Shown piece after piece: positions 1 through 64,000 of a stretch of 64,000 bases of DNA; positions within the stretch are counted from its first letter, which is position 1; each line of letters opens with the position of its first letter. The DNA lies in contig CP012068.1 in assembly GCA_001189495.1 (NCBI GenBank), positions 868,001 through 932,000 on the forward strand, written 5' to 3'. The DNA comes from Eubacterium sulci ATCC 35585 (GTDB lineage Bacteria > Bacillota > Clostridia > Peptostreptococcales > Anaerovoracaceae). Below the pieces are notes generated by a model. It ran no database searches, had not been told where the DNA came from, and was given only the letters and a program-made list of their open reading frames with translations. Position numbers and translations under genes: made by a program.

Positions 1-2154
1 AATCAGCGAGTTACTAGCCAAAATCCTGAGGACAATTATGAAGCTCTAGAGAAATATGGTCAGGATCTAGTTGAGCTAGCCAGAAAGGGTAAGCTTGATC
101 CAGTAATCGGAAGAGATAGTGAGATTAGACATGCTATACAGATTCTATCTCGCCGTACTAAGAACAATCCTGTTTTGATAGGTGAGCCTGGTGTTGGTAA
201 GACCGCAGTTGTCGAGGGACTTGCACAGAGAATCCTTAAGGGAGATGTTCCAGAAGGTCTAAAAGACAAGACAATATTTGCACTTGATATGGGTGCGCTT
301 ATTGCCGGTGCTAAGTTTAGAGGTGAATTTGAGGAAAGACTCAAGGCAGTTCTAAACGAGGTAGAAAAATCAGAAGGAAGAATCATCCTATTTATAGACG
401 AGATTCATACAATTGTTGGCGCAGGAAAAACTGAAGGCTCTATGGATGCCGGAAATCTTCTAAAGCCAAAGCTTGCAAGAGGCGAGCTTCACTGCATAGG
501 TGCTACTACTTTGACAGAGTACAGAAAGTACATAGAAAAGGATGCTGCTCTTGAGAGAAGATTCCAAAAAGTTATGGTTGATCAGCCAGATATCAATGAT
601 ACCATCTCTATTTTGAGAGGACTTAAGGAACGCTTTGAAATTCACCACGGCGTTAGAATTACAGACAATGCTCTTATTGCTTGTGCAACGCTATCAGATA
701 GGTATATCACAGATAGATTCTTGCCAGATAAGGCGATAGATTTGATGGATGAGGCTGCTTCACGTATCAGAACGGAAATTGATAGCATGCCATCAGAACT
801 TGATCAGATTTCGAGAAAGATAATGCAGCTTCAGATTGAAAAGCAGGCGCTTCTAAAGGAAACTGATAAGGCATCAAAGGCAAGACTTGAGGCATTAGAA
901 AAAGAATTAAGTGAGCTCAACAGTGAAAGTGCAACACTTAGAACTCAGTGGGAGACTGAGAAGAAGAAAATCACTGATTCTAAGCAAACAAAGCAGGATA
1001 TCGAGGAATTGAAGCACCGCATAGAGGAAGCTGAGCGAGCATATGATCTTGAGACACTTGCAAAGCTGAAATACGGCGAACTTCCAGCACTCGAGAAGAA
1101 GCTGGAGGAGGAAAAGCAGGCTCTTGCAGATAAGAGTGAGGATAGACTCCTAAAGGAAGAGGTCGACGTTGAGGAAATAGCAGAAGTCGTATCACAGTGG
1201 ACAGGAATTCCTGTATCAAAGCTAGTTGAAAGCGAAAGAGAAAAACTTCTAAAGCTTCCTGAAATACTTCACAAGAGAGTTATAGGTCAGGATGAAGCAG
1301 TAGTTGCAGTTTCTGATGCTATACTAAGAGCACGTGCTGGTCTTAAGGATGAAAATAGACCTATAGGTTCATTTATCTTTATGGGTCCTACAGGTGTTGG
1401 TAAGACTGAGCTTGCAAAGGCACTTTCAGAAGCCCTCTTTGATACCGAAAAAAATATGATAAGAATTGATATGTCTGAGTACATGGAAAAACACAGCGTT
1501 TCTAGACTTGTCGGAGCGCCTCCAGGATATGTAGGATATGATGAAGGCGGACAGCTAACTGAAGCAGTTAGAAGAAGACCTTACAGCGTAATACTCTTTG
1601 ATGAGATAGAAAAAGCGCATCCAGACGTATTTAACATCTTGCTTCAGCTTCTAGATGACGGAAGATTGACTGATAATCAGGGAAGAACTGTAGACTTCAA
1701 GAATACAATCATCATCCTTACATCAAATATCGGTAGCCGTGAGCTCATTGATAGAATAGAGGAAGGTGGTCAGATTTCTGAGGAAGTAAAGGAAGAAGTT
1801 ATAAGCAAGCTTCATAGCTTCTTCAGACCTGAGTTTATCAACAGAATCGATGATACAATCGTATTCACTCCACTAAATAAGGATCAGATTGGAAGAATCA
1901 TAGAAATTGCTCTTGGATCTATTCAGAAGAGGCTTTCAGAGAGAAATATCAAGCTTGTTCTAAGCGAAGCAGGTAAGGACTATATCTGTGACAATGCATA
2001 CAGTCCTGAGTTTGGTGCAAGACCTGTAAAGAGATTCATGCAAAAGTATGTTGAGACTAAGCTTGCAGAAGCACTTATTAAGGGTGAAATCGCTGATGGA
2101 AACACAGTTGAGATTACATCAAATGGTGAAGGCATTGAGCTTGAAATCAAATAA
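1..2154 (+). CDS. clpB: ATP-dependent disaggregase ClpB (5' end missing)
   Basis: This Hsp100 chaperone threads aggregated proteins through a hexameric AAA+ ring in the cytosol, working with DnaK. The frame is open from base 1, so the N-terminal domain and start lie outside the window. Visible in order are the first AAA+ module (Walker A GEPGVGKT near nt 181, Walker B with DEIH near 400), a long charged coiled-coil middle domain (about nt 790-1130) that separates ClpB from ClpA/ClpX, the second AAA+ module (GPTGVGKT near 1384, DEIEKAHP near 1602), and the C-terminal domain containing the [11 protein letters not shown] motif. The pore-loop GYVGYDEGG is present near 1530. Nothing is truncated at the 3' end. 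An IS element inserted 31 bp after the stop has split the terminator. CtsR or HrcA control cannot be judged because the promoter is absent. Confidence 0.97.
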
Positions 2155-2194
2155 CTAAACAGCGAAAGCTGGTTATACCCTCTAATGATATGTA

Positions 2195-2231
2195 CCCCTT
2201 TTACTGGACAAAACCAGTGAAAGGGGTTTTT
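2195..2231 (+). terminator. Outward-protecting terminator at the IS left end, covering the orfA RBS
   Basis: A 13-bp stem (2195-2207 with 2214-2226, one T-G wobble) and a 6-base loop are followed by TTTTT (2227-2231). The 3' arm contains AAAGGGG, the ribosome binding site of orfA (ATG at 2234). Transcripts entering from clpB would form the hairpin, stop, and hide the RBS. A transcript starting inside the element could not form the full stem. Confidence 0.75.
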
Positions 2232-2233
2232 GT

Positions 2234-2797
2234 ATGAAATACAATTATGCTTTTAAACTTAATGCTGTAGAACTATATCGCTCTGGTCAGTGGATTGAAA
2301 CACCAGAAGGTATAAGCCAAAAAAATTTTAGAAAAAGAATTGTACAATGGTCAAGAATTGCAGATATATATGGTCTTGATTCTCTTCGGCATCCAACTAC
2401 ATGTAAAGAACGTTCGGCTGAATGTAGATATCAGTTAGTAGCTCGTGTACTTGCTGGTGAATCACAAAAATCTGTTGCTATTAGTGCAGGAATTGAGGGT
2501 GGATTATTGTCTAAATGGGTTCAGACATATAAAATTAAAGGGTATGAAGGATTAAATCTCAAAAAAGGCAGAAAAAGTAAGAAGGAAGCAAACATGAGCA
2601 AGAAATCCAAACCCACTGATTTAACCCCATCAGAACGTGAAGAATTAATTCGTCTTAGAGCAGAAACTGAATACTTAAAAACGGAGAATGAAGCAATAAA
2701 AAAATTAATCGCCTTGAGACACGAAAGATGGGCTGCGGAACTCAAGGCGAAAAAGCAGCAATCATCAAAGAACTCCGAGAAAAAGGATACCAATTAA
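2234..2797 (+). CDS. IS3-family transposase OrfA (HTH, leucine zipper)
   Basis: OrfA binds the IS ends and supplies the N-terminal DNA-binding part of the transposase. The 187-residue product has two helix-turn-helix-like segments in its first 110 residues (the second contains QKSVAISAGIEGGLLSKWV), a basic linker (KKGRKSKKE), and a heptad-leucine coiled coil at about 132-160 used for multimerisation. The ATG is preceded by AAAGGGG inside a terminator-like hairpin. Translation can leave this frame at an A7 run (2698-2704) and continue into OrfB. Unshifted translation ends at 2797 and gives a short OrfA that usually acts as an inhibitor in this family. Confidence 0.92.
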   Translation: MKYNYAFKLNAVELYRSGQWIETPEGISQKNFRKRIVQWSRIADIYGLDSLRHPTTCKERSAECRYQLVARVLAGESQKSVAISAGIEGGLLSKWVQTYKIKGYEGLNLKKGRKSKKEANMSKKSKPTDLTPSEREELIRLRAETEYLKTENEAIKKLIALRHERWAAELKAKKQQSSKNSEKKDTN

Positions 2798-3615
2798 AAT
2801 ATCTCTTAAAAGCTATTGGCCTGTCTAAATCAACTTATTATTTCGAGATTAACAAATCAGATGTAGTTGCTGATCGCAATGAAGAATTACTGATTGTTAT
2901 TAGAGAAATATTTGAAGAAAACAAGCATAGATATGGTGTTCGTAGAATTTATCATGAATTACTAAATCGTGGATATCATGTAAATCATAAGCGAGTTCAA
3001 CGCCTTATGCATGAAGCAGGATTAGCTGGTAAGCGTCCAAAGGAAAAATATCATTCTTATAAAGGCGAAGTAGGTAAGATTGCTGATAATGTAATAAATA
3101 GGGATTTCAGTACAACAGCACCATTGCAGAAATGGACAACAGATATATCTCAGTTTAACTTTTCATGGGGGAAATGTTACATATCGCCTGTATTGGATAT
3201 GAATACAAATGAAATTATCTCATATGATTTGTCCAAAAGCCCTAATCTTGAGCAGATAGAAAGAATGCTTGATAAAGCTTTTGATAAGTTTCCTTCTGTT
3301 GAAGGCTTAGTATTTCATTCGGATCAAGGTTGGCAGTATATGCATGCCCATTTTAGAAATACCTTACAGAAACACGGTATTGTACAGTCTATGTCGCGAA
3401 AAGGTAATTGTTATGATAACTGTATAATGGAAACCTTCTTCGGAAGACTAAAGAATGAGATGTATTATGGCTATGAGAAAGATTATTCCTCCTTCGAAGA
3501 GTTTTCAAAAGCTATTGATGAATATATAGATTATTATAATAACAAAAGAATCCAAGCAAAAACAAAATGGATGCCACCTGTAAAGTACAGGATCGCATCC
3601 ATGTGTTCAGCTTAA
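2692..3615 (+). CDS. IS3-family transposase OrfB (DDE integrase domain), made by -1 frameshift
   Basis: OrfB is the catalytic rve-type domain that cuts and joins the IS ends. The frame is open from 2692, just after a TGA at 2689-2691. The first internal ATG, at 2728, has no ribosome binding site, so expression is expected as an OrfA-OrfB fusion through slippage on A AAA AAA at 2698-2704. It contains an HTH_21-like region (HRYGVRRIYHELLNRGY), then the DDE residues: D in KWTTDIS, D in VFHSDQGWQY and E in DNCIMETFFGRLKNE, in the DD35E arrangement typical of IS3. The C-terminus is complete at TAA 3613-3615. All key residues are present. Confidence 0.93.
   Translation, partial: SNKKINRLETRKMGCGTQGEKAAIIKELREKGYQLKYLLKAIGLSKSTYYFEINKSDVVADRNEELLIVIREIFEENKHRYGVRRIYHELLNRGYHVNHKRVQRLMHEAGLAGKRPKEKYHSYKGEVGKIADNVINRDFSTTAPLQKWTTDISQFNFSWGKCYISPVLDMNTNEIISYDLSKSPNLEQIERMLDKAFDKFPSVEGLVFHSDQGWQYMHAHFRNTLQKHGIVQSMSRKGNCYDNCIMETFFGRLKNEMYYGYEKDYSSFEEFSKAIDEYIDYYNNKRIQAKTKWMPPVKYRIASMCSA
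2698..2704 (+). other. Programmed -1 frameshift site (A AAA AAA)
   Basis: Seven A residues lie in the phase X XXY YYZ relative to orfA (codons ATA-AAA-AAA). After a -1 slip the next codons (ATT AAT CGC CTT...) run open into OrfB. The only stop in that frame nearby is upstream, at 2689-2691. Confidence 0.85.
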
Positions 3616-3787
3616 TTCGCTAATGAATGTGTCCAGGATTCTGGGTACATATCACTAAACCATAGGAGTTTAGGGGTATTTCATTTAAAATACAACTTCA
3701 AATTCGGATCCACTTGACTAAAAATCAAAATACTATTAAAATACAAACAGTGAAATTTCAACGGTTTGGAGATATCGCAACCGCCAG

Positions 3788-3816
3788 TTGACAAATTGCC
3801 AAACGAACTTTATAGC
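3788..3816 (+). promoter_or_regulatory. Sigma-A promoter of the XRE membrane regulator
   Basis: TTGACA (3788-3793), a 17-bp spacer and TATAGC (3811-3816) lie about 80 bp before the ATG at 3894. The -35 box is perfect and the -10 matches at four of six bases. Confidence 0.65.
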
Positions 3817-3845
3817 TTGCAACTTATTTTTTTCATAGAATACAG

Positions 3846-3857
3846 TTGTTCGAACAA
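3846..3857. promoter_or_regulatory. 12-bp palindrome, candidate operator
   Basis: TTGTTCGAACAA is a perfect palindrome placed about 30 bp downstream of the -10 box and ahead of the RBS. This position suits autoregulation by the XRE protein encoded next. It does not match the GAAC-N4-GTTC LexA box. Confidence 0.4.
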
Positions 3858-3893
3858 GAAAACCAGATACGCAATTTTCATAGGAGGAATAAG

Positions 3894-4877
3894 ATGATAT
3901 TAGCAGATAAGATTATTGAAGAAAGAAAGCGAATCGGACTAAGTCAAGAGGAACTTGCCGAGAAGCTGAATGTTTCTAGACAGTCTGTATCAAAATGGGA
4001 GGGCGCACAGTCAATCCCAGATATAAATAGAATAATAATGCTTGCAGAAATCTTTGGGGTAACAACAGATTACCTATTAAAGGATGATGCCATGCGTGAT
4101 TCAGGTGATTCTGTTAAAGAAAGTGCAGAGCATCCAAGAAATGCAAGGAAGCTTAGCCTTGAGGAGGCTTCAGAATTCTTGAGGCTACGTAAAAGCTACG
4201 CACCCAAATTTGCTCTTGGAGTAATGCTGTGTATTTGGTCTCCTATAGCTATAATTATGCTTGGAGGCTTGTACGAGGAAAAGACAATTAAGATATCAGA
4301 AAATGCCGTAGGTGGCATAGGAGTAAGCGTACTTATTTTGATGATTGCTGCAGCTGTAGCACTATTTATAAATTCAAGTAGCAAGCTCGATAAATTTAAA
4401 TTTCTTGAGAATGAAGAGATTGAAACAGCCTATGGTGTTGATGGAATGGTAAAAGAAAAGAAAGAAGCTTATGCATCAAGCCATACTTCATTTCTTATAG
4501 CTGGAGTTGTTTTATGCATTTTGTCGATTATGCCAATGTTTATAGCGCTTTGCTTTACAGAAAGAGATGTAGTCATGATCGCAATGGTTGCACTTCTACT
4601 TTTTATAGTGGGTATAGCTGTAAATATGATTGTACGTACTATCCTAATCAAAGATAGCTATGATATGCTACTTCAAAACAATGATTATTCTATAAGGAAA
4701 AAGAGAAGTCGCGACAGATTAGGTGTCTTTGAACAAATCTACTGGCTAGTGATTACCGCTATATACTTCATTGTATCTTTCTTTACAAATGCATGGGGAA
4801 TAACATGGATAATCTGGGTAATTGGAGGTATTTTAGCAGGAATCATAAAGCTTATTTTTGAAAATGAAAGTAAATAA
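3894..4877 (+). CDS. XRE-family regulator with C-terminal membrane domain
   Basis: The protein has 327 residues. Residues 1-65 form a Cro/CI-type helix-turn-helix (SQEELAEKLNVSRQSVSKWE). A charged linker follows, then about six hydrophobic segments starting near residue 100 and ending with a strongly hydrophobic C-terminal pair. Such one-protein regulators sit in the membrane and are thought to sense envelope or ligand signals directly; no ligand can be named. The chosen ATG has AGGAGG six bases upstream, so a 16-residue longer reading from 3846 is rejected. It stands alone between the IS element and a convergent gntR gene, with its own promoter and a palindrome that may be its operator. Confidence 0.85.
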   Translation: MILADKIIEERKRIGLSQEELAEKLNVSRQSVSKWEGAQSIPDINRIIMLAEIFGVTTDYLLKDDAMRDSGDSVKESAEHPRNARKLSLEEASEFLRLRKSYAPKFALGVMLCIWSPIAIIMLGGLYEEKTIKISENAVGGIGVSVLILMIAAAVALFINSSSKLDKFKFLENEEIETAYGVDGMVKEKKEAYASSHTSFLIAGVVLCILSIMPMFIALCFTERDVVMIAMVALLLFIVGIAVNMIVRTILIKDSYDMLLQNNDYSIRKKRSRDRLGVFEQIYWLVITAIYFIVSFFTNAWGITWIIWVIGGILAGIIKLIFENESK

Positions 4878-4898
4878 GTAATAGTTAATTAAAAGAAA

Positions 4899-4946
4899 AA
4901 ATCCCGTATGGCAATGTGCAGAAAGCATTTGATAGATACGGGATTT
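4899..4946. terminator. Bidirectional terminator between convergent genes
   Basis: AAATCCCGTAT (4899-4909) pairs with ATACGGGATTT (4936-4946), with a 26-base loop. A-rich sequence on the left and T-rich on the right give U tracts on both strands. It serves the XRE gene (+) and the gntR gene (-), and overlaps the end of gntR. Confidence 0.7.
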
Positions 4947-5634
4947 ATTTTTCGTATATATTTAGATTTATGTTTGCAATAGCTCGCTTAATAGTATTAC
5001 TCATATGAAGCTTCATAGCTCTTGCGCCACTTGTTACATCCTTTTTTAGATAGGCACTATAGATTCTGCGTCTTTCCTCAAGTGTCTTGTCTAAAAACTT
5101 TGGAGCAAAGTAGTTAGGAGGGCAGGAGTATTTACAGTAATTAAAGTATGTTGTCAGAGTCTTATCAAGCATTCTGTCATGCGATGTCTTGTAAATATGT
5201 CTGTGGAAGGCTGAATTTGCATACATCATCATGTGAATATCATTCTTCTTTGTATAAAACTCCATATAGCGGAATATATCGTCAAATTGCTCCATCTCAT
5301 CATCTGTGATGCGCTCTATACTCCAGCTGACAGCTCTAACTTCAAGGTCTGCGCGTATATTAAGCATATCGATTAATTCATCATAGCTAAAACCACGCAC
5401 ATATTCGCCTCTCTTAGGTATGTACTCCAAAAGCCCATCCATCTCAAGGCGCCTAAAAGCCTCTCTAACAGGAGTTCTGCTAGCTCCATACATAGAGCAA
5501 ACCTTGGTCTCTGTGAGCCAAGAATCACGAGCTAGTTTACCGGTCAGGATATCCCTCAGAAGCTCCTCATAAATCCTATCAGTAAGTGGAAGTTCTTTAT
5601 TTGTTTCTTTTCTTAGTTGCTGTATAATATCCAT
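4945..5634 (-). CDS. GntR-family transcriptional regulator, FadR/FCD type
   Basis: This 229-residue DNA-binding repressor/activator responds to a small acid or sugar acid in most relatives; the effector here is unknown. The N-terminal winged helix (about residues 15-80) contains the family pattern LTETKVCSMYGASRTPVREAFRRLEMDGLLEY. The rest is a helical FCD ligand domain with metal-binding type Asp/His positions (DLEVRAVSW, NSAFHRHIYKTS). The ATG at 5634 is chosen because a consensus promoter ends seven bases before it, leaving no room for an RBS. A TTG 36 bases upstream is the first base of the -35 box and is rejected. It is divergent from nth with 48 bp between them, and no catabolic operon adjoins it, so its targets are probably elsewhere. 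Confidence 0.88.
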   Translation of the reverse strand: MDIIQQLRKETNKELPLTDRIYEELLRDILTGKLARDSWLTETKVCSMYGASRTPVREAFRRLEMDGLLEYIPKRGEYVRGFSYDELIDMLNIRADLEVRAVSWSIERITDDEMEQFDDIFRYMEFYTKKNDIHMMMYANSAFHRHIYKTSHDRMLDKTLTTYFNYCKYSCPPNYFAPKFLDKTLEERRRIYSAYLKKDVTSGARAMKLHMSNTIKRAIANINLNIYEK

Positions 5635-5640
5635 GTGTGA

Positions 5641-5670
5641 ATTATACTTTTTTCGAGTATATATTGTCAA
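5641..5670 (-). promoter_or_regulatory. Consensus promoter giving a leaderless gntR mRNA
   Basis: On the minus strand TTGACA (5670-5665), an 18-bp spacer and TATAAT (5646-5641) are both perfect consensus boxes. Only six bases separate the -10 box from the ATG at 5634, so the expected transcription start is at or next to the A of the start codon. Confidence 0.7.
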
Positions 5671-5682
5671 GAAAGGAAAGTT

Positions 5683-6306
5683 ATGGATAGGAAAACTGTT
5701 AACAGCATTTTAGATAGATTAGAGGAAGCATATCCAGATGCGGACTGTGCGCTCAATCATAATAATGTTTTTGAGCTTATTGTTGCTGTGGCATTATCTG
5801 CGCAGACAACAGATAAGAGCGTGAATAAGGTTACACCTGAGCTTTTTGAGGCCTACCCAGATGCCAAGTCTCTGGCAAAGGCAGATCAAGCTGATGTAGA
5901 AGAGTATCTTAAGAAGATAGGAATGTATCGCACAAAATCAAAGAATATAATCAATATGGCAAAATCTTTAGTTGCTGAGCACGATGGTATTGTTCCGCAA
6001 GATTTTGATGCGCTAACAAAGCTTTCTGGAGTTGGAAGAAAGACTGCAAATGTAGTCCTTTCAGTTGGTTTTGGCGAGCCACATATTGCAGTAGATACTC
6101 ATGTTTTCAGGGTTGCAAACCGTATAGGTATCTGTAAAGAAAAGAACGAGCTAGCAACTGAGAAGGCGCTGATGAAGAAGATTCCAAAGGATAGGTGGTC
6201 AAAGGCTCATCATCTTTTGATTTTCCATGGAAGACAGTGCTGTAGTGCTAGAAAGCCAAACTGCGAAGAATGTCCTATAGAGTCAATGTGCAAGAAGAGA
6301 ATATAA
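5683..6306 (+). CDS. nth: Endonuclease III (DNA glycosylase/AP lyase)
   Basis: The enzyme excises oxidised pyrimidines and nicks the resulting abasic site in base excision repair. Its 207 residues match the usual length. The helix-hairpin-helix is LSGVGRKTANVV with catalytic Lys120, the catalytic Asp is Asp138 in AVDTHVFRV, and the C-terminal iron-sulfur loop has cysteines 187, 194, 197 and 203 in the C-x6-C-x2-C-x5-C pattern. GAAAGGAAAG just upstream provides the RBS for ATG 5683. It is divergent from gntR, and a GNAT gene follows after one base, so the two are likely cotranscribed. Confidence 0.97.
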   Translation: MDRKTVNSILDRLEEAYPDADCALNHNNVFELIVAVALSAQTTDKSVNKVTPELFEAYPDAKSLAKADQADVEEYLKKIGMYRTKSKNIINMAKSLVAEHDGIVPQDFDALTKLSGVGRKTANVVLSVGFGEPHIAVDTHVFRVANRIGICKEKNELATEKALMKKIPKDRWSKAHHLLIFHGRQCCSARKPNCEECPIESMCKKRI

Positions 6307-6307
6307 G

Positions 6308-6838
6308 ATGAAAGATACCAAAAAATGGAACTGGGAGAGCATGCCAGTTATTGAAACTGCAAGACTTATCTTAGATGAAATCAAATACTCTGACCTTGAT
6401 ATATATAACGAGATTATCTTTGATAAAGATAGAAACGTATATTGGGGATACGATGATATGCTCAGCATAGACGGGGAACCTGAATACGATAGTTTTTATA
6501 AGGTTGCTCGCATGGATTTTGATGCGCATGAGGCTATCAATTTTGCCGTTAGAAAAGATGGTAAGATGATAGGAGAAGCCGTTCTCTTTGATTTTAGAAA
6601 AGAAGGGGATATCGATATTGCTGAACTTGGATGCAGGGTTTTGCGAAGTGAATCTGGCTATGGGTATGGAGCCGAGGCTTTTTATGGTGTTCTTCACTGG
6701 GCACTTGAGAGCGGACTTGTATCAAAGGTCGTAGCTAAATGCTTTCACGAAAATACGCCATCATACTTTATGTTAAGTAGAGAAATGAAGCAGATAGGCG
6801 AGGATAAAACATTTAAATACTTTGAACTACAAAAATGA
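6308..6838 (+). CDS. GNAT-family N-acetyltransferase (RimJ/RimL-like)
   Basis: The protein has 176 residues and belongs to the acetyltransf_3 group that acetylates N-terminal amines of ribosomal proteins or small molecules; the substrate is not predictable. The opening PVIETARLILDEIKYSDL is the family start (normally 'TeRLiLR'), and the acetyl-CoA loop lies near YGYGAEAFYGVLHWALE (about residues 118-135). The usual R/Q-x-x-G-x-G/A loop reads SGYGYGAEA. It begins two bases after the nth stop and ends in a strong terminator. Its closeness to nth suggests cotranscription rather than a shared function. Confidence 0.82.
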   Translation: MKDTKKWNWESMPVIETARLILDEIKYSDLDIYNEIIFDKDRNVYWGYDDMLSIDGEPEYDSFYKVARMDFDAHEAINFAVRKDGKMIGEAVLFDFRKEGDIDIAELGCRVLRSESGYGYGAEAFYGVLHWALESGLVSKVVAKCFHENTPSYFMLSREMKQIGEDKTFKYFELQK

Positions 6839-6885
6839 GCAAACCCCTCAGGTGATATAATCACCCAAGGGGTTTGCTTTCTAAA
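6838..6885. terminator. Strong bidirectional terminator
   Basis: AGCAAACCCC (6838-6847) pairs with GGGGTTTGCT (6869-6878), and an inner GGTGAT/ATCACC stem extends the hairpin. T-rich sequence follows on the plus strand, and AAAAAT before the stem gives a U tract on the minus strand. It serves the GNAT gene and the convergent SEC-C/hom genes. Confidence 0.85.
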
Positions 6886-6944
6886 GGTCATTTGTCTTGT
6901 TAGCATGTTAATTATAGTATTCTGGCCTTATTAAAATTCTTATT

Positions 6945-7445
6945 TTAGGCTCTTTTACCGCAGCAGTTCTTGTACTTCTTACCACTACCACATGGACATG
7001 GTTCATTTCTGCCTGGCTTCTTCTCTACATGTACTGTTCTTGAACGTCTATATTCGTTGTAGATTTCTATTCTTCTCTCTTCGCTGAGAACATCGTTCCA
7101 TTCCTCAAGTCCCCAGAGATAATCGGCATCAGCCTTATGCATATTAAAATACAGCTTTTCAAAGTCAATGTCAAGGTCTATCTCACTATCTAGTGTAATT
7201 TTAGTTACATCTAACTCATTTTTTAGGCTAGTTGTAACTCCATCAAGAAAGCCAGTGAAGATAACTTTATCACATTCGAACTTCTCTGCAAGATCTGAAA
7301 CCTTACCCTTAAGATGCTCATTATGGTTTGAAAGGATGTAAGCATAAATTCTTGCTTCTGCCTCTGAATACTCCTTCCAAAACTCGTCAATTGTCTCCTT
7401 AGTCTGTCCGTTGAGAAGCTTGTCCCAATCTTTGTATAAACTCAT
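6945..7445 (-). CDS. SEC-C motif protein of unknown function
   Basis: The protein has 166 residues. A helical, acidic N-terminal region of about 140 residues has no motif I recognise. A C-terminal SEC-C zinc-binding motif follows ([19 protein letters not shown], cysteines in C-x-C...C-C), like the one at the tail of SecA. In SecA this motif binds SecB and ribosomes; in stand-alone proteins it is only known as a small zinc module. The gene begins 31 bases after hom on the same strand and is probably cotranscribed from the hom promoter. The start ATG has a purine-rich GGAGGAATCAG upstream. Confidence 0.85.
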
Positions 7446-7476
7446 TCTGATTCCTCCATCAAATAATTATCATTTA

Positions 7477-8442
7477 TTATACTGTCTTTGCAATTGCAAT
7501 TACATCGCCTACAACTGCGCTTCCTGTAGGGAAGGCGCCAGCGCCTGCACCGTAGAACATAAGCTCGCCAACTGCATCACCTGTAACGTAAATTGCGTTA
7601 TACTCTCTTGAAACTGAAGCAAGTGGGTGACTGTTAGGCATTAGAACTGGCTTAACACTGTACTCGACCTGATCTCCAGAAAGTTTAGCAGATGCGATTA
7701 GCTTAATCTTGCTATCCTTTGCTTCTGCGTCTTCAATATCCTTCATTGTAATCTTGCTGATTCCAGTCGTTGGAATATCACCTGGCTTAACATACTTGTC
7801 AAAGCATAGAGTCATCAAAATGGAAAGCTTGTTTGCGGCATCAATGCCTTCAACGTCAGCAGTAGGATCAGCTTCAGCAAATCCCTTAATCTGTGCATCC
7901 TTAAGAGCATCCTTATATTCCATTCCATCAGCCTGCATGCAGCTTAGGATATAATTTGTTGTTCCGTTTACAATTCCCATAACTTCTAGGAATTCATTTC
8001 CGCTCAAAGCTTCCTGAATTGCAGTAAGGGCAGGTATTCCTCCTCCTACGCTAGCTTCAAATCTAAAGCTTACATTGTTTGCCTTAGCTGTTTCTGTTAG
8101 CTCCTTGTAGTTTGCAGCAACAGCAGCCTTGTTAGGTGTTACAACATGCTTGCCAGCCTTCATAGCCTTTAGCATATATTCGGTTGCTGGTTCAATTCCA
8201 CCAATGGCTTCAACGACTATATCTATATTATCGTTAGTTAAAACATCATCTACATTTGCAGTAGCTATCTCTGCAGGAAGGCCCTTTGACAAAGCTTTCT
8301 CTGTATTTCTTGCGAAAACCTTAGCTACTTCTATTTCACAACCGCTGCGCTTTGAAATTAGCTCAGCGTTTTTCTTCAATATATCAAAAGTTCCTCCGGC
8401 AACAGTACCGAAACCTAAGAGTCCAATCTTTACCTTCTTCAT
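7477..8442 (-). CDS. hom: Homoserine dehydrogenase lacking the ACT domain
   Basis: The enzyme reduces aspartate semialdehyde to homoserine for threonine and methionine synthesis. An N-terminal Rossmann segment (IGLLGFGTVAGGTF) binds NAD(P), VTPNKAAVA marks the cofactor/substrate junction, and the catalytic domain contains GGGIPAL, NGTTNYIL and GFAEADPTADVEG. The 321-residue protein ends at GAGAGAFPTGSAVVGDV, the end of the catalytic core. Bacillus-type enzymes continue for roughly 100 residues with a regulatory ACT domain. The stop is clean and a SEC-C gene follows. AAGGAGG precedes the ATG. An 18-bp palindrome occupies the promoter spacer. Confidence 0.95.
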   Translation of the reverse strand: MKKVKIGLLGFGTVAGGTFDILKKNAELISKRSGCEIEVAKVFARNTEKALSKGLPAEIATANVDDVLTNDNIDIVVEAIGGIEPATEYMLKAMKAGKHVVTPNKAAVAANYKELTETAKANNVSFRFEASVGGGIPALTAIQEALSGNEFLEVMGIVNGTTNYILSCMQADGMEYKDALKDAQIKGFAEADPTADVEGIDAANKLSILMTLCFDKYVKPGDIPTTGISKITMKDIEDAEAKDSKIKLIASAKLSGDQVEYSVKPVLMPNSHPLASVSREYNAIYVTGDAVGELMFYGAGAGAFPTGSAVVGDVIAIAKTV

Positions 8443-8470
8443 AATCTGCCTCCTTAATTTATTAGAAAAT

Positions 8471-8499
8471 ATTATAAACGAAAATTTTCGTTTTGTCTT
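8471..8499 (-). promoter_or_regulatory. hom promoter with an operator-like palindrome in its spacer
   Basis: On the minus strand the -10 box TATAAT is at 8476-8471 and a weak -35 (AAGACA) at 8499-8494, with a 17-bp spacer. The spacer together with one base of the -10 box is the perfect 18-bp palindrome AAACGAAAATTTTCGTTT (8476-8493). A repressor bound there would block RNA polymerase. The palindrome is about 95 bp before the divergent dipeptidase gene. Confidence 0.6.
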
Positions 8500-8587
8500 T
8501 GATTAAATTAAAATAATTAGCTCTTTCCATCTTGTTTTCTACAGTAAAAAGTTTAATATATATTTATAAGCTAAGGAGGAACGCTAG

Positions 8588-9547
8588 ATGAAAAACAGTA
8601 TGAAGATTATAGATCTACATTGCGATACACTTTTGGAATGTTGGAAACACAAGGAGCAAGGACTAAAAGATGGTCCTACTGCAATAAATATAGAAAAGCT
8701 TAGAGAAGGCGGAAGCCTTGCTCAGTGCTTTGCCATGTATCTTCCATGGAAGAGCATGAACATAGGACCATATGAGATACTTAAGGGTGTCTATGAGACA
8801 TATAAAGAGCAGATGGAACTAAATAAAGATGCTATAAGACCAGCCCTATGTGTTTCAGATATAGAGCAAAATGCTGCAGATGGAATGCTTTCATCCATAT
8901 TGACCATAGAGGATGGGGCATTTTTAGAGAACAAAATTGAGAGGCTTGATGAAGCCTATGAGATGGGCGTTAGAATGATAGGACTCATTTGGAATCACGA
9001 AAACTGCTTGGCATACCCAAATAATAGAGACGCAGTGGCTCACGAGAGAGGACTCAAGGTCTTTGGTATGGATGTTATTGAGAGAATGAACGAGCTTGGC
9101 ATTGTAATAGATTGCTCGCACCTAAACGAGGGTGGATTCTTTGATGTAGCAAAGCTTAGCAAAAAGCCGTTTATGGCTTCGCACTCATGTGCAAGGGCTC
9201 TATGCGACCATCCTAGAAATCTCAGCGATGAGCAGCTTCACATGCTTGGAGAAAAGGGCGGTGTAGTTGGAATTAACTTCTACGGAGCATTTTTGAATAA
9301 AAGTGGAGATGCAGCAAGCTTTGATAGAATAATAGATCATCTAAAGTACATGAAGGATAAAGCAGGTATCGATGCAATTGCTTTAGGTTCTGACTTTGAT
9401 GGAATAGATGATAATGGAGAACTTGTTGATTTCACTGGCTATGTGCCTTTGATGGACAAAATGAGCAAGCATTTTAGCGATGACGAAATTGAGAAAATCA
9501 GTCATTTAAATGCTATGAGAGTATTTAGGGAGAATATAGGCAGATAA
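8588..9547 (+). CDS. Membrane-dipeptidase-like metallopeptidase, family M19
   Basis: This 319-residue zinc dipeptidase is related to renal dipeptidase; bacterial members hydrolyse L-dipeptides, including some with a C-terminal D-residue. Metal ligands are visible: the HCD pair near the N-terminus (IDLHCDTLLE), the bridging Glu in TIEDGAFL, and His in IDCSHLNEGG and ASHSCARAL. The C-terminal GSDFDGID is also a family signature. There is no signal peptide, so it acts in the cytosol. TAAGGAGG lies before the ATG. The stop overlaps the start of trmL (TAATGG), so the two are translationally coupled. Confidence 0.92.
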   Translation: MKNSMKIIDLHCDTLLECWKHKEQGLKDGPTAINIEKLREGGSLAQCFAMYLPWKSMNIGPYEILKGVYETYKEQMELNKDAIRPALCVSDIEQNAADGMLSSILTIEDGAFLENKIERLDEAYEMGVRMIGLIWNHENCLAYPNNRDAVAHERGLKVFGMDVIERMNELGIVIDCSHLNEGGFFDVAKLSKKPFMASHSCARALCDHPRNLSDEQLHMLGEKGGVVGINFYGAFLNKSGDAASFDRIIDHLKYMKDKAGIDAIALGSDFDGIDDNGELVDFTGYVPLMDKMSKHFSDDEIEKISHLNAMRVFRENIGR

Positions 9548-10017
9548 TGGCATTACATATAGTTTTTGTTGAACCAGAGATACCACCAAATACCGGAAAT
9601 ATAGCAAGGACATGTGCAGCAACTAATACAAAGCTTCATCTTGTGAAGCCGCTTGGATTTGATATAAGTGAGAAGGCTGTTAAGAGGGCAGGTCTAGATT
9701 ACTGGCCTTATGTGGACCTTGAGATTCACGAGTCACTAGATGATTTCATGGAGAAATATAAGGATAAGCGCAAATTTCTTGCAACGACTAAAGGTGGGCG
9801 CATATATACAGATTTTGAATATATGGACGACGATATGTTTTTGTTCGGAAGGGAAACAAAGGGGCTTCCTCGTGATTTCATAGCCAAAAACGAAGAAATG
9901 GCTATAAGAATTCCTATGAGTGAAAACACTAGGTTAAGGTCATTTAATCTATCAAATTCTGCCAATATTATTTTGTTTGAGGCCTTGCGTCAACTAGGTT
10001 TTCCTGAGCTTAAATAA
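9547..10017 (+). CDS. trmL: tRNA (cytidine(34)-2'-O)-methyltransferase
   Basis: This small SPOUT methyltransferase modifies the wobble ribose of tRNA-Leu. At 156 residues it is the usual TrmL size without an RNA-binding extension. The SAM-binding trefoil knot is seen as FGRETKGLP (about residues 101-109), IRIPMSENTRLRSFNLSNSANI and the C-terminal EALRQLG. The N-terminal EPEIPPNTGNIARTCAATNT is diagnostic. Its ATG overlaps the dipeptidase stop. A promoter for rpoN follows directly, so this is the last gene of its unit. Confidence 0.95.
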   Translation: MALHIVFVEPEIPPNTGNIARTCAATNTKLHLVKPLGFDISEKAVKRAGLDYWPYVDLEIHESLDDFMEKYKDKRKFLATTKGGRIYTDFEYMDDDMFLFGRETKGLPRDFIAKNEEMAIRIPMSENTRLRSFNLSNSANIILFEALRQLGFPELK

Positions 10018-10018
10018 T

Positions 10019-10047
10019 TTGCTATAGTTTTTTCAATATGGTATAAT
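10019..10047 (+). promoter_or_regulatory. rpoN promoter
   Basis: TTGCTA (10019-10024), a 17-bp spacer and a perfect TATAAT (10042-10047) lie 38 bp before the rpoN TTG start. Confidence 0.65.
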
Positions 10048-10084
10048 AATTGCATAATATTGTTGAATTGCTGGAGATTTTGCT

Positions 10085-11455
10085 TTGAAGATAGGATACG
10101 AACTGACAATTGAACAGACCCAAAAGCTGTCGATGACACCAGAGCTTATTCAGGCGATACAGATTTTGCAATACAATAATCAGGAACTTAATGAATATAT
10201 AGACAAGGAGCTTCTTGAGAATCCGATACTTGAGTCGGAATATCACAAGGAGTCCGATACAGAGATAGATATAGACAGCCTGAGAGATCAGTTAATTCAG
10301 GCAGACGAGAATGTAGAAGCGTATAAGCAGTGGGAAAGTCATAGCACAAGCGATGAGTACTCATACGAGAATTTTGTTGCTTTTAACTATACCTTGACGG
10401 AATTTCTGATAGAGCAATTACATTTTTCGAGTCTTAAGGGTCAGGATGCCGAGATAGGTCGTTACATAATTGAGAATATCGATGATAACGGCTATCTTTC
10501 TATGTCATTAGAAGAGATTTGCAGTGTTTTAGATGTTGATCTAGATAGCTGCGAAAGAGTTTTAGATCTTATTCATACCTTTGAACCTTCAGGAGTAGGA
10601 GCAAGAGACTTAAACGAATGCCTCATCATTCAGCTTGCATCTTTAGGAGAGCTAACCGATGAGATTGAATTTATCATATCAAATAGACTTAAGGACTTAG
10701 CTGATAATAAATATGCCCTTATTTCTAAAGAAGTAGGCATAAGTCTTACAGAGGTTCAGGGAATAGCTGATTTGATAAAGACGCTTGAGCCTAAACCAGG
10801 CAGAGGCTTTGATTCTGACAATAGCATCAAGTACATACTTCCGGATATATACGTGGAAGAAACAAATGGTGAGTATATAGTAAGCGCCAATGATGGAAGT
10901 ACTCCAAGTTTACATATTAGCTCATACTATAATTCACTTACAGAAGAGGCAAAGTCCGACAAGGAGCTTTCTAACTATCTAAATAATAGATTTAATTCTG
11001 CGATGTGGCTTATGAAGAGCATTGAGCAGAGGAAGAAGACTATTTATAATGTTGCCAGCGCAATAGTTCAGTTTCAGAATGACTTCTTTGCTAAAGGAGA
11101 GAGGTTCCTTAAGCCTTTGACACTCAAGCAAATTGCTGAAACTGTCGGAGTTCATGAGTCAACTGTGAGTCGTGCAATAAATGGCAAATATATGCAATGC
11201 CCTAGAGGAGTTTTTGAGCTTAAGTATTTCTTTACAGGCGGAATCCTTAATGAAGATGGTAGCGGAGTTTCATCAAATAGCATTAAATCTATGATTAAGG
11301 AATTTGTAGACGCTGAGGATGATAAGAAACCCTTAAGCGATTCTAAGATTTCAGAGATGCTTCACGAGAAGGGCATAGATATTTCAAGAAGAACAGTTGC
11401 AAAATATAGAGATGATATAGGCATACTGCCTTCGTCCAAAAGAAGACGTTTTTAG
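10085..11455 (+). CDS. rpoN: RNA polymerase sigma-54 factor
   Basis: RpoN directs RNA polymerase to -24/-12 promoters and needs an enhancer-binding ATPase to open DNA. The 456 residues cover region I (QTQKLSMTPELIQAIQILQ, the activator-interacting domain), an acidic region II, the core-binding domain (about 90-280), and the DNA-binding part with a helix-turn-helix at VGVHESTVSRAINGKY. The C-terminal RpoN box reads SRRTVAKYRDDIGILPSSKRRR. TTG is the chosen start, with GGAG ten bases upstream and homology beginning at once. No enhancer-binding protein is in this window. It lies 63 bp before gap, where many Firmicutes have cggR between rpoN and gap. Confidence 0.97.
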   Translation: MKIGYELTIEQTQKLSMTPELIQAIQILQYNNQELNEYIDKELLENPILESEYHKESDTEIDIDSLRDQLIQADENVEAYKQWESHSTSDEYSYENFVAFNYTLTEFLIEQLHFSSLKGQDAEIGRYIIENIDDNGYLSMSLEEICSVLDVDLDSCERVLDLIHTFEPSGVGARDLNECLIIQLASLGELTDEIEFIISNRLKDLADNKYALISKEVGISLTEVQGIADLIKTLEPKPGRGFDSDNSIKYILPDIYVEETNGEYIVSANDGSTPSLHISSYYNSLTEEAKSDKELSNYLNNRFNSAMWLMKSIEQRKKTIYNVASAIVQFQNDFFAKGERFLKPLTLKQIAETVGVHESTVSRAINGKYMQCPRGVFELKYFFTGGILNEDGSGVSSNSIKSMIKEFVDAEDDKKPLSDSKISEMLHEKGIDISRRTVAKYRDDIGILPSSKRRRF

Positions 11456-11518
11456 GTTTACACCTTTTAACATACAATATAGCTTTAATTAAGAAATAAA
11501 GAGACATGGAGGGTTATT

Positions 11519-12538
11519 ATGTCAATTAAAGTTGGTATCAGTGGATACGGAAGAATCGGACGTCTTGTACTAAGAGCGTCACTAGAACATCCGGAGATCG
11601 AAATTGTAGGAATCAACTACAGAAGTGCAGAGGATATGGAATATCTCGCATATCTTCTGAAATACGATTCCACATTTGGAAGATTCCCTGCTGAGGTAGG
11701 ATATTATGACGGAGGTATCATCATCGGAGGCAAGAAGATACCTGTTTATAAGGAATCCGATATCAAAAATATTCCATGGAGAGAATGCGGTGCAGAGTAT
11801 GTTGTCGAGTCAACAGGTGCATACACAACTACCGAAAAGGCTCTAGGACATATAGAAGCTGGTGCCAAGAAGGTTGTTATCTCAGCTCCTGCAAAGGACA
11901 AGGATACTCCAACATTCGTTTGCGGAGTTAACACAGACAAGTACACAAAGGACATGCTAGTTGTTTCAAATGCATCTTGCACAACAAACTGTCTAGCTCC
12001 ACTTTGCAAGGTTCTAGAAGATAAGTTCGGTATCGAAAAGGGTCTTATGTCAACAATCCACGCAGCTACATCCAAGCAGAAAACAGTTGATGGAAAGTCA
12101 ACAAAGGATTGGCGTATAGGCAGAAGTGTATTCGGAAACATCATTCCTACATCAACAGGAGCAGCTAAGGCTGTTGGACTAGTTATTCCTGAAGTTGCAG
12201 GAAAACTTACTGGTCTTGCATTCCGTGTTCCTACAGCAGACGTATCTGTTGTTGACCTAAACGTTGTTCTTAAGACAGCTACAACCCTAGAAGAAGTAAA
12301 GGCGGCTGTTAAGGAGGCTTCAGAGACATACATGAAGGGCATCCTAGAGTACATGGATGACGAGTGCGTAACAAGCGATTTCATCGGTGATGCAAACACA
12401 TCAATCTTTGATGCACGCCAGGGAATCCAGCTTGATGAAAAGTTCTTTAAGTTCCTAGCTTACTATGACAACGAATTCGGTTATTCCTCCAAGATTCTCA
12501 ATTTGATAGAGCATATGAGCGCTGTCGACAATAAATAG
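11519..12538 (+). CDS. gap: Glyceraldehyde-3-phosphate dehydrogenase, type I
   Basis: This enzyme oxidises and phosphorylates glyceraldehyde-3-phosphate to 1,3-bisphosphoglycerate in glycolysis. It has 339 residues. The NAD(P) fold begins with [15 protein letters not shown], the catalytic cysteine is Cys154 in SNASCTTNC, and the phosphate-binding GAAKAVG and [13 protein letters not shown] segments are present. The second-strand loop that normally has an Asp binding the adenosine ribose of NAD reads INYRSAED here, which may change cofactor choice. TGGAGGG lies six bases before the ATG. It heads gap-pgk-tpiA with gaps of only two and one bases. Confidence 0.96.
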
Positions 12539-12540
12539 AT

Positions 12541-13728
12541 ATGAAAAAGACAATAAGAGATATAGATTTAAAGGGCAAAAGAGTTCTAATCAGATGTGAT
12601 TTCAACGTGCCTCTTGATAGCAATCAAAACATAACAGATGACACCAGAATAAGAGCTGCGCTTCCTACTCTAGAGTACATGCTTACGCAGGGTGCTAAGG
12701 TTGTTGTAATGTCTCACCTTGGTAGACCTAAGGGCAAGGCTGCTGCTGAATTCAGCCTAGCTCCAGTAGCTGTAAGACTTGCTGAGCTTTTAGGTAAGCA
12801 AGTTGAATTTGCAGACAGTGATGTCGTTGTAGACGATTCAGTTAAGGAAAAGGTAGCTGCACTAAAGGATGGAGATGTGCTACTTCTTCAGAACGTTAGA
12901 TTCCGCAAAGAGGAGACAGACAATGAGCCTGGCTTTGCTAAGGAGCTAGCATCTCTAGGAGATGTATTTGTTCAGGAAGCTTTCGGTACTGCGCATAGAG
13001 CACATGCATCAACTGCTGGTGTTGCAGATTATCTTCCATGTGTTTCAGGATTCCTTATCGAGAAGGAAGTTAAGTTCCTAGGTTCAGCCTTACAGAATCC
13101 TCAGAGACCTTTCGTTGCCATTATGGGTGGCGCAAAGGTTGGAGATAAGATTAAGGTTATAGAAAATCTTCTAACAAAGGTTGATACTTTGATAATAGGA
13201 GGAGGAATGTCATATACATTCTACAAGGCAATGGGACTAGAAATTGGAAAATCTATACTAGATGCTGATAATATAGACCTAGCTAAAATGCTCCTTGAGA
13301 AGGCAACTTCCCTAAATGTAAAGCTCTTGCTACCTGTAGACATAGTATGTGCAGATGAGTTTAGCAACGACGCTAAGTACCAGACATATAGCAGAGATCA
13401 GATTCCAAGCGATATGATGGGGCTTGATATAGGCGAGGAAACAGTTAAACTTTATAGCGAGGAAATTGCAAAGGCAAAGACTGTTGTTTGGAATGGACCT
13501 ATGGGCGTATTTGAGATGGAAAACTTTGCAAAGGGCACAAAGGCAATAGCAGAGGCACTTGCAAAATCAGATGCGACCACAATTATAGGCGGTGGTGATT
13601 CAGCTGCTGCGGTAGAGCAGTTTGGACTTGCAGACAAGATGAGTCATATTTCTACGGGCGGAGGAGCTTCGCTCGAGTTCTTGGAAGGTAAGATTCTTCC
13701 AGGCATAAGCATCATAGAGGAGAAATAA
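12541..13728 (+). CDS. pgk: Phosphoglycerate kinase
   Basis: Pgk transfers the acyl phosphate of 1,3-bisphosphoglycerate to ADP, the first ATP-yielding step of glycolysis. The 395-residue protein has the full two-domain layout: N-terminal substrate domain ([21 protein letters not shown], the [12 protein letters not shown] basic patch) and C-terminal nucleotide domain ([40 protein letters not shown]). It starts two bases after gap, with only a weak GAG-rich RBS within the gap 3' end, so translation is probably coupled. Confidence 0.98.
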
Positions 13729-13729
13729 A

Positions 13730-14482
13730 ATGATTAGGATACCTTTGATTGCAGGTAACTGGAAGATGTATAAAACCACAGCTGAGGCCAAGGCTTTTGC
13801 TGAGGAGTTTTCTAAGCTATACAAGGATACTGATGTTAGAGCAGCTATATGTGCTCCATTTACTCAGCTTGTAGCACTCAAAGAGGCATTTGCTGGAACA
13901 AATGTCAAGCTTGGCGCACAGAACGTTCACTTCGAGGATGAGGGAGCTTTCACAGGTGAGATTTCAGTAGAGATGCTTAAGGAAATTGGTGTTGACTACT
14001 GCATTATCGGACATTCAGAGAGAAGAGAATACTTTGCTGAGACAGATGAAACAGTTAATCTCAAGCTAAAGAAACTTTTTTCATCAAGTGAGATCATTCC
14101 TATTCTCTGCGTAGGCGAAAACCTAAGCGAAAGAGAGGCAGGAAATGCCTTTGATGTAGTTGAAGGACAGCTTAAGGCAGATCTAGAAGGAATCGATAAA
14201 GCAGATGTATCAAAGCTTGTAATTGCATACGAGCCAATCTGGGCCATAGGTACTGGAAAGACTGCTACACCAGAGCAGGCAGGAGAGATGTGTGCCCACA
14301 TCAGAAACATCGTAGAGAAATTATATGATGAAGATACATGTGACAGTGTAATTATCCAGTATGGTGGTAGTGTTAAGCCAGAAAATGCAAGCGAAATAAT
14401 GAATATGGACGAGATAGATGGCGCACTTGTAGGTGGAGCTAGTCTAGATGCATCAAAATTCATTAAAATTGTCAATTTCTAA
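13730..14482 (+). CDS. tpiA: Triosephosphate isomerase
   Basis: TpiA interconverts dihydroxyacetone phosphate and glyceraldehyde-3-phosphate. The 250-residue single TIM barrel shows substrate-binding Asn/Lys (AGNWKMYK), electrophilic His (IIGHSERREYF), catalytic Glu in AYEPIWAIGTGKTA with the flexible lid, and the phosphate grip (YGGSVKPENA, GALVGGASL). It follows pgk by one base and the RBS (GAGGAGAAATAAA) sits in the pgk end. This is the last glycolytic gene of the cluster; pgm and eno are not adjacent here. Confidence 0.98.
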   Translation: MIRIPLIAGNWKMYKTTAEAKAFAEEFSKLYKDTDVRAAICAPFTQLVALKEAFAGTNVKLGAQNVHFEDEGAFTGEISVEMLKEIGVDYCIIGHSERREYFAETDETVNLKLKKLFSSSEIIPILCVGENLSEREAGNAFDVVEGQLKADLEGIDKADVSKLVIAYEPIWAIGTGKTATPEQAGEMCAHIRNIVEKLYDEDTCDSVIIQYGGSVKPENASEIMNMDEIDGALVGGASLDASKFIKIVNF

Positions 14483-14551
14483 TGCAATTTACTTGATTTT
14501 GCACTCTTCTTATGGTAGAGTTTAATAGTTAAATTGCAAGGAGGATTAACT

Positions 14552-14785
14552 ATGCATACAGCTTTGATGGTTATACTAGCTATTGTCAGTGTGTTTCTGA
14601 TAATAAGTGTACTATTGCAGTCAGGAAATAGTGATGGATTGTCAGGATCTATCGCAGGTGGCGCAGAGCAGCTTTTCGGAAAGAAGAAGAGTTCAGGATA
14701 TGACTTGCTTCTCAAGAGAATGACTGTTATTGCAGCGATTGCATTTATTGTGTTGTCGCTTGTACTAGTCACAGTTAATAAGTAG
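14552..14785 (+). CDS. secG: Preprotein translocase subunit SecG
   Basis: SecG is the small non-essential subunit of the SecYEG channel. The 77-residue product has two hydrophobic helices (about 4-22 and 54-74) joined by the conserved glycine/serine cytosolic loop (QSGNSDGLSGSIAGGAEQLFGKKKSSG). The ATG at 14552 has AAGGAGG eight bases upstream; an in-frame TTG at 14534 would place that RBS inside the gene and is rejected. It follows tpiA by about 70 bp, and its place after the glycolytic cluster is common in Firmicutes. A hairpin separates it from hppA. Confidence 0.95.
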   Translation: MHTALMVILAIVSVFLIISVLLQSGNSDGLSGSIAGGAEQLFGKKKSSGYDLLLKRMTVIAAIAFIVLSLVLVTVNK

Positions 14786-14805
14786 TTTATTATTTTCGCA
14801 AAATA

Positions 14806-14832
14806 TGAGAGGTGCTAATTCGGTACCTCTCA
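14806..14832 (+). terminator. Hairpin between secG and hppA
   Basis: TGAGAGGT (14806-14813) pairs with ACCTCTCA (14825-14832) around an 11-base loop. The following AGTTGTTGTTTT is only partly T-rich, so it may be a leaky terminator. Confidence 0.5.
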
Positions 14833-14864
14833 AGTTGTTGTTTTGTGAGTAGGAGGTATTATTT

Positions 14865-16862
14865 ATGATGAGCTATATCGCTCCCGTTGCAGCAGCATTT
14901 GGCCTACTAGTAGCTTTTGGCCTTGCTAGCTGGATCAAAAAAGAAGACGAGGGCACAGACAGAATGAGGGAAATTGCCAGCTACATCAGAGAAGGTGCGA
15001 TGGCGTTCCTAACAAGAGAGTACAAGACAATGGTCTTCGTAGTCGCTGTTTTGTTCCTAGCACTTGGCTTTGGTCTAAATAGCTGGACAACAGCTATTCT
15101 TTACCTAGTTGGTGCGTGTCTATCAGTTTTAGCTGGATATTTCGGCATGAACGTTGCTACAAGAGGTAACGTAAGAACTGCTAACGCAGCTATGAATTCA
15201 GGTATGCCTAAGGCCCTAAAGATCGCTTTCCGAAGCGGTGCTGTTATGGGACTTTGCGTATCAGGTCTTGGACTACTAGGTCTTGGAATTGTTTTCTGTC
15301 TTCTAGACTTCGCAACAGTACAGCAGTGCTTGACAGGCTTTGGTCTAGGTGCTTCATCAATGGCTCTCTTCGGAAGAGTTGGTGGTGGTATCTACACAAA
15401 GGCTGCTGACGTAGGTGCTGACCTTGTAGGTAAGGTAGAAGCAGGCATCCCTGAGGACGATCCACGTAACCCTGCAGTTATCGCTGATAATGTAGGTGAC
15501 AACGTAGGTGACGTTGCAGGAATGGGATCAGACCTATTTGAATCATATGTTGGTTCAATCATTTCAGCTATTACACTTGCAACAGTTGCAGCAGTTAATG
15601 CTCCATTCTCAGAGTTAGAAGCTGCTCTCTTCCCACTAATTCTATCAGCAATTGGTATAGTTGCTTCAATTCTAGGAATTTTGATGGTAAGAGGTGGAGA
15701 CAATGTTAACCCAGCTAAGGCACTCAACATGGGTACTTATGTAAGTGGTATCATTGTAATCGTTTCTTCAATTCTACTAAGTAAGTACATGCTTCACACA
15801 TATGACTATGCGTGGGCTATTATAGCAGGTCTACTCTGCGGTATCTTGATTGGTAAGCTTACTGAGATTTATACTTCAGCAGACTATGGCTTTGTAAAGA
15901 AGATTGCAGATCAGTCACAGACAGGTGCTGCAACAACAATCATTTCAGGTCTTGGTGTTGGTATGATGTCAACTCTAATGCCAATCATCTTCATCGCAAT
16001 AGGCATCTTCGTAGCCTTCAAGTTCGGTGGAGTATACGGAATCGCGCTTTCAGCAGTAGGTATGCTTTCAACAACAGGTATGACAGTTGCAGTTGACGCT
16101 TATGGTCCTGTATCTGACAATGCTGGTGGTATTGCAGAGATGTCAGAGCTTCCACACGAAGTAAGAGACATCACAGATACACTTGACTCAGTAGGAAACA
16201 CAACAGCTGCTATCGGTAAGGGATTTGCTATCGGTTCTGCTGCACTTACAGCTCTTGCTCTATTCGTAGCATATGCTGAGGTTGCTAAGATCGAGATCGT
16301 AAGCTTGCTAGATCCAATCGTAATTATCGGACTATTCATAGGAGCTATGCTTCCATTTATCTTCTCAGCTATGACAATGAACTCAGTAGGTAAGGCAGCT
16401 AACCAGATGATCGAAGAGGTTAGACGTCAGTTCAGAGAAGATAAGGGAATCATGGAAGGAACTTCTAAGCCAGACTATGCAAGATGCGTAAGCATTTCAA
16501 CAAGTGCCGCTCTTAGGGAAATGGTAATCCCAGCTGTTATGGCTATCATAGTTCCACTACTAGTTGGATTCATCCTAGGTAAGGAAGCTCTAGCAGGTGC
16601 TCTTGCTGGTGCGCTTTCATCAGGTGTACTACTTGCTATCATGATGGCAAACGCTGGTGGTGCTTGGGATAACGCTAAGAAGTATATTGAAGCAGGTCAC
16701 TTCGGTGGCAAGGGTTCAGAGCCACATAAGGCTGCAGTTGTTGGTGACACAGTAGGTGATCCATTCAAGGATACATCAGGACCATCAATCAACATCCTTA
16801 TCAAGCTTATGACAATTGTATCACTTGTATTTGCTCCACTATTCGGAAGCGGAATCCTATAA
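14865..16862 (+). CDS. hppA: Membrane-bound ion-translocating pyrophosphatase
   Basis: This integral membrane enzyme couples pyrophosphate hydrolysis to export of Na+ and/or H+, conserving energy in anaerobes. It has 665 residues and about 16 membrane helices. The pyrophosphate/Mg site is clear: [35 protein letters not shown] and, near the C-terminus, [19 protein letters not shown]. The [10 protein letters not shown] motif has Ala after GNTT, the signature of the K+-dependent subfamily (K+-independent enzymes have Lys there). Whether Na+ or H+ is moved cannot be read safely by eye. AGGAGG precedes ATG 14865. It forms its own unit with a strong terminator. Confidence 0.96.
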
Positions 16863-16883
16863 GATAAAGTAAATAAGCAAAAT

Positions 16884-16917
16884 AAACTCCTCTTCACATA
16901 AGTGAAGGGGAGTTTTT
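16884..16917 (+). terminator. hppA terminator
   Basis: AAACTCC plus CTTCAC pair with GTGAAG plus GGAGTTT around a 4-base loop, with one T/G irregularity in the stem, followed by TTTTT. Confidence 0.85.
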
Positions 16918-16963
16918 GTCATATAGCCCTCAGTTTTTATATGTAGTAAATGAGTAACTACGC

Positions 16964-16996
16964 AAAAAAAACACTCCTTAGCTTGCTAAGGAGTGT
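16964..16996 (-). terminator. Terminator of the crotonase gene
   Basis: ACACTCCTTAGC (16971-16982) pairs perfectly with GCTAAGGAGTGT (16985-16996). On the minus strand the stem is followed by a U tract templated by the A run at 16964-16970. Confidence 0.85.
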
Positions 16997-17012
16997 AATA
17001 GTTCCTTCAGAT

Positions 17013-17789
17013 TTATCTGTTCTTGAACTCTGCTGGTCGCTTCTCTAGGAATGCTGTCATGCCTTCCTTCTTATCTTCTGAAGCAAATGCAGCTGTAAAT
17101 GTCTCAATTTCAAACATTGAAGCTGACTTCATATCCATATCGAATCCATTGTTGATTGCACTAATTGCAGTTGCAACAGCGATAGGAGCCTTTGACATGA
17201 TTGTTCTGATTGTCTTTTCAGCAACTTCCATAAGCTCTTCAGCTGGAACTAGTCTCTCTACAAGACCGATTCTGTGTGCTTCAGCAGCATCGATAATCTC
17301 TGCTGTAAGAACTAAGTACTCAGCCATTCCTTTTCCTACAAGTCGGGAAAGTCTCTGAGTTCCACCGAATCCAGGAATAATTCCTAGACCAACTTCTGGC
17401 TGACCAAATTTTGCCTTATCAGAAGCGATTCTGATGTCACAAGCCATAGCTAGCTCGCATCCGCCACCTAGTGCGAATCCGTTAACAGCAGCAACTACTG
17501 GCTTTGGAAGCTGTTCAATCTTATTCATAACATTATGTCCTGCTATCATCATCTCACGACCCTCAAGAGCATTGAGTCCGCACATCTGAGCGATGTCAGC
17601 ACCTGCAACGAATGCGCGGCCTTCACCTGTTAGCAAAACACCCTTAACTGCATCGTCCTTTTCGATAGCTGTGAAAGCATCAAGTAGCTCTGAAAGCACA
17701 TCCATGTTGAGTGCGTTCATAGCCTTAGGTCTGTTGATAGTAACAATAGCTAAACCTTCATTTACTTCGTATTTAATATTTTCGTACAT
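17013..17789 (-). CDS. Enoyl-CoA hydratase/crotonase
   Basis: This 258-residue member of the crotonase family hydrates short-chain 2-enoyl-CoA, for example crotonyl-CoA in butyrate or amino-acid fermentation. The oxyanion-hole segments AFVAGADIAQM and ALGGGCELAMACDIRIAS are present, and the catalytic Glu pair lies in NGFALGGGCELA and GQPEVGLGIIPGFGGTQRL. ATG 17789 is chosen because AAAGGA lies eight bases upstream; an eight-residue longer start is less likely. The gene stands alone, without thiolase or dehydrogenase genes beside it, so the pathway is not fixed by context. Related hydrolases or isomerases share the same fold, so substrate certainty is moderate. Confidence 0.9.
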   Translation of the reverse strand: MYENIKYEVNEGLAIVTINRPKAMNALNMDVLSELLDAFTAIEKDDAVKGVLLTGEGRAFVAGADIAQMCGLNALEGREMMIAGHNVMNKIEQLPKPVVAAVNGFALGGGCELAMACDIRIASDKAKFGQPEVGLGIIPGFGGTQRLSRLVGKGMAEYLVLTAEIIDAAEAHRIGLVERLVPAEELMEVAEKTIRTIMSKAPIAVATAISAINNGFDMDMKSASMFEIETFTAAFASEDKKEGMTAFLEKRPAEFKNR

Positions 17790-17878
17790 AACTTCGTCCT
17801 TTCGACTATGCAATAAACTATTTGTTAATAATATAACATTTTCACTAATTTATTTCAAGTGAATAAGCACGACATTTA

Positions 17879-18511
17879 TCAATCATTAGAATGTGTAATG
17901 ATTAATTCGCCTTTGCTGAAGCTTATATCAGCATCATCTGATATTACTTCATTGCTTGCTCCAAGGCTTGTTGCTTTTGGGAGCGTGAAGCTATCGAGAG
18001 GGTACTTACAACCTTTGATGAAAAGATTTTCGCAGCAGTCACTATAGCTATTTACACCAAGGTATTTATATTCGGTTCCGAGTATATTTTTGGATAGTTT
18101 GTGTAAGCCCGGTGCCAGCATATATACATAATTATAACCATCCATGAAAGCAAGATGAGAGAGCCTCTTATAGTATTTTGCTAGGATGCCTAGATTTGCT
18201 AGTGTATGATCAAATCTTCGGCCTAGGCCACCTATGATTACTACCTCATCAATTCCACGCTCTATTGCAAGCTCGAGAGCTGCCTCTGTATCTGTCAAAT
18301 CTTTCTCCTTTGGAAGGGAGATGATTTCGGCTTTTGATGTACATGGTGTTTTTGATGAGTCAAAATCGCCAATTATTATATCGGGAGTAAGTCCTATTTT
18401 GCTAGCATTAAGATAGCCACCATCTGCTGCTATACATGAGGTGAAATCCTTGAGGCCTTTGACTGCCTCAATGTTATCTACATATGCTGTTACTATAATA
18501 GCCTTTTTCAT
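17879..18511 (-). CDS. thiN: Thiamine pyrophosphokinase
   Basis: The enzyme transfers pyrophosphate from ATP to thiamine to make the cofactor TPP. Its 210 residues are the usual length. The N-terminal catalytic domain has CIAADGGYLNASKIGLTPDIIIGDFDSS and the EKDLTDTEAALELA segment; GGLGRRFDHTLANL is the second signature, with its arginine and histidine. The C-terminal half is the beta-sandwich thiamine-binding domain. The gene is monocistronic, convergent to nothing and about 80 bp from the divergent DUF975 genes. Confidence 0.95.
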   Translation of the reverse strand: MKKAIIVTAYVDNIEAVKGLKDFTSCIAADGGYLNASKIGLTPDIIIGDFDSSKTPCTSKAEIISLPKEKDLTDTEAALELAIERGIDEVVIIGGLGRRFDHTLANLGILAKYYKRLSHLAFMDGYNYVYMLAPGLHKLSKNILGTEYKYLGVNSYSDCCENLFIKGCKYPLDSFTLPKATSLGASNEVISDDADISFSKGELIITHSND

Positions 18512-18589
18512 TATAAACCTCTGTTCATATATTTGAATATATTATATAATATCTAGTGTAAAAGTGAAACGATTTATACGGAGGTAGTT

Positions 18590-19666
18590 ATGTATAATAA
18601 TATAGTAGTGTCTGAAGCGTATAGTGATGTACGTGCTATGGCTCGCAATGTGATGAGGCGTAAGTGGTTTATGTCTGCTCTAGCTTTGTTGATTTACACT
18701 TTTTTGAGTTCAAATCTTCCTAATATGCTAGGCGCTATGATCCCAGCTTTTAAAAGAACTATATACCTTAATTTTGTGGATAGATATTATGAGTATTCTA
18801 CATTCCCAGGGCTATATAGCTTTGTTATTGAAGCTGCTTTTACTCTAGGACTTGCTATGTTTGTTCTTAACTTTATAAGAGCAGGTAAGGTGTCTTTGGA
18901 GCTACTATTTTCTGGATTTGAAAAGTTCATTAAAGCATTTTTGATAAACTTTATAATGTCCATAATTATATTTGTAGGTCTAGTATTATTTATAGTTCCA
19001 GGAATCATTTTTGGACTCATGTATTCACAGGCATACTACATCTTAGCTGATAATCCTGAACTTGGAGCAATTGAGTGCCTAAGAAGATCAAGAATCATGA
19101 TGATCGAAAACAAGGGTTATCTATTTGGCCTAAGGCTTTCCTTCATTGGATGGGCACTGCTTGCAGCAATATCAATTGTGGTTGGGGAATATATTTTGCA
19201 GGACATGATAATTACATCGCCAGTAGTTAAGTTGCTTGTACATACTGTAATGGAGATTCCTATGTATTTTGTGCTTGCATATCTTCAGGTAACGAATGGT
19301 ATATTTTATGAGCTTGCATCAGGACATATTCGCCCAGTCGTTAATCCTACATACGCAAATATGTATGGAACTCTGAATCAGAATGGATTTAACGATAACC
19401 AAGGCTTCAATCAGAATACATATGATAGCAATCAGGGATATGGTCAGAATATGCCTAATAGCAATCAGGGATATAACCAGAATATGCCTAATGACAATCA
19501 GGGATATGACATACAGGATCAGACTGATTTTAACCATGGAGTAGATAAAAATCAGGCTAGCTTTGGCGAATCGGAGATACAAGAAGCTCAGAATGTGCAC
19601 CAGGATGCTGTTAATTCAAGTGAAACCCAAGTGGATTCTGATGAAAATTTTGACACAGAAAGGTAA
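18590..19666 (+). CDS. DUF975-family membrane protein with Q/N-rich repeat tail
   Basis: This 358-residue membrane protein of unknown function belongs to the DUF975 family. About five to six hydrophobic segments cover residues 30-240, including the family-typical PGIIFGLMYSQAYYILADNPELGAIECLRRSRIMM block. The last 110 residues are polar and low-complexity: three units of an 11-residue repeat (NQGYxQNMPNx, nt 19430-19515, 33-bp period) precede an acidic end. GGAGG precedes the ATG. The downstream gene, two bases away, is a paralogue without the tail (start MYNNI and the same core motif), so the pair arose by tandem duplication and is an operon. Confidence 0.85.
   Translation: MYNNIVVSEAYSDVRAMARNVMRRKWFMSALALLIYTFLSSNLPNMLGAMIPAFKRTIYLNFVDRYYEYSTFPGLYSFVIEAAFTLGLAMFVLNFIRAGKVSLELLFSGFEKFIKAFLINFIMSIIIFVGLVLFIVPGIIFGLMYSQAYYILADNPELGAIECLRRSRIMMIENKGYLFGLRLSFIGWALLAAISIVVGEYILQDMIITSPVVKLLVHTVMEIPMYFVLAYLQVTNGIFYELASGHIRPVVNPTYANMYGTLNQNGFNDNQGFNQNTYDSNQGYGQNMPNSNQGYNQNMPNDNQGYDIQDQTDFNHGVDKNQASFGESEIQEAQNVHQDAVNSSETQVDSDENFDTER
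19430..19528 (+). repeat. Three 33-bp in-frame tandem repeats
   Basis: AATCAGGGATAT recurs at 19430, 19463 and 19496, giving an 11-residue Q/N-rich protein repeat. The third unit diverges at its end. These are coding tandem repeats in the DUF975 tail and a likely site of copy-number variation. Confidence 0.85.
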
Positions 19667-19668
19667 AC

Positions 19669-20439
19669 ATGTATAACAACATAATCGTTACAGAATCATA
19701 TACAAATATGCGTGCTATGGCAAGAAAAGTTCTATCTGGTAAATGGATGATTTTTTCTTTCGGTATGTTCATATTCATGCTTCTTAGCGCGCTGATTCCT
19801 TCGTTTTTAGGAAGGATTATACATGTATTTGACGCATCGATTTACATCGAATCTCAAGATGAGTATTATGAGTATTCTCGCTTTCCATTTCTATATATGG
19901 TAGCTATTCAGGGTTCATTTACTCTGGGATTTTCAATGTTTGTACTTAACTTTATAAGAACAGCTAAGACAGCTTATGATCTATTCTTTTGCGGATTCGA
20001 AAGATTTTTCAAGGCCTTTACGCTTTTTCTTTTGATGAATGTATTTGCATTCCTTTGGTCAATGCTGTTCTTTATACCAGGAGTTATAGCTTATTTTAGA
20101 TATTCATTGGCATTTTACATACTTGCAGATAATCCTGAGCTAAGTGCTATGGAATGCCTAAGACGCTCTAAGATAATGATGAGGGGAAACAAGGGATATT
20201 TATTTGGACTAAACTTATCATTCTTTGGATGGGCTTTGCTAGCTATATTAGCAGTAGTACTTATGACTGATACAGTAATTTTATTTGTGCCGTATGTGAA
20301 TATCTATATCACATCCATAATGCAAATTTTTCTTTTAATACCAACCTACATACTTATGTCTTACATAAATACAGCAAATGGACTGTTTTATGAAATTGCT
20401 TCTGGGCATCTAAGGCAAATAGATAATCAAATGTATTAA
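19669..20439 (+). CDS. DUF975-family membrane protein, tail-less paralogue
   Basis: The protein has 256 residues and aligns over its whole length with the core of the preceding gene. MYNNIIVTESYTNMRAMARKVLSGKW matches the neighbour's start, and the central block LADNPELSAMECLRRSKIMMRGNKGYLFGLNLSFFGWALLAI is nearly the same. Several membrane helices and charged loops are present, and no catalytic motif. It ends at HLRQIDNQMY, exactly where the neighbour begins its repeat tail. It starts two bases after the previous stop, with AAAGG in the upstream gene. The two may form a hetero-oligomer; the function is unknown. Confidence 0.85.
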   Translation: MYNNIIVTESYTNMRAMARKVLSGKWMIFSFGMFIFMLLSALIPSFLGRIIHVFDASIYIESQDEYYEYSRFPFLYMVAIQGSFTLGFSMFVLNFIRTAKTAYDLFFCGFERFFKAFTLFLLMNVFAFLWSMLFFIPGVIAYFRYSLAFYILADNPELSAMECLRRSKIMMRGNKGYLFGLNLSFFGWALLAILAVVLMTDTVILFVPYVNIYITSIMQIFLLIPTYILMSYINTANGLFYEIASGHLRQIDNQMY

Positions 20440-20458
20440 TACTGATAATAAAAACAGC

Positions 20459-20497
20459 CTTGCATTGCTGAGTAGCTTTGCAAGGTTAATTTTTTTA
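20459..20497. terminator. Terminator after the DUF975 pair
   Basis: CCTTGCA (20459-20465) pairs with TGCAAGG (20479-20485), followed by TTAATTTTTTT. The A-rich left flank may also end the convergent rluA-type transcript. Confidence 0.75.
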
Positions 20498-21406
20498 CTA
20501 TATCTCAGATTCTAGCTTTGATATTAGTTCTTTAATATCTGCTGGAATATCCGTTTTGATTTTTAGTCTTGTCTTTTTGACCGGGTGGTCACACTCAAAG
20601 TAATAGGAGTGTAAAGCTTGTCTTTTATCAAAAATATCGCAAGGGCCTTTATATAGCCAGTCTCCAAGAAGAGGATGTCCGATATGAGCCATATGAACTC
20701 TAATTTGGTGTGTTCTTCCGGTATACAATCTTAAATCGACGAGAGTGGCTGTTTTATACCTCTGAAGGACTTTGACAGATGTCTTAGAAGGGTAACCGCC
20801 TTCTGACACAGGTAAAACTCTGCGAGCTATATTTCCCTCAATAGGTCTACCGATAGGAAGATCGATTTCTATTTCATCTTCTTCTATAATTCCATCTACT
20901 ACAGCATAGTATTTTTTGACTGTAGTATTTGCGGTCATTTGTTTGTTGAGTTCAGCCTGTGCATAGGAGTTTTTTCCAATTATCAAAATCCCAGTTGTGT
21001 CCATGTCGAGCCTGTTTATAAATCTAATCTTAAAGCTTTGGCCTGTTTGGTTCATATAGTTCATGAGCCCGTTTGCAATAGTGTGGTCAGGATGTCCCTT
21101 TGTAGGGTGTACTGTGACCTCAGCCTGCTTATCAATAAAAAGTAAATCATCGTCTTCGTAGACTGGATAAATGGGTATGTCTTCAGCAGGGAAGTGGCTT
21201 TGCTCTTCTGGCATCAAAACGGTTATTTTGTCGCCTTCATTTGCTGTTGTCCAGCCAGGAACTGACTCACCGTTGCAAATTAGGAGATTTCCGAATTTAA
21301 TTTTCGTCATTAACCTTGAAGAAAAATGGTACTTCTGCTTGATTATTCTTTTTAGCTGCTGACCGGCTTCCTCAGGGGAGATGGTAAACTGATATTTATC
21401 TGGCAT
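20498..21406 (-). CDS. RluA-family pseudouridine synthase
   Basis: The enzyme isomerises specific uridines in rRNA or tRNA to pseudouridine. In its 302 residues an N-terminal S4-like domain (about 10-75) precedes the catalytic domain. The active-site motif reads INRLDMDTTG, with the catalytic Asp; most relatives have HRLD, so the His-to-Asn change is noted. The RTHQIRVHMAHIGHPLLGD motif confirms RluA/RluC/RluD type. The target cannot be assigned. A GGAGG lies upstream of the ATG. It is followed upstream on the same strand by nadK and pepF, likely as pepF-nadK-rluA in one operon. Confidence 0.93.
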   Translation of the reverse strand: MPDKYQFTISPEEAGQQLKRIIKQKYHFSSRLMTKIKFGNLLICNGESVPGWTTANEGDKITVLMPEEQSHFPAEDIPIYPVYEDDDLLFIDKQAEVTVHPTKGHPDHTIANGLMNYMNQTGQSFKIRFINRLDMDTTGILIIGKNSYAQAELNKQMTANTTVKKYYAVVDGIIEEDEIEIDLPIGRPIEGNIARRVLPVSEGGYPSKTSVKVLQRYKTATLVDLRLYTGRTHQIRVHMAHIGHPLLGDWLYKGPCDIFDKRQALHSYYFECDHPVKKTRLKIKTDIPADIKELISKLESEI

Positions 21407-21429
21407 CTATGGGATGTCCTCCACGTAAT

Positions 21430-22239
21430 TTATAGGAACTTGCTCTTTACCTTTGACCAGAAGTCGTAAGATTCAAGCCTGAGCAGTTTAACATTTGTCT
21501 CAGAGAGACATACTTCAATATTGCTCACATTATCAAAGAATTTAGAAAATCCATCAAAGGCTATGGTTATTTTGACTTTACTGCTATTGTCAACTGGTTT
21601 CACCTCCATGCTGAGATCAGGTGGCAGAAGGATGCTTGATGTAAATGATCTATATGCAGTCGTATTCATTGGTGCGATTGGAGTTGCTTGAAGCAGTCTA
21701 AGCCTTGGGTCAACAATGCTTCCGCCGAGAGAGTAGTTATAAGCTGTACTTCCTGCTGGGGTAGAAACCAAAAGGCCGTCACCGCTGAATCTTTCAATAA
21801 AGCTTCCGGCAATTGATATATCAAAATGCACCGAATATGCATAGTTGGCATTGCTTGCTATTATTATCTCGTTTAAGCCTTTAAGTTCTTCGCAGATACC
21901 GTCGTGGTAGACATGGGCCATAACAGTCTGCATGCTCTGAATAGAGTACTTCTGATTGATGTAGTTATCGATGAATTCATCGAGTCTATCTGGCATAATC
22001 TCTTGGAAAAACCCTAGATGACCTGTATTAATTCCAATAATAGGGATCATCGGAAAATCAAATTCATGAATTAGATCCAAAAAAGTTCCATCTCCGCCTA
22101 TGCATACTATGAGCTCAACCTCGCTGTCGAGCTCGCTAACTATTGTGAACTCCTTTGCTATAAGCTTTTCGCTAAGGAGTTTTTTTGTTGAAATTGAGTT
22201 TTCTGTTTGACTGTTGTAGATCAAAATCTTTCTTTGCAT
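21430..22239 (-). CDS. nadK: NAD kinase
   Basis: NadK phosphorylates NAD to NADP, the only route to NADP in the cell. It has 269 residues. The GGDGTFLDLIHEFD motif with its catalytic Asp (about 53-66) and NTGHLGFFQEI are diagnostic, and GDGLLVSTPAGSTAYNYSLGGSIV is the C-terminal NAD-binding signature. CGGAGAG precedes the ATG. It lies between pepF (19 bp upstream) and the pseudouridine synthase (23 bp downstream) on the same strand, so these are probably cotranscribed. Confidence 0.96.
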   Translation of the reverse strand: MQRKILIYNSQTENSISTKKLLSEKLIAKEFTIVSELDSEVELIVCIGGDGTFLDLIHEFDFPMIPIIGINTGHLGFFQEIMPDRLDEFIDNYINQKYSIQSMQTVMAHVYHDGICEELKGLNEIIIASNANYAYSVHFDISIAGSFIERFSGDGLLVSTPAGSTAYNYSLGGSIVDPRLRLLQATPIAPMNTTAYRSFTSSILLPPDLSMEVKPVDNSSKVKITIAFDGFSKFFDNVSNIEVCLSETNVKLLRLESYDFWSKVKSKFL

Positions 22240-22258
22240 TTCATCTCTCCGTGTGAAA

Positions 22259-24058
22259 CTATATCATCGCTTCAAATTCATCTACTAAGGAACTAAACAT
22301 TTCCATTGCATCTCTGATAGGCTCTGGCTTGCTCATATCTACACCTGCAACTTTGAGTTCATCAACAGGGAACATGCTTGAACCTAGTGTTAGGAAGCGT
22401 CTATAATCCTTAACTGCTTTTTCGCCTTCTTTAAGAATTTTCTTTGATATAGCTGTTGCAGCTGAAAATCCTGTAGCATACTGATATACATAGAAGGAGC
22501 GATAGAAGTGAGGAATTCTAGCCCATTCATATTTAATGTAGTCATCCTTTGATAGGGCATCGCCAAAGTACATTGAATTGAGCTTTTCATATTCTTCACA
22601 AAGTCTTTCTGCAGTGAGACTTCCACCTTCTTCAACATATTTGTGAGTCCAGTTCTCAAATTCTGCAAACATTGTCTGACGAAATACAGTAGCTCTGAAT
22701 TCCTCGATGAACTTGTTTAGGATGTACATCTTTGATGTCTTATCGTTTTCATTCTCAAGAAGATAGTTGAGAAGGAGAGACTCGTTAACTGTTGATGCAA
22801 CTTCTGCAACAAAGATGGAATAGTCACCGTATACAGGTGGCTGATTCTTTCTTGTATAGTAGGAGTGCATGGAGTGCCCCATCTCGTGAACAAGCGTCAA
22901 AACATCCTGAAGCTTATCACCATAGTTTAGCAGTATAAAAGGATTGCTATCGTATGATCCAAAACTGTACGCGCCACTCGTCTTACCTTTATTCTCGTAG
23001 ATGTCAATCCATCTATTATTTATGCCTTGGTCAACTGTTTCTATATAGTCGTCTCCAAGTACAGATAGGGCGCTTTTCATTATTTCAACTGCTTCATCAA
23101 AGCTTATCTTATTGTTAGGAACATCAACCAAAGGTGTGTAAATATCGTACATCTTTAGTTCGTCAACACCTAAAATTTTCTTGCGTATCTCTGTGTACTT
23201 ATGTAAAACTGGGAGATACTCATGCACAACAGAAATAAGATTATCGTAAACTGATTCAGGAATATCGTGACCGTAAAGTTCAGCTTGCCTTGCCGATTCA
23301 TATTTACGGATACTTGCCTTGGTGCAGTCTGCCTTTACATTGGTGTTATATATAGCAGTAATAGTATTTATATGCTCCTTGTACTGTTTGTACATTGCCT
23401 CAAATGCGTTTTTCCTAAGCGTTCTATCACTTGATTCCATAGCATTAATATAGTTGCCGTGGGTGAGTTCAAAGCTTTCACCATCTTCTCCTGTAATCTC
23501 ACCAAAACTCATATCAGCGTCGTTTAGCATGGAGAAAATCGTGTCAGGTGCATGTGTAACCGCACTTAATTTAGCGAGTATACCTTCCTCTTCAGCAGAT
23601 AGAACATGCTTTTTCATACGAAGAGTATTTTTTAGGGTGAACTCATAAAGAGCGAGGTCTTTGTTCTCCTCTAAAAATCCAAGAATGGTTTCTTCGGATG
23701 AGCTGAGAAGCTCAGGAGTAAAGAAACTCATCTTTGATGAGACTTCGGTAGCCAGTGTCATGCCTCTTCCAAATAGTTCCTGATACTTGCTATTTGTATT
23801 GTCTTCGTCTTGTTTCATCTTTGCGTAGCAAATCATTTTGCCAAGAAGTAAATCTATGCTGTCAATATCGCGAAGCGCTGATAGAAGGGTGCTGCTTGAA
23901 CTTGTTACATTACCTTGGTATTTTGTGAATTTATCTGCTAGCTCTGAAGCCTTCTTGTAGTCATCTTCCCAAAGCTCGTCGCTTGCGTACATTGTGCTTA
24001 AATCCCATTTATATTTAAGATCTATTTCAGACCTGTCTTTGACTTTTTTGCGTTCCAT
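22259..24058 (-). CDS. pepF: Oligoendopeptidase F
   Basis: PepF is a cytosolic zinc metallopeptidase of family M3B that cleaves peptides of about 7-17 residues. It has 599 residues, the usual size. The zinc motif is HEMGHSMHSYY (HExxH, about residue 385), and the third ligand Glu lies in FVAEVASTVNESLL. The N-terminal helical lobe and the C-terminal HFYRSFYVYQYATGFSAA segment match the family. GGAGG lies before the ATG. It is divergent from murI and leads the pepF-nadK-rluA strand. Confidence 0.96.
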   Translation of the reverse strand: MERKKVKDRSEIDLKYKWDLSTMYASDELWEDDYKKASELADKFTKYQGNVTSSSSTLLSALRDIDSIDLLLGKMICYAKMKQDEDNTNSKYQELFGRGMTLATEVSSKMSFFTPELLSSSEETILGFLEENKDLALYEFTLKNTLRMKKHVLSAEEEGILAKLSAVTHAPDTIFSMLNDADMSFGEITGEDGESFELTHGNYINAMESSDRTLRKNAFEAMYKQYKEHINTITAIYNTNVKADCTKASIRKYESARQAELYGHDIPESVYDNLISVVHEYLPVLHKYTEIRKKILGVDELKMYDIYTPLVDVPNNKISFDEAVEIMKSALSVLGDDYIETVDQGINNRWIDIYENKGKTSGAYSFGSYDSNPFILLNYGDKLQDVLTLVHEMGHSMHSYYTRKNQPPVYGDYSIFVAEVASTVNESLLLNYLLENENDKTSKMYILNKFIEEFRATVFRQTMFAEFENWTHKYVEEGGSLTAERLCEEYEKLNSMYFGDALSKDDYIKYEWARIPHFYRSFYVYQYATGFSAATAISKKILKEGEKAVKDYRRFLTLGSSMFPVDELKVAGVDMSKPEPIRDAMEMFSSLVDEFEAMI

Positions 24059-24126
24059 ATATTCCTCCGCTGTAGTATAATATTTAATATTGACAGTATA
24101 TCACACTTCAGAAAGGATTAACATAA

Positions 24127-24939
24127 ATGGACAATAGACCGATAGGTTTTTTTGATTCAGGAGTTGGCGGTGTAACGACGATTCCGCACATAATGAGAAT
24201 GCTACCAAATGAGAGCATTATCTTTTTTGGAGATACGGCAAGGACTCCATATGGTTCAAAGTCAGCAAAGACAATAAGACAGTTCACACTTCAGATAGGT
24301 GAATTTCTTAAAAAGAACGATGTCAAGATGATTGTCATAGCCTGTAACACTGTTAGTTCAACAGCTCTAGAGCTGTTGAGAGAGACTTATCCTGATATTC
24401 CTATCGTTGGTTGCATCACCCCAACAGCAAAAGAAGTTGTCAAGATATGTGATAAGGATAGCAGGATAGGAATAATGGCAACAAAGGCGACAGTTAAATC
24501 AGGAGTGTATGAGGACAAGATTAAGTCGCTAAACGAGGAGCTTTTTATAGAATCCATAGCGTGCCCGGCGCTGGTACCTTTGATAGAAGAAGGAATTATC
24601 GACAATGAGATAATGGATCTAACTCTTAAGTATTACCTTGATGATTTCATAAGGGAAAACGATATCAATACTTTGATTTTGGGCTGTACTCACTATCCGC
24701 TGATATCCAAGAATCTCAAGAGACTTTATCCTAATATCAAGATATTCAGTTCGTCAAAGGAGGTTGCTACAGCAGTCAAGATGGAGCTTGAGGCTGCAGA
24801 TATGCTCTCGCAAAACGAGAATGCAAAGAGCATTTTTTATGCAAGTGACCTTTCAGAGAACTTCGTAAATATGATTGAGAGAATATTAGGGCGAGATAGC
24901 GACGAACTTAATATTAAGTTTAAGAACTTAGATATATAA
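24127..24939 (+). CDS. murI: Glutamate racemase
   Basis: MurI makes D-glutamate for peptidoglycan without a cofactor, using two cysteines. In this 270-residue protein the first catalytic Cys is in VIACNTVSS and the second in LILGCTHYPLI. The N-terminal GFFDSGVGGVTT and FFGDTARTPYGSKS complete the signature. AAAGGATTAACATAA supplies the RBS. It starts a plus-strand run with an unknown acidic protein and a YkvI-like transporter. Confidence 0.97.
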   Translation: MDNRPIGFFDSGVGGVTTIPHIMRMLPNESIIFFGDTARTPYGSKSAKTIRQFTLQIGEFLKKNDVKMIVIACNTVSSTALELLRETYPDIPIVGCITPTAKEVVKICDKDSRIGIMATKATVKSGVYEDKIKSLNEELFIESIACPALVPLIEEGIIDNEIMDLTLKYYLDDFIRENDINTLILGCTHYPLISKNLKRLYPNIKIFSSSKEVATAVKMELEAADMLSQNENAKSIFYASDLSENFVNMIERILGRDSDELNIKFKNLDI

Positions 24940-24979
24940 CTGTTTTTTGATAGACATGAGAAAATAAGGTAGTGGAAAA

Positions 24980-25501
24980 ATGACTAAAGAAGAACTTTTT
25001 GAACTTGTAGATATAGAGACTGGCGAGGATTTCACGTATTTTGAGAACTTTGCTAACCTAATGGAAGCGGATGAATACTTGACTGAAGAAGACATCGGTA
25101 TGCTCCTTAGGGAACTTGACTGTATTACATTTTCTGAGCTGGCAGAAAGTTACTTTTATGACGTAATGGAGAATCTTCCTGACAATGCTATAGATATTTA
25201 TAATACTATGGAGGCAGTTAAGAGAAACATTGTTTCAATTTCTACTGCAATTGCAAAGGGTGAGGAGCAAAGTCACAAGCTTTGTAGAGAGATATATAAC
25301 TTCCGCAATTGGTACTCTAATGCGCAGTCGTGCTATGCTACAGATCTCAGTAGTGGTAAAGAAAATCTGATTAGCATTAGAGATGCAATATACGAAAACA
25401 AGCTGGCTGGTATAACTAAAACAGACTGGGTGTTTGATTTTTCGGATTGTGACCAGCTTGAAATCAGCGAATATATCATAAATGTAGGAGAACTTTCATG
25501 A
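24980..25501 (+). CDS. Acidic protein of unknown function
   Basis: I do not recognise this 173-residue protein. It is strongly acidic and predicted mostly helical. It has no signal peptide, membrane segment or known motif. Two cysteines are near LCREIYN and NAQSCYATD. The ending (FDFSDCDQLEISEYIINVGELS) is translated through the start of the next gene: its TGA overlaps the ATG of the YkvI-like transporter (ATGA at 25498-25501). This tight coupling suggests a partner or regulator of the transporter, but that is inference. The ATG has AAGGTAGTGGAAAA upstream. Confidence 0.75.
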   Translation: MTKEELFELVDIETGEDFTYFENFANLMEADEYLTEEDIGMLLRELDCITFSELAESYFYDVMENLPDNAIDIYNTMEAVKRNIVSISTAIAKGEEQSHKLCREIYNFRNWYSNAQSCYATDLSSGKENLISIRDAIYENKLAGITKTDWVFDFSDCDQLEISEYIINVGELS

Positions 25502-26544
25502 GTTTTATATCAATCGGATTTATGTTCATTGGAGCGGTTATGGGTGCTGGATTTGCTTCAGGAAGGGAAGCATGGCAGTACTTTGGCATATTTGGAGAAC
25601 AGGCATATTTCGGCGTAGCTATTGAGGCTTTTCTTTTCGTAGCTGTAGGCCTTATGACCTCATATATAGCAATCAAAAAAGAAACGACAGATATTGGTAA
25701 GATAATCATTCCATTCGAAAGTAAGTTTTTAGAAACTCTTATAGGAAATATAGTTTCCATCTTTGTTTTCTCAGCTGCAATTTCTATGTCGGCAGCAGGC
25801 GGATCACTTTTGAATCAGCTATTTGGAATTCATAGAGCGGTAGGTGGTGCAATAATAGTACTTCTATCGTTTTTTACAGTTATAGGAGATTTTGAGAGAA
25901 TCCTAGGTGTATTCAAATACATAATGCCAATTCTTCTGTGCATGGTTGTGGCTTTGAGCCTTTACATAGGATTTAGCTACGAAACTCCAGCGAATCTAAA
26001 CATAGAGACTAAGCCATCTTTGATGGCTTCATCTTGGCCAATTGCGGCAGCTATTTATGTTTCATATAATGTCATGGCAACGATTCCATTTGTTTCACAG
26101 TCAGCCCTCAGGGCAAAGAGCAAGAAGCATGCTTTGATGGGAAGCTTTATGGGAGGATCCTTTCTTGCACTTCTAGGTGTTGTATTGATATTTGCGATGT
26201 TGACAGACCCTAAGCTTTCTGACAAGTCCGATCTTCCTATGCTAGCATTTGCAGGCAAGATTGCACCATGGGCTCAGCTTTTGATTTCAATTGCTTTGAT
26301 GATTGCAATTTATGCAGCTGCAACTTCGGGGTTCTATGGATTATACTCTAGAATCAACATCAAAGGTGTTAACAAGGTTAATATCGCTATGGTACTTGCA
26401 ATTATTGCTTTCTGCGTGGGTCTGCTTGGATTCAAATTCCTTGTAGCTTATATGTATCCTATTGAAGGTTATTTCGGTTTTATTGTTATAAGCATGATAA
26501 CAATTAACTTTTTTAGGGTATTTATAAGTAGCAAGAAGAAGTAG
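25498..26544 (+). CDS. YkvI-like membrane transporter
   Basis: The 348-residue polytopic protein has about ten membrane helices. The start, GFMFIGAVMGAGFASGREAWQYF, is typical of the YkvI group within the APC/LeuT-like superfamily, where the glycine-broken first helix (GAGFASGRE) binds substrate. The substrate is unknown. A second conserved area is IAAAIYVSYNVMATIPFVSQ. The ATGA overlap with the acidic unknown gene and the ten-base gap to the MBL gene place it in an operon. Confidence 0.85.
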   Translation: MSFISIGFMFIGAVMGAGFASGREAWQYFGIFGEQAYFGVAIEAFLFVAVGLMTSYIAIKKETTDIGKIIIPFESKFLETLIGNIVSIFVFSAAISMSAAGGSLLNQLFGIHRAVGGAIIVLLSFFTVIGDFERILGVFKYIMPILLCMVVALSLYIGFSYETPANLNIETKPSLMASSWPIAAAIYVSYNVMATIPFVSQSALRAKSKKHALMGSFMGGSFLALLGVVLIFAMLTDPKLSDKSDLPMLAFAGKIAPWAQLLISIALMIAIYAAATSGFYGLYSRINIKGVNKVNIAMVLAIIAFCVGLLGFKFLVAYMYPIEGYFGFIVISMITINFFRVFISSKKK

Positions 26545-26554
26545 AAGGTTTAAT

Positions 26555-27502
26555 ATGCAGAACTTGGATCATTATGAAGAATTTAAAGATTACGATAGAT
26601 TTTCCATGCCGGATGGAATTGCCAGAGTGACTGCCGGAAGTGGAGGAGAAGCATATCTCATAGATTGTAAAGGAAAGACAGCTCTGTATGATTGTGGCAT
26701 GGCTTATTGCCACAACGAGCTTCTTAGCAATATAAGTAAAAAGCTTGACGAATGGGGCTATGATAAGCTCGATTACGCTTTGCTTTCTCATACTCATTAT
26801 GACCATATTGGAGCGCTTCCTTATGTGATTAAGGCTTATCCAAATATTAAAGTTATTGCAGCACCTAAGGCAGAGAAGGTTTTCCTAAGCGAAGGAGCAA
26901 AGAAAACCATGAAGAGGCTTGGCGAAGCAGCAAGAGATGACTATGGAAGCGAGTACCAAAAATCTCAGGAAATTCTAGTTTCACCTCTTAGAGTTGATAT
27001 AGCCGCATCCGATATGCAAGATATAAAAATCGGCAAAAAAACGGTCAGAGTCGTTTTCACTCCGGGTCATACGGATTGTTCTGTTTGCTACCTCATTTTG
27101 CCGGACAGCATTATGTTTTTATCTGAGACAACAGGCGTTCTTAGGGGACCAGAATATCTAACTACTGCAATCCTAAAGGACTATAATCAGTCGATTGAAT
27201 CTGCATATAAATGCAAAAAAATAGGAGCTAAGACTTTGATAGGCAGTCACTTTGGAATAATACCTGAGTACTACAACGATAGATATTACGATTTATTTCT
27301 TGAGACTGCCGAAAAGGAAAAAGAAACTATAGTGAGCCTCTATAATAAAGGGGCAAGCTTTGATGAACTATTAGAGTGCTACAAGGATATGAACTGGACT
27401 GTTGCTAGGAGCAAGGTTCAGCCATATGAGGCATTTTTAGAAAATGCAAATTATATAATAAGACACCTTGTAGAGAAATTTGGGGATAAGAAGGAGAATT
27501 AA
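26555..27502 (+). CDS. Metallo-beta-lactamase-fold hydrolase
   Basis: This 315-residue MBL-fold protein has the metal-binding motif HTHYDHIGALP (about residues 79-89), a further His in FTPGHTDCSVCYLI, Asp/Glu in FLSETTG, and the last His in IGSHFGII. The fold covers hydrolases from glyoxalase II to lactonases and quorum-quenching enzymes, so the substrate is not assigned. There is no signal peptide. It lies ten bases after the YkvI-like gene, and an M16 peptidase starts one base after its stop, indicating one transcript. Confidence 0.88.
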   Translation: MQNLDHYEEFKDYDRFSMPDGIARVTAGSGGEAYLIDCKGKTALYDCGMAYCHNELLSNISKKLDEWGYDKLDYALLSHTHYDHIGALPYVIKAYPNIKVIAAPKAEKVFLSEGAKKTMKRLGEAARDDYGSEYQKSQEILVSPLRVDIAASDMQDIKIGKKTVRVVFTPGHTDCSVCYLILPDSIMFLSETTGVLRGPEYLTTAILKDYNQSIESAYKCKKIGAKTLIGSHFGIIPEYYNDRYYDLFLETAEKEKETIVSLYNKGASFDELLECYKDMNWTVARSKVQPYEAFLENANYIIRHLVEKFGDKKEN

Positions 27503-27503
27503 T

Positions 27504-28760
27504 TTGATAAAGACAAGTAAGCTAAACTGCGGAATAACACTTGTAACTGAATACATACCTTATGTTGAGTCTGCTGCAGTAGGAATATGGGTTGGGACTG
27601 GCTCTTCTGAGGAAATAGCTAAGCATTCAGGTGTTTCGCATTTTACAGAGCATATGATGTTTAAGGGCACTGACAAGAGAAGTGCCAAGGAGATTGCTTC
27701 AGATATAGATAAGCTAGGTGGCCAGATAAATGCATTTACAGGCAAGGAGGCTACTTGCTACTACGTTAAAACTACGGAAAACAACCTGCTTAAGGCAGCT
27801 GATGTCCTTGTTGACATGATAACTTCTTCTCGTTTTGATAAGGAGGAGATGGACAGGGAGAGACTTGTAATATGTGAAGAGATAAAAATGACAAGCGATA
27901 CACCAGATGATCTTGCTATAGATGAGGGACTTCATCTTGTTCTTGAGAGCTCAAGCCTTGGAAATTCAATACTTGGTACCCCATCATCGCTTAAGAGAAT
28001 TACAAGTAATGTGATGCATAATTATGTTAGAGACAAGTACACACTTGATAGAATGGTTGTTTCAGTGGCCGGTAAATTTGATGAGGAAAAGGTCAGAGAC
28101 TTCTTTGAAAATGCATTTGTTTCCATGCAGAAAAAACAAGTCTACACAGAGAAAAGGCAGGGAGAATACAAGGCAAAGTACAGATCTATAAAGAAAGACA
28201 TTGAGCAAAGTCATATATGCCTTGCAACAAAGTCAATTTCACTTGATGATGATAGATCATTTGCATTTTCAATTCTTGTTAATTCCTTTGGTGGAAGCAT
28301 GAGCTCAAGGCTTTTCCAAAATGTTAGAGAGCAAAAGGGGCTTGCTTACTCAGTTTATGCTACAAATTCAAGCTTGAGCAGTGACGGCGTGTTTGCAATT
28401 TATGCCGGAGTTGGACAAGAAAATCTAACGCGAGCAGTTTCAGCAATCAAAGAAGAACTAGATAAGCTTAAGGATGGCGGGCTCACTAGTGAAGAACTAG
28501 AATCTTCAAGAGAGCAGCTTAAGGCCAGCTACATCTTCTCCCAGGAAAGCAGTCTCGGCAGAATGTTTAAAAACGGAAAAGATCAGTTACTTTTGGGTAG
28601 AACTTATGAGCAGGATGAGATAATTGCATCTTTTGATAAAGTCAGTCACGATGACATAAATGAGGTAAAGAAGCTAATAAGTGATTTCTCAAATTACAGC
28701 ATGGCACTCGTTTCAAATAAAAGAGTTGATGTAAGAAGATTGATGGAGAACCGCATATGA
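27504..28760 (+). CDS. M16-family zinc peptidase (processing-peptidase-like)
   Basis: The 418-residue protein has the inverted zinc motif [11 protein letters not shown] (HxxEH) near residue 45 and the third ligand Glu about 77 residues later ([13 protein letters not shown]). The C-terminal half includes the R/Y pair region [14 protein letters not shown]. It resembles B. subtilis MlpA and mitochondrial processing peptidase beta. TTG 27504 is chosen because AAGGAGAATTAA lies just upstream; an earlier TTG at 27480 would put that RBS inside the coding region. The stop overlaps the dut ATG (ATGA). Confidence 0.93.
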
Positions 28761-29188
28761 AAATAAAGATAGTTAGCAAATCAGGAAGAATTCCTATATA
28801 TGGTACGTCACAGTCAGCAGGATTTGATCTTCCTGCATACTTGCCTGAAGGAAGCATAGTTTTAGAAAAGGGAAAGAGAATGCTTGTTCCAACAGGCATA
28901 TTCATAGAGCTACCATGTGGATATGAGGCTCAGGTTCGCGCAAGGTCTGGACTTGCAATCAAAAACGGAATAGGCCTTGTAAATGGAATAGGGACTGTGG
29001 ATGCGGACTATCGCGGTGAACTCAAGATACCTATGATTAACTGGGGTGATGAAGATTTCACTATAAATGATGGAGATAGGATTGCTCAAGTTGTAATTGC
29101 AAAGCACGAAAGAGCAGAGTTTGAACTATGTGAAGAACTAGGTGAAACGGAAAGAGGATCAGGAGGCTTCGGTCATACAGGAGTATAA
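28757..29188 (+). CDS. dut: dUTP diphosphatase
   Basis: Dut hydrolyses dUTP to dUMP, keeping uracil out of DNA and feeding thymidylate synthesis. The 143-residue trimeric-type enzyme shows all five motifs: [45 protein letters not shown], and the C-terminal [12 protein letters not shown] arm. The ATGA overlap with the peptidase indicates coupling. The dgt gene begins one base after its stop, so two dNTP-pool enzymes are side by side. Confidence 0.97.
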
Positions 29189-29189
29189 G

Positions 29190-30188
29190 ATGCTAAATCG
29201 TATAGAGCAGGAGAACAGAGAGAAAATTTGGCTTTCAGAGCATGCAACTAAGTCAGCAGATAGCAAAGGCAGGGCTGTCTTTGAGCCCAAGTGCGAGCTT
29301 AGAACCGAATTTCAAAGGGATAGAGATCGAATAATACATTCAAAGGCCTTTAGGCGTTTAATGCATAAGACTCAGGTTTTTCTCGGTAGCGAGGGAGATC
29401 ATTACAGAACTAGGCTAACGCACACTCTTGAAGTAAGTCAGATTTCTAGAACTATCTGTAGAGCACTTTGCCTAAATGAAGATTTAGCTGAGGCAATTGC
29501 ACTCGGCCATGATCTTGGACACACTCCATTTGGTCACAATGGAGAGTATATTTTAGACAGCGTACATAGGTCAGGATTCAAACATAATATCCAAAGTCTA
29601 AGAGTAGTTGATGTATTAGAAACTCGCCCAACAGGACGAGGTCTAAATCTAACTTTTGAAGTTAGAGATGGCATAAGAAATCACTCTGGTGACACTATGC
29701 CACTTACACCTGAAGCTGAGGTCGTAAGGCTTTCAGACCGAATTGCATATATCAATCACGATATTGATGATGCTCTAAGAAGCGGAGTTATCAGTCTGAG
29801 CGATTTACCTAAAGAAGGCATCGATGTATTCGGCCAAAAACACAGTGAGCGTATAAATAACATGGTTTTAAATGTTATCTTAAACAGTGAAGATAGCAAG
29901 CATATATCTATGGATGAAGAGCATATGCATGCACTTAATACATTAAGAAAGTATATGTTCCAAAATGTCTACTTAAGTCCACTTGTAAAGCATGAAGAGG
30001 ACCTTGTAATGGTAGAGAAGATTATCACATCCTTATATAAGTATTTTACAGATCATCCAGATATGCTCCCTACAGGCGAGCAAGTTTTGATTGAAGAATT
30101 TGGCATAGAAACTGTAGTTAAAGACTACATAGCAGGAATGACCGACAGGTTCGCAATAAATACTTATGAAAATATTTTTGAAAAATAA
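29190..30188 (+). CDS. dgt: Deoxyguanosinetriphosphate triphosphohydrolase-like protein
   Basis: This HD-domain hydrolase removes triphosphate from dGTP or other dNTPs. It has 332 residues. The N-terminal KGRAVFEPKCELRTEFQRDRDRIIHSKAFRRLMHKTQVF block and the HD motif HTLEVSQ...LGHDLGHTPFGHNGE are diagnostic. ATG 29190 is chosen: AGGAG lies eight bases upstream, and the longer in-frame reading from 29142 would overlap dut. The length fits the short Firmicutes Dgt subgroup. It precedes dnaG by 60 bp, as in many Clostridia. Confidence 0.94.
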   Translation: MLNRIEQENREKIWLSEHATKSADSKGRAVFEPKCELRTEFQRDRDRIIHSKAFRRLMHKTQVFLGSEGDHYRTRLTHTLEVSQISRTICRALCLNEDLAEAIALGHDLGHTPFGHNGEYILDSVHRSGFKHNIQSLRVVDVLETRPTGRGLNLTFEVRDGIRNHSGDTMPLTPEAEVVRLSDRIAYINHDIDDALRSGVISLSDLPKEGIDVFGQKHSERINNMVLNVILNSEDSKHISMDEEHMHALNTLRKYMFQNVYLSPLVKHEEDLVMVEKIITSLYKYFTDHPDMLPTGEQVLIEEFGIETVVKDYIAGMTDRFAINTYENIFEK

Positions 30189-30248
30189 AAAGGAAATTTT
30201 GCTTTTATGTAGAATATAACTAGTAGAGCAAGTTTTTGGAGGCAGAAG

Positions 30249-31985
30249 ATGTCCTTTACAGCAAGGTCTATAGCAAATCTAAAAGATTCCATTGATATTG
30301 TTGATGTAATTTCAAGGCGTATCAGTCTGAAACGGGCAGGAAGCAATTATAAAGGCGTTTGTCCATTTCACAATGAAAAGACGCCTTCTTTTGTTGTCTC
30401 AGAAGCAAAGCAGATTTTTACCTGCTTTGGATGCGGGGCTTCAGGAGATGCGATAGAGTTTGTCAAAAGATATAATAATCTTGAGTTCAACGATGCTATA
30501 AGGCAGCTTGCTAGTGAATACGGAATTGAAATGGAAGAAAATAGAGGTTACGGCGAGGATCTAGAGATTTATTATAATATCAATAGAGATGCGGCACTAT
30601 TCTTCTACAAGGCTTTTACCGAGAAGGCTAACAAAGGTTATTCATACATGAAGAGGCGAGGGATAAGGCCTGAGATACTCAAGAAATTTGGAATAGGTTA
30701 TGCTGATGAGTCATGGAATAGCCTTTACGAGCATCTTGCCCAAAAGGGTTATCCTGTTGATAAACTAATAGAAGTCGGGCTTGTTTCAGAATCTAAGGGA
30801 AGATATTACGATAAGTTTAGAAACAGAGTTATTTTTCCGATAATCAATACGGCAGGCAAGGTAATAGGCTTCGGAGGGCGTGCCATAGATCCAAGTGACA
30901 ATCCTAAGTATCTAAACTCACCTGAGAGTAAGGTTTTTCGCAAAAAGAACAATCTCTACGGGCTCAATTTGTCAAGGGCTTCAGTGGGCAAAGAAGGGTT
31001 TATAATACTTGTAGAAGGGTATATGGATACTATAAGTCTTTATCAAGGCGGAATAACAAATGTAGTTGCATCGCTAGGAACCGCTTTGACAGAGAATCAA
31101 TCACACCTAATAAAGAGATATACTAAGGACGTTGTTCTCTCATATGACTCAGATAGCGCAGGCGTTGCAGCAGCACTAAGAGGAATGGAGATACTTCATA
31201 ACGATGGTCTCAAGGTGAGAATCATAAAAATTACTGGTGGTAAAGACCCTGATGAGCTAATCAGAAACGAAGGCAGGGATGCCTTTAGAAAGCTTGTAGA
31301 AAATGCACTTTCCTTTGGAGACTACAAGTTAAACTATATAAAATCCAAATACAATCTTAATGACGATGACTCGCGTATAGAATGCATCAAAGAAATTGCA
31401 GATAGTCTATCAAAGCTTGGTGCTGTAGAACAGGACATATATATCAAAAAGGTATCAAAAGAACTATCTGTATCTGAGGCGGCACTACGAATGGAGATAA
31501 ACAACTCTACGAGTAATGCAGAGCAGCTGCAGCGCAGGAGCGAAAACAATACAGAACCACTTGAGGCGCTAAGCTCTATAGAGAAGAATTGTCTTAGATT
31601 GATCACCCGAAATGAAAGCTATATCCAAAGAGTAGACGATAACATTGAGATGTTAACTACTACTTTGGCATTAAATATTTTCTCGGCTATTAAACAACAA
31701 TTTGCTGAGAATGGACAGCTAGATGTCAACTCACTTATCGACTCACTCGATGAAAATGAAACAAAAGCACTAGTGGATGTTATAGAAACGATTCCAATAG
31801 ATGGCGAGGAAGAGATGATATTTGAGGACTGCAAGCGACGTTATAAGCAAGAAAGACTGCGAAGTGAGCAGGAACAGGTTATTGCTATGCTCAGCATGCT
31901 AGATGAAGAGGAGAACTCTCAGAAAAGGCAACATGAGCTGATGCTAAGACTAAAACAAATTCAAGACGAAATCAGTGAAATTTGA
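30249..31985 (+). CDS. dnaG: DNA primase
   Basis: DnaG makes RNA primers for replication forks. The 578 residues include the CHC2 zinc finger ([12 protein letters not shown]...[13 protein letters not shown], about 38-65), the catalytic TOPRIM domain ([10 protein letters not shown] and [12 protein letters not shown], about 255-315), and a C-terminal helicase-interaction region. GGAGG lies seven bases before the ATG. Its stop falls at the GTG that could start rpoD. This is the macromolecular-synthesis cluster dnaG-rpoD. Confidence 0.97.
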
Positions 31986-32001
31986 AAGGACCAAGAAGCA
32001 C

Positions 32002-33192
32002 ATGAGCGTTAAAGAAATCGAAGATACTAAAGTACAAGAATTCAAAGCAGAAGAGCTAAGCAATCTTCCACCAGAACAACTAAAAATTGAACTTATTAAG
32101 CGTCTTGAGGAAAAGGGCAAATCAAACGATAATCGTTTGACATACATAGATGTTTCCGACTATCTTGAACACTTTGATCTAGATAAGACTGTAATCGATG
32201 AAATCTACGATACTTTGCTTACAAATGACATTGAGATAGAAAATTTCACCGAGGATTTTTCTATGCTAATGAATATTGAAGATGATGCAGAAGATGAAGA
32301 TGATGGCGTTGTCCTCGATAAGGATGGAAGCATTGACGTTGATGCAACAGTTCCTAAGGGAATTTCAGTTGATGACCCTGTGCGTATGTATCTTAAGGAA
32401 ATAGGTAAGGTTCCGCTACTTACAGCTGATGAGGAGATTGAGCTTGCTAAGCGAATGGAAGAAGGCGACGAATATGCTAAGATGAAGCTTTGTGAGGCAA
32501 ACCTTAGACTTGTTGTAAGCATAGCAAAGAGATATGTTGGTAGAGGTATGCTATTTCTAGATTTGATTCAGGAAGGCAATCTTGGACTCATCAAAGCAGT
32601 CGATAAATTTGACTACCGCAAGGGCTATAAGTTCTCAACATATGCAACATGGTGGATTCGTCAGGCTATAACAAGATCAATCGCAGACCAGGCAAGAACA
32701 ATCAGAATACCAGTTCACATGGTTGAGACTATAAACAAGCTCATAAGAGTATCAAGACAGCTACTTCAGACATACGGAAGAGAACCATCTCCAGAGGAAA
32801 TTGCAAAGGAAATGGGAATCACGGTTGATAAAGTAAGAGAAATCCAAAAGATAGCACAGGAGCCAGTTTCGCTAGAAACACCTATAGGTGAGGAAGAGGA
32901 TAGCCATCTTGGAGACTTTATTCCAGACGATGATGTTCCAGCACCAGCAGAGGCTGCTGCATTTTCAATGCTAAAGGAGCAACTCGTTGAGGTTCTCGAC
33001 ACTCTGACAGATAGAGAGCAGAAGGTCCTAAAGCTTAGATTTGGTCTAGATGATGGTCGTTCAAGAACTCTAGAAGAGGTTGGTAAGGAATTTGACGTTA
33101 CACGTGAGCGTATCAGACAGATAGAGGCTAAAGCACTTCGTAAACTTAGACATCCTAGCAGAAGCAAGAAGCTAAAGGATTATTTGGAGTAA
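32002..33192 (+). CDS. rpoD: Primary sigma factor RpoD (sigma-A)
   Basis: RpoD directs most transcription. The protein has 396 residues. Region 1.1 and an acidic stretch ([10 protein letters not shown]) lead to region 1.2/2 ([51 protein letters not shown]), region 3, and region 4 ([27 protein letters not shown]) that reads the -35 box. ATG 32002 is chosen because AAAGGA lies eleven bases upstream. A GTG at 31975 overlapping dnaG is the alternative. The trmK gene follows by three bases. Confidence 0.97.
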
Positions 33193-33195
33193 GCT

Positions 33196-33951
33196 ATGAT
33201 TAAGCTAAGTGAAAGGCTTGAGTGTATTGCAAATAGGATAGATAAGGGTGAGACTGTTGCAGACATCGGAACTGATCACGGCTATCTTCCTATATACCTT
33301 TGGGAGAATAAAATTTCTCCTAAGGTTATTATGGCAGATATAAGCAAAGGCTCACTCCAGAAAGCAAAGGATAACTGCAAGCTCAGTCAGCCTGATTTCG
33401 ATTTTGATTGCAGGCTTGGAGATGGTCTTGAGGTATTACAGCCATCCGAGGTTGATACTGTTGTAATGGCAGGAATGGGGGCTCTTCTAATAATAGAAAT
33501 GCTCGAGTGGGATATCATCAAAACGAGAACCTACAAGAAATTCATACTGCAGCCAAGAAATAATCTAGGCGAATTAGTTAAATGGCTCAAAGATAATAAC
33601 TTTAATATCACTAATTATGACCTTGTAAAAGAAGGAAAGCGTATTTGTGAAATTCTTACTGTATGCATAGAATCTGCGGGTGAAGATTTTTATCAAAGCT
33701 CTTGCAATGCTGATCATGAATTAGAATTAGACAGCGCAGAATATGATTTTCCTGATCTTTTACTTGAGCACAAAAATAAATATAGCTTAGAATATATCGA
33801 CTTACACCTGCAGAAGGAAAATTTTATTTTAGATAATATAAAGATGAGCAGTGATTGTGAGAACAATCCTAATCTTAAGAGACGTCTTGAGAGAAAGAAA
33901 AGACTTGAGGAGCTTAAGGCTAGGTTGCTAGAGGTGACTGATGAAGCTTAA
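33196..33951 (+). CDS. trmK: tRNA (adenine(22)-N1)-methyltransferase
   Basis: TrmK methylates A22 in the D loop of tRNAs. Its 251 residues begin with the family signature LSERLECIANRIDKGETVADIGTDHGYLPIYLW, in which the SAM-binding motif is ADIGTDHGYL. The catalytic-like Asp and NPPY-equivalent region is QPRNNLGELVKWL. A C-terminal coiled coil follows (ENNPNLKRRLERKKRLEELKARLLE). It overlaps the next gene by 11 bases and follows rpoD by three, the standard Firmicutes order. Confidence 0.95.
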   Translation: MIKLSERLECIANRIDKGETVADIGTDHGYLPIYLWENKISPKVIMADISKGSLQKAKDNCKLSQPDFDFDCRLGDGLEVLQPSEVDTVVMAGMGALLIIEMLEWDIIKTRTYKKFILQPRNNLGELVKWLKDNNFNITNYDLVKEGKRICEILTVCIESAGEDFYQSSCNADHELELDSAEYDFPDLLLEHKNKYSLEYIDLHLQKENFILDNIKMSSDCENNPNLKRRLERKKRLEELKARLLEVTDEA

Positions 33952-34705
33952 AGAAATATTTACATACCTAGATGATATTTTTCCAATAGAAGCAGCTGAG
34001 GAATGGGATAATTCAGGAACTCAGCTTGCTTTGAGTGATGAATGTAAGAAGGTTATGGCTGTTATTGAGATAACCGAAAGCCTTGTTGATGAAGCGATAG
34101 AAAGTGATGTTGATCTTATTATTACGCATCATCCTTTGTTCTTCTCAAACCTAAAGTCGCTATCAAAGGATGACCCTATGGGAAGAATAATTATTAAGCT
34201 CATCCAAAATAATATCAGTGTTTATTCGGCGCATACTTCTTGTGATCTAGCTGATGGAGGGCTTAACGATTACTTTGGTAGAGCCATCGAAGCCGAAGAT
34301 GTAGTATCCACCCCTGAGATAAACAAGTACTGTCGCTTTGGAAAACTTCCTCATGCAATGACTTTGAGTGAACTATGCGAGTACCTATCTATTAAATTAT
34401 CTATTCCAAGAGAAATTGTAAGGTATACTGGGGAAGATAAACATATGGTTCACAAAATAGCTTGGTGTACCGGCTCAGGGGCTGACTTTGTCTTTGATGC
34501 ATATAAAGCAGAGATAGATGCATATATCACAGGAGATGTTAAGCATCATAGCGCTAGAGATGCTGAACTTGCAGGTTTTAATTTAATTGATGTAAGCCAC
34601 TATGGAAGCGAGTATATATTTGCTGATCTAGTTGTAGAAAGGCTAAAGGATAAAATTGAAATTATTCGTAGCAAAACATGCAAGAACCCGTTTAAGGTTT
34701 TATAA
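33941..34705 (+). CDS. Nif3-like dinuclear metal centre protein
   Basis: This 254-residue protein of the Nif3/YqfO family has a role that is not settled (reported GTP cyclohydrolase I type 2-like). Metal ligands are visible in ITHHPLFF (two His), YSAHTSCDLADGGLND, and the C-terminal ITGDVKHHSARDAE and DVSHYGSE. The PII-like insertion found in Bacillus YqfO is absent, matching the short subgroup. It overlaps trmK by 11 bases, so translation is coupled. Confidence 0.94.
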   Translation: MKLKEIFTYLDDIFPIEAAEEWDNSGTQLALSDECKKVMAVIEITESLVDEAIESDVDLIITHHPLFFSNLKSLSKDDPMGRIIIKLIQNNISVYSAHTSCDLADGGLNDYFGRAIEAEDVVSTPEINKYCRFGKLPHAMTLSELCEYLSIKLSIPREIVRYTGEDKHMVHKIAWCTGSGADFVFDAYKAEIDAYITGDVKHHSARDAELAGFNLIDVSHYGSEYIFADLVVERLKDKIEIIRSKTCKNPFKVL

Positions 34706-34761
34706 ATATTTTATAGGTTAGTATGAATTTATATACTGAGATGTATCAAAAGGAGAAAGAT

Positions 34762-35136
34762 ATGAACAAAGCAATAATAGCAAAGAATGCACCTGCAGCA
34801 GTTGGACCATATGTACATGCAGTTCAGGCAGGTAATTTACTTTTCGTTTCAGGACAGCTGGGACTTGATCCAGTGAGTGGAGACCTTAAGGAAGGTCTAG
34901 AGGCACAGGCAGTTCAGGCTTTAGAGAATATGAAGGCGGTATTGAACGAAGCAGGATATGAGCTTACAGATGTTGTGAAGACAACTGTGTTCATTGATAA
35001 CATGAATGATTTTGTTAAGGTTAACGATATTTATGCTAAGTATTTTGATGATTGTAAGCCTGCAAGATCATGCGTAGAAGTTGCTAAGCTTCCAAAGGGT
35101 GGACTTGTAGAAATCGAGTGCATTGCATCAAAATAA
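34762..35136 (+). CDS. ridA: RidA family protein, copy 1
   Basis: RidA hydrolyses reactive enamine/imine intermediates made by PLP enzymes to 2-oxo acids and ammonia. The 124-residue protein shows IIAKNAPAAVGPYVHAV, SGQLGLDP, LENMKAVL and CKPARSCVEVAKLPKGGLVEIECIA, with the active-site Arg in PARS. AGGAG lies seven bases before ATG 34762. It differs from copy 2 (36277) at only five residues, all in the first 89. About 31 of the first 270 bases differ between copies, and none in the remaining coding part. A terminator follows. Confidence 0.95.
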   Translation: MNKAIIAKNAPAAVGPYVHAVQAGNLLFVSGQLGLDPVSGDLKEGLEAQAVQALENMKAVLNEAGYELTDVVKTTVFIDNMNDFVKVNDIYAKYFDDCKPARSCVEVAKLPKGGLVEIECIASK

Positions 35137-35195
35137 AGCAAACAAAAACATGCTGACAAGTCATTATTTTGACTTATGTATAAGATGAAACAATG

Positions 35196-35226
35196 GATGG
35201 TCCAAAGGGCCATCTATTAGTTTTTT
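35196..35226 (+). terminator. ridA copy 1 terminator
   Basis: GATGGTCC and GGGCCATC pair around AAA, with one T-G wobble. TTTTTT follows at 35221. Confidence 0.75.
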
Positions 35227-35250
35227 GTGGGTATACGAGGGTTTCGAATG

Positions 35251-35259
35251 TGGTATAAT
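35251..35259 (+). promoter_or_regulatory. Extended -10 promoter of the rnpB stump
   Basis: TGG followed by a perfect TATAAT (35254-35259) matches the rnpB promoter of copy 2. The sequence upstream is shortened by the indel, and no clear -35 box is visible in either copy. Transcription should begin near 35266-35269. Confidence 0.6.
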
Positions 35260-35268
35260 TACTTAGCT

Positions 35269-35352
35269 AAGGGAAGATCAGACGGTCGCGTGCCATAGGC
35301 ATGAGGAAAGTCCGGGCTCCATAGGGCAAGAATGCCGGATAACGTCCGGCGT
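35269..35352 (+). pseudogene. rnpB': Truncated RNase P RNA (first ~84 nt)
   Basis: These bases equal the 5' end of the intact rnpB at 36794-36877, including the conserved GAGGAAAGTCCGGGCTCC strand of P4. After 35352 the sequence departs completely, so the specificity domain and the 3' strands of P1, P2 and P4 are missing. It cannot fold into RNase P RNA. Because it keeps its promoter, it becomes the leader of the mRNA for the phosphopantetheinyl transferase that starts 39 bases later. Confidence 0.85.
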
Positions 35353-35391
35353 TAGAATATAAAGTTTTGATTAGATTATGTGAGATAAACT

Positions 35392-36075
35392 ATGATAGAA
35401 GTATTTTTTTCTAGAATCAGTGAAGTTAACGATTTAGAATTTATAGACAAAAGCTACAGTATGGTTTCAGAAAATTGTAAATCCAAAGCCAAATGCTTTA
35501 GGTTTGAGGCAGATAGGTTGAGAACAATAATAGGGGAGCTTCTTGCAAGGTATGGAATTTGTCATTGTTTCGGAATTGATGCATCAAAACTTAGCTTTAA
35601 TGTTTCAGAATTTGGTAAACCATATATTGTTGGTATTCCATATTACTTCAATATTTCACACTCAGGTGATTATATAATCTGTGGTGTATCGGATATAAAT
35701 ATAGGTGTTGATATTGAGAAAATGCAGGATATAGATTTTGGCTTTGCATGCGATGTATTTAGCGATGAAGAGATAAGAAGAATTTCATTAGAGAGTGCAG
35801 AAAAGAAAAAGGAACTATTTTTTTCGATTTGGACTCTTAAAGAAAGCTATGTCAAATGGCGTGGCACAGGATTTCATAGAAAACTGTCATCATATACTGT
35901 TTTACCGAAAGGAATGCATGCAGAAATATTAAATCCACATAGCCTGTATGACATAGTACCAAAGCTCTGGACATATACAATAGGTGATTATAAAATTTCA
36001 ATTTGTAGCTGTGATATTGATTTTCCTGTTGAATTTAAGCATATATGTCCAGGACAGTTAACTGATAAAAAATAA
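35392..36075 (+). CDS. 4'-phosphopantetheinyl transferase, Sfp type
   Basis: The enzyme activates acyl or peptidyl carrier proteins by transferring phosphopantetheine from CoA. The 227-residue two-lobe protein has the Mg-binding motif GVDIEKMQDI (about residues 103-112) and the second motif SIWTLKESYVKWRGTGF (about 144-160). NISHSGDYIICGV precedes them. AcpS-type enzymes are half this size. Sfp-type enzymes usually serve NRPS/PKS carrier proteins, and none is present here. There is only a weak RBS (GTGAGATAA). The gene is AT-rich compared with its neighbours and is wedged between two copies of a duplicated segment, so recent arrival is likely. Its likely promoter is the duplicated rnpB promoter. 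Confidence 0.9.
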   Translation: MIEVFFSRISEVNDLEFIDKSYSMVSENCKSKAKCFRFEADRLRTIIGELLARYGICHCFGIDASKLSFNVSEFGKPYIVGIPYYFNISHSGDYIICGVSDINIGVDIEKMQDIDFGFACDVFSDEEIRRISLESAEKKKELFFSIWTLKESYVKWRGTGFHRKLSSYTVLPKGMHAEILNPHSLYDIVPKLWTYTIGDYKISICSCDIDFPVEFKHICPGQLTDKK

Positions 36076-36108
36076 CTAACTGAATTTGACCTTGATACTT
36101 TGTCTTAA

Positions 36109-36229
36109 ATTTATTATCTATGAACAAGGGGAAAGTACACAACTTGACACATCCTTAGTTCAAAGAGTATATTCAAAGCTCAGATAGCTAAGGATTTTTA
36201 GCGAATGTGAAATGTCATAGATAATAAAT
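36109..36229. repeat. Nested inverted-repeat element with an internal promoter
   Basis: A perfect 15-bp inverted repeat (36109-36123 with 36215-36229, ATTTATTATCTATGA and its complement) encloses 91 bp. A second perfect pair, ATCCTTAG/CTAAGGAT (36151-36158 with 36188-36195), is nested inside. A promoter lies within. No ORF is encoded. Possible readings are a MITE-like element, a structured RNA or a paired operator. Confidence 0.65.
36144..36173 (+). promoter_or_regulatory. Promoter for ridA copy 2
   Basis: A perfect TTGACA (36144-36149), an 18-bp spacer and TATATT (36168-36173) lie about 100 bp before ATG 36277. The inner inverted repeat overlaps the spacer and the region after the -10 box. 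Confidence 0.65.
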
Positions 36230-36276
36230 GTATTAAGAAAATCAGAAACTATCACACATGATTGAGGGAGGAAGAA

Positions 36277-36651
36277 ATGAACAAAGCAATAATAGCAAAG
36301 AATGCGCCAGCAGCAGTTGGACCATATGTACATGCAGTTCAGGCAGGTAGTCTACTTTTCGTTTCAGGACAGCTAGGACTTGATCCGGTAAGTGGTGAGC
36401 TTAAGGAAGGCCTAGAAGCGCAAGCTGTTCAGGCTCTTGAGAATATGAAGGCAGTTTTGAGCGAAGCTGGATACGAGCTTACAGATGTAGTAAAGACAAC
36501 TGTTTTTATCGATGATATGAATGACTTTGTTAAGGTTAATGAGATTTATGCTAAGTATTTTGATGATTGTAAGCCTGCAAGATCATGCGTAGAAGTTGCT
36601 AAGCTTCCAAAGGGTGGACTTGTAGAAATCGAGTGCATTGCATCAAAATAA
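36277..36651 (+). CDS. ridA: RidA family protein, copy 2
   Basis: This 124-residue imine deaminase paralogue has the same active-site region (CKPARSCVEVAKL) as copy 1. The five differences from copy 1 (N25S, D41E, N62S, N80D, D89E) are conservative, so both are probably functional. GGGAGG lies eight bases before the ATG. It has its own promoter in an inverted-repeat element and its own copy of the terminator. Many of the base changes between the copies are synonymous, indicating an older duplication under selection, with the 3' part since homogenised. Confidence 0.95.
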   Translation: MNKAIIAKNAPAAVGPYVHAVQAGSLLFVSGQLGLDPVSGELKEGLEAQAVQALENMKAVLSEAGYELTDVVKTTVFIDDMNDFVKVNEIYAKYFDDCKPARSCVEVAKLPKGGLVEIECIASK

Positions 36652-36710
36652 AGCAAACAAAAACATGCTGACAAGTCATTATTTTGACTTATGTATAAGA
36701 TGAAACAATG

Positions 36711-36741
36711 GATGGTCCAAAGGGCCATCTATTAGTTTTTT
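36711..36741 (+). terminator. ridA copy 2 terminator
   Basis: The hairpin and TTTTTT are identical to those after copy 1. Confidence 0.75.
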
Positions 36742-36775
36742 GTGGGTATACGAGGGTTTTATTTAATTTTGAATG

Positions 36776-36784
36776 TGGTATAAT
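36776..36784 (+). promoter_or_regulatory. rnpB extended -10 promoter
   Basis: TGG plus a perfect TATAAT (36779-36784) lies about ten bases before the mature 5' end. No clear -35 box is seen. Confidence 0.65.
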
Positions 36785-36793
36785 TACTTAGCT

Positions 36794-37138
36794 AAGGGAA
36801 GATCAGACGGTCGCGTGCCATAGGCATGAGGAAAGTCCGGGCTCCATAGGGCAAGAATGCCGGATAACGTCCGGCGTAGGTAACTATAGGGAAAGTGCAA
36901 CAGAAACATTCCGCCGAAACAGTTAGGCTGTGGTAAGGTTGAAATGGTGAGGTAAGAGCTCACCGGAGTCATGGAGACATGGCTGCCGTGTAAACCCCAT
37001 TCGGAGCAAGGTCGAAATTGAGCACCAAATGCAGCGGCCCGTTGCAGCTCAGGAGGTGGACCGCATGAGCGTGCAGTAATGTTACGCCTCAGATAGATGA
37101 TCGTCTAATACAGAACCCGGCTTATAGATCTGCCCCTT
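36794..37138 (+). ncRNA. rnpB: RNase P RNA, type A
   Basis: This is the catalytic RNA that removes 5' leaders from precursor tRNAs. The 5' conserved strand GAGGAAAGTCCGGGCTCC (36828-36845) and the 3' strand ACAGAACCCGG (37110-37120) form P4. The ends AAGGGAAGATC and GATCTGCCCCTT pair as P1. AGAGCTCACCGG and the central GTAAACCCCATTCGGAGCAAGG are further core elements. Its length of about 345 nt is normal. The MATE gene starts about 20 bases later, after a T-rich stretch. Confidence 0.95.
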
Positions 37139-37158
37139 AGTTTTTATTTGGAGAATAT

Positions 37159-38535
37159 ATGGAAAATACAGTAGAAATCAAAGACAATAGCATATCAGAA
37201 GCTGATAAGATGGGAACCATGCCTGTTGGCAAGCTTCTAATGTCTATGGCTTGGCCTGCAATATTATCCATGACGATAAATGCGCTCTACAATATCGTAG
37301 ATAGCATTTTTGTAGCGCAGATAAGCCAGGAGGCACTGACTGCGGTTTCATTTGTAATGCCTATACAGCTTCTTGTTATTGCAATTACAGTTGGAACAGG
37401 TGTTGGAGTAAACTCTTTGATAGCGAGAAGACTCGGGGCTAAGAGGCAAAAGGAAGCTGATTTAGCTGCATGTACGAGTATCAGGATAGGAATACTAAAT
37501 TATTTGATATTCCTCTTCATAGGGGTGTTCTTGACAGTTCCTTTTATGTCTCACTATACGAGCAATCCTGATATTTTAAGCGCAGGTACTACCTATATGA
37601 GGATAGTAATGTGCTTCAGCATGTTCATGTCAGTTGAGATTCTTTTAGAGAAGGTTTTGCAGTCCACCGGTAATATGATAATACCGATGATTTGCTCTCT
37701 TACAGGTGCGATAGTTAATTTAATCCTAGATCCTATTTTGATCTTTGGACTTCTTGGTGCACCTAAGCTAGGAGTTGCTGGTGCTGCTATTGCTACGGTT
37801 ATTGGACAGGCGTGTAGCCTTATTGTTTCAGCTACATTTATTAAGAAGAAGGAGCATGCAGTAAATATTAAGCTTTTCGGCTTTAAGATGGATTGGAAAA
37901 TCTTTAGGGATATATATGCGGTTGGTCTTCCTTCTATCATAATGCAGGCTATAGGCTCTGTAATGTTGCTTGGATATAATAATATTCTATCAGCAGAACC
38001 AATAGCTGTAGCTGTCTTAGGTATCTACTTTAAAATACAGTCATTTATCTTCATGCCAGTTTTTGGACTTAACCAAGGTGCTATGCCACTTTTTGGGTAT
38101 AACTTTGGTGCAAGGAACAAAGCTAGGTTGATGAAAACATATAAGTTAGCACTAATTGTAGCATTGATTATAATGGGAATTGGTTTTATCCTGTTTCAGG
38201 TTATTCCAGAGTTTTTCCTCAGAATGTTCAATGCTGATGACAGTATGATGAGCATCGGTGTACCGGCACTAAGGAGAATAAGCATATGTTTCTTGCCGGC
38301 GGCCTTTGGTATCATAACTGCAACGCTCTTTCAGGGCACAGGACATGGGATTTACAGCCTTTTTGCGTCTTTGATAAGACAGCTTTTTGGCATTTTACCT
38401 TTAGCATATTTGCTTTATCATTTCTATGGTGTATCTGCATCTTGGTTTTCATTTCCACTTGCAGAAATACTTGGATTATCGTATTCAGCAATCATGCTAA
38501 CACACTTGTATAACAAGCAGATTAAACAACTATAG
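37159..38535 (+). CDS. MATE-family multidrug efflux transporter
   Basis: This 458-residue inner-membrane antiporter uses Na+ or H+ to export cationic drugs or metabolites. It has about twelve hydrophobic helices in two similar halves. The N-terminal PVGKLLMSMAWPAILSMTINALYNIVDSIFVAQ is typical of the MepA/DinF branch, and GLNQGAMPLFGYNFGA opens the second half. TTGGAGAATAT lies before the ATG. It is only about 20 bases past rnpB, so read-through from the rnpB promoter may contribute to expression. The drug range cannot be told. Confidence 0.93.
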   Translation: MENTVEIKDNSISEADKMGTMPVGKLLMSMAWPAILSMTINALYNIVDSIFVAQISQEALTAVSFVMPIQLLVIAITVGTGVGVNSLIARRLGAKRQKEADLAACTSIRIGILNYLIFLFIGVFLTVPFMSHYTSNPDILSAGTTYMRIVMCFSMFMSVEILLEKVLQSTGNMIIPMICSLTGAIVNLILDPILIFGLLGAPKLGVAGAAIATVIGQACSLIVSATFIKKKEHAVNIKLFGFKMDWKIFRDIYAVGLPSIIMQAIGSVMLLGYNNILSAEPIAVAVLGIYFKIQSFIFMPVFGLNQGAMPLFGYNFGARNKARLMKTYKLALIVALIIMGIGFILFQVIPEFFLRMFNADDSMMSIGVPALRRISICFLPAAFGIITATLFQGTGHGIYSLFASLIRQLFGILPLAYLLYHFYGVSASWFSFPLAEILGLSYSAIMLTHLYNKQIKQL

Positions 38536-38583
38536 TTAAGACATTAAGTATCTGAATTTGTATCAGATGCATGGGGTATAACA

Positions 38584-41500
38584 ATGAAATTAGGTATTGA
38601 TATAGGTTCTACAACCGTCAAGCTTATACTAGCTGATAATGATGGTAGAATCTTGTATTCACGTTACGAAAGACATATGTCTGATGTAATGGATAAGCTT
38701 AAGGAGCTTATGCTTGATTTGTATAAGCAGTTTGGAGAAATCGACATTAAACCTGTAATTACAGGATCTGGAGGACTTGCTCTAGCTAATCTTTTAGGAA
38801 TAAAGTTTGAGCAAGAGGTAATAGCATGTAGTAGAGCTGTCGAGGAGCTTATTCCTCAGACAGATGTAGCAATTGAGCTTGGCGGTGAGGATGCCAAGAT
38901 TACATATTACGGCAAAACTGTTGAGCAACGTATGAACAGCTCTTGTGCTGGTGGTACAGGTGCATTTATAGATCAGATGGCTATTCTGTTGAATACAGAT
39001 GCAAATGGTCTAAATGAGGCAGCAAAGAACTATAATATCATCTATCCGATTGCGGCTAGATGTGGAGTATTTGCTAAAACAGATATACAGCCTTTGATAA
39101 ATGACGGTGCAGCTATAGGAGATCTTGCAGCATCGATATTTCAGGCTGTCGTAAATCAGACAATAAGCGGGCTAGCATGTGGTCGTACAATCAGGGGAAA
39201 TGTAGCATTCTTGGGCGGGCCTCTATCATTTATGTCTGAGCTTCGTAAGAGATTTGTTGAAACTCTTGGTCTTGATGAGAGTCAGGTAATATTCCCTGAT
39301 GACTCTAAGTTTTTTGTTGCTATAGGTGCTGAGATGCTAGCAGAAGAGGTGGAAGCTGTTTCACTTACAACACTGCTAAGAAAGATAGAAAAGCTTAATC
39401 CATCTTTGATGGCAGATAGCAAGCATATAGATGCTTTGTTCCATAGCCAGGAAGAATATGACGAATTCAAGGCTAGACACGATAAAGACAAGGTAAATCG
39501 CAAGGATATTAAGGAAGCAAGTGGACCAGTATTCCTTGGAATTGATGCAGGTTCTACTACGACTAAAGCTGCTTTGATAGATAATGAGGGTAATTTACTT
39601 TACTCATTTTATCAAGGTAACGGTGGTAATCCTACAGAGACAACAAGAAACATGCTTCTTGAGTTATATGATTTATTGCCTGAGACTGCATATATTGCTG
39701 GAACTACAACTACAGGATACGGTGAGCAGTTAATTAAGTTTGCCTTCCATGCTGACCATGGTGAGATTGAAACCATGGCTCATTTTCGTGCAACACAGCA
39801 CTTCCTGCCAAATGTAGACTTCATCCTAGACATAGGTGGTCAGGATATGAAGTGCATGAAAATCAAGGATAATGCTATCTATAACATCATGCTTAATGAG
39901 GCATGTTCATCGGGTTGTGGCTCATTCCTAGAGACATATGCTAAGTCAGTAAATCTAGATACTAGACAGTTTGCCAAGGAGGCGCTATTTGCCAAAAATC
40001 CGGTTGATCTTGGTACTAGATGCACAGTTTTCATGAACTCCAAGGTTAAGCAGGCTCAGAAGGAGGGTGCAGGTATAGGAGATATATCTGCAGGTCTTTC
40101 ATATTCAGTTATAAAGAATGCGCTTTATAAGGTTATAAAACTTAGAAATGCAAGTGAAGCTGGTGAAAACATCGTAGTTCAGGGTGGTACGTTCCTTAAT
40201 GATGCAGTTCTCAGAAGCCTTGAGTTAATAATGGGCAAAAATGTTGTAAGACCTGATATTGCAGGACTTATGGGAGCATATGGATGCGCTTTGATATCAC
40301 AAAGCAATTTCAAGGAAGGTGATGTATCAGCTATTATGAAGGCTGATGAACTCAGAAACTTCCACGTTGTTCATACCAACGGTAGATGTAATCGATGTGA
40401 AAACCGTTGTATTTTGACTATAAACAAGTTTGGTGATGGATCAAAGTTCATAACTGGTAACCGCTGCGAAAGAGGTGCGGGTATTGAAGTTACAAAGTCT
40501 GAGATTCCAGACCTTTACGAATACAAAACCCAGAGACTTTTCGGATATCTTCCTTTGAGCGAGGCTGAAGCAAGTAGAGGAACCATAGGTATTCCAAGAG
40601 TTCTCAATATGTACGAGGACTTCCCATTCTGGTTCACCTTGCTTACTGAGATGGGCTTTAGAGTTCTAGTATCACCTCAGTCTGGCAAAAAGCTATACGA
40701 GGATGGAATGGACACTATTTCATCAGATACAGCATGTTATCCAGCAAAGATAGTACATGGACATATCAAATGGCTTCTAAAGCATGATATTAAAACAGTT
40801 TTCTATCCTTGTATAAACTACGAGGTTAAGGAAGACAAAAACGCACCGTCAAACTATAACTGCCCAATAGTTGCAACCTATGCTGAAGTAATCGCAAACA
40901 ACATGACTGAGCAGTTTGAGGAAGCAGGAGCAAAGCTAATGCATCCATTCCTTCCATATGATAATGACAAGAGACTGCTTAATGCCTTGGTTGAAACATT
41001 TAAGGAATACAATATCTCACGTTCTGAAATTAAGAATGCGCTTCGCCTTGCTAGACAGGAGCAAGAGCAGTTTAAGGAAGATGTTCGTGCAGAAGGACAA
41101 AGAGCAATAAATTATGCTAGAGAGCATGGTAAAAAGATAATTTGTCTTGCAGGAAGACCATATCATCTTGACCCTGAAATTAATCATGGAATAAATAGAT
41201 TGATCACTGGCTTTGATTTCGTTGTAATCACGGAGGATTCTGTATCAGATCTTGGAGAATTACCAAGACCTCTGAGAGTTCTTGACCAGTGGGTTTACCA
41301 TTCACGTCTATATAAGGCGGCTGATTTTGTTGGAAAGAACGATGATATCGAGCTTATCCAGCTTAATTCATTTGGATGTGGACTTGACGCAGTTACTACA
41401 GATCAGATAGAAGAAATCTGTAATAGCAACAACAAGATATACACAGTACTTAAGATTGATGAAGTATCAAATCTTGGTGCTATCAAAATTAGAATTAGAT

Positions 41501-42807
41501 CACTTAAAGCGGCTATGGAAGAGCGTGAGAAGAACGGTGTTCGCTCAGATGCTAAGTTTGAGCCTTATGAGAGAGTTTTGTTCACCGAGGAAATGCGTGA
41601 GAACTACACAATTCTCGTACCTCAGATGTCACCAATTCACTTCACTTACTTCTCTGAAGCTATGAAGTCATGTGGTTACAATGTAGATCTTCTCCCAGCC
41701 GTTGACGAAAACGCTGTAAATGAAGGACTTAGATATATAAATAACGATGCTTGCTATCCAACCATTGTTACTTTAGGACAGATAATTTCTGCGCTTAAAT
41801 CAGGTAAATATGACCTAAATAAGACTGCTGTATTCATGTCACAGACAGGTGGAGGATGCAGAGCAAGTAACTATGTATCGCTTCTTAGAAAGGCTTTGAC
41901 TGACCTTGATATGCCACAGGTTCCGGTTGTATCATTCAATATGGTAGGCCTAGAGAAGAACCCGGGATTCAAGATTACATTTAACATGGGCTTCAAACTT
42001 CTATTAGGTGCAATCTATGGAGACCTTATGATGAGGCTTCTTTATGCAACAAGACCTTATGAAGCAAAGAAGGGAAGTACAGAGGCTTTACTAGAGAGCT
42101 GGCATGATAGAATAATTGATAATATACTCAACTTCAAAAAGAAGGACTATGAGGCTAATCTCAAAAAGATAGTAGAAGAATTCGATAATCTTGAGCGAGT
42201 TGATATCAAAAAACCAAAGGTTGGTGTTGTTGGTGAGATTCTTGTAAAATATCATCCTAACGCAAATAATGGAATCGTTGATATTATTGAGGACGAAGGT
42301 GGAGAAGCAGTTGTGCTTGATCTACTAGATTTCTTCCTATACGGCATGTACAGTAAGCAGTATAACCTAAAGTACCTATCTGGTAAGTTTACTGAGGCAA
42401 AGATAAATCAGCTTGCTATCAAAGTGATAGAGATGCTGAGAAAGCCTATGAGAAAAGCACTAAGAGAGAGTAAGCATTATACAGAGCCTGGCTATATCCA
42501 TGAAACAGCTGAAGCTGCAACAAAGGTTATATCGCTTGGTAACCAGTGTGGTGAGGGATGGCTTTTGACTGGAGAGATGATAGAACTTATACATGGTGGA
42601 GCGCCTAATATTGTCTGCCTTCAGCCTTTTGCATGTCTACCTAACCATGTAACAGGTAAGGGTGTTATGAAATCACTTAGAGAGATGAATCCATATGCAA
42701 ATATTGCGGCTATCGATTACGATCCAGGTGCAAGTGACGTTAATCAGCTAAATCGTATCAAGCTGATGATGACTACTGCTAGGAAGAATTTCAAAGACGC
42801 AAATTGA
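38584..42807 (+). CDS. Giant 2-hydroxyacyl-CoA dehydratase activase-like protein
   Basis: The protein has 1407 residues. Two BadF/BadG/HgdC-type ATPase modules are in tandem: the first at about 1-260 (GIDIGSTTVK, NSSCAGGTGAF, ARCGVFAKTD), the second at about 315-590 (GIDAGSTTTK, EACSSGCGSF, GTRCTVFMNSK). In HgdC dimers the equivalent Cys pairs hold a bridging [4Fe-4S] cluster that injects a high-energy electron into dehydratases. A Cys-rich segment follows (GRCNRCENRCIL), then a DUF2229-like region (SSDTACYPAKI) and a C-terminal HgdB-like part. No dehydratase subunits adjoin it, so its partner is unknown. The gene is monocistronic; its 3' end holds the -35 box of the yebC promoter. Confidence 0.9.
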   Translation: MKLGIDIGSTTVKLILADNDGRILYSRYERHMSDVMDKLKELMLDLYKQFGEIDIKPVITGSGGLALANLLGIKFEQEVIACSRAVEELIPQTDVAIELGGEDAKITYYGKTVEQRMNSSCAGGTGAFIDQMAILLNTDANGLNEAAKNYNIIYPIAARCGVFAKTDIQPLINDGAAIGDLAASIFQAVVNQTISGLACGRTIRGNVAFLGGPLSFMSELRKRFVETLGLDESQVIFPDDSKFFVAIGAEMLAEEVEAVSLTTLLRKIEKLNPSLMADSKHIDALFHSQEEYDEFKARHDKDKVNRKDIKEASGPVFLGIDAGSTTTKAALIDNEGNLLYSFYQGNGGNPTETTRNMLLELYDLLPETAYIAGTTTTGYGEQLIKFAFHADHGEIETMAHFRATQHFLPNVDFILDIGGQDMKCMKIKDNAIYNIMLNEACSSGCGSFLETYAKSVNLDTRQFAKEALFAKNPVDLGTRCTVFMNSKVKQAQKEGAGIGDISAGLSYSVIKNALYKVIKLRNASEAGENIVVQGGTFLNDAVLRSLELIMGKNVVRPDIAGLMGAYGCALISQSNFKEGDVSAIMKADELRNFHVVHTNGRCNRCENRCILTINKFGDGSKFITGNRCERGAGIEVTKSEIPDLYEYKTQRLFGYLPLSEAEASRGTIGIPRVLNMYEDFPFWFTLLTEMGFRVLVSPQSGKKLYEDGMDTISSDTACYPAKIVHGHIKWLLKHDIKTVFYPCINYEVKEDKNAPSNYNCPIVATYAEVIANNMTEQFEEAGAKLMHPFLPYDNDKRLLNALVETFKEYNISRSEIKNALRLARQEQEQFKEDVRAEGQRAINYAREHGKKIICLAGRPYHLDPEINHGINRLITGFDFVVITEDSVSDLGELPRPLRVLDQWVYHSRLYKAADFVGKNDDIELIQLNSFGCGLDAVTTDQIEEICNSNNKIYTVLKIDEVSNLGAIKIRIRSLKAAMEEREKNGVRSDAKFEPYERVLFTEEMRENYTILVPQMSPIHFTYFSEAMKSCGYNVDLLPAVDENAVNEGLRYINNDACYPTIVTLGQIISALKSGKYDLNKTAVFMSQTGGGCRASNYVSLLRKALTDLDMPQVPVVSFNMVGLEKNPGFKITFNMGFKLLLGAIYGDLMMRLLYATRPYEAKKGSTEALLESWHDRIIDNILNFKKKDYEANLKKIVEEFDNLERVDIKKPKVGVVGEILVKYHPNANNGIVDIIEDEGGEAVVLDLLDFFLYGMYSKQYNLKYLSGKFTEAKINQLAIKVIEMLRKPMRKALRESKHYTEPGYIHETAEAATKVISLGNQCGEGWLLTGEMIELIHGGAPNIVCLQPFACLPNHVTGKGVMKSLREMNPYANIAAIDYDPGASDVNQLNRIKLMMTTARKNFKDAN

Positions 42808-42832
42808 AATTAGCAATTAAATGGTGTATACT
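42804..42832 (+). promoter_or_regulatory. yebC promoter
   Basis: TTGAAA (42804-42809), a 17-bp spacer and TATACT (42827-42832). The -35 box overlaps the stop codon of the activase gene. Confidence 0.65.
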
Positions 42833-42873
42833 ATTATCGCAGAAAATCATATAAATCAGAAGGAGGTGTCTCC

Positions 42874-43596
42874 ATGGGAAGACACGGTACAATTGCCGGT
42901 AGAAAGGCTGCACAAGACTCTAAGAGAGCTGCACTTTTCACAAAGTATGCAAAGGCTATCACTGTTGCAGCAAAGGACGGCGGAGATCCAGAATATAACG
43001 CAGGACTAAGAGTAGCAATAGAAAAAGCTAAGGCTATCAGTATGCCTAATGACAACATTACTAGAGCTATCAAGAAGGGTACAGGAGAACTAGAAGGCGT
43101 ATCTTACGAGGAACTTTCATTTGAGGGATACGGTGCTGGTGGAGTTGCTTTCATCGTAGACTGCTTGACAGACAACACAAACAGAACAACATCATTTGTT
43201 AAGTCTAGCTTTGATAAGCACGGTGGAAACGTAGGAACTCCGGGATGTGTTTCATACATGTTCTCGCGTAAGGGCGTTCTTTTAATCGAGAGAACAGACG
43301 AAATAAGCGAAGATGATATCATGGAAGCAGCACTTGAGGCTGGTGCAGATGACATTGTTTCTGATGAGGAATCCTTCACTGTATATACAGATCCATCAGT
43401 ATATCCAGATGTTCATAAGGCTTTGACAGATGCAGGTTATACATTCATTGAGTCTGATGTAGAATTTGTACCATCAGTTGATTCAACCCCATCAGAAAAC
43501 GACATTCCAAAGCTAAGAAAGCTAATCGATGTCCTTGAAGATAACGATGATATTCAGAAGGTGCACACAAACTGTGCAATCGATCTATACGAATAA
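42874..43596 (+). CDS. yebC: YebC/PmpR-family protein
   Basis: The family (TACO1-like) is described as a transcription regulator and, more recently, as a factor easing ribosome stalling at proline stretches. The protein has 240 residues. The start MGRHGTIAGRKAAQDSKRAALFTKYAKAI matches the family ('GHSKW..IKhrK...D..rg..ftk...eI'), with a basic DNA/RNA-binding first domain. YGAGGVAFIVDCLTDNTNRT and HGGNVGTPGCVSYMF are the core signatures. A strong AAGGAGGTG precedes the ATG. It is followed by a structured ncRNA and pgsA. Confidence 0.95.
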   Translation: MGRHGTIAGRKAAQDSKRAALFTKYAKAITVAAKDGGDPEYNAGLRVAIEKAKAISMPNDNITRAIKKGTGELEGVSYEELSFEGYGAGGVAFIVDCLTDNTNRTTSFVKSSFDKHGGNVGTPGCVSYMFSRKGVLLIERTDEISEDDIMEAALEAGADDIVSDEESFTVYTDPSVYPDVHKALTDAGYTFIESDVEFVPSVDSTPSENDIPKLRKLIDVLEDNDDIQKVHTNCAIDLYE

Positions 43597-43662
43597 TTCC
43601 ATATAGAATCTTTTGCATTTAACTTTATTTATAATATAAGTGAAATGCTAGTATGTTTATAG

Positions 43663-43668
43663 TATAAT
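43663..43668 (+). promoter_or_regulatory. -10 box of the ncRNA before pgsA
   Basis: TATAAT lies 7 bases before the closing stem of the RNA. The best -35 candidate (GTGAAA/TGAAAT near 43640) is weak. Confidence 0.5.
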
Positions 43669-43672
43669 GGAG

Positions 43673-43845
43673 TTGCCTGAAGCTTGCGTTGAGTGTTCAT
43701 AATTGAACCTACACTAATTGCAAGGGAATTTGAGCTCATTCGCTATGTCAAGCCTCCCTCGAGTGGAAGACAGAATGGATGATAGAATGCCCACCTATCT
43801 AATGATAGGGCGTCAATTATACCTTGACGGAGTTTCGGGCAATTT
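43673..43845 (+). ncRNA. ssrS: Structured ncRNA, 6S RNA candidate
   Basis: The segment is about 170 nt. The ends TTGCCTGAA (43673-43681) and TTCGGGCAA (43834-43842) pair over 9 bp, with TTTT after the stem as in a terminator. Inside are a long hairpin (CTTGCGTTGAGTG...CACTAATTGCAAG, with a TTCA/TGAA top), TGTCAAG pairing with CTTGAC, and a CCTATC-TAAT-GATAGG hairpin. A rod with a closing stem, expected start at the stem and this length fit 6S RNA, which binds RNA polymerase holoenzyme. I could not confirm the family by alignment. A pgsA leader element is the alternative. Confidence 0.5.
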
Positions 43846-43859
43846 TAAGGAGATTATAT

Positions 43860-44399
43860 ATGAATTTACCTAATAAACTCACAGTTGCCAGAGTGATAGC
43901 AGTACCTTTCTTCATTTTGGCATTTATGACTAACCACTTTCTTATAGCATTTGTTATATTCATTTTAGCTTCTCTTACAGATATGCTAGATGGTAAGATT
44001 GCTCGTAAATATAATTTGGTTACAAACTTTGGAAAAATCATGGATCCACTAGCGGATAAGATTCTCGTTTATTCAGCATTTTGCTTGCTGATTACAACAG
44101 GTGCAGTTCCAGCGTGGATGCTGATTATAATTCTAGCAAGAGAATTTACAATAAGTGGTATGAGAATGGTTGCAGCAGCAGAAGGAATTGTAATAGCAGC
44201 AGGTCTTACAGGTAAGATTAAGACAGTTCTTCAGATGATAGCAGTTCCGCTTCTTCTACTAGTTGAGACCATTTCAAACGAAAAGCTATTAGGACCTTTT
44301 GAGCTACTTGCTAATATTTTCCTATGGGCTTCACTAATTATGACTGTATGGTCAGGAATAGAATATGTTCTCAAGAACAGAAAAGTATTCTCAATGTAA
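43860..44399 (+). CDS. pgsA: CDP-diacylglycerol-glycerol-3-phosphate 3-phosphatidyltransferase
   Basis: PgsA makes phosphatidylglycerol-phosphate, the committed step to phosphatidylglycerol and cardiolipin. The 179-residue membrane protein carries the CDP-alcohol phosphotransferase motif (DMLDGKIARKYNLVTNFGKIMDPLADK, i.e. D-x2-DG-x2-AR-x8-G-x3-D-x3-D) and about five to six helices. AAGGAG lies eight bases before ATG 43860; a 12-residue longer start would begin inside the upstream RNA. The order pgsA-cinA-recA is standard for Firmicutes. Confidence 0.96.
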   Translation: MNLPNKLTVARVIAVPFFILAFMTNHFLIAFVIFILASLTDMLDGKIARKYNLVTNFGKIMDPLADKILVYSAFCLLITTGAVPAWMLIIILAREFTISGMRMVAAAEGIVIAAGLTGKIKTVLQMIAVPLLLLVETISNEKLLGPFELLANIFLWASLIMTVWSGIEYVLKNRKVFSM

Positions 44400-44434
44400 T
44401 CTATATTATCTTGCAAAGATGATTTGAATTTTCG

Positions 44435-44458
44435 CCGGCAGCTTTGCCGGTTTTTTTT
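44435..44458 (+). terminator. pgsA terminator
   Basis: CCGGCA and TGCCGG pair around GCTT, followed by eight T residues. The RBS of cinA begins right after the T run. Confidence 0.9.
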
Positions 44459-44470
44459 AGGAGTGAAATT

Positions 44471-45715
44471 ATGCGTTGTTGTATTTTATCAGTCGGTACG
44501 GAGCTTTTATTTGGACACACAATAAACACAAATGCTGCCTATCTATCAAAGGAACTGAACCTTCTTGGTTTTGATGTTATGTACCATTTTGTTGTAGGTG
44601 ATAATGATGGAAGGCTAAGCGAAACACTAAAATCTGCACTTGAAAAATGTGATCTTATAATTACAACTGGAGGCCTTGGGCCGACAGAGGATGATATCAC
44701 AAAGGAGACAATTGCAGATGTCTTTGATGAAGAGCTTGTAATGCATGCAGAAAGCTTTGCAGCGCTCGAAAGGTATGCAAAAAAACGCGGTCGCAAGCTC
44801 ACCGAAAATAACTACAAACAGGCAATGATGCCACAGCATGCAGTTGTTTTGGATAATGAGGCAGGAACAGCTCCAGCCTTTGCACTAGAAAAAGATGGTA
44901 AAATTGTCATAAGCCTGCCAGGACCGCCTAGAGAAGTGCATTATGTGTGGGAGCATGAGGCAAAACCATTTCTTCTATCAAAGCAAGATGAAAGCATAGT
45001 ATATAGAATGATAAGGACCTTTGGAATTGGTGAATCACTTCTAGAAACCGAACTTCTTCCTCTGATAGATGTCCAAACTGATCCAACTATTGCAACCTAT
45101 GCAAAGGAAGGCGAGTGCATGATAAGGGTTGCATCAAAGCGTAAGAATTTTGATGAGGCGAAGAATGCAGTTGATAAGGTTTGCAAGGAAATAGAAAATA
45201 TAATAGGCGACTATATATATAGTTTTGATGGCGAAGAATTTTGCGATGCCATAGGTAATGCTCTAATAAATAGGAATATAAGCATTTCTGCATGCGAGTC
45301 ATGCACTGGAGGTGCTTTTTCACAGATGCTTGTTAGCGTTGCGGGAATATCAAAGGTATTTGACAGAGGACTTGTCACATATTCTGAGATAGCAAAGCAA
45401 GACGAATTAGGTGTAAACAAGGAAAGCTTAGAAAAATACTCAGCAGAAAGTCCACAAGTCGCACTGGAAATGGCAAAGGGGCTAAGAGAAAAGACCGGAA
45501 GCAAGCTCTGTATTTCATCAACTGGTGTAGCAGGACCTGATGCATATCATGGCCTAGATGCTGGGACCATGTATATAGGAATAGTATTTGGAGACTATGA
45601 GCATGTACATGAGGTAAAGACCCATCGCAATGATAGAAACTGGAATAGAAACTTCTGCTGTCTAGAGATGTTTAACCAAATAAAAAAAGCGATCGATTAT
45701 AAGGGGAAAATCTAG
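44471..45715 (+). CDS. cinA: CinA family nicotinamide-nucleotide amidase/competence protein
   Basis: CinA recycles nicotinamide mononucleotide and has an ADP-ribose pyrophosphatase domain. The 414-residue protein has both halves: the N-terminal MoeA/COG1058 domain (SVGTELLFGHTINTNAAYLSKEL, TTGGLGPTEDDITKE) and the C-terminal amidase domain (SACESCTGGAFSQMLV, with catalytic Ser; SSTGVAGPDAYHGLDAGTMYIG). ATG 44471 has AGGAG seven bases upstream; the longer reading from 44444 would cross the pgsA terminator. It is 131 bp ahead of recA. Confidence 0.95.
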   Translation: MRCCILSVGTELLFGHTINTNAAYLSKELNLLGFDVMYHFVVGDNDGRLSETLKSALEKCDLIITTGGLGPTEDDITKETIADVFDEELVMHAESFAALERYAKKRGRKLTENNYKQAMMPQHAVVLDNEAGTAPAFALEKDGKIVISLPGPPREVHYVWEHEAKPFLLSKQDESIVYRMIRTFGIGESLLETELLPLIDVQTDPTIATYAKEGECMIRVASKRKNFDEAKNAVDKVCKEIENIIGDYIYSFDGEEFCDAIGNALINRNISISACESCTGGAFSQMLVSVAGISKVFDRGLVTYSEIAKQDELGVNKESLEKYSAESPQVALEMAKGLREKTGSKLCISSTGVAGPDAYHGLDAGTMYIGIVFGDYEHVHEVKTHRNDRNWNRNFCCLEMFNQIKKAIDYKGKI

Positions 45716-45782
45716 AAATCGTTGACATTGATAAGGGGAAAATGTAAAACTGTAAATATAAAAAATACAGTAAAACTTATGC

Positions 45783-45811
45783 TTGATTTTTGTTAACAGC
45801 TAATGTAGAAT
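45783..45811 (+). promoter_or_regulatory. recA promoter
   Basis: TTGATT (45783-45788), a 17-bp spacer and TAGAAT (45806-45811). Transcription should start near 45818. Confidence 0.6.
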
Positions 45812-45819
45812 AAAAATAA

Positions 45820-45831
45820 GAACGAATGTTC
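45820..45831. promoter_or_regulatory. LexA (SOS) box of recA
   Basis: GAACGAATGTTC matches the Gram-positive LexA/DinR core GAAC-N4-GTTC. It lies just downstream of the expected transcription start, so bound LexA would block recA until RecA filaments trigger LexA self-cleavage. Confidence 0.8.
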
Positions 45832-45846
45832 ATTTTGGAGGTAAGG

Positions 45847-46938
45847 ATGGCAACGAAGAAATTTGCAGCTTCTAATCCCGATGATAGGGATAGAGCTTTA
45901 GAAGAAGCTCTGAAGCATATACATAAGAAATTTGGTGACGGGTCTATCATGAGACTCGGTGAGAACGCACAGAACAAGGATCTTTCAGTTATATCAACTG
46001 GATCAATTAGTCTAGATATAGCATCTGGAGTTGGTGGAGTACCAAGGGGAAGAATAATTGAGATATTTGGACCTGAATCCTCAGGTAAGACAACGCTGAC
46101 GCTTCACATAGTAGCAGAAGCTCAGAAGCAGGGAGGAAGAGCAGCATTTATTGATGCAGAGCACGCTCTAGATCCTGTTTATGCTAAGAGCATAGGTGTA
46201 GATGTAGATTCACTATTAGTTTCACAGCCTGATACAGGAGAGCAGGGTCTTGAGATTTGCGATACACTTGCAAGAAGTGGAGCTTTGGATGTAATCGTTA
46301 TCGACTCTGTAGCAGCGCTTGTACCAAGCTCTGAGATTGAGGGCGAGATGGGAGATTCACACGTAGGACTACAGGCGAGAATGATGTCACAGGCACTTCG
46401 TAAGCTAGCTGGTACTGTTAGCCGTTCCAAAACATGCGTTATATTCATCAACCAGCTTAGAGAGAAGATTGGCGTAATGTACGGAAGCCCAGAGACAACT
46501 ACAGGTGGACGTGCTCTTAAGTTCTATTCAACTATGAGATTTGATGTAAGAAAGGGCGAGAGCATCAAGAAGGGTGACGATATCCTAGGTAACAGAACCA
46601 AGGTTAAGATTGTTAAGAACAAGGTTGCCCCACCATTCAAGCGCGCTGAATTTGACATAATGTTCGGTGAGGGTATTTCTAAGTCAGGAGATATCTTAGA
46701 TAGTGCTGTTGAACAGAACATTATTGAGAAGGCTGGTTCATGGTATAGCTACAATGGTGAGAAGATTGGACAGGGTCGTGAGAATGTTAAGGTTTATCTC
46801 GATGAACATAGCGATATATCTCAGGAGATAGAGCAAAAGCTTCTCGTGGCATTGCAGTCAAACAACTCTGCTGAAGAGGTTCCAGGAGATGTAGCTGATT
46901 TTAGAGTCGATGAAGATGGAGTAATTTTAGAGGATTAA
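45847..46938 (+). CDS. recA: Recombinase RecA
   Basis: RecA forms filaments on single-stranded DNA for strand exchange and for LexA cleavage. It has 363 residues. The N-terminal polymerisation region leads to Walker [11 protein letters not shown] (about 68-77), Walker [13 protein letters not shown], and loop L1/L2 regions ([40 protein letters not shown]). The C-terminal tail is acidic, as usual. ATG 45847 has GGAGG six bases upstream. It ends with a terminator hairpin. Confidence 0.98.
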
Positions 46939-46958
46939 TTTATAAATAATAATTTAAG

Positions 46959-46979
46959 CCGGTGCAATGCGCCGGTTTT
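46959..46979 (+). terminator. recA terminator
   Basis: CCGGTGC and GCGCCGG pair around AAT (one T-G wobble), followed by TTTT. Confidence 0.8.
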
Positions 46980-47010
46980 CTCTATTTTCAAAGATTTTAA
47001 TATGTAATTG

Positions 47011-47039
47011 TTGACATTATCATGCGTTGATGTTATTAT
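47011..47039 (+). promoter_or_regulatory. rplU promoter
   Basis: TTGACA (47011-47016), a 17-bp spacer and TATTAT (47034-47039) give a strong sigma-A promoter, as expected for ribosomal protein genes. Confidence 0.75.
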
Positions 47040-47043
47040 TACA

Positions 47044-47118
47044 TGGTTAGACCGCACGAAACGGGTTATAAAGCGTAAGCTACCTGTAATAGGCGAGACT
47101 GGATAGAGGAGGTAGAAA
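47044..47118 (+). promoter_or_regulatory. 5' leader of rplU, candidate L21 leader
   Basis: The stretch of about 75 nt between the promoter start and rplU is GC-richer than the neighbouring spacers and contains short complementary segments (GGTTA.../TACC, GCGTAAGC). In many Firmicutes an L21 leader RNA sits here and is thought to allow autoregulation by L21. Family membership was not confirmed. Confidence 0.45.
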
Positions 47119-47121
47119 AAC

Positions 47122-47601
47122 ATGTACGCAATTATCGAAACAGGCGGAAAGCAGTACAGAGTTGCTGAAGGAGATGTCCTAACTGTTGAAAAGCTAGCAG
47201 TTGAAGACGGAGCTCAGGTTGAACTAGACAAAGTATTGCTTCTAAGCAAAGATGGTGATGTTCAGGTTGGCGCACCATACATCGAAGGCGCTAAGGTCTT
47301 TGGTGAAGTAGTTGAGAGTGGCAAGGGAAAGAAGGTTATTATCTTCAAGTACAAGGCTAAGAAGGACTACAGAAAGAAACAGGGTCACAGACAGCCATAC
47401 ACAATGATCAAGATTACATCATTGGATGGCAAGGCTCCAGCTAAGGTAGCTAAGGCTGCTGAAGCAAAAGAAGAAGTAAAAAACCTAGCATCGATGAAGA
47501 AGGATGAATTGATTGCATATGCAGAAGCTAAGGGCGTTGAGATCGACGCTAAGGCTACTAAGGCAGTTATCATCGAGAAAATCGAAGCTGCAACTAAGTA
47601 A
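47122..47601 (+). CDS. rplU: Ribosomal protein bL21 with C-terminal HeH-like extension
   Basis: L21 binds domain V of 23S rRNA in the large subunit. Residues 1-103 are the normal protein ([13 protein letters not shown]...[27 protein letters not shown]). About 56 extra residues follow: an Ala/Lys linker, then [20 protein letters not shown] and [12 protein letters not shown], which resembles a helix-extension-helix (HeH/SAP/Rho-N) nucleic-acid-binding fold. The standard length is about 103. GGAGG lies before the ATG. Only 31 bases separate it from rpmA; the prp/ysxB gene normally between them is missing. Confidence 0.96.
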
Positions 47602-47632
47602 TAAAGTTTAACCGACGAGGAGGTGTCTTTAC

Positions 47633-47893
47633 ATGGCAAGTAAGAAAGGTGTAGGAAGCTCCAAGAATGGCCGCGAATCCGAATCGAAAAGACTTGGTGT
47701 CAAGATTGGTGACGGACAGTTTGTAAGCGCCGGCAGTATCCTAGTTAGACAGAGAGGTACTAAGTTCCACCCAGGTAACAATGTAGGTATCGGTGGAGAT
47801 GACACTTTGTTTGCTAAGATTGATGGTAATGTAAAGTTCGAAAGATACGACAAAACCAGAAAACAGGTCAGTGTTTATTCAAGAGAAGCTTAA
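47633..47893 (+). CDS. rpmA: Ribosomal protein bL27 without the cleavable N-terminal extension
   Basis: L27 reaches the peptidyl transferase centre with its N-terminus. The 86-residue protein begins [16 protein letters not shown]. Most Firmicutes L27 proteins start with about nine extra residues (of the type M-L-x-L-x-L-Q-x-F-A) that the Prp protease removes. That peptide is absent here, so after Met removal the N-terminus is already the mature form. AGGAGGTG lies nine bases before the ATG. A terminator follows. Confidence 0.97.
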
Positions 47894-47900
47894 CTATAGG

Positions 47901-47922
47901 GCCTCATAAGAGGCTCTTTTTT
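47901..47922 (+). terminator. rpmA terminator
   Basis: GCCTC and GAGGC pair around ATAA, followed by TCTTTTTT. Obg follows 27 bases later. Confidence 0.85.
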
Positions 47923-47936
47923 GTTAATTTAATTGA

Positions 47937-51613
<3,677 letters not shown>

Positions 51614-51621
<8 letters not shown>

Positions 51622-52327
51622 ATTTGTTTTAGAATTCAGCAAGCAGGGATACATCAAATATATCTCACATCTTGATATGCTGAGGCTTTTTAAGCGTACT
51701 TTCAAAAGAGCAGGAATTCCGCTAGACTATTCCAAGGGCTTTAATCCACATCCTAGAATGAGCTTTGCTCAGCCACTTTCACTAGGATATACATCAAAGC
51801 AGGAGCTGATAGAGTTCTTCACATATGAGGAAACAACTCAGGATGATATTTTGCTAAAGTTAAACGAGCAGTTCCCTGAAGGAATTAGTATCTTGGCATG
51901 TGGTTATATTGATGGAACACAAGGTTCGCTTGCTGCAGCCGTAAGTTCAGCAGTTTATAGCGTTTTCTTACCTGATACACTAGAAAAGTCGCTTGACGAG
52001 ATAAAAGATGATGTAAAATCATATATTGCTAGAGAATCCATCATAGCACTAAAGCGAATGAAGAAGACAAAGAAGCTAGGCGAGGTTGATATTAGATCAA
52101 AAATCCGTAAAATAGATGCTGAAGAAGTAAACGGAAATATAGTTTTAAAGCTTGATCTTGACTGCGGAAGTGCATCAAATCTCAGTCCAGAACTCGTTAT
52201 CACCACATTCATAGAGCATAGCGGACTTGATATCCAAAGATATGATATAGAAGTGAGCAGGGATTTTTTGAGATTTGACTCTTGTATTCCCCAAACAATG
52301 GGTTTAGACTTGATATACGAAAATTAA
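51614..52327 (+). CDS. TIGR03936/DUF2344 radical SAM-linked protein
   Basis: The protein has 237 residues and is nearly always encoded beside TIGR03960 radical SAM proteins, sometimes fused to them. The start FSKQGYIKYISHLDMLRLFKRTFKRAGIPLDYSKGFNPHPRMSFAQPLSLG is highly conserved. The family is linked by context to ribosome or RNase E/G genes, but its reaction is unknown. ATG 51614 overlaps the upstream stop (eight bases) and has TTAGGTGG upstream. No cysteine cluster is visible, so it probably serves as a partner or substrate-binding subunit. Confidence 0.9.
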
Positions 52328-52346
52328 GTTTAAACGGAGGGAAATT

Positions 52347-53087
52347 TTGCAAAGAGGAAAATTTGTGCCAAACAATATAGAATGCTATGTGCAGTCAGCT
52401 AAAGCTTTTGTTAAAAGAAATAATAAATATGTCCAAATAGCGGTTACGATTATTGCAATCATAGCCGCTTTGCTGTTTTTTGTGATGAATGGGGAAAAAT
52501 CCCCTAAGGTAGATAATGATAAAGCACCGTCTATAAGTAGCCTAAAGGAATCACAAAGTAAAAAAACAAGTATTACTAATAAATCTTCTAAATCAAAGAT
52601 TTCATCTAAGGACAAATCACAAAATAAGCTAGGTAAAGATTCTGAAGCTGGTGAGATTCTAATTGTAGATATAAGTGGTGAAATAAATAAACCAGGTGTA
52701 TATAAGATTAGACCAGGAACTAGGATTTATGAACTCATAGAGCAGGCGGGTGGTCTTAGTGAAAATGCAAATACTGATGTGATTAACAGAGCATCTATGG
52801 TTTCTGATGGGCAAAAGATTGTAATTCCAAGCAAAATCACGGGAGGACAAGGCTCTCAGGCCACAGATAATACTGATATCTCAAGTAATGTAAGTGGATT
52901 AGTAAATATAAATCAAGCTGACCAAAATCAATTAGAGAGCATAGCAGGAATAGGTCCATCTATGGCAAAACGTATAATAGAATATCGCAGTTCAAATGGC
53001 TATTTTGGTTCAATCGATGAACTTATGAATGTAAAAGGCATAGGCACTAAAAAATTTGATAAAATTAAAGCTTATGTGACTATATAA
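52347..53087 (+). CDS. comEA: ComEA-like SLBB/helix-hairpin-helix DNA-binding protein
   Basis: This DNA receptor of natural transformation is anchored in the membrane with its DNA-binding part outside. The 246 residues have one N-terminal membrane helix (about 27-48), a Ser/Lys-rich spacer, an SLBB domain (VDISGEINKPGVYKIRPGTRIYELIEQAGG) and a C-terminal HhH pair (VNINQADQNQLESIAGIGPSMAKRIIEYR... LMNVKGIGTKKFDKIKAYV). TTG 52347 is the start, with GGAGGG five bases upstream. ComEC, the channel partner, is not adjacent, so full competence cannot be inferred. Confidence 0.92.
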   Translation: MQRGKFVPNNIECYVQSAKAFVKRNNKYVQIAVTIIAIIAALLFFVMNGEKSPKVDNDKAPSISSLKESQSKKTSITNKSSKSKISSKDKSQNKLGKDSEAGEILIVDISGEINKPGVYKIRPGTRIYELIEQAGGLSENANTDVINRASMVSDGQKIVIPSKITGGQGSQATDNTDISSNVSGLVNINQADQNQLESIAGIGPSMAKRIIEYRSSNGYFGSIDELMNVKGIGTKKFDKIKAYVTI

Positions 53088-53089
53088 TC

Positions 53090-53118
53090 TTGATTGAATC
53101 GTTGTGCTTTGCTATAAT
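53090..53118 (+). promoter_or_regulatory. Promoter of the DUF896 gene
   Basis: TTGATT (53090-53095), a 17-bp spacer and a perfect TATAAT (53113-53118), 28 bases before ATG 53147. Confidence 0.65.
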
Positions 53119-53146
53119 ATTAGAGTTGAATATTAGGAGAATTACA

Positions 53147-53338
53147 ATGATTACAGAAGATGAAATTAAACGCATTAATGAGCTAGCCCAAAAATCAAAA
53201 ACTGATGAAGGACTCAGCGAAGATGAAAAAAAAGAACAACATAAGCTAAGACGCAAGTATATCGATTCATTTAAGAATAACCTACGTTCACATCTGGATA
53301 TGATTAAACCAGATGCTAAGAATAATAAGGAATCCTAA
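53147..53338 (+). CDS. DUF896/YnzC-family small protein
   Basis: The 63-residue, highly charged, helical cytosolic protein matches the DUF896 pattern: ITEDEIKRINELAQKSK, EGLSEDEKKEQHKLRRKYIDSFKNNLRSHLDMI. Function is unknown; the B. subtilis relative YnzC lies in the SOS locus yneA-yneB-ynzC. AGGAG lies seven bases before ATG 53147, so the 19-residue longer reading is rejected. No LexA box is visible here. It stands alone with its own promoter. Confidence 0.92.
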   Translation: MITEDEIKRINELAQKSKTDEGLSEDEKKEQHKLRRKYIDSFKNNLRSHLDMIKPDAKNNKES

Positions 53339-53413
53339 TGTCGATTATCATATTTTAATTAGATTGTATGCTGTTTAAAATTCAAAAGATATAGGTATAA
53401 ATAAATCGTAAAT

Positions 53414-53425
53414 GATAATGATAAA
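53414..53425 (+). promoter_or_regulatory. Partial Fur-box-like sequence before nifS
   Basis: GATAATGATAAA matches the first 11 bases of the 19-bp Fur consensus (GATAATGATAATCATTATC), about 25 bp before the nifS ATG. The second half is not conserved. Confidence 0.25.
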
Positions 53426-53448
53426 ACAGACAGAAGGAGCTGAAATAT

Positions 53449-54618
53449 ATGAGACAGGTATATCTTGATAATTCCGCAACTACTCCTATTAAGGGAGATG
53501 TTCTTAAGGAAATGCTACCATTCCTTACAGAGCACTTCGGAAATGCATCTAGCTTATATACACCAGGCCTAGTAGCAAGACGTGCACTAGATGAGGCTAG
53601 AGAAAAGGTAGCAGCATTGATAAATGCAAAGGCTAATGAGGTTTACTTTACAGGATGCGGTTCTGAGTCCGATAACTGGGTGCTTAAGGGCGTAGCAAGT
53701 TCACTTAAGAATAAGGGAAACCATATAATCACAACAGTTACTGAGCATCCAGCTATGCTTCGTACATGTGAGTATTTAGAGAAGAACGGATATGAAGTAA
53801 CATATCTAGGCATAGATGATCAGGGAAGACTTAATCCAGCAGAGCTTGAGGCAGCTATTAAGGATACAACTATCCTGGTTAGCATAATGATGGTTAACAA
53901 TGAGATTGGAACTATTCATCCTATTAAGGAGCTTGCAGCTATTGCAAAGAAGCATGGCGTTTTGTTCCATACAGATGCAGTTCAGGCATTAGGAAATGTT
54001 CCTATCGATGTTAAAGATCTTGGTGTTGACTTCCTATCGATGTCAGCACACAAAATATATGGACCTAAGGGCGTTGGCGGACTTTATATCAGACGTGGCG
54101 CTAAGCTAGGCACTTTGATTTTCGGAGGCGGACAGGAAAGTGGCAAGAGAGCAGGAACAGAGAATGTAGCTGGCATAGTTGGCTTCGGTAAGGCTGCTGA
54201 GCTTGCGTTGAATAGTCTTGATGAGCATATCAAGCATAGCACAGAGATAAGAAATTATCTTGCAGAGAAGCTAACAGCTGAGATTCCAGATGTTATCATC
54301 AATGGTTCAATGGATAACAGACATCCAGGAAACCTAAATGTGACATTTAAGTACATCGAGGGAGAATCAATCCTAATCCAGCTTGATGCTTGTGGAATTT
54401 GCATTTCAACTGGATCTGCATGTTCATCAAAATCACTAAAGCCTTCACATGTTCTTTCAGCTTTGGGCGTACCAGTAGAGCTGATACACGGAACAGTAAG
54501 GTTTTCAGTAGGAGATTTCACCACTAAGGAAGATATAGATTACACTGTAGAATGCACTAAGAAAGTAGTTGCATGGCTAAGAGATTTATCACCTCTAAGC
54601 CCTAAGAAAGGAGAATAG
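53449..54618 (+). CDS. nifS: Cysteine desulfurase
   Basis: This PLP enzyme takes sulfur from cysteine for Fe-S cluster building. It has 389 residues. The N-terminal YLDNSATTP, the PLP lysine in SAHKIYGPKG, GGGQESGKRAGTENV, and the catalytic Cys loop STGSACSSKSLKPSHVL are all present. The short SACSS loop and the pairing with NifU point to the IscS/NifS class. GAAGGAG precedes the ATG. The nifU gene starts two bases after its stop. Confidence 0.97.
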   Translation: MRQVYLDNSATTPIKGDVLKEMLPFLTEHFGNASSLYTPGLVARRALDEAREKVAALINAKANEVYFTGCGSESDNWVLKGVASSLKNKGNHIITTVTEHPAMLRTCEYLEKNGYEVTYLGIDDQGRLNPAELEAAIKDTTILVSIMMVNNEIGTIHPIKELAAIAKKHGVLFHTDAVQALGNVPIDVKDLGVDFLSMSAHKIYGPKGVGGLYIRRGAKLGTLIFGGGQESGKRAGTENVAGIVGFGKAAELALNSLDEHIKHSTEIRNYLAEKLTAEIPDVIINGSMDNRHPGNLNVTFKYIEGESILIQLDACGICISTGSACSSKSLKPSHVLSALGVPVELIHGTVRFSVGDFTTKEDIDYTVECTKKVVAWLRDLSPLSPKKGE

Positions 54619-54620
54619 TT

Positions 54621-55073
54621 ATGGCACTATATAACGATACAGTTATGAATAACTTTATGAATCCACAGAATGTTGGAGAAATAGAAAATCCATCAGGAAC
54701 AGGTATTTACGGAAGCCCTGTATGTGGAGATATGATGCAGATGCAGATTAAGGTTGATGAGAACGATGTAATTACAGATTGCAAGTTCAAGACCTTTGGA
54801 TGCGGAAGCGCTATCGCTTCATCAAGCATGGCTACACAGATGATTATTGGTAAGACAGTAGAAGAAGCTCTTAAGATTACAAACAAGGATGTAGTTGATG
54901 AGCTAGGCGGTCTTCCAGCAGTTAAGGTTCACTGTTCTGTTCTTGCTGACCATGCTATTAAGTCAGCTATCTATGATTATGCACAGAAGAATAATAAGAC
55001 ATACGCTGGACTAGAGGGATTTGATCCTAATGCTGATGAAGATGAGCACGATCACGAGATCGAAGAAGAATAA
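54621..55073 (+). CDS. nifU: Iron-sulfur cluster scaffold protein NifU/IscU
   Basis: The scaffold on which NifS-derived sulfur and iron are assembled into [2Fe-2S]/[4Fe-4S] clusters. In 150 residues the three ligand cysteines are in GSPVCGDMM, FGCGSAIASSSM and VHCSVLADHAIK. The N-terminal MALYNDTVMNNFMNPQNVGEI is typical. The acidic, His-containing tail (DEDEHDHEIEEE) is unusual but seen in Clostridia. RBS AAAGGAG. A terminator-like hairpin follows. Confidence 0.96.
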   Translation: MALYNDTVMNNFMNPQNVGEIENPSGTGIYGSPVCGDMMQMQIKVDENDVITDCKFKTFGCGSAIASSSMATQMIIGKTVEEALKITNKDVVDELGGLPAVKVHCSVLADHAIKSAIYDYAQKNNKTYAGLEGFDPNADEDEHDHEIEEE

Positions 55074-55091
55074 AATTTTAGTATAATTTAG

Positions 55092-55120
55092 CGGCAGTGC
55101 AGGTGCACTGCCGTGATTTT
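55092..55120 (+). terminator. nifSU terminator
   Basis: CGGCAGTGC (55092-55100) pairs with GCACTGCCG (55105-55113) around AGGT, followed by TGATTTT. A TATAAT at 55082 could instead put this hairpin in the leader of the next gene. Confidence 0.7.
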
Positions 55121-55122
55121 GT

Positions 55123-56778
55123 ATGGGTAGGAAAATGGAAATTCAAGTTGATATTCTAAATGAATATAAAAGATGGATTGACTGCGCAAGCGATGAAGAG
55201 ATAAAGCAAGAACTCGCTTTGATGAAGGATAATTTCGAAGAAATTAATGAAAGCTTTTACAAGGAACTTGATTTTGGAACATCTGGAATGCGTGGCATTT
55301 TAGGTGCTGGAACAAATCGTTTAAACACCTATGTTTTGCGTAGAAGCAATCTTGCTTTAGCTAGCCATATCAATAAAAATTGTGCTAGTAAGTCAGTTGT
55401 CATTTCCTATGATAGCCGAAAAAATTCATCTAGATTTGCACGTGAGACAGCTGATTTGATGTCAGCAATGGGAATAAAGGCATACTTATTTAGTGAATTA
55501 ACGCCCGTTCCTGTACTTGTATATGCGATTACTAAGCTTTCATGTGACTATGGAATTATGATTACGGCGAGTCATAATCCAGCAGTTTACAATGGTTATA
55601 AGGTTTACGGAAAGCATGGATATCAGATAATTGGAAGCGAGCTTGACTCTATTCTAAAGGAGCAGGAGCGCTTTGATTACTTTGATGAAGTAGATGTAGA
55701 TGATTCAAACATAACCATGCTTGATGATGAGATTAAAAACGATTTTTTATCAAAGGTTAATTCACTTGAACCTAAAGGAATAAGCAAGGATGCTAAATCG
55801 AATCTTCATATAGTCTATACTCCGTTAAATGGAGCAGGACTTAAATATGTAAGCAAGGTACTTTCTGATAGTGGTTTTGATAATATAAGCATTGTTAAAT
55901 CGCAGGAAAAACCGGATTCTAACTTTCCTACTTGCAAATCTCCAAATCCTGAGAAGATGAGCGCATATACAGAGGCTTTTGAGACTTTAGATGAGTGCAA
56001 GGCGGACATAATTATTGCAACAGATCCTGATTGCGATAGAATTGGATGCGCGCTTGTAAGCGATGGAATGAAGGTTAATCTAACTGGTAATCAAATAGGA
56101 ATTTTACTCTTTGATTTCCTCTGCAGATTCAAGGAAAAACATGCAGATTCAATTTGTATAAGAAGCATAGTATCTTCACCTTTAATAGATAAAATTGCTG
56201 ACGAAAATGGTATAGAGGTTGTGCATACTCTAACTGGATTCAAATATATCGGTGAGATTATTGCAGGACTAAGAGAAGATGGTGTAGAGAGCAAGTATTT
56301 CTTCGGTTACGAGGAGAGTAACGGATTTCTTGTATCGCCATTTATATGTGATAAGGATGGAGTAAGTACAGCTTTACTTATCGCTTGCATGGCTGCTCAG
56401 TACAAGGCTGAGGGCATTGATCTATTTGAAAGGCTAAATCAGATAAATACTGTCTATGGAAGGCTAATAGAGCGTATAGAAAACTTTGTTTTTGAGGGCA
56501 TAGAAGGTGAAAAGCAGATTGCAAGAATAATGGACTATTTTAGAACAAATGAGCTTTCTGAGATAGCTAGTTTTGAGGAGCGTATAGATTTCTTGAAGGA
56601 TGAGACTGGAATGCCTAAGGCTGATGTTTTGCTTATGAGAACTGAATCTAAGAGCACTTTCATTGTTAGACCTTCTGGCACAGAACCTAAGATTAAGCTG
56701 TATATGTATCTAGAGCCTAAGGATCTAAAAATAGCTAAGAAATTTGAAAGGCTCATAAATAGTTTTACAGTGTACTAA
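55123..56778 (+). CDS. Phosphoglucomutase/phosphomannomutase
   Basis: The alpha-D-phosphohexomutase interconverts hexose 1- and 6-phosphates for cell-wall and storage sugars. The 551 residues have the four domains of the PGM2-like Firmicutes group (B. subtilis PgcA-like). The phosphoserine loop is TASHNPAVYNGYKVY, the Mg loop DPDCDRIG, the sugar loop GYEESNGFLVSPFICDKDG, and the phosphate loop RPSGTEPKIKLYMY. The start is uncertain: ATG 55123 directly follows a hairpin, and an in-frame ATG at 55135 has GGTAGGA only a few bases upstream. Phosphoglucosamine mutase (GlmM) is excluded by the longer layout. Confidence 0.92.
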   Translation: MGRKMEIQVDILNEYKRWIDCASDEEIKQELALMKDNFEEINESFYKELDFGTSGMRGILGAGTNRLNTYVLRRSNLALASHINKNCASKSVVISYDSRKNSSRFARETADLMSAMGIKAYLFSELTPVPVLVYAITKLSCDYGIMITASHNPAVYNGYKVYGKHGYQIIGSELDSILKEQERFDYFDEVDVDDSNITMLDDEIKNDFLSKVNSLEPKGISKDAKSNLHIVYTPLNGAGLKYVSKVLSDSGFDNISIVKSQEKPDSNFPTCKSPNPEKMSAYTEAFETLDECKADIIIATDPDCDRIGCALVSDGMKVNLTGNQIGILLFDFLCRFKEKHADSICIRSIVSSPLIDKIADENGIEVVHTLTGFKYIGEIIAGLREDGVESKYFFGYEESNGFLVSPFICDKDGVSTALLIACMAAQYKAEGIDLFERLNQINTVYGRLIERIENFVFEGIEGEKQIARIMDYFRTNELSEIASFEERIDFLKDETGMPKADVLLMRTESKSTFIVRPSGTEPKIKLYMYLEPKDLKIAKKFERLINSFTVY

Positions 56779-56790
56779 GATGTAAAAAAG

Positions 56791-56799
56791 TGATATACT
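56791..56799 (+). promoter_or_regulatory. alaS extended -10 promoter
   Basis: TGA plus TATACT (56794-56799) lies 31 bp before the alaS start. No convincing -35 box is seen. Confidence 0.5.
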
Positions 56800-56830
56800 T
56801 TAAGGATAGATTTGATAGGAGGAATGAACC

Positions 56831-59452
56831 TTGCAGAAAAAAGGACTCAACGAGATAAGAAAATCTTTTAGGGATTTTTATGTTAGTAAGGGACACTATG
56901 CAGCAAAGAGCGCTTCATTAGTTCCCCAAAACGATAAATCATTGCTTATTATAAACTCAGGTATGGCACCTCTGAAGAGATACTTTGCAGGACTTGATAC
57001 ACCACCGGCTAAGAGAATGACTACATGTCAGAAGTGTATTAGAACAGGTGATATTGAAAATGTTGGTATCACATCAAGACATGGTACATTTTTTGAGATG
57101 CTAGGTAACTTCTCCTTTGGTGACTATTTCAAGGAGCAGTCTCTAACATGGGGATGGGAATTCATAACAAAAGTTCTGGAACTCCCAACTGATAAAATCT
57201 GGGCAACTGTATATGAAGATGATACAGAAGCTGAGAAAATCTGGGAAAAGCTTGGAATGCCTGCTGAGAGAATAGTAAGACTAGGCAAGGAAGATAACTT
57301 CTGGGAAATCGGTCTTGGTCCATGCGGTCCATGTTCAGAAATCTATTTTGATAGAGGTGAAGAATATGGATGCGATAGAGAAGATTGTAAGCCGGGTTGT
57401 GAATGCGATAGATATGTTGAGTTTTGGAACCATGTGTTCACACAGTTCTCTAAGGAAGAGGATGGTAGCTACAGCAATCTTGAGCATCCAAACATCGATA
57501 CAGGAATGGGTCTTGAGAGAATTGCATGTATTATGCAGGGTGTTACATCCATATTTGATATAGATACTATTCAGTATATCCTTCAGGGAGTTCTTGAGCT
57601 TTCAGGAATCAAATACGAGGAAGCTGGTACTGAGAAAACAGACATATCAGTTAGAATTATTACTGATCACCTCCGCTCGATGGTATTTATGATTGCTGAT
57701 GGTATCATTCCATCCAATGAAGGACGCGGTTACGTTCTAAGAAGAATCATAAGAAGAGCTGCAAGACACGGTAATCTAATCGGTATTAACGGTAGATTCC
57801 TTTCGGATATGGCTGACAGAGTTATCGCTGTATCGGGTGAAGCTTATCCTGAACTAGTTGAGAAGCAGCAGTTCATTAAGAAGATTATAGCTGTTGAAGA
57901 AGAGAAGTTCGCTTCTACAATTCAGCAGGGTATAGATATTATTCAAGGCTATGTCGATGAGATGAAGCAGGAGGGTAAGACTGTACTTGACGGAGAGAAG
58001 ATGTTTAAGCTCTATGACACGTACGGATTTCCACCAGAACTTACAGAAGAAATACTCTTAGAGAATGATTTCACAGCTGACAAAGATGGCTTCAAGGCTA
58101 ATATGGAAAAGCAGAAGGAACAGGCAAGAGCTGGCCGTAAGTCTGAAGATGAAGAAGGCTGGAAGGAAGCTGTTACAGCAGTAGATGTTCCTGAGACAAA
58201 GTTTGTTGGATATCATACTTTGACTAGTGAATCTAAGGTTTTAGCTATACTTAAGTCAGGTGATATGGCTGATTTTGCTGATCAGGGTGAAACCGTTAGA
58301 ATTTACCTCGACCAGACACCATTCTACGCTGAAGGCGGTGGACAGATTTACGATACTGGTGTGATTGAAGCAGATGGTTTTAAGGCTAGTGTTAAATCTG
58401 TTAGTAAGCAGAACGGAGCATTTTGCCATGAGGTGGAGATTCTTAATGGTAAGATCTCAGTAGGCGATAACGTATCATGCTTTGTTGATAGAGTGAGAAG
58501 GAACATGGTTGCAAGAAACCATACGGCAACTCACTTGCTACATAAGGCACTTCGTATGGTTGTCGGAGAGCACATTCAGCAGGCAGGTTCATTTGTAAAT
58601 GAGAACAGTCTAAGATTTGACTTCACCCACTTTGAGGGCCTAACAAAGGAACAGCTCAAGGAAGTCGAGGCAATAGTAAACGAAGAAATCAATAGATTTG
58701 AAGATGTTGAAACACTAGAGACTGATATAGAGACAGCTAAGAGCAAGGGCGCTATGGCACTCTTTGGTGAAAAGTATGGTGATACAGTTCGCATGGTAAG
58801 CTGTGGTAATTTCAGCGTTGAGCTTTGTGGAGGCACACACGTACATAACACTGGAGAAATCGGATGCCTTAAGCTTCTATCTGAGTCAGGTGTTGCATCA
58901 GGCGTTAGAAGAATAGAGGCTGTAAGTGCCTATGCAGTGTATGATATTGCAAATAAGCAGGCTGAGGTTATAGAGGACTGCTCGGCTGAACTAAAGTGCA
59001 ATAAGGATCAGCTAAAGAACAAGATAGTTTCATTATCTGAGGAGCTAAAGAATCTAAGGCATGAGCTTGCCGAGTTTAAAAAGGCACAGCTCGGAAATGC
59101 AGCAACATCACTTCTTGCAGAAGCAAAGGATGTAAATGGAATCAAAGTGATCACAAAAAAATTCGATTCTATGGATGCAGGAGAGCTTAGAACTCTAGCA
59201 GATGACATAAAGAAGGAATCAAATAATGTGGCTATGATATTTGCTGCAGTAGATGGCGAAAAGGCAGCGCTTTTAGTTTCACTTAGCGATGACCTTGTAG
59301 AGGCTGGATTCCATGCTGGTAAGATAGTTAAGGAAGTGGCAGCTGCTTGTGGCGGTGGTGGCGGCGGTAAAGCTAATATGGCTCAGGCTGGAGCAAAGGA
59401 TATATCAAAGCTTGACGAAGCTTTCGTGCTTGCAGAAAATTTATTCAAGTAG
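56831..59452 (+). CDS. alaS: Alanyl-tRNA synthetase
   Basis: AlaRS charges tRNA-Ala and edits mischarged Ser/Gly. The 873 residues have the class II catalytic core (RKSFRDFYVSKGHYAAKSASLVPQNDKSLLIINSGMAPLKRYF, motif 3 GMGLERIACI), the editing domain with zinc ligands HTATHLLH and CGGTH, and the C-terminal oligomerisation domain ending in a glycine-rich CGGGGGGKANMAQAG (DHHA1). TTG is the start codon, with AGGAGG eight bases upstream; the nearby ATG at 56824 is out of frame. It heads the conserved alaS-ireB-ruvX order. Confidence 0.98.
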   Translation: MQKKGLNEIRKSFRDFYVSKGHYAAKSASLVPQNDKSLLIINSGMAPLKRYFAGLDTPPAKRMTTCQKCIRTGDIENVGITSRHGTFFEMLGNFSFGDYFKEQSLTWGWEFITKVLELPTDKIWATVYEDDTEAEKIWEKLGMPAERIVRLGKEDNFWEIGLGPCGPCSEIYFDRGEEYGCDREDCKPGCECDRYVEFWNHVFTQFSKEEDGSYSNLEHPNIDTGMGLERIACIMQGVTSIFDIDTIQYILQGVLELSGIKYEEAGTEKTDISVRIITDHLRSMVFMIADGIIPSNEGRGYVLRRIIRRAARHGNLIGINGRFLSDMADRVIAVSGEAYPELVEKQQFIKKIIAVEEEKFASTIQQGIDIIQGYVDEMKQEGKTVLDGEKMFKLYDTYGFPPELTEEILLENDFTADKDGFKANMEKQKEQARAGRKSEDEEGWKEAVTAVDVPETKFVGYHTLTSESKVLAILKSGDMADFADQGETVRIYLDQTPFYAEGGGQIYDTGVIEADGFKASVKSVSKQNGAFCHEVEILNGKISVGDNVSCFVDRVRRNMVARNHTATHLLHKALRMVVGEHIQQAGSFVNENSLRFDFTHFEGLTKEQLKEVEAIVNEEINRFEDVETLETDIETAKSKGAMALFGEKYGDTVRMVSCGNFSVELCGGTHVHNTGEIGCLKLLSESGVASGVRRIEAVSAYAVYDIANKQAEVIEDCSAELKCNKDQLKNKIVSLSEELKNLRHELAEFKKAQLGNAATSLLAEAKDVNGIKVITKKFDSMDAGELRTLADDIKKESNNVAMIFAAVDGEKAALLVSLSDDLVEAGFHAGKIVKEVAAACGGGGGGKANMAQAGAKDISKLDEAFVLAENLFK

Positions 59453-59458
59453 TATAAT
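59430..59458 (+). promoter_or_regulatory. ireB promoter
   Basis: TTGCAG (59430-59435), a 17-bp spacer and a perfect TATAAT (59453-59458) overlap the alaS stop. Confidence 0.55.
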
Positions 59459-59493
59459 AAATATAACGATATTGGAGTATAGGAGGGCACACG

Positions 59494-59739
59494 ATGGAAA
59501 GAAAGACTATAATGTTTGATACAAATAAGGCACAGGAAAAAACTACCAAGGAAGTTTTGAAAGATGTCTATGAAGCATTAGAAGAAAGAGGATATAATGG
59601 AATCGACCAGATGGTTGGTTACATTCTTTCGGGTGATCCTTCATATATAACAAGCTACAACAATGCTCGTATGATGATAAGCCGTATCGATAGAGACGAT
59701 TTGGTTGAAGAAATCCTAAAAGAGTATCTAAACAAATAA
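59494..59739 (+). CDS. ireB: IreB-family regulatory phosphoprotein
   Basis: IreB (DUF965/UPF0297) is a small cytosolic substrate of the Ser/Thr kinase IreK/PrkC and restrains cell-wall stress tolerance in Enterococcus. The 81-residue product has the almost invariant TKEVLKDVYEALEERGYNGIDQMVGYILSGDPSYITSYNNARMMI; the N-terminal Thr pair (KTTKEV) corresponds to the phosphorylated site. AGGAGG precedes the ATG. Its position between alaS and ruvX is conserved across Firmicutes. The kinase gene is not in this window. Confidence 0.96.
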   Translation: MERKTIMFDTNKAQEKTTKEVLKDVYEALEERGYNGIDQMVGYILSGDPSYITSYNNARMMISRIDRDDLVEEILKEYLNK

Positions 59740-59747
59740 TAATGTTT

Positions 59748-59776
59748 CGGCGGGTTTTGTCCCGCCGTATTTTTTT
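59748..59776 (+). terminator. ireB terminator
   Basis: CGGCGGG and CCCGCCG pair around TTTTGT, followed by a run of T after GTA. Confidence 0.85.
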
Positions 59777-59799
59777 GACATAAGAGTTAGGAGAAAAGA

Positions 59800-60240
59800 A
59801 TGAGAAGAAAAATTGCGCTCGATGTAGGTGATAAGACAATTGGAGTAGCTTTAAGCGACGAGCTAGGAATCACAGGCCAGGGACTTATGACAATAGAAAG
59901 AATAGGAATAAAGAAAGATACAGGAAAAGTTGTTGAACTAATAAAGGAATATGACTGTGACACTGTAGTAATTGGACTTCCTCTGAATTTAAATGGAACT
60001 GATAGCATCCAGACCGAGAAAGTTAGAGAGTTTCGAACAAAGTTAGAGAATAAGATGAGAAGCAGCGCTCTTGCAGATGTTGAAATCGTATGGCAGGATG
60101 AGAGATTTACAACAAAACTTGCAGAGAATGTTTTGATAGCAGGAAATGTAAGAAGAGAAGATAGAAAGAAATATGTGGATAAACAAGCTGCCGTTATCAT
60201 CATGCAGAGCTATCTAGATAGTAAAGGAAGCATGCTCTAG
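59800..60240 (+). CDS. ruvX: Putative Holliday junction resolvase RuvX (YqgF)
   Basis: This RNase H-fold nuclease acts on pre-16S rRNA and/or Holliday junctions. It has 146 residues. The first acidic motif is RKIALDVGDKTIGVALSDELG, the second VVIGLPLNLNGTDS, and the third WQDERFTTKLAENVL with DKQAAVIIMQSYLD. TTAGGAG lies seven bases before the ATG. It completes alaS-ireB-ruvX, and a 200-bp AT-rich spacer follows before the purine operon. Confidence 0.95.
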   Translation: MRRKIALDVGDKTIGVALSDELGITGQGLMTIERIGIKKDTGKVVELIKEYDCDTVVIGLPLNLNGTDSIQTEKVREFRTKLENKMRSSALADVEIVWQDERFTTKLAENVLIAGNVRREDRKKYVDKQAAVIIMQSYLDSKGSML

Positions 60241-60441
60241 CTTTGATAATCATATCAAAAACGAATACAATATAGTTTTATTGATATTAATGTTCGTGTA
60301 TTTAGGGTTTTAAGGCCTAAAACTTCAAAAAAACTAAGAAAAAACTTCATATTATCTGAACGAATCTTGAAGCCTCTTTTTTAATGTGCTAAATTTTTAT
60401 TATAAAGATGAATTTGATATTTTATGCATGAGGTGGTTTAA
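60241..60441 (+). promoter_or_regulatory. purE leader with repeats and possible PurBox-like sites
   Basis: The spacer before the purine operon holds TTTGATA/TATCAAA (60242-60259), AAAACGAAT followed about 30 bases later by ATGTTCGTGT (an inverted CGAAY/RTTCG pair, PurBox-like), GTTTTA/TAAAAC around AGGCC (60307-60323), and a weak TTGAAG-17-TAAATT promoter (60367-60395). I see no guanine/adenine riboswitch core. The RBS is GAGGTGG before ATG 60442. Confidence 0.4.
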
Positions 60442-60939
60442 ATGAAAAAAGTAGCAGTAATCATGGGCTCTGACAGCGATTTGCCAGTAGTCGAATCAGC
60501 AATTTCAACACTTAACGAGTTCAATGTACCTTTTGAGGTTCACGTTTGGTCAGCACACAGAACACCTGAGGTAGTTCACGATTTTACAAAGAATGCAATC
60601 GATAACAATTTTGGAGTAGTTATCGCTGCTGCAGGAAAGGCAGCTCATCTAGCAGGAGCTATTGCCGCAAATACTACGCTTCCTGTAATCGGAATTCCTG
60701 TAAAATCAGGTACTTTAGACGGAATAGATGCTCTATTTTCTACAGTACAGATGCCTAGTGGAATACCGGTTGCAACAGTTGCAATTGATGGTTCAAAGAA
60801 CGCCGCTTTGCTAGCAATAGAAATCCTTGCCCTTAGCGATGATAATCTAAGCAAAATGCTCATCCAAAAGAGAGAAGAGGATAAGGAAAAGGTACTTAAG
60901 AAAAATGCTGCAATAGAAGCCAAATTCGGAGGAAGATAA
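60442..60939 (+). CDS. purE: N5-carboxyaminoimidazole ribonucleotide mutase
   Basis: PurE moves the carboxyl group of N5-CAIR to C4, step 6b of purine synthesis. The 165-residue class I protein has [14 protein letters not shown], the [10 protein letters not shown] loop with the catalytic His, [26 protein letters not shown] and [18 protein letters not shown]. It opens the operon purE-purF-purM-purN, the next gene starting directly at its stop codon. PurK, which normally makes N5-CAIR, is not adjacent. Confidence 0.97.
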
Positions 60940-62379
60940 ATGAGTGGATTAAGGGAAGAATGCGGGGTTTTCGGTGTATATTCGCCAGAAAAAAGTGACC
61001 TTGCAAAGACCACATATTACGGACTTTTTGCCCTTCAACACAGAGGACAGGAAAACTGCGGAATTGTAGTTAATGACGACGGTGTTCTTAAGACATATAA
61101 GGATACCGGTCTTGTAAACGATGTCTTTACTCAAAGTATCCTAGAGGACCTAGGCGAAGGAAACATGGCAGTTGGACATGTACGCTATGGTACTACAGGA
61201 GGAAATGAGAGACTTAACTCTCAGCCTATAGTTATAAATCATCACAAGGGCTGTATGGCTCTTGCTCACAACGGAAACCTTGTAAATTCTTTTGAGCTAC
61301 GTAAAGCTCTTGAGACACAGGGTTCTATTTTCCACACTACAACAGATACAGAAGTAATTGCATATCTAATAACCAAGGAGAGAATCGCTTGCGATTCCAT
61401 AGAAACTGCGATAGATAGAACTATGGATAAGCTAGAGGGAGCCTACTCCTTAATTGTCATGTCTGCGGGCAAGCTAATTGCTGTTCGTGACCCATTTGGA
61501 TTCAGACCTCTTTGTTACGGACAGAGAAGCGATGGTTCATATGTAGTTGCTTCAGAAACATGTGCGCTAAATACTGTAAACGCTGAGTATATCAGGGATA
61601 TAGAGCCAGGTGAAATCCTAGTATTTGATAAGGATGGAATAAGATCCATCAAAGATCACTGCAACAAAGAACCCCATAAAATATGCATTTTTGAATACAT
61701 ATACTTTGCAAGACCAGATTCAGTAATCGAAGGTGTTAGCGTTCACGAAGCTCGTAAGCGTGCAGGAGCATGTCTTGCGATGGAACATCCAGTTCAGGCA
61801 GATGTTGTAATAGGTGTTCCCGATTCAGGATTAGATGCTGCTATTGGATATGCACAGCAGTCTGGAATTCCATATGGAATAGGATTTATCAAAAACAAAT
61901 ATATAGGAAGAACCTTTATTGCTCCTGGTCAAAAGAACCGAGAGGATAAGGTTAGAATAAAGCTAAATGTAGTAAAGGATACAGTTGATGGCAAGAGAGT
62001 TGTTCTAGTTGATGACTCTATTGTTAGAGGAACTACAATAGCTAGAATCATAGGACTTCTTCGTGAAGCAGGAGCAAAGGAAATTCATGTTAGATCCTCT
62101 GCACCTCCATTCACAGATCCATGCTACTACGGAACAGATGTAAGTTCAAAGGAAAACCTGATAGCATGTCAGCACAGTTTAGATGAGATTGCATCAGTAG
62201 TTGGTGCTGATAGCGTTGGATATCTTGATGTTAATCACCTTAATATGCTGATAGGAAGTCAGAAAAATACTGGTTATTGCTATAGCTGTTTCACGGGAGA
62301 TTATCCAACAAAAACTCCAGATGGAGATGAAAAGTTTATATTTGAAAAGCATATAAGCGATAATGAAGAACATATTTAG
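60940..62379 (+). CDS. purF: Amidophosphoribosyltransferase
   Basis: PurF commits PRPP and glutamine to purine synthesis. The 479-residue protein begins [14 protein letters not shown]; removal of seven residues would expose the catalytic Cys8 of the Ntn glutaminase. [21 protein letters not shown] and the PRTase loop [17 protein letters not shown] are present. The Cys residues of the B. subtilis [4Fe-4S] subgroup are suggested by [13 protein letters not shown] and the C-terminal [10 protein letters not shown]. It starts right after purE with no gap. Confidence 0.97.
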
Positions 62380-62403
62380 GGTCAAACAATAGGAGTGTGT
62401 GAT

Positions 62404-63444
62404 ATGTCAAAGAGTTTCAGCAATAGCTATAAGGAAGCTGGCGTAGATATAACTGCAGGGTATCGTTCAGTTGAAATGATGAAGCAGCATATAGCTAAAA
62501 CAATGGTATTCGGTAATACATCTGATGTTGGTGGATTTGGCGGACTTATGGAGCTAGATACAGAAGGAATGGAAAAGCCTGTTTTGGTTAGCGGAACCGA
62601 TGGAGTTGGAACAAAGCTAAAGATGGCCTTTCTTCTAGATAAGCACGACACAGTTGGAATCGACTGCGTAGCTATGTGTGTAAACGATATTATATGCGTT
62701 GGTGCAAAGCCTCTTTGCTTTCTCGATTACATAGCTTGTGGAAAGAACAATCCTGAAAAGATAGCTATGATTGTTAAGGGTGTGGCTGATGGATGTGTTC
62801 AATCTGAGTCAGCTCTTGTTGGAGGAGAGACAGCTGAAATGCCAGGTTTTTATCCAGAAGATGAGTATGACCTTGCTGGATTTGCAGTAGGCATTGTAGA
62901 TAAGAAAAATGTACTAGATAAGAACAATGTTAAAGAAGGGGATGTAATAATTGCACTTCCTTCATCCGGAGTTCATTCAAATGGTTTTTCTCTTGTGAGA
63001 AAGGTTTTTGATGTAGAAAGTGCAGATATATCAAAGCCTGCTTCCGAGCTTGGAGGAAAGTCAATAGGCGAGGTACTTTTGACACCAACAAAAATCTATG
63101 TTAAGCCAGTTCTCGCACTTCTCAAGGAAGTTAAGGTTAAGTCAATAGCACACATAACAGGTGGTGGGTTTTATGAAAATATTCCAAGAAGCCTTCCAGA
63201 GGGACTTGGTGCAGTAATAAAGAGAGAAGACATCAAAGTGCTTCCTATCTTTGATTTAATCGCAAAGGAAGGAAATATTCCTGAGCGCGATATGTTCAAT
63301 ACTTTCAATATGGGTGTTGGCATGACAATCATAGTATCAAAAGACGATATTGATAAAACCATCAAAGTCCTAAAAGAAAACGGTGAAGATGCCTATGTTC
63401 TTGGAACTATATCAAAATCGGATGAAGGTGTAGAGATATGCTAG
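62404..63444 (+). CDS. purM: Phosphoribosylformylglycinamidine cyclo-ligase (AIR synthetase)
   Basis: PurM closes the imidazole ring to give AIR. The 346 residues carry the ATP-dependent PurM fold: YKEAGVDITAGYRSVEMMK, LVSGTDGVGTKLKMA, DCVAMCVNDIICVGAKPLCFLDY, GGETAEMPGFY and AHITGGGFYENIPR. ATG 62404 has AGGAG eight bases upstream; a GTG three codons earlier is less likely. It overlaps purN by seven bases. Confidence 0.97.
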   Translation: MSKSFSNSYKEAGVDITAGYRSVEMMKQHIAKTMVFGNTSDVGGFGGLMELDTEGMEKPVLVSGTDGVGTKLKMAFLLDKHDTVGIDCVAMCVNDIICVGAKPLCFLDYIACGKNNPEKIAMIVKGVADGCVQSESALVGGETAEMPGFYPEDEYDLAGFAVGIVDKKNVLDKNNVKEGDVIIALPSSGVHSNGFSLVRKVFDVESADISKPASELGGKSIGEVLLTPTKIYVKPVLALLKEVKVKSIAHITGGGFYENIPRSLPEGLGAVIKREDIKVLPIFDLIAKEGNIPERDMFNTFNMGVGMTIIVSKDDIDKTIKVLKENGEDAYVLGTISKSDEGVEIC

Positions 63445-64000
63445 CCGAAAAATGCAAGGTGGCAGTCTTTGTATCCGGAGGAGGAACCAATCTTCAGGCA
63501 ATACTTGATAGTCGCGGTGAAATCATTAAGAACGCAGAGATATGTCTAGTTGCATCTAATAACAAGGATGCATATGCACTTGAGAGGGCAAAAAAGCATG
63601 ATATAGAGACTTTTATCATAGAAGATGAGCAAAGACTTGTTGAAAAGCTAAAAAGCCTAGAAATTGATTTTATTGTTTTGGCAGGATATCTAAGGATTTT
63701 GAGTGAAGACTTTTGTAAGCTATATAGCAATAGAATGATAAATGTTCATCCTTCTTTGATTCCATCATTTTGTGGCAAGGGCTTCTATGGGCTTAAGGTT
63801 CACGAAAAAGCTCTTGAATACGGAGTTAAAGTCAGTGGGGCTACTGTTCATTTTGTTAATGAAATCCCAGATGGTGGAAAGATTATAGATCAAAAAGCTG
63901 TAAGAGTTCACGAAGGCGATACGGCTGAAGATTTACAAAAGAGAGTTATGGCAGAGGCGGAACATATAATACTACCTCAGGCAGTTGAGAATGTTGCGCT
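63438..64000 (+). CDS. purN: Phosphoribosylglycinamide formyltransferase (3' end beyond window)
   Basis: PurN formylates GAR with 10-formyl-THF. Start ATG overlaps the purM stop (ATGCTAG). 187 codons are visible: VAVFVSGGGTNLQAILD binds the phosphate, VLAGYLRILSEDF and the catalytic Asn-His-Asp (NVHPSLIPSFCGKGFYGLKVHEKAL; HFVNEIPDGGKII) follow. The usual length is about 190-210, so only the last few codons are missing. purH and purD may follow outside. Confidence 0.96.
   Translation, partial: MLAEKCKVAVFVSGGGTNLQAILDSRGEIIKNAEICLVASNNKDAYALERAKKHDIETFIIEDEQRLVEKLKSLEIDFIVLAGYLRILSEDFCKLYSNRMINVHPSLIPSFCGKGFYGLKVHEKALEYGVKVSGATVHFVNEIPDGGKIIDQKAVRVHEGDTAEDLQKRVMAEAEHIILPQAVENVA

Follow-up and report, generated by a model that had tools for sequence, protein, structure and literature searches.

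Why does the beginning of the RNase P RNA gene stand directly in front of a phosphopantetheinyl transferase (PPTase) gene in Eubacterium sulci ATCC 35585, and is the resulting leader a regulatory device or a trace of recombination? The window analysed here is the whole stretch of 64,000 nt of the forward strand (GCA_001189495.1, CP012068.1, positions 868,001 to 932,000); the features of the locus are collected in Table 1. The preliminary description had placed 84 nt of rnpB 39 bases upstream of an Sfp-type gene. The stump is real, although alignment gives a length of 83 nt, a discrepancy at the ends only, and the distance was correct, with the ATG at 35392. In the Rfam model search, the intact rnpB scores 263.4 bits against RF00010. 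The stump scores 27.4 bits against a gathering cut-off of 100, so it is not a class A RNA with a complete core, and its weak match extends into the PPTase gene.

Table 1. Features of the rnpB-PPTase locus (positions are those of the window).
Feature	Position	Strand	Basis
ridA copy 1 (ORF from 34762) and downstream terminator	34752-35241	+	PF01042
Terminator-like hairpin followed by a T run, upstream of the stump promoter	35192-35218	+	hairpin scan
Extended -10 TGGTATAAT of the copied rnpB promoter	35251-35259	+	by eye and pattern
rnpB stump, nt 1-83 of RNase P RNA	35270-35352	+	alignment to 36795-36877
rnpB/PPTase-leader junction, 1-nt overlap (T)	35352-35353	+	
39-nt PPTase leader, matching the E. 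infirmum NRPS operon leader save one base	35353-35391	+	
Sfp-type PPTase gene, from an E. infirmum-like donor	35392-36075	+	Pfam, divergence
Spacer with near-consensus promoter 36144-36173 and 18-nt inverted repeat	36076-36261	+	
ridA copy 2 (ORF from 36277), terminator, rnpB promoter	36267-36794	+	repeat alignment, Pfam
Intact class A RNase P RNA gene (rnpB)	36795-37140	+	Rfam RF00010
matE-like gene; right edge of the imported block at ~37244 within it	37159-38535	+	change-point

The stump and the rnpB promoter region form the end of a larger direct repeat (34752-35352 and 36267-36877), the copies of which lie 1515-1525 bp apart with the PPTase gene between them. The BLAST alignment of the copies contains 567 identical positions in 611 columns and starts just upstream of ridA; thus ridA, the terminator, the rnpB promoter and the start of rnpB have all been duplicated. 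At the distal end, 35242-35352 and 36767-36877 differ by one mismatch in 111 nt. The start of rnpB is present twice in the whole E. sulci genome and nowhere else. The whole repeat shows the hallmark of a tandem duplication: a direct repeat in which the end of one copy, the end of the stump, is joined to the start of the unit, the PPTase leader. The first reading had therefore recognised the stump and missed the duplication of ridA and, as described below, the import from another species that lies behind the structure.

The comparison with relatives covered 13 genomes of the genus, that of E. sulci included. A scan of one genome per species gave one close relative, [Eubacterium] infirmum NCTC12940. 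There the order is nif3, 13 co-oriented ORFs (~28.6 kb), PPTase, ridA, rnpB and the start of matE, the PPTase being the last gene of a non-ribosomal peptide synthetase (NRPS) cluster whose last NRPS ORF ends 68 nt before it. Upstream, homology between E. infirmum and the window breaks off with the stop codon of nif3 and sets in again from the stump/PPTase junction, and neither ridA1 nor the stump was found in NCTC12940. The five genus members fetched from the 11 besides E. sulci and E. infirmum all show the order dnaG-rpoD-trmK-nif3-ridA-rnpB-matE, and between nif3 and matE they have neither this PPTase nor a cluster. Eight of these 11 contain distant PPTase relatives, at 28-37% identity.

Several further features of these loci deserve mention. 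The NRPS cluster of E. infirmum, an oral species, occupies C1 332604-361181 and includes transporter components (ECF/ABC among them) and adenylation, carrier and condensation domains. It also encodes a thiazolinyl imide reductase (TIGR01761, above cut-off) and presumably resembles thiazoline-type metallophore clusters. In E. infirmum, an insertion that includes a ParA-like gene interrupts matE (8687-14001 of the fetched locus, at the end of C1), and the remainder of matE lies on contig 2. This ParA-like gene, read from the translation on the rnpB contig, suggested a secondary replicon (plasmid or chromid), an idea that was rejected: dnaG to nif3 lie on the same contig and matE continues on contig 2, as expected where DNA has been inserted into a chromosome close to the end of a contig. 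In the five fetched genus members, the gap between ridA and rnpB is ~17 to 51 nt, against 143 nt with a terminator in the window; in those relatives, the rnpB promoter may thus lie inside ridA, or the two genes may be co-transcribed.

The level of divergence between E. sulci and E. infirmum changes along the window. Fifty-two intervals were compared, of which 2234-2797 has no match and six lie inside a block around the PPTase. Outside this block, DNA identity is 77.9-93.8% in 42 coding intervals and 94.9% in the 6S RNA. Inside it, identity rises to 97.2% (PPTase), 96.2% (spacer), 98.4% (ridA2), 98.6% (ridA-rnpB spacer), 99.7% (rnpB) and 100% (stump), and two intervals straddle the edges (ridA1 90.4%, first part of matE 89.9%). 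The dS is 0.058 in the PPTase and 0.033 in the first part of ridA2, whereas 11 comparators range from 0.43 to 1.08 (a further one, of differing length, was omitted); these values indicate a recent import. To the right, the change-point at 37244 (support interval 37202-37259) marks the return of divergence to the background: the first 100 nt of matE contain 2 differences from E. infirmum, whereas the 400 nt that follow contain 54 (Fisher p 3e-4). A right crossover in ridA2 near 36547 had been considered and was dropped in favour of this edge.

The left edge lies within ridA1. As far as 35028, the two copies of ridA have 31 differing sites; the following 213 nt (35029-35241) are the same in both, beyond which copy 1 lacks 10 bp (at 35242) and differs at 35245. 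Up to 35028, ridA1 is native-like, with 32 differences from E. infirmum in 267 positions, and afterwards it is closer to E. infirmum, with 4 in 108 (p 0.012). The 3′ ends of both copies share four bases unlike those of NCTC12940, so this strain is not the exact donor.

The preliminary description had also attributed to the PPTase a strong rnpB promoter, a poor RBS and no other visible promoter. As a bare string, TGNTATAAT is no commoner in the window than expected by chance (6 found, 5.5 expected). The extended -10 is nevertheless credible, since its position is the same ahead of each rnpB copy and in E. infirmum NCTC12940. By eye, a good -35 is missing from both copies, which is why the promoter scan omits the rnpB promoter, and the copied promoter lacks 10 bp directly upstream of the extended -10 that are present in copy 2 and in E. 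infirmum; this loss may have weakened it. The only other promoter-like match nearby, at 35367-35396, overlaps the start codon, and no promoter better than the copied one was detected. The RBS is weak as stated, but this is a trait of the original leader and not a product of the fusion: with a single base different from the leader of the E. infirmum operon, the translation signals are the original ones.

The terminator-like hairpin would insulate the PPTase from ridA1, and the scan found no terminator between the stump and the PPTase ATG. In the predicted hybrid RNA, the local hairpins of the stump are intact (z -2.16), and the start region is weakly structured according to the folding prediction. 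On the sequence, transcription of the PPTase from the rnpB promoter needs the fewest assumptions, and a hybrid stump-PPTase transcript is plausible; the chances that the copied promoter actually drives the gene appear to be roughly even. The resemblance of the leader to RNase P RNA is due to copying.

The spacer between the PPTase and ridA2 is of separate interest. The 18-nt inverted repeat (36106-36232) flanks the near-consensus promoter (TTGACA-18-TATATT) upstream of ridA2 and is kept in E. infirmum; this is possibly an operator or a regulated leader. The 186-bp spacer with the inverted repeat is found once in the E. sulci genome and once in that of E. infirmum. A mobile element or an att site in rnpB was considered and rejected, because with the start of rnpB present only twice in the E. 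sulci genome and the spacer once in each of the two genomes no dispersed element was found.

The PPTase itself has an open reading frame of 227 aa and the two-domain Sfp layout; its matches to PF01648 (52.8 bits) and PF22624 (45.5 bits) exceed the respective cut-offs. Its closest solved relative by phmmer is the Bacillus Sfp 1qr0 (E 4.9e-27, residues 23-217). In the alignment, its motifs GVDIE and WTLKES fall opposite GIDIE and WSMKES in Sfp, and the acidic residues match those of Sfp, where we take D107, E109 and E151 to be the metal-binding ones. The score against the NCBIfam equivalog AusB (NF047349) is 110.6 bits, below the cut-off of 225. Another, second PPTase is present in both the E. 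sulci and the E. infirmum genomes, and the imported type occurs in E. sulci in one copy only; a crossover in ridA would leave any second copy behind. The PPTase is an orphan in E. sulci as regards NRPS, since no condensation domain (PF00668) was found in its genome against five in E. infirmum. The dN/dS of the gene between the two species, 0.37 from ~19 changes compared to 0.02-0.06 in other genes, is a hint that it may be under weak constraint.

A carrier-protein cluster of E. sulci (C1 1058082-1069024) encodes a pair of free-standing carrier proteins, a carrier-AMP ligase fusion and a second AMP ligase, as well as KAS III-like, class II tRNA-synthetase-like and ABC-transporter-like proteins. 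For the fusion ligase, the search of the 12 other genomes of the genus gave no close relative (best match 43%, partial). With this cluster, the imported PPTase could have clients. A bolder proposal would be that the truncated rnpB acts as promoter and 5′ UTR, a natural fusion of RNase P RNA and mRNA that couples expression of the imported PPTase to the synthesis of RNase P RNA, the PPTase loading the carrier proteins of the E. sulci-specific cluster; we regard this as doubtful.

It is likely, in our judgement, that a duplication and an inter-species exchange left the stump behind as a scar, and that it is not an evolved regulatory device. The repeat, the junction, the mosaic divergence, the donor-type arrangement and the absence of condensation domains are established. 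The order of events, the transfer route, the use of the promoter and the function of the PPTase are what we infer from them, the order because no strain with an intermediate was seen. The ancestral order would have been nif3-ridA-rnpB-matE. Between nif3 and ridA, an E. infirmum-like lineage has an NRPS cluster with a PPTase as its last gene. A ~1.5-kb tandem duplication of the segment from the PPTase through ridA to the start of rnpB in the donor lineage would then, in the simplest account, have joined nt 83 of rnpB to the PPTase leader with the 1-nt overlap. Subsequently, homologous exchange would have replaced resident DNA in an ancestor of E. sulci by the right-hand part of the rearranged DNA, with the left crossover in ridA near 35029-35037 and the right one near 37244 in matE, the remaining NRPS cluster being left behind or lost. 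In the recipient, one rnpB would have stayed intact, and a second ridA would have been acquired together with the PPTase, whose operon promoter would have been replaced by the rnpB promoter copy. The likely effect would be transcription from ~35266-35270 through the stump into the PPTase. As to the route, there is a ComEC-family protein and, in the window at 52347-53087, a ComEA-like protein (SLBB and helix-hairpin-helix; named from its domains). Given these genes, DNA uptake is plausible and no more, as competence genes do not prove transformation.

The main rival of this history is homology-facilitated illegitimate recombination, in which a linear piece of donor DNA, with its left end just upstream of the PPTase, would have recombined homologously to the right, in matE, and been joined illegitimately to nt 83 of the recipient rnpB, with later gene conversion of the 3′ part of copy 1. 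It would account for one homologous and one non-homologous edge and for the import from an E. infirmum-like donor, and the process is known in competent bacteria, as described in PMC3240628. We hold it to be possible but rather unlikely, since an additional gene conversion is required for the 213 identical nt and the join has a 1-nt overlap, in contrast to the micro-homology of 3 to 10 bp reported there for most cases. Conversion could also have made the 3′ ends of ridA identical after a different first event. A donor fragment spanning the PPTase, ridA and nt 1-83 of rnpB that was circularised and integrated via a single crossover in ridA would yield the identical gene order, and ligation of linear DNA followed by a single crossover is described for E. 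coli in the same paper (PMC3240628). However, such an integration predicts that the 3′ part of ridA is native in copy 2 and donor-derived in copy 1, where identical ones are observed, and the low divergence runs on through rnpB into matE; this makes the circular intermediate improbable.

The view of the stump as a purposeful leader or RNase P protein decoy kept by selection can appeal to the promoter copy, to the lack of a detected terminator before the gene and to the stable leader hairpins. The core helices of RNase P RNA, read alongside the Rfam structure line, need their 3′ strands. The stump retains only the 5′ strands of these helices and local hairpins, which, with its low Rfam score, leaves the suggested competition for RNase P protein unsupported. 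Moreover, of the 13 genus genomes searched, only that of E. sulci has a second 5′ copy beside a PPTase; the junction is of recent date, and the dN/dS of the PPTase is high relative to the comparators. Such a device seems very improbable.

Understood as a scar of duplication and exchange, the locus is a tidy though fairly ordinary trace of DNA exchange with a related oral bacterium. It gives a clear and recent snapshot of a piece of a biosynthetic cluster crossing a species border and landing behind the promoter of a housekeeping RNA, and exchange at the locus of the essential rnpB has left that RNA undestroyed. For annotators, it means that partial copies of rnpB can come from recombination and need not be regulatory RNAs. 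Searches of a limited literature collection on partial rnpB duplication, E. infirmum NRPS and RNase P protein contacts did not find this case, and the name ‘Eubacterium infirmum’ was not found in the literature retrieved on E. infirmum NRPS.

Among known systems, the arrangement resembles partial tandem duplications (merodiploidy), including those caused by transformation, which are head-to-tail as here (PMC3784515). Duplications during transformation are documented there at a far larger scale, ~100 to 900 kb between repeats, whereas the unit here is ~1.5 kb and its ends are without repeats. With the illegitimate process of PMC3240628, the locus shares foreign DNA that is homologous on one side and joined non-homologously on the other. 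It differs in the shorter overlap and in that copy 1 is already donor-like beside the junction, which suggests duplication before the transfer or later conversion. Finally, the PPTase is like the NRPS-linked Sfp-type enzymes, Bacillus Sfp and AusB, in sequence and domain layout, and its E. infirmum orthologue closes an NRPS cluster; the E. sulci gene, in contrast, stands as an orphan.
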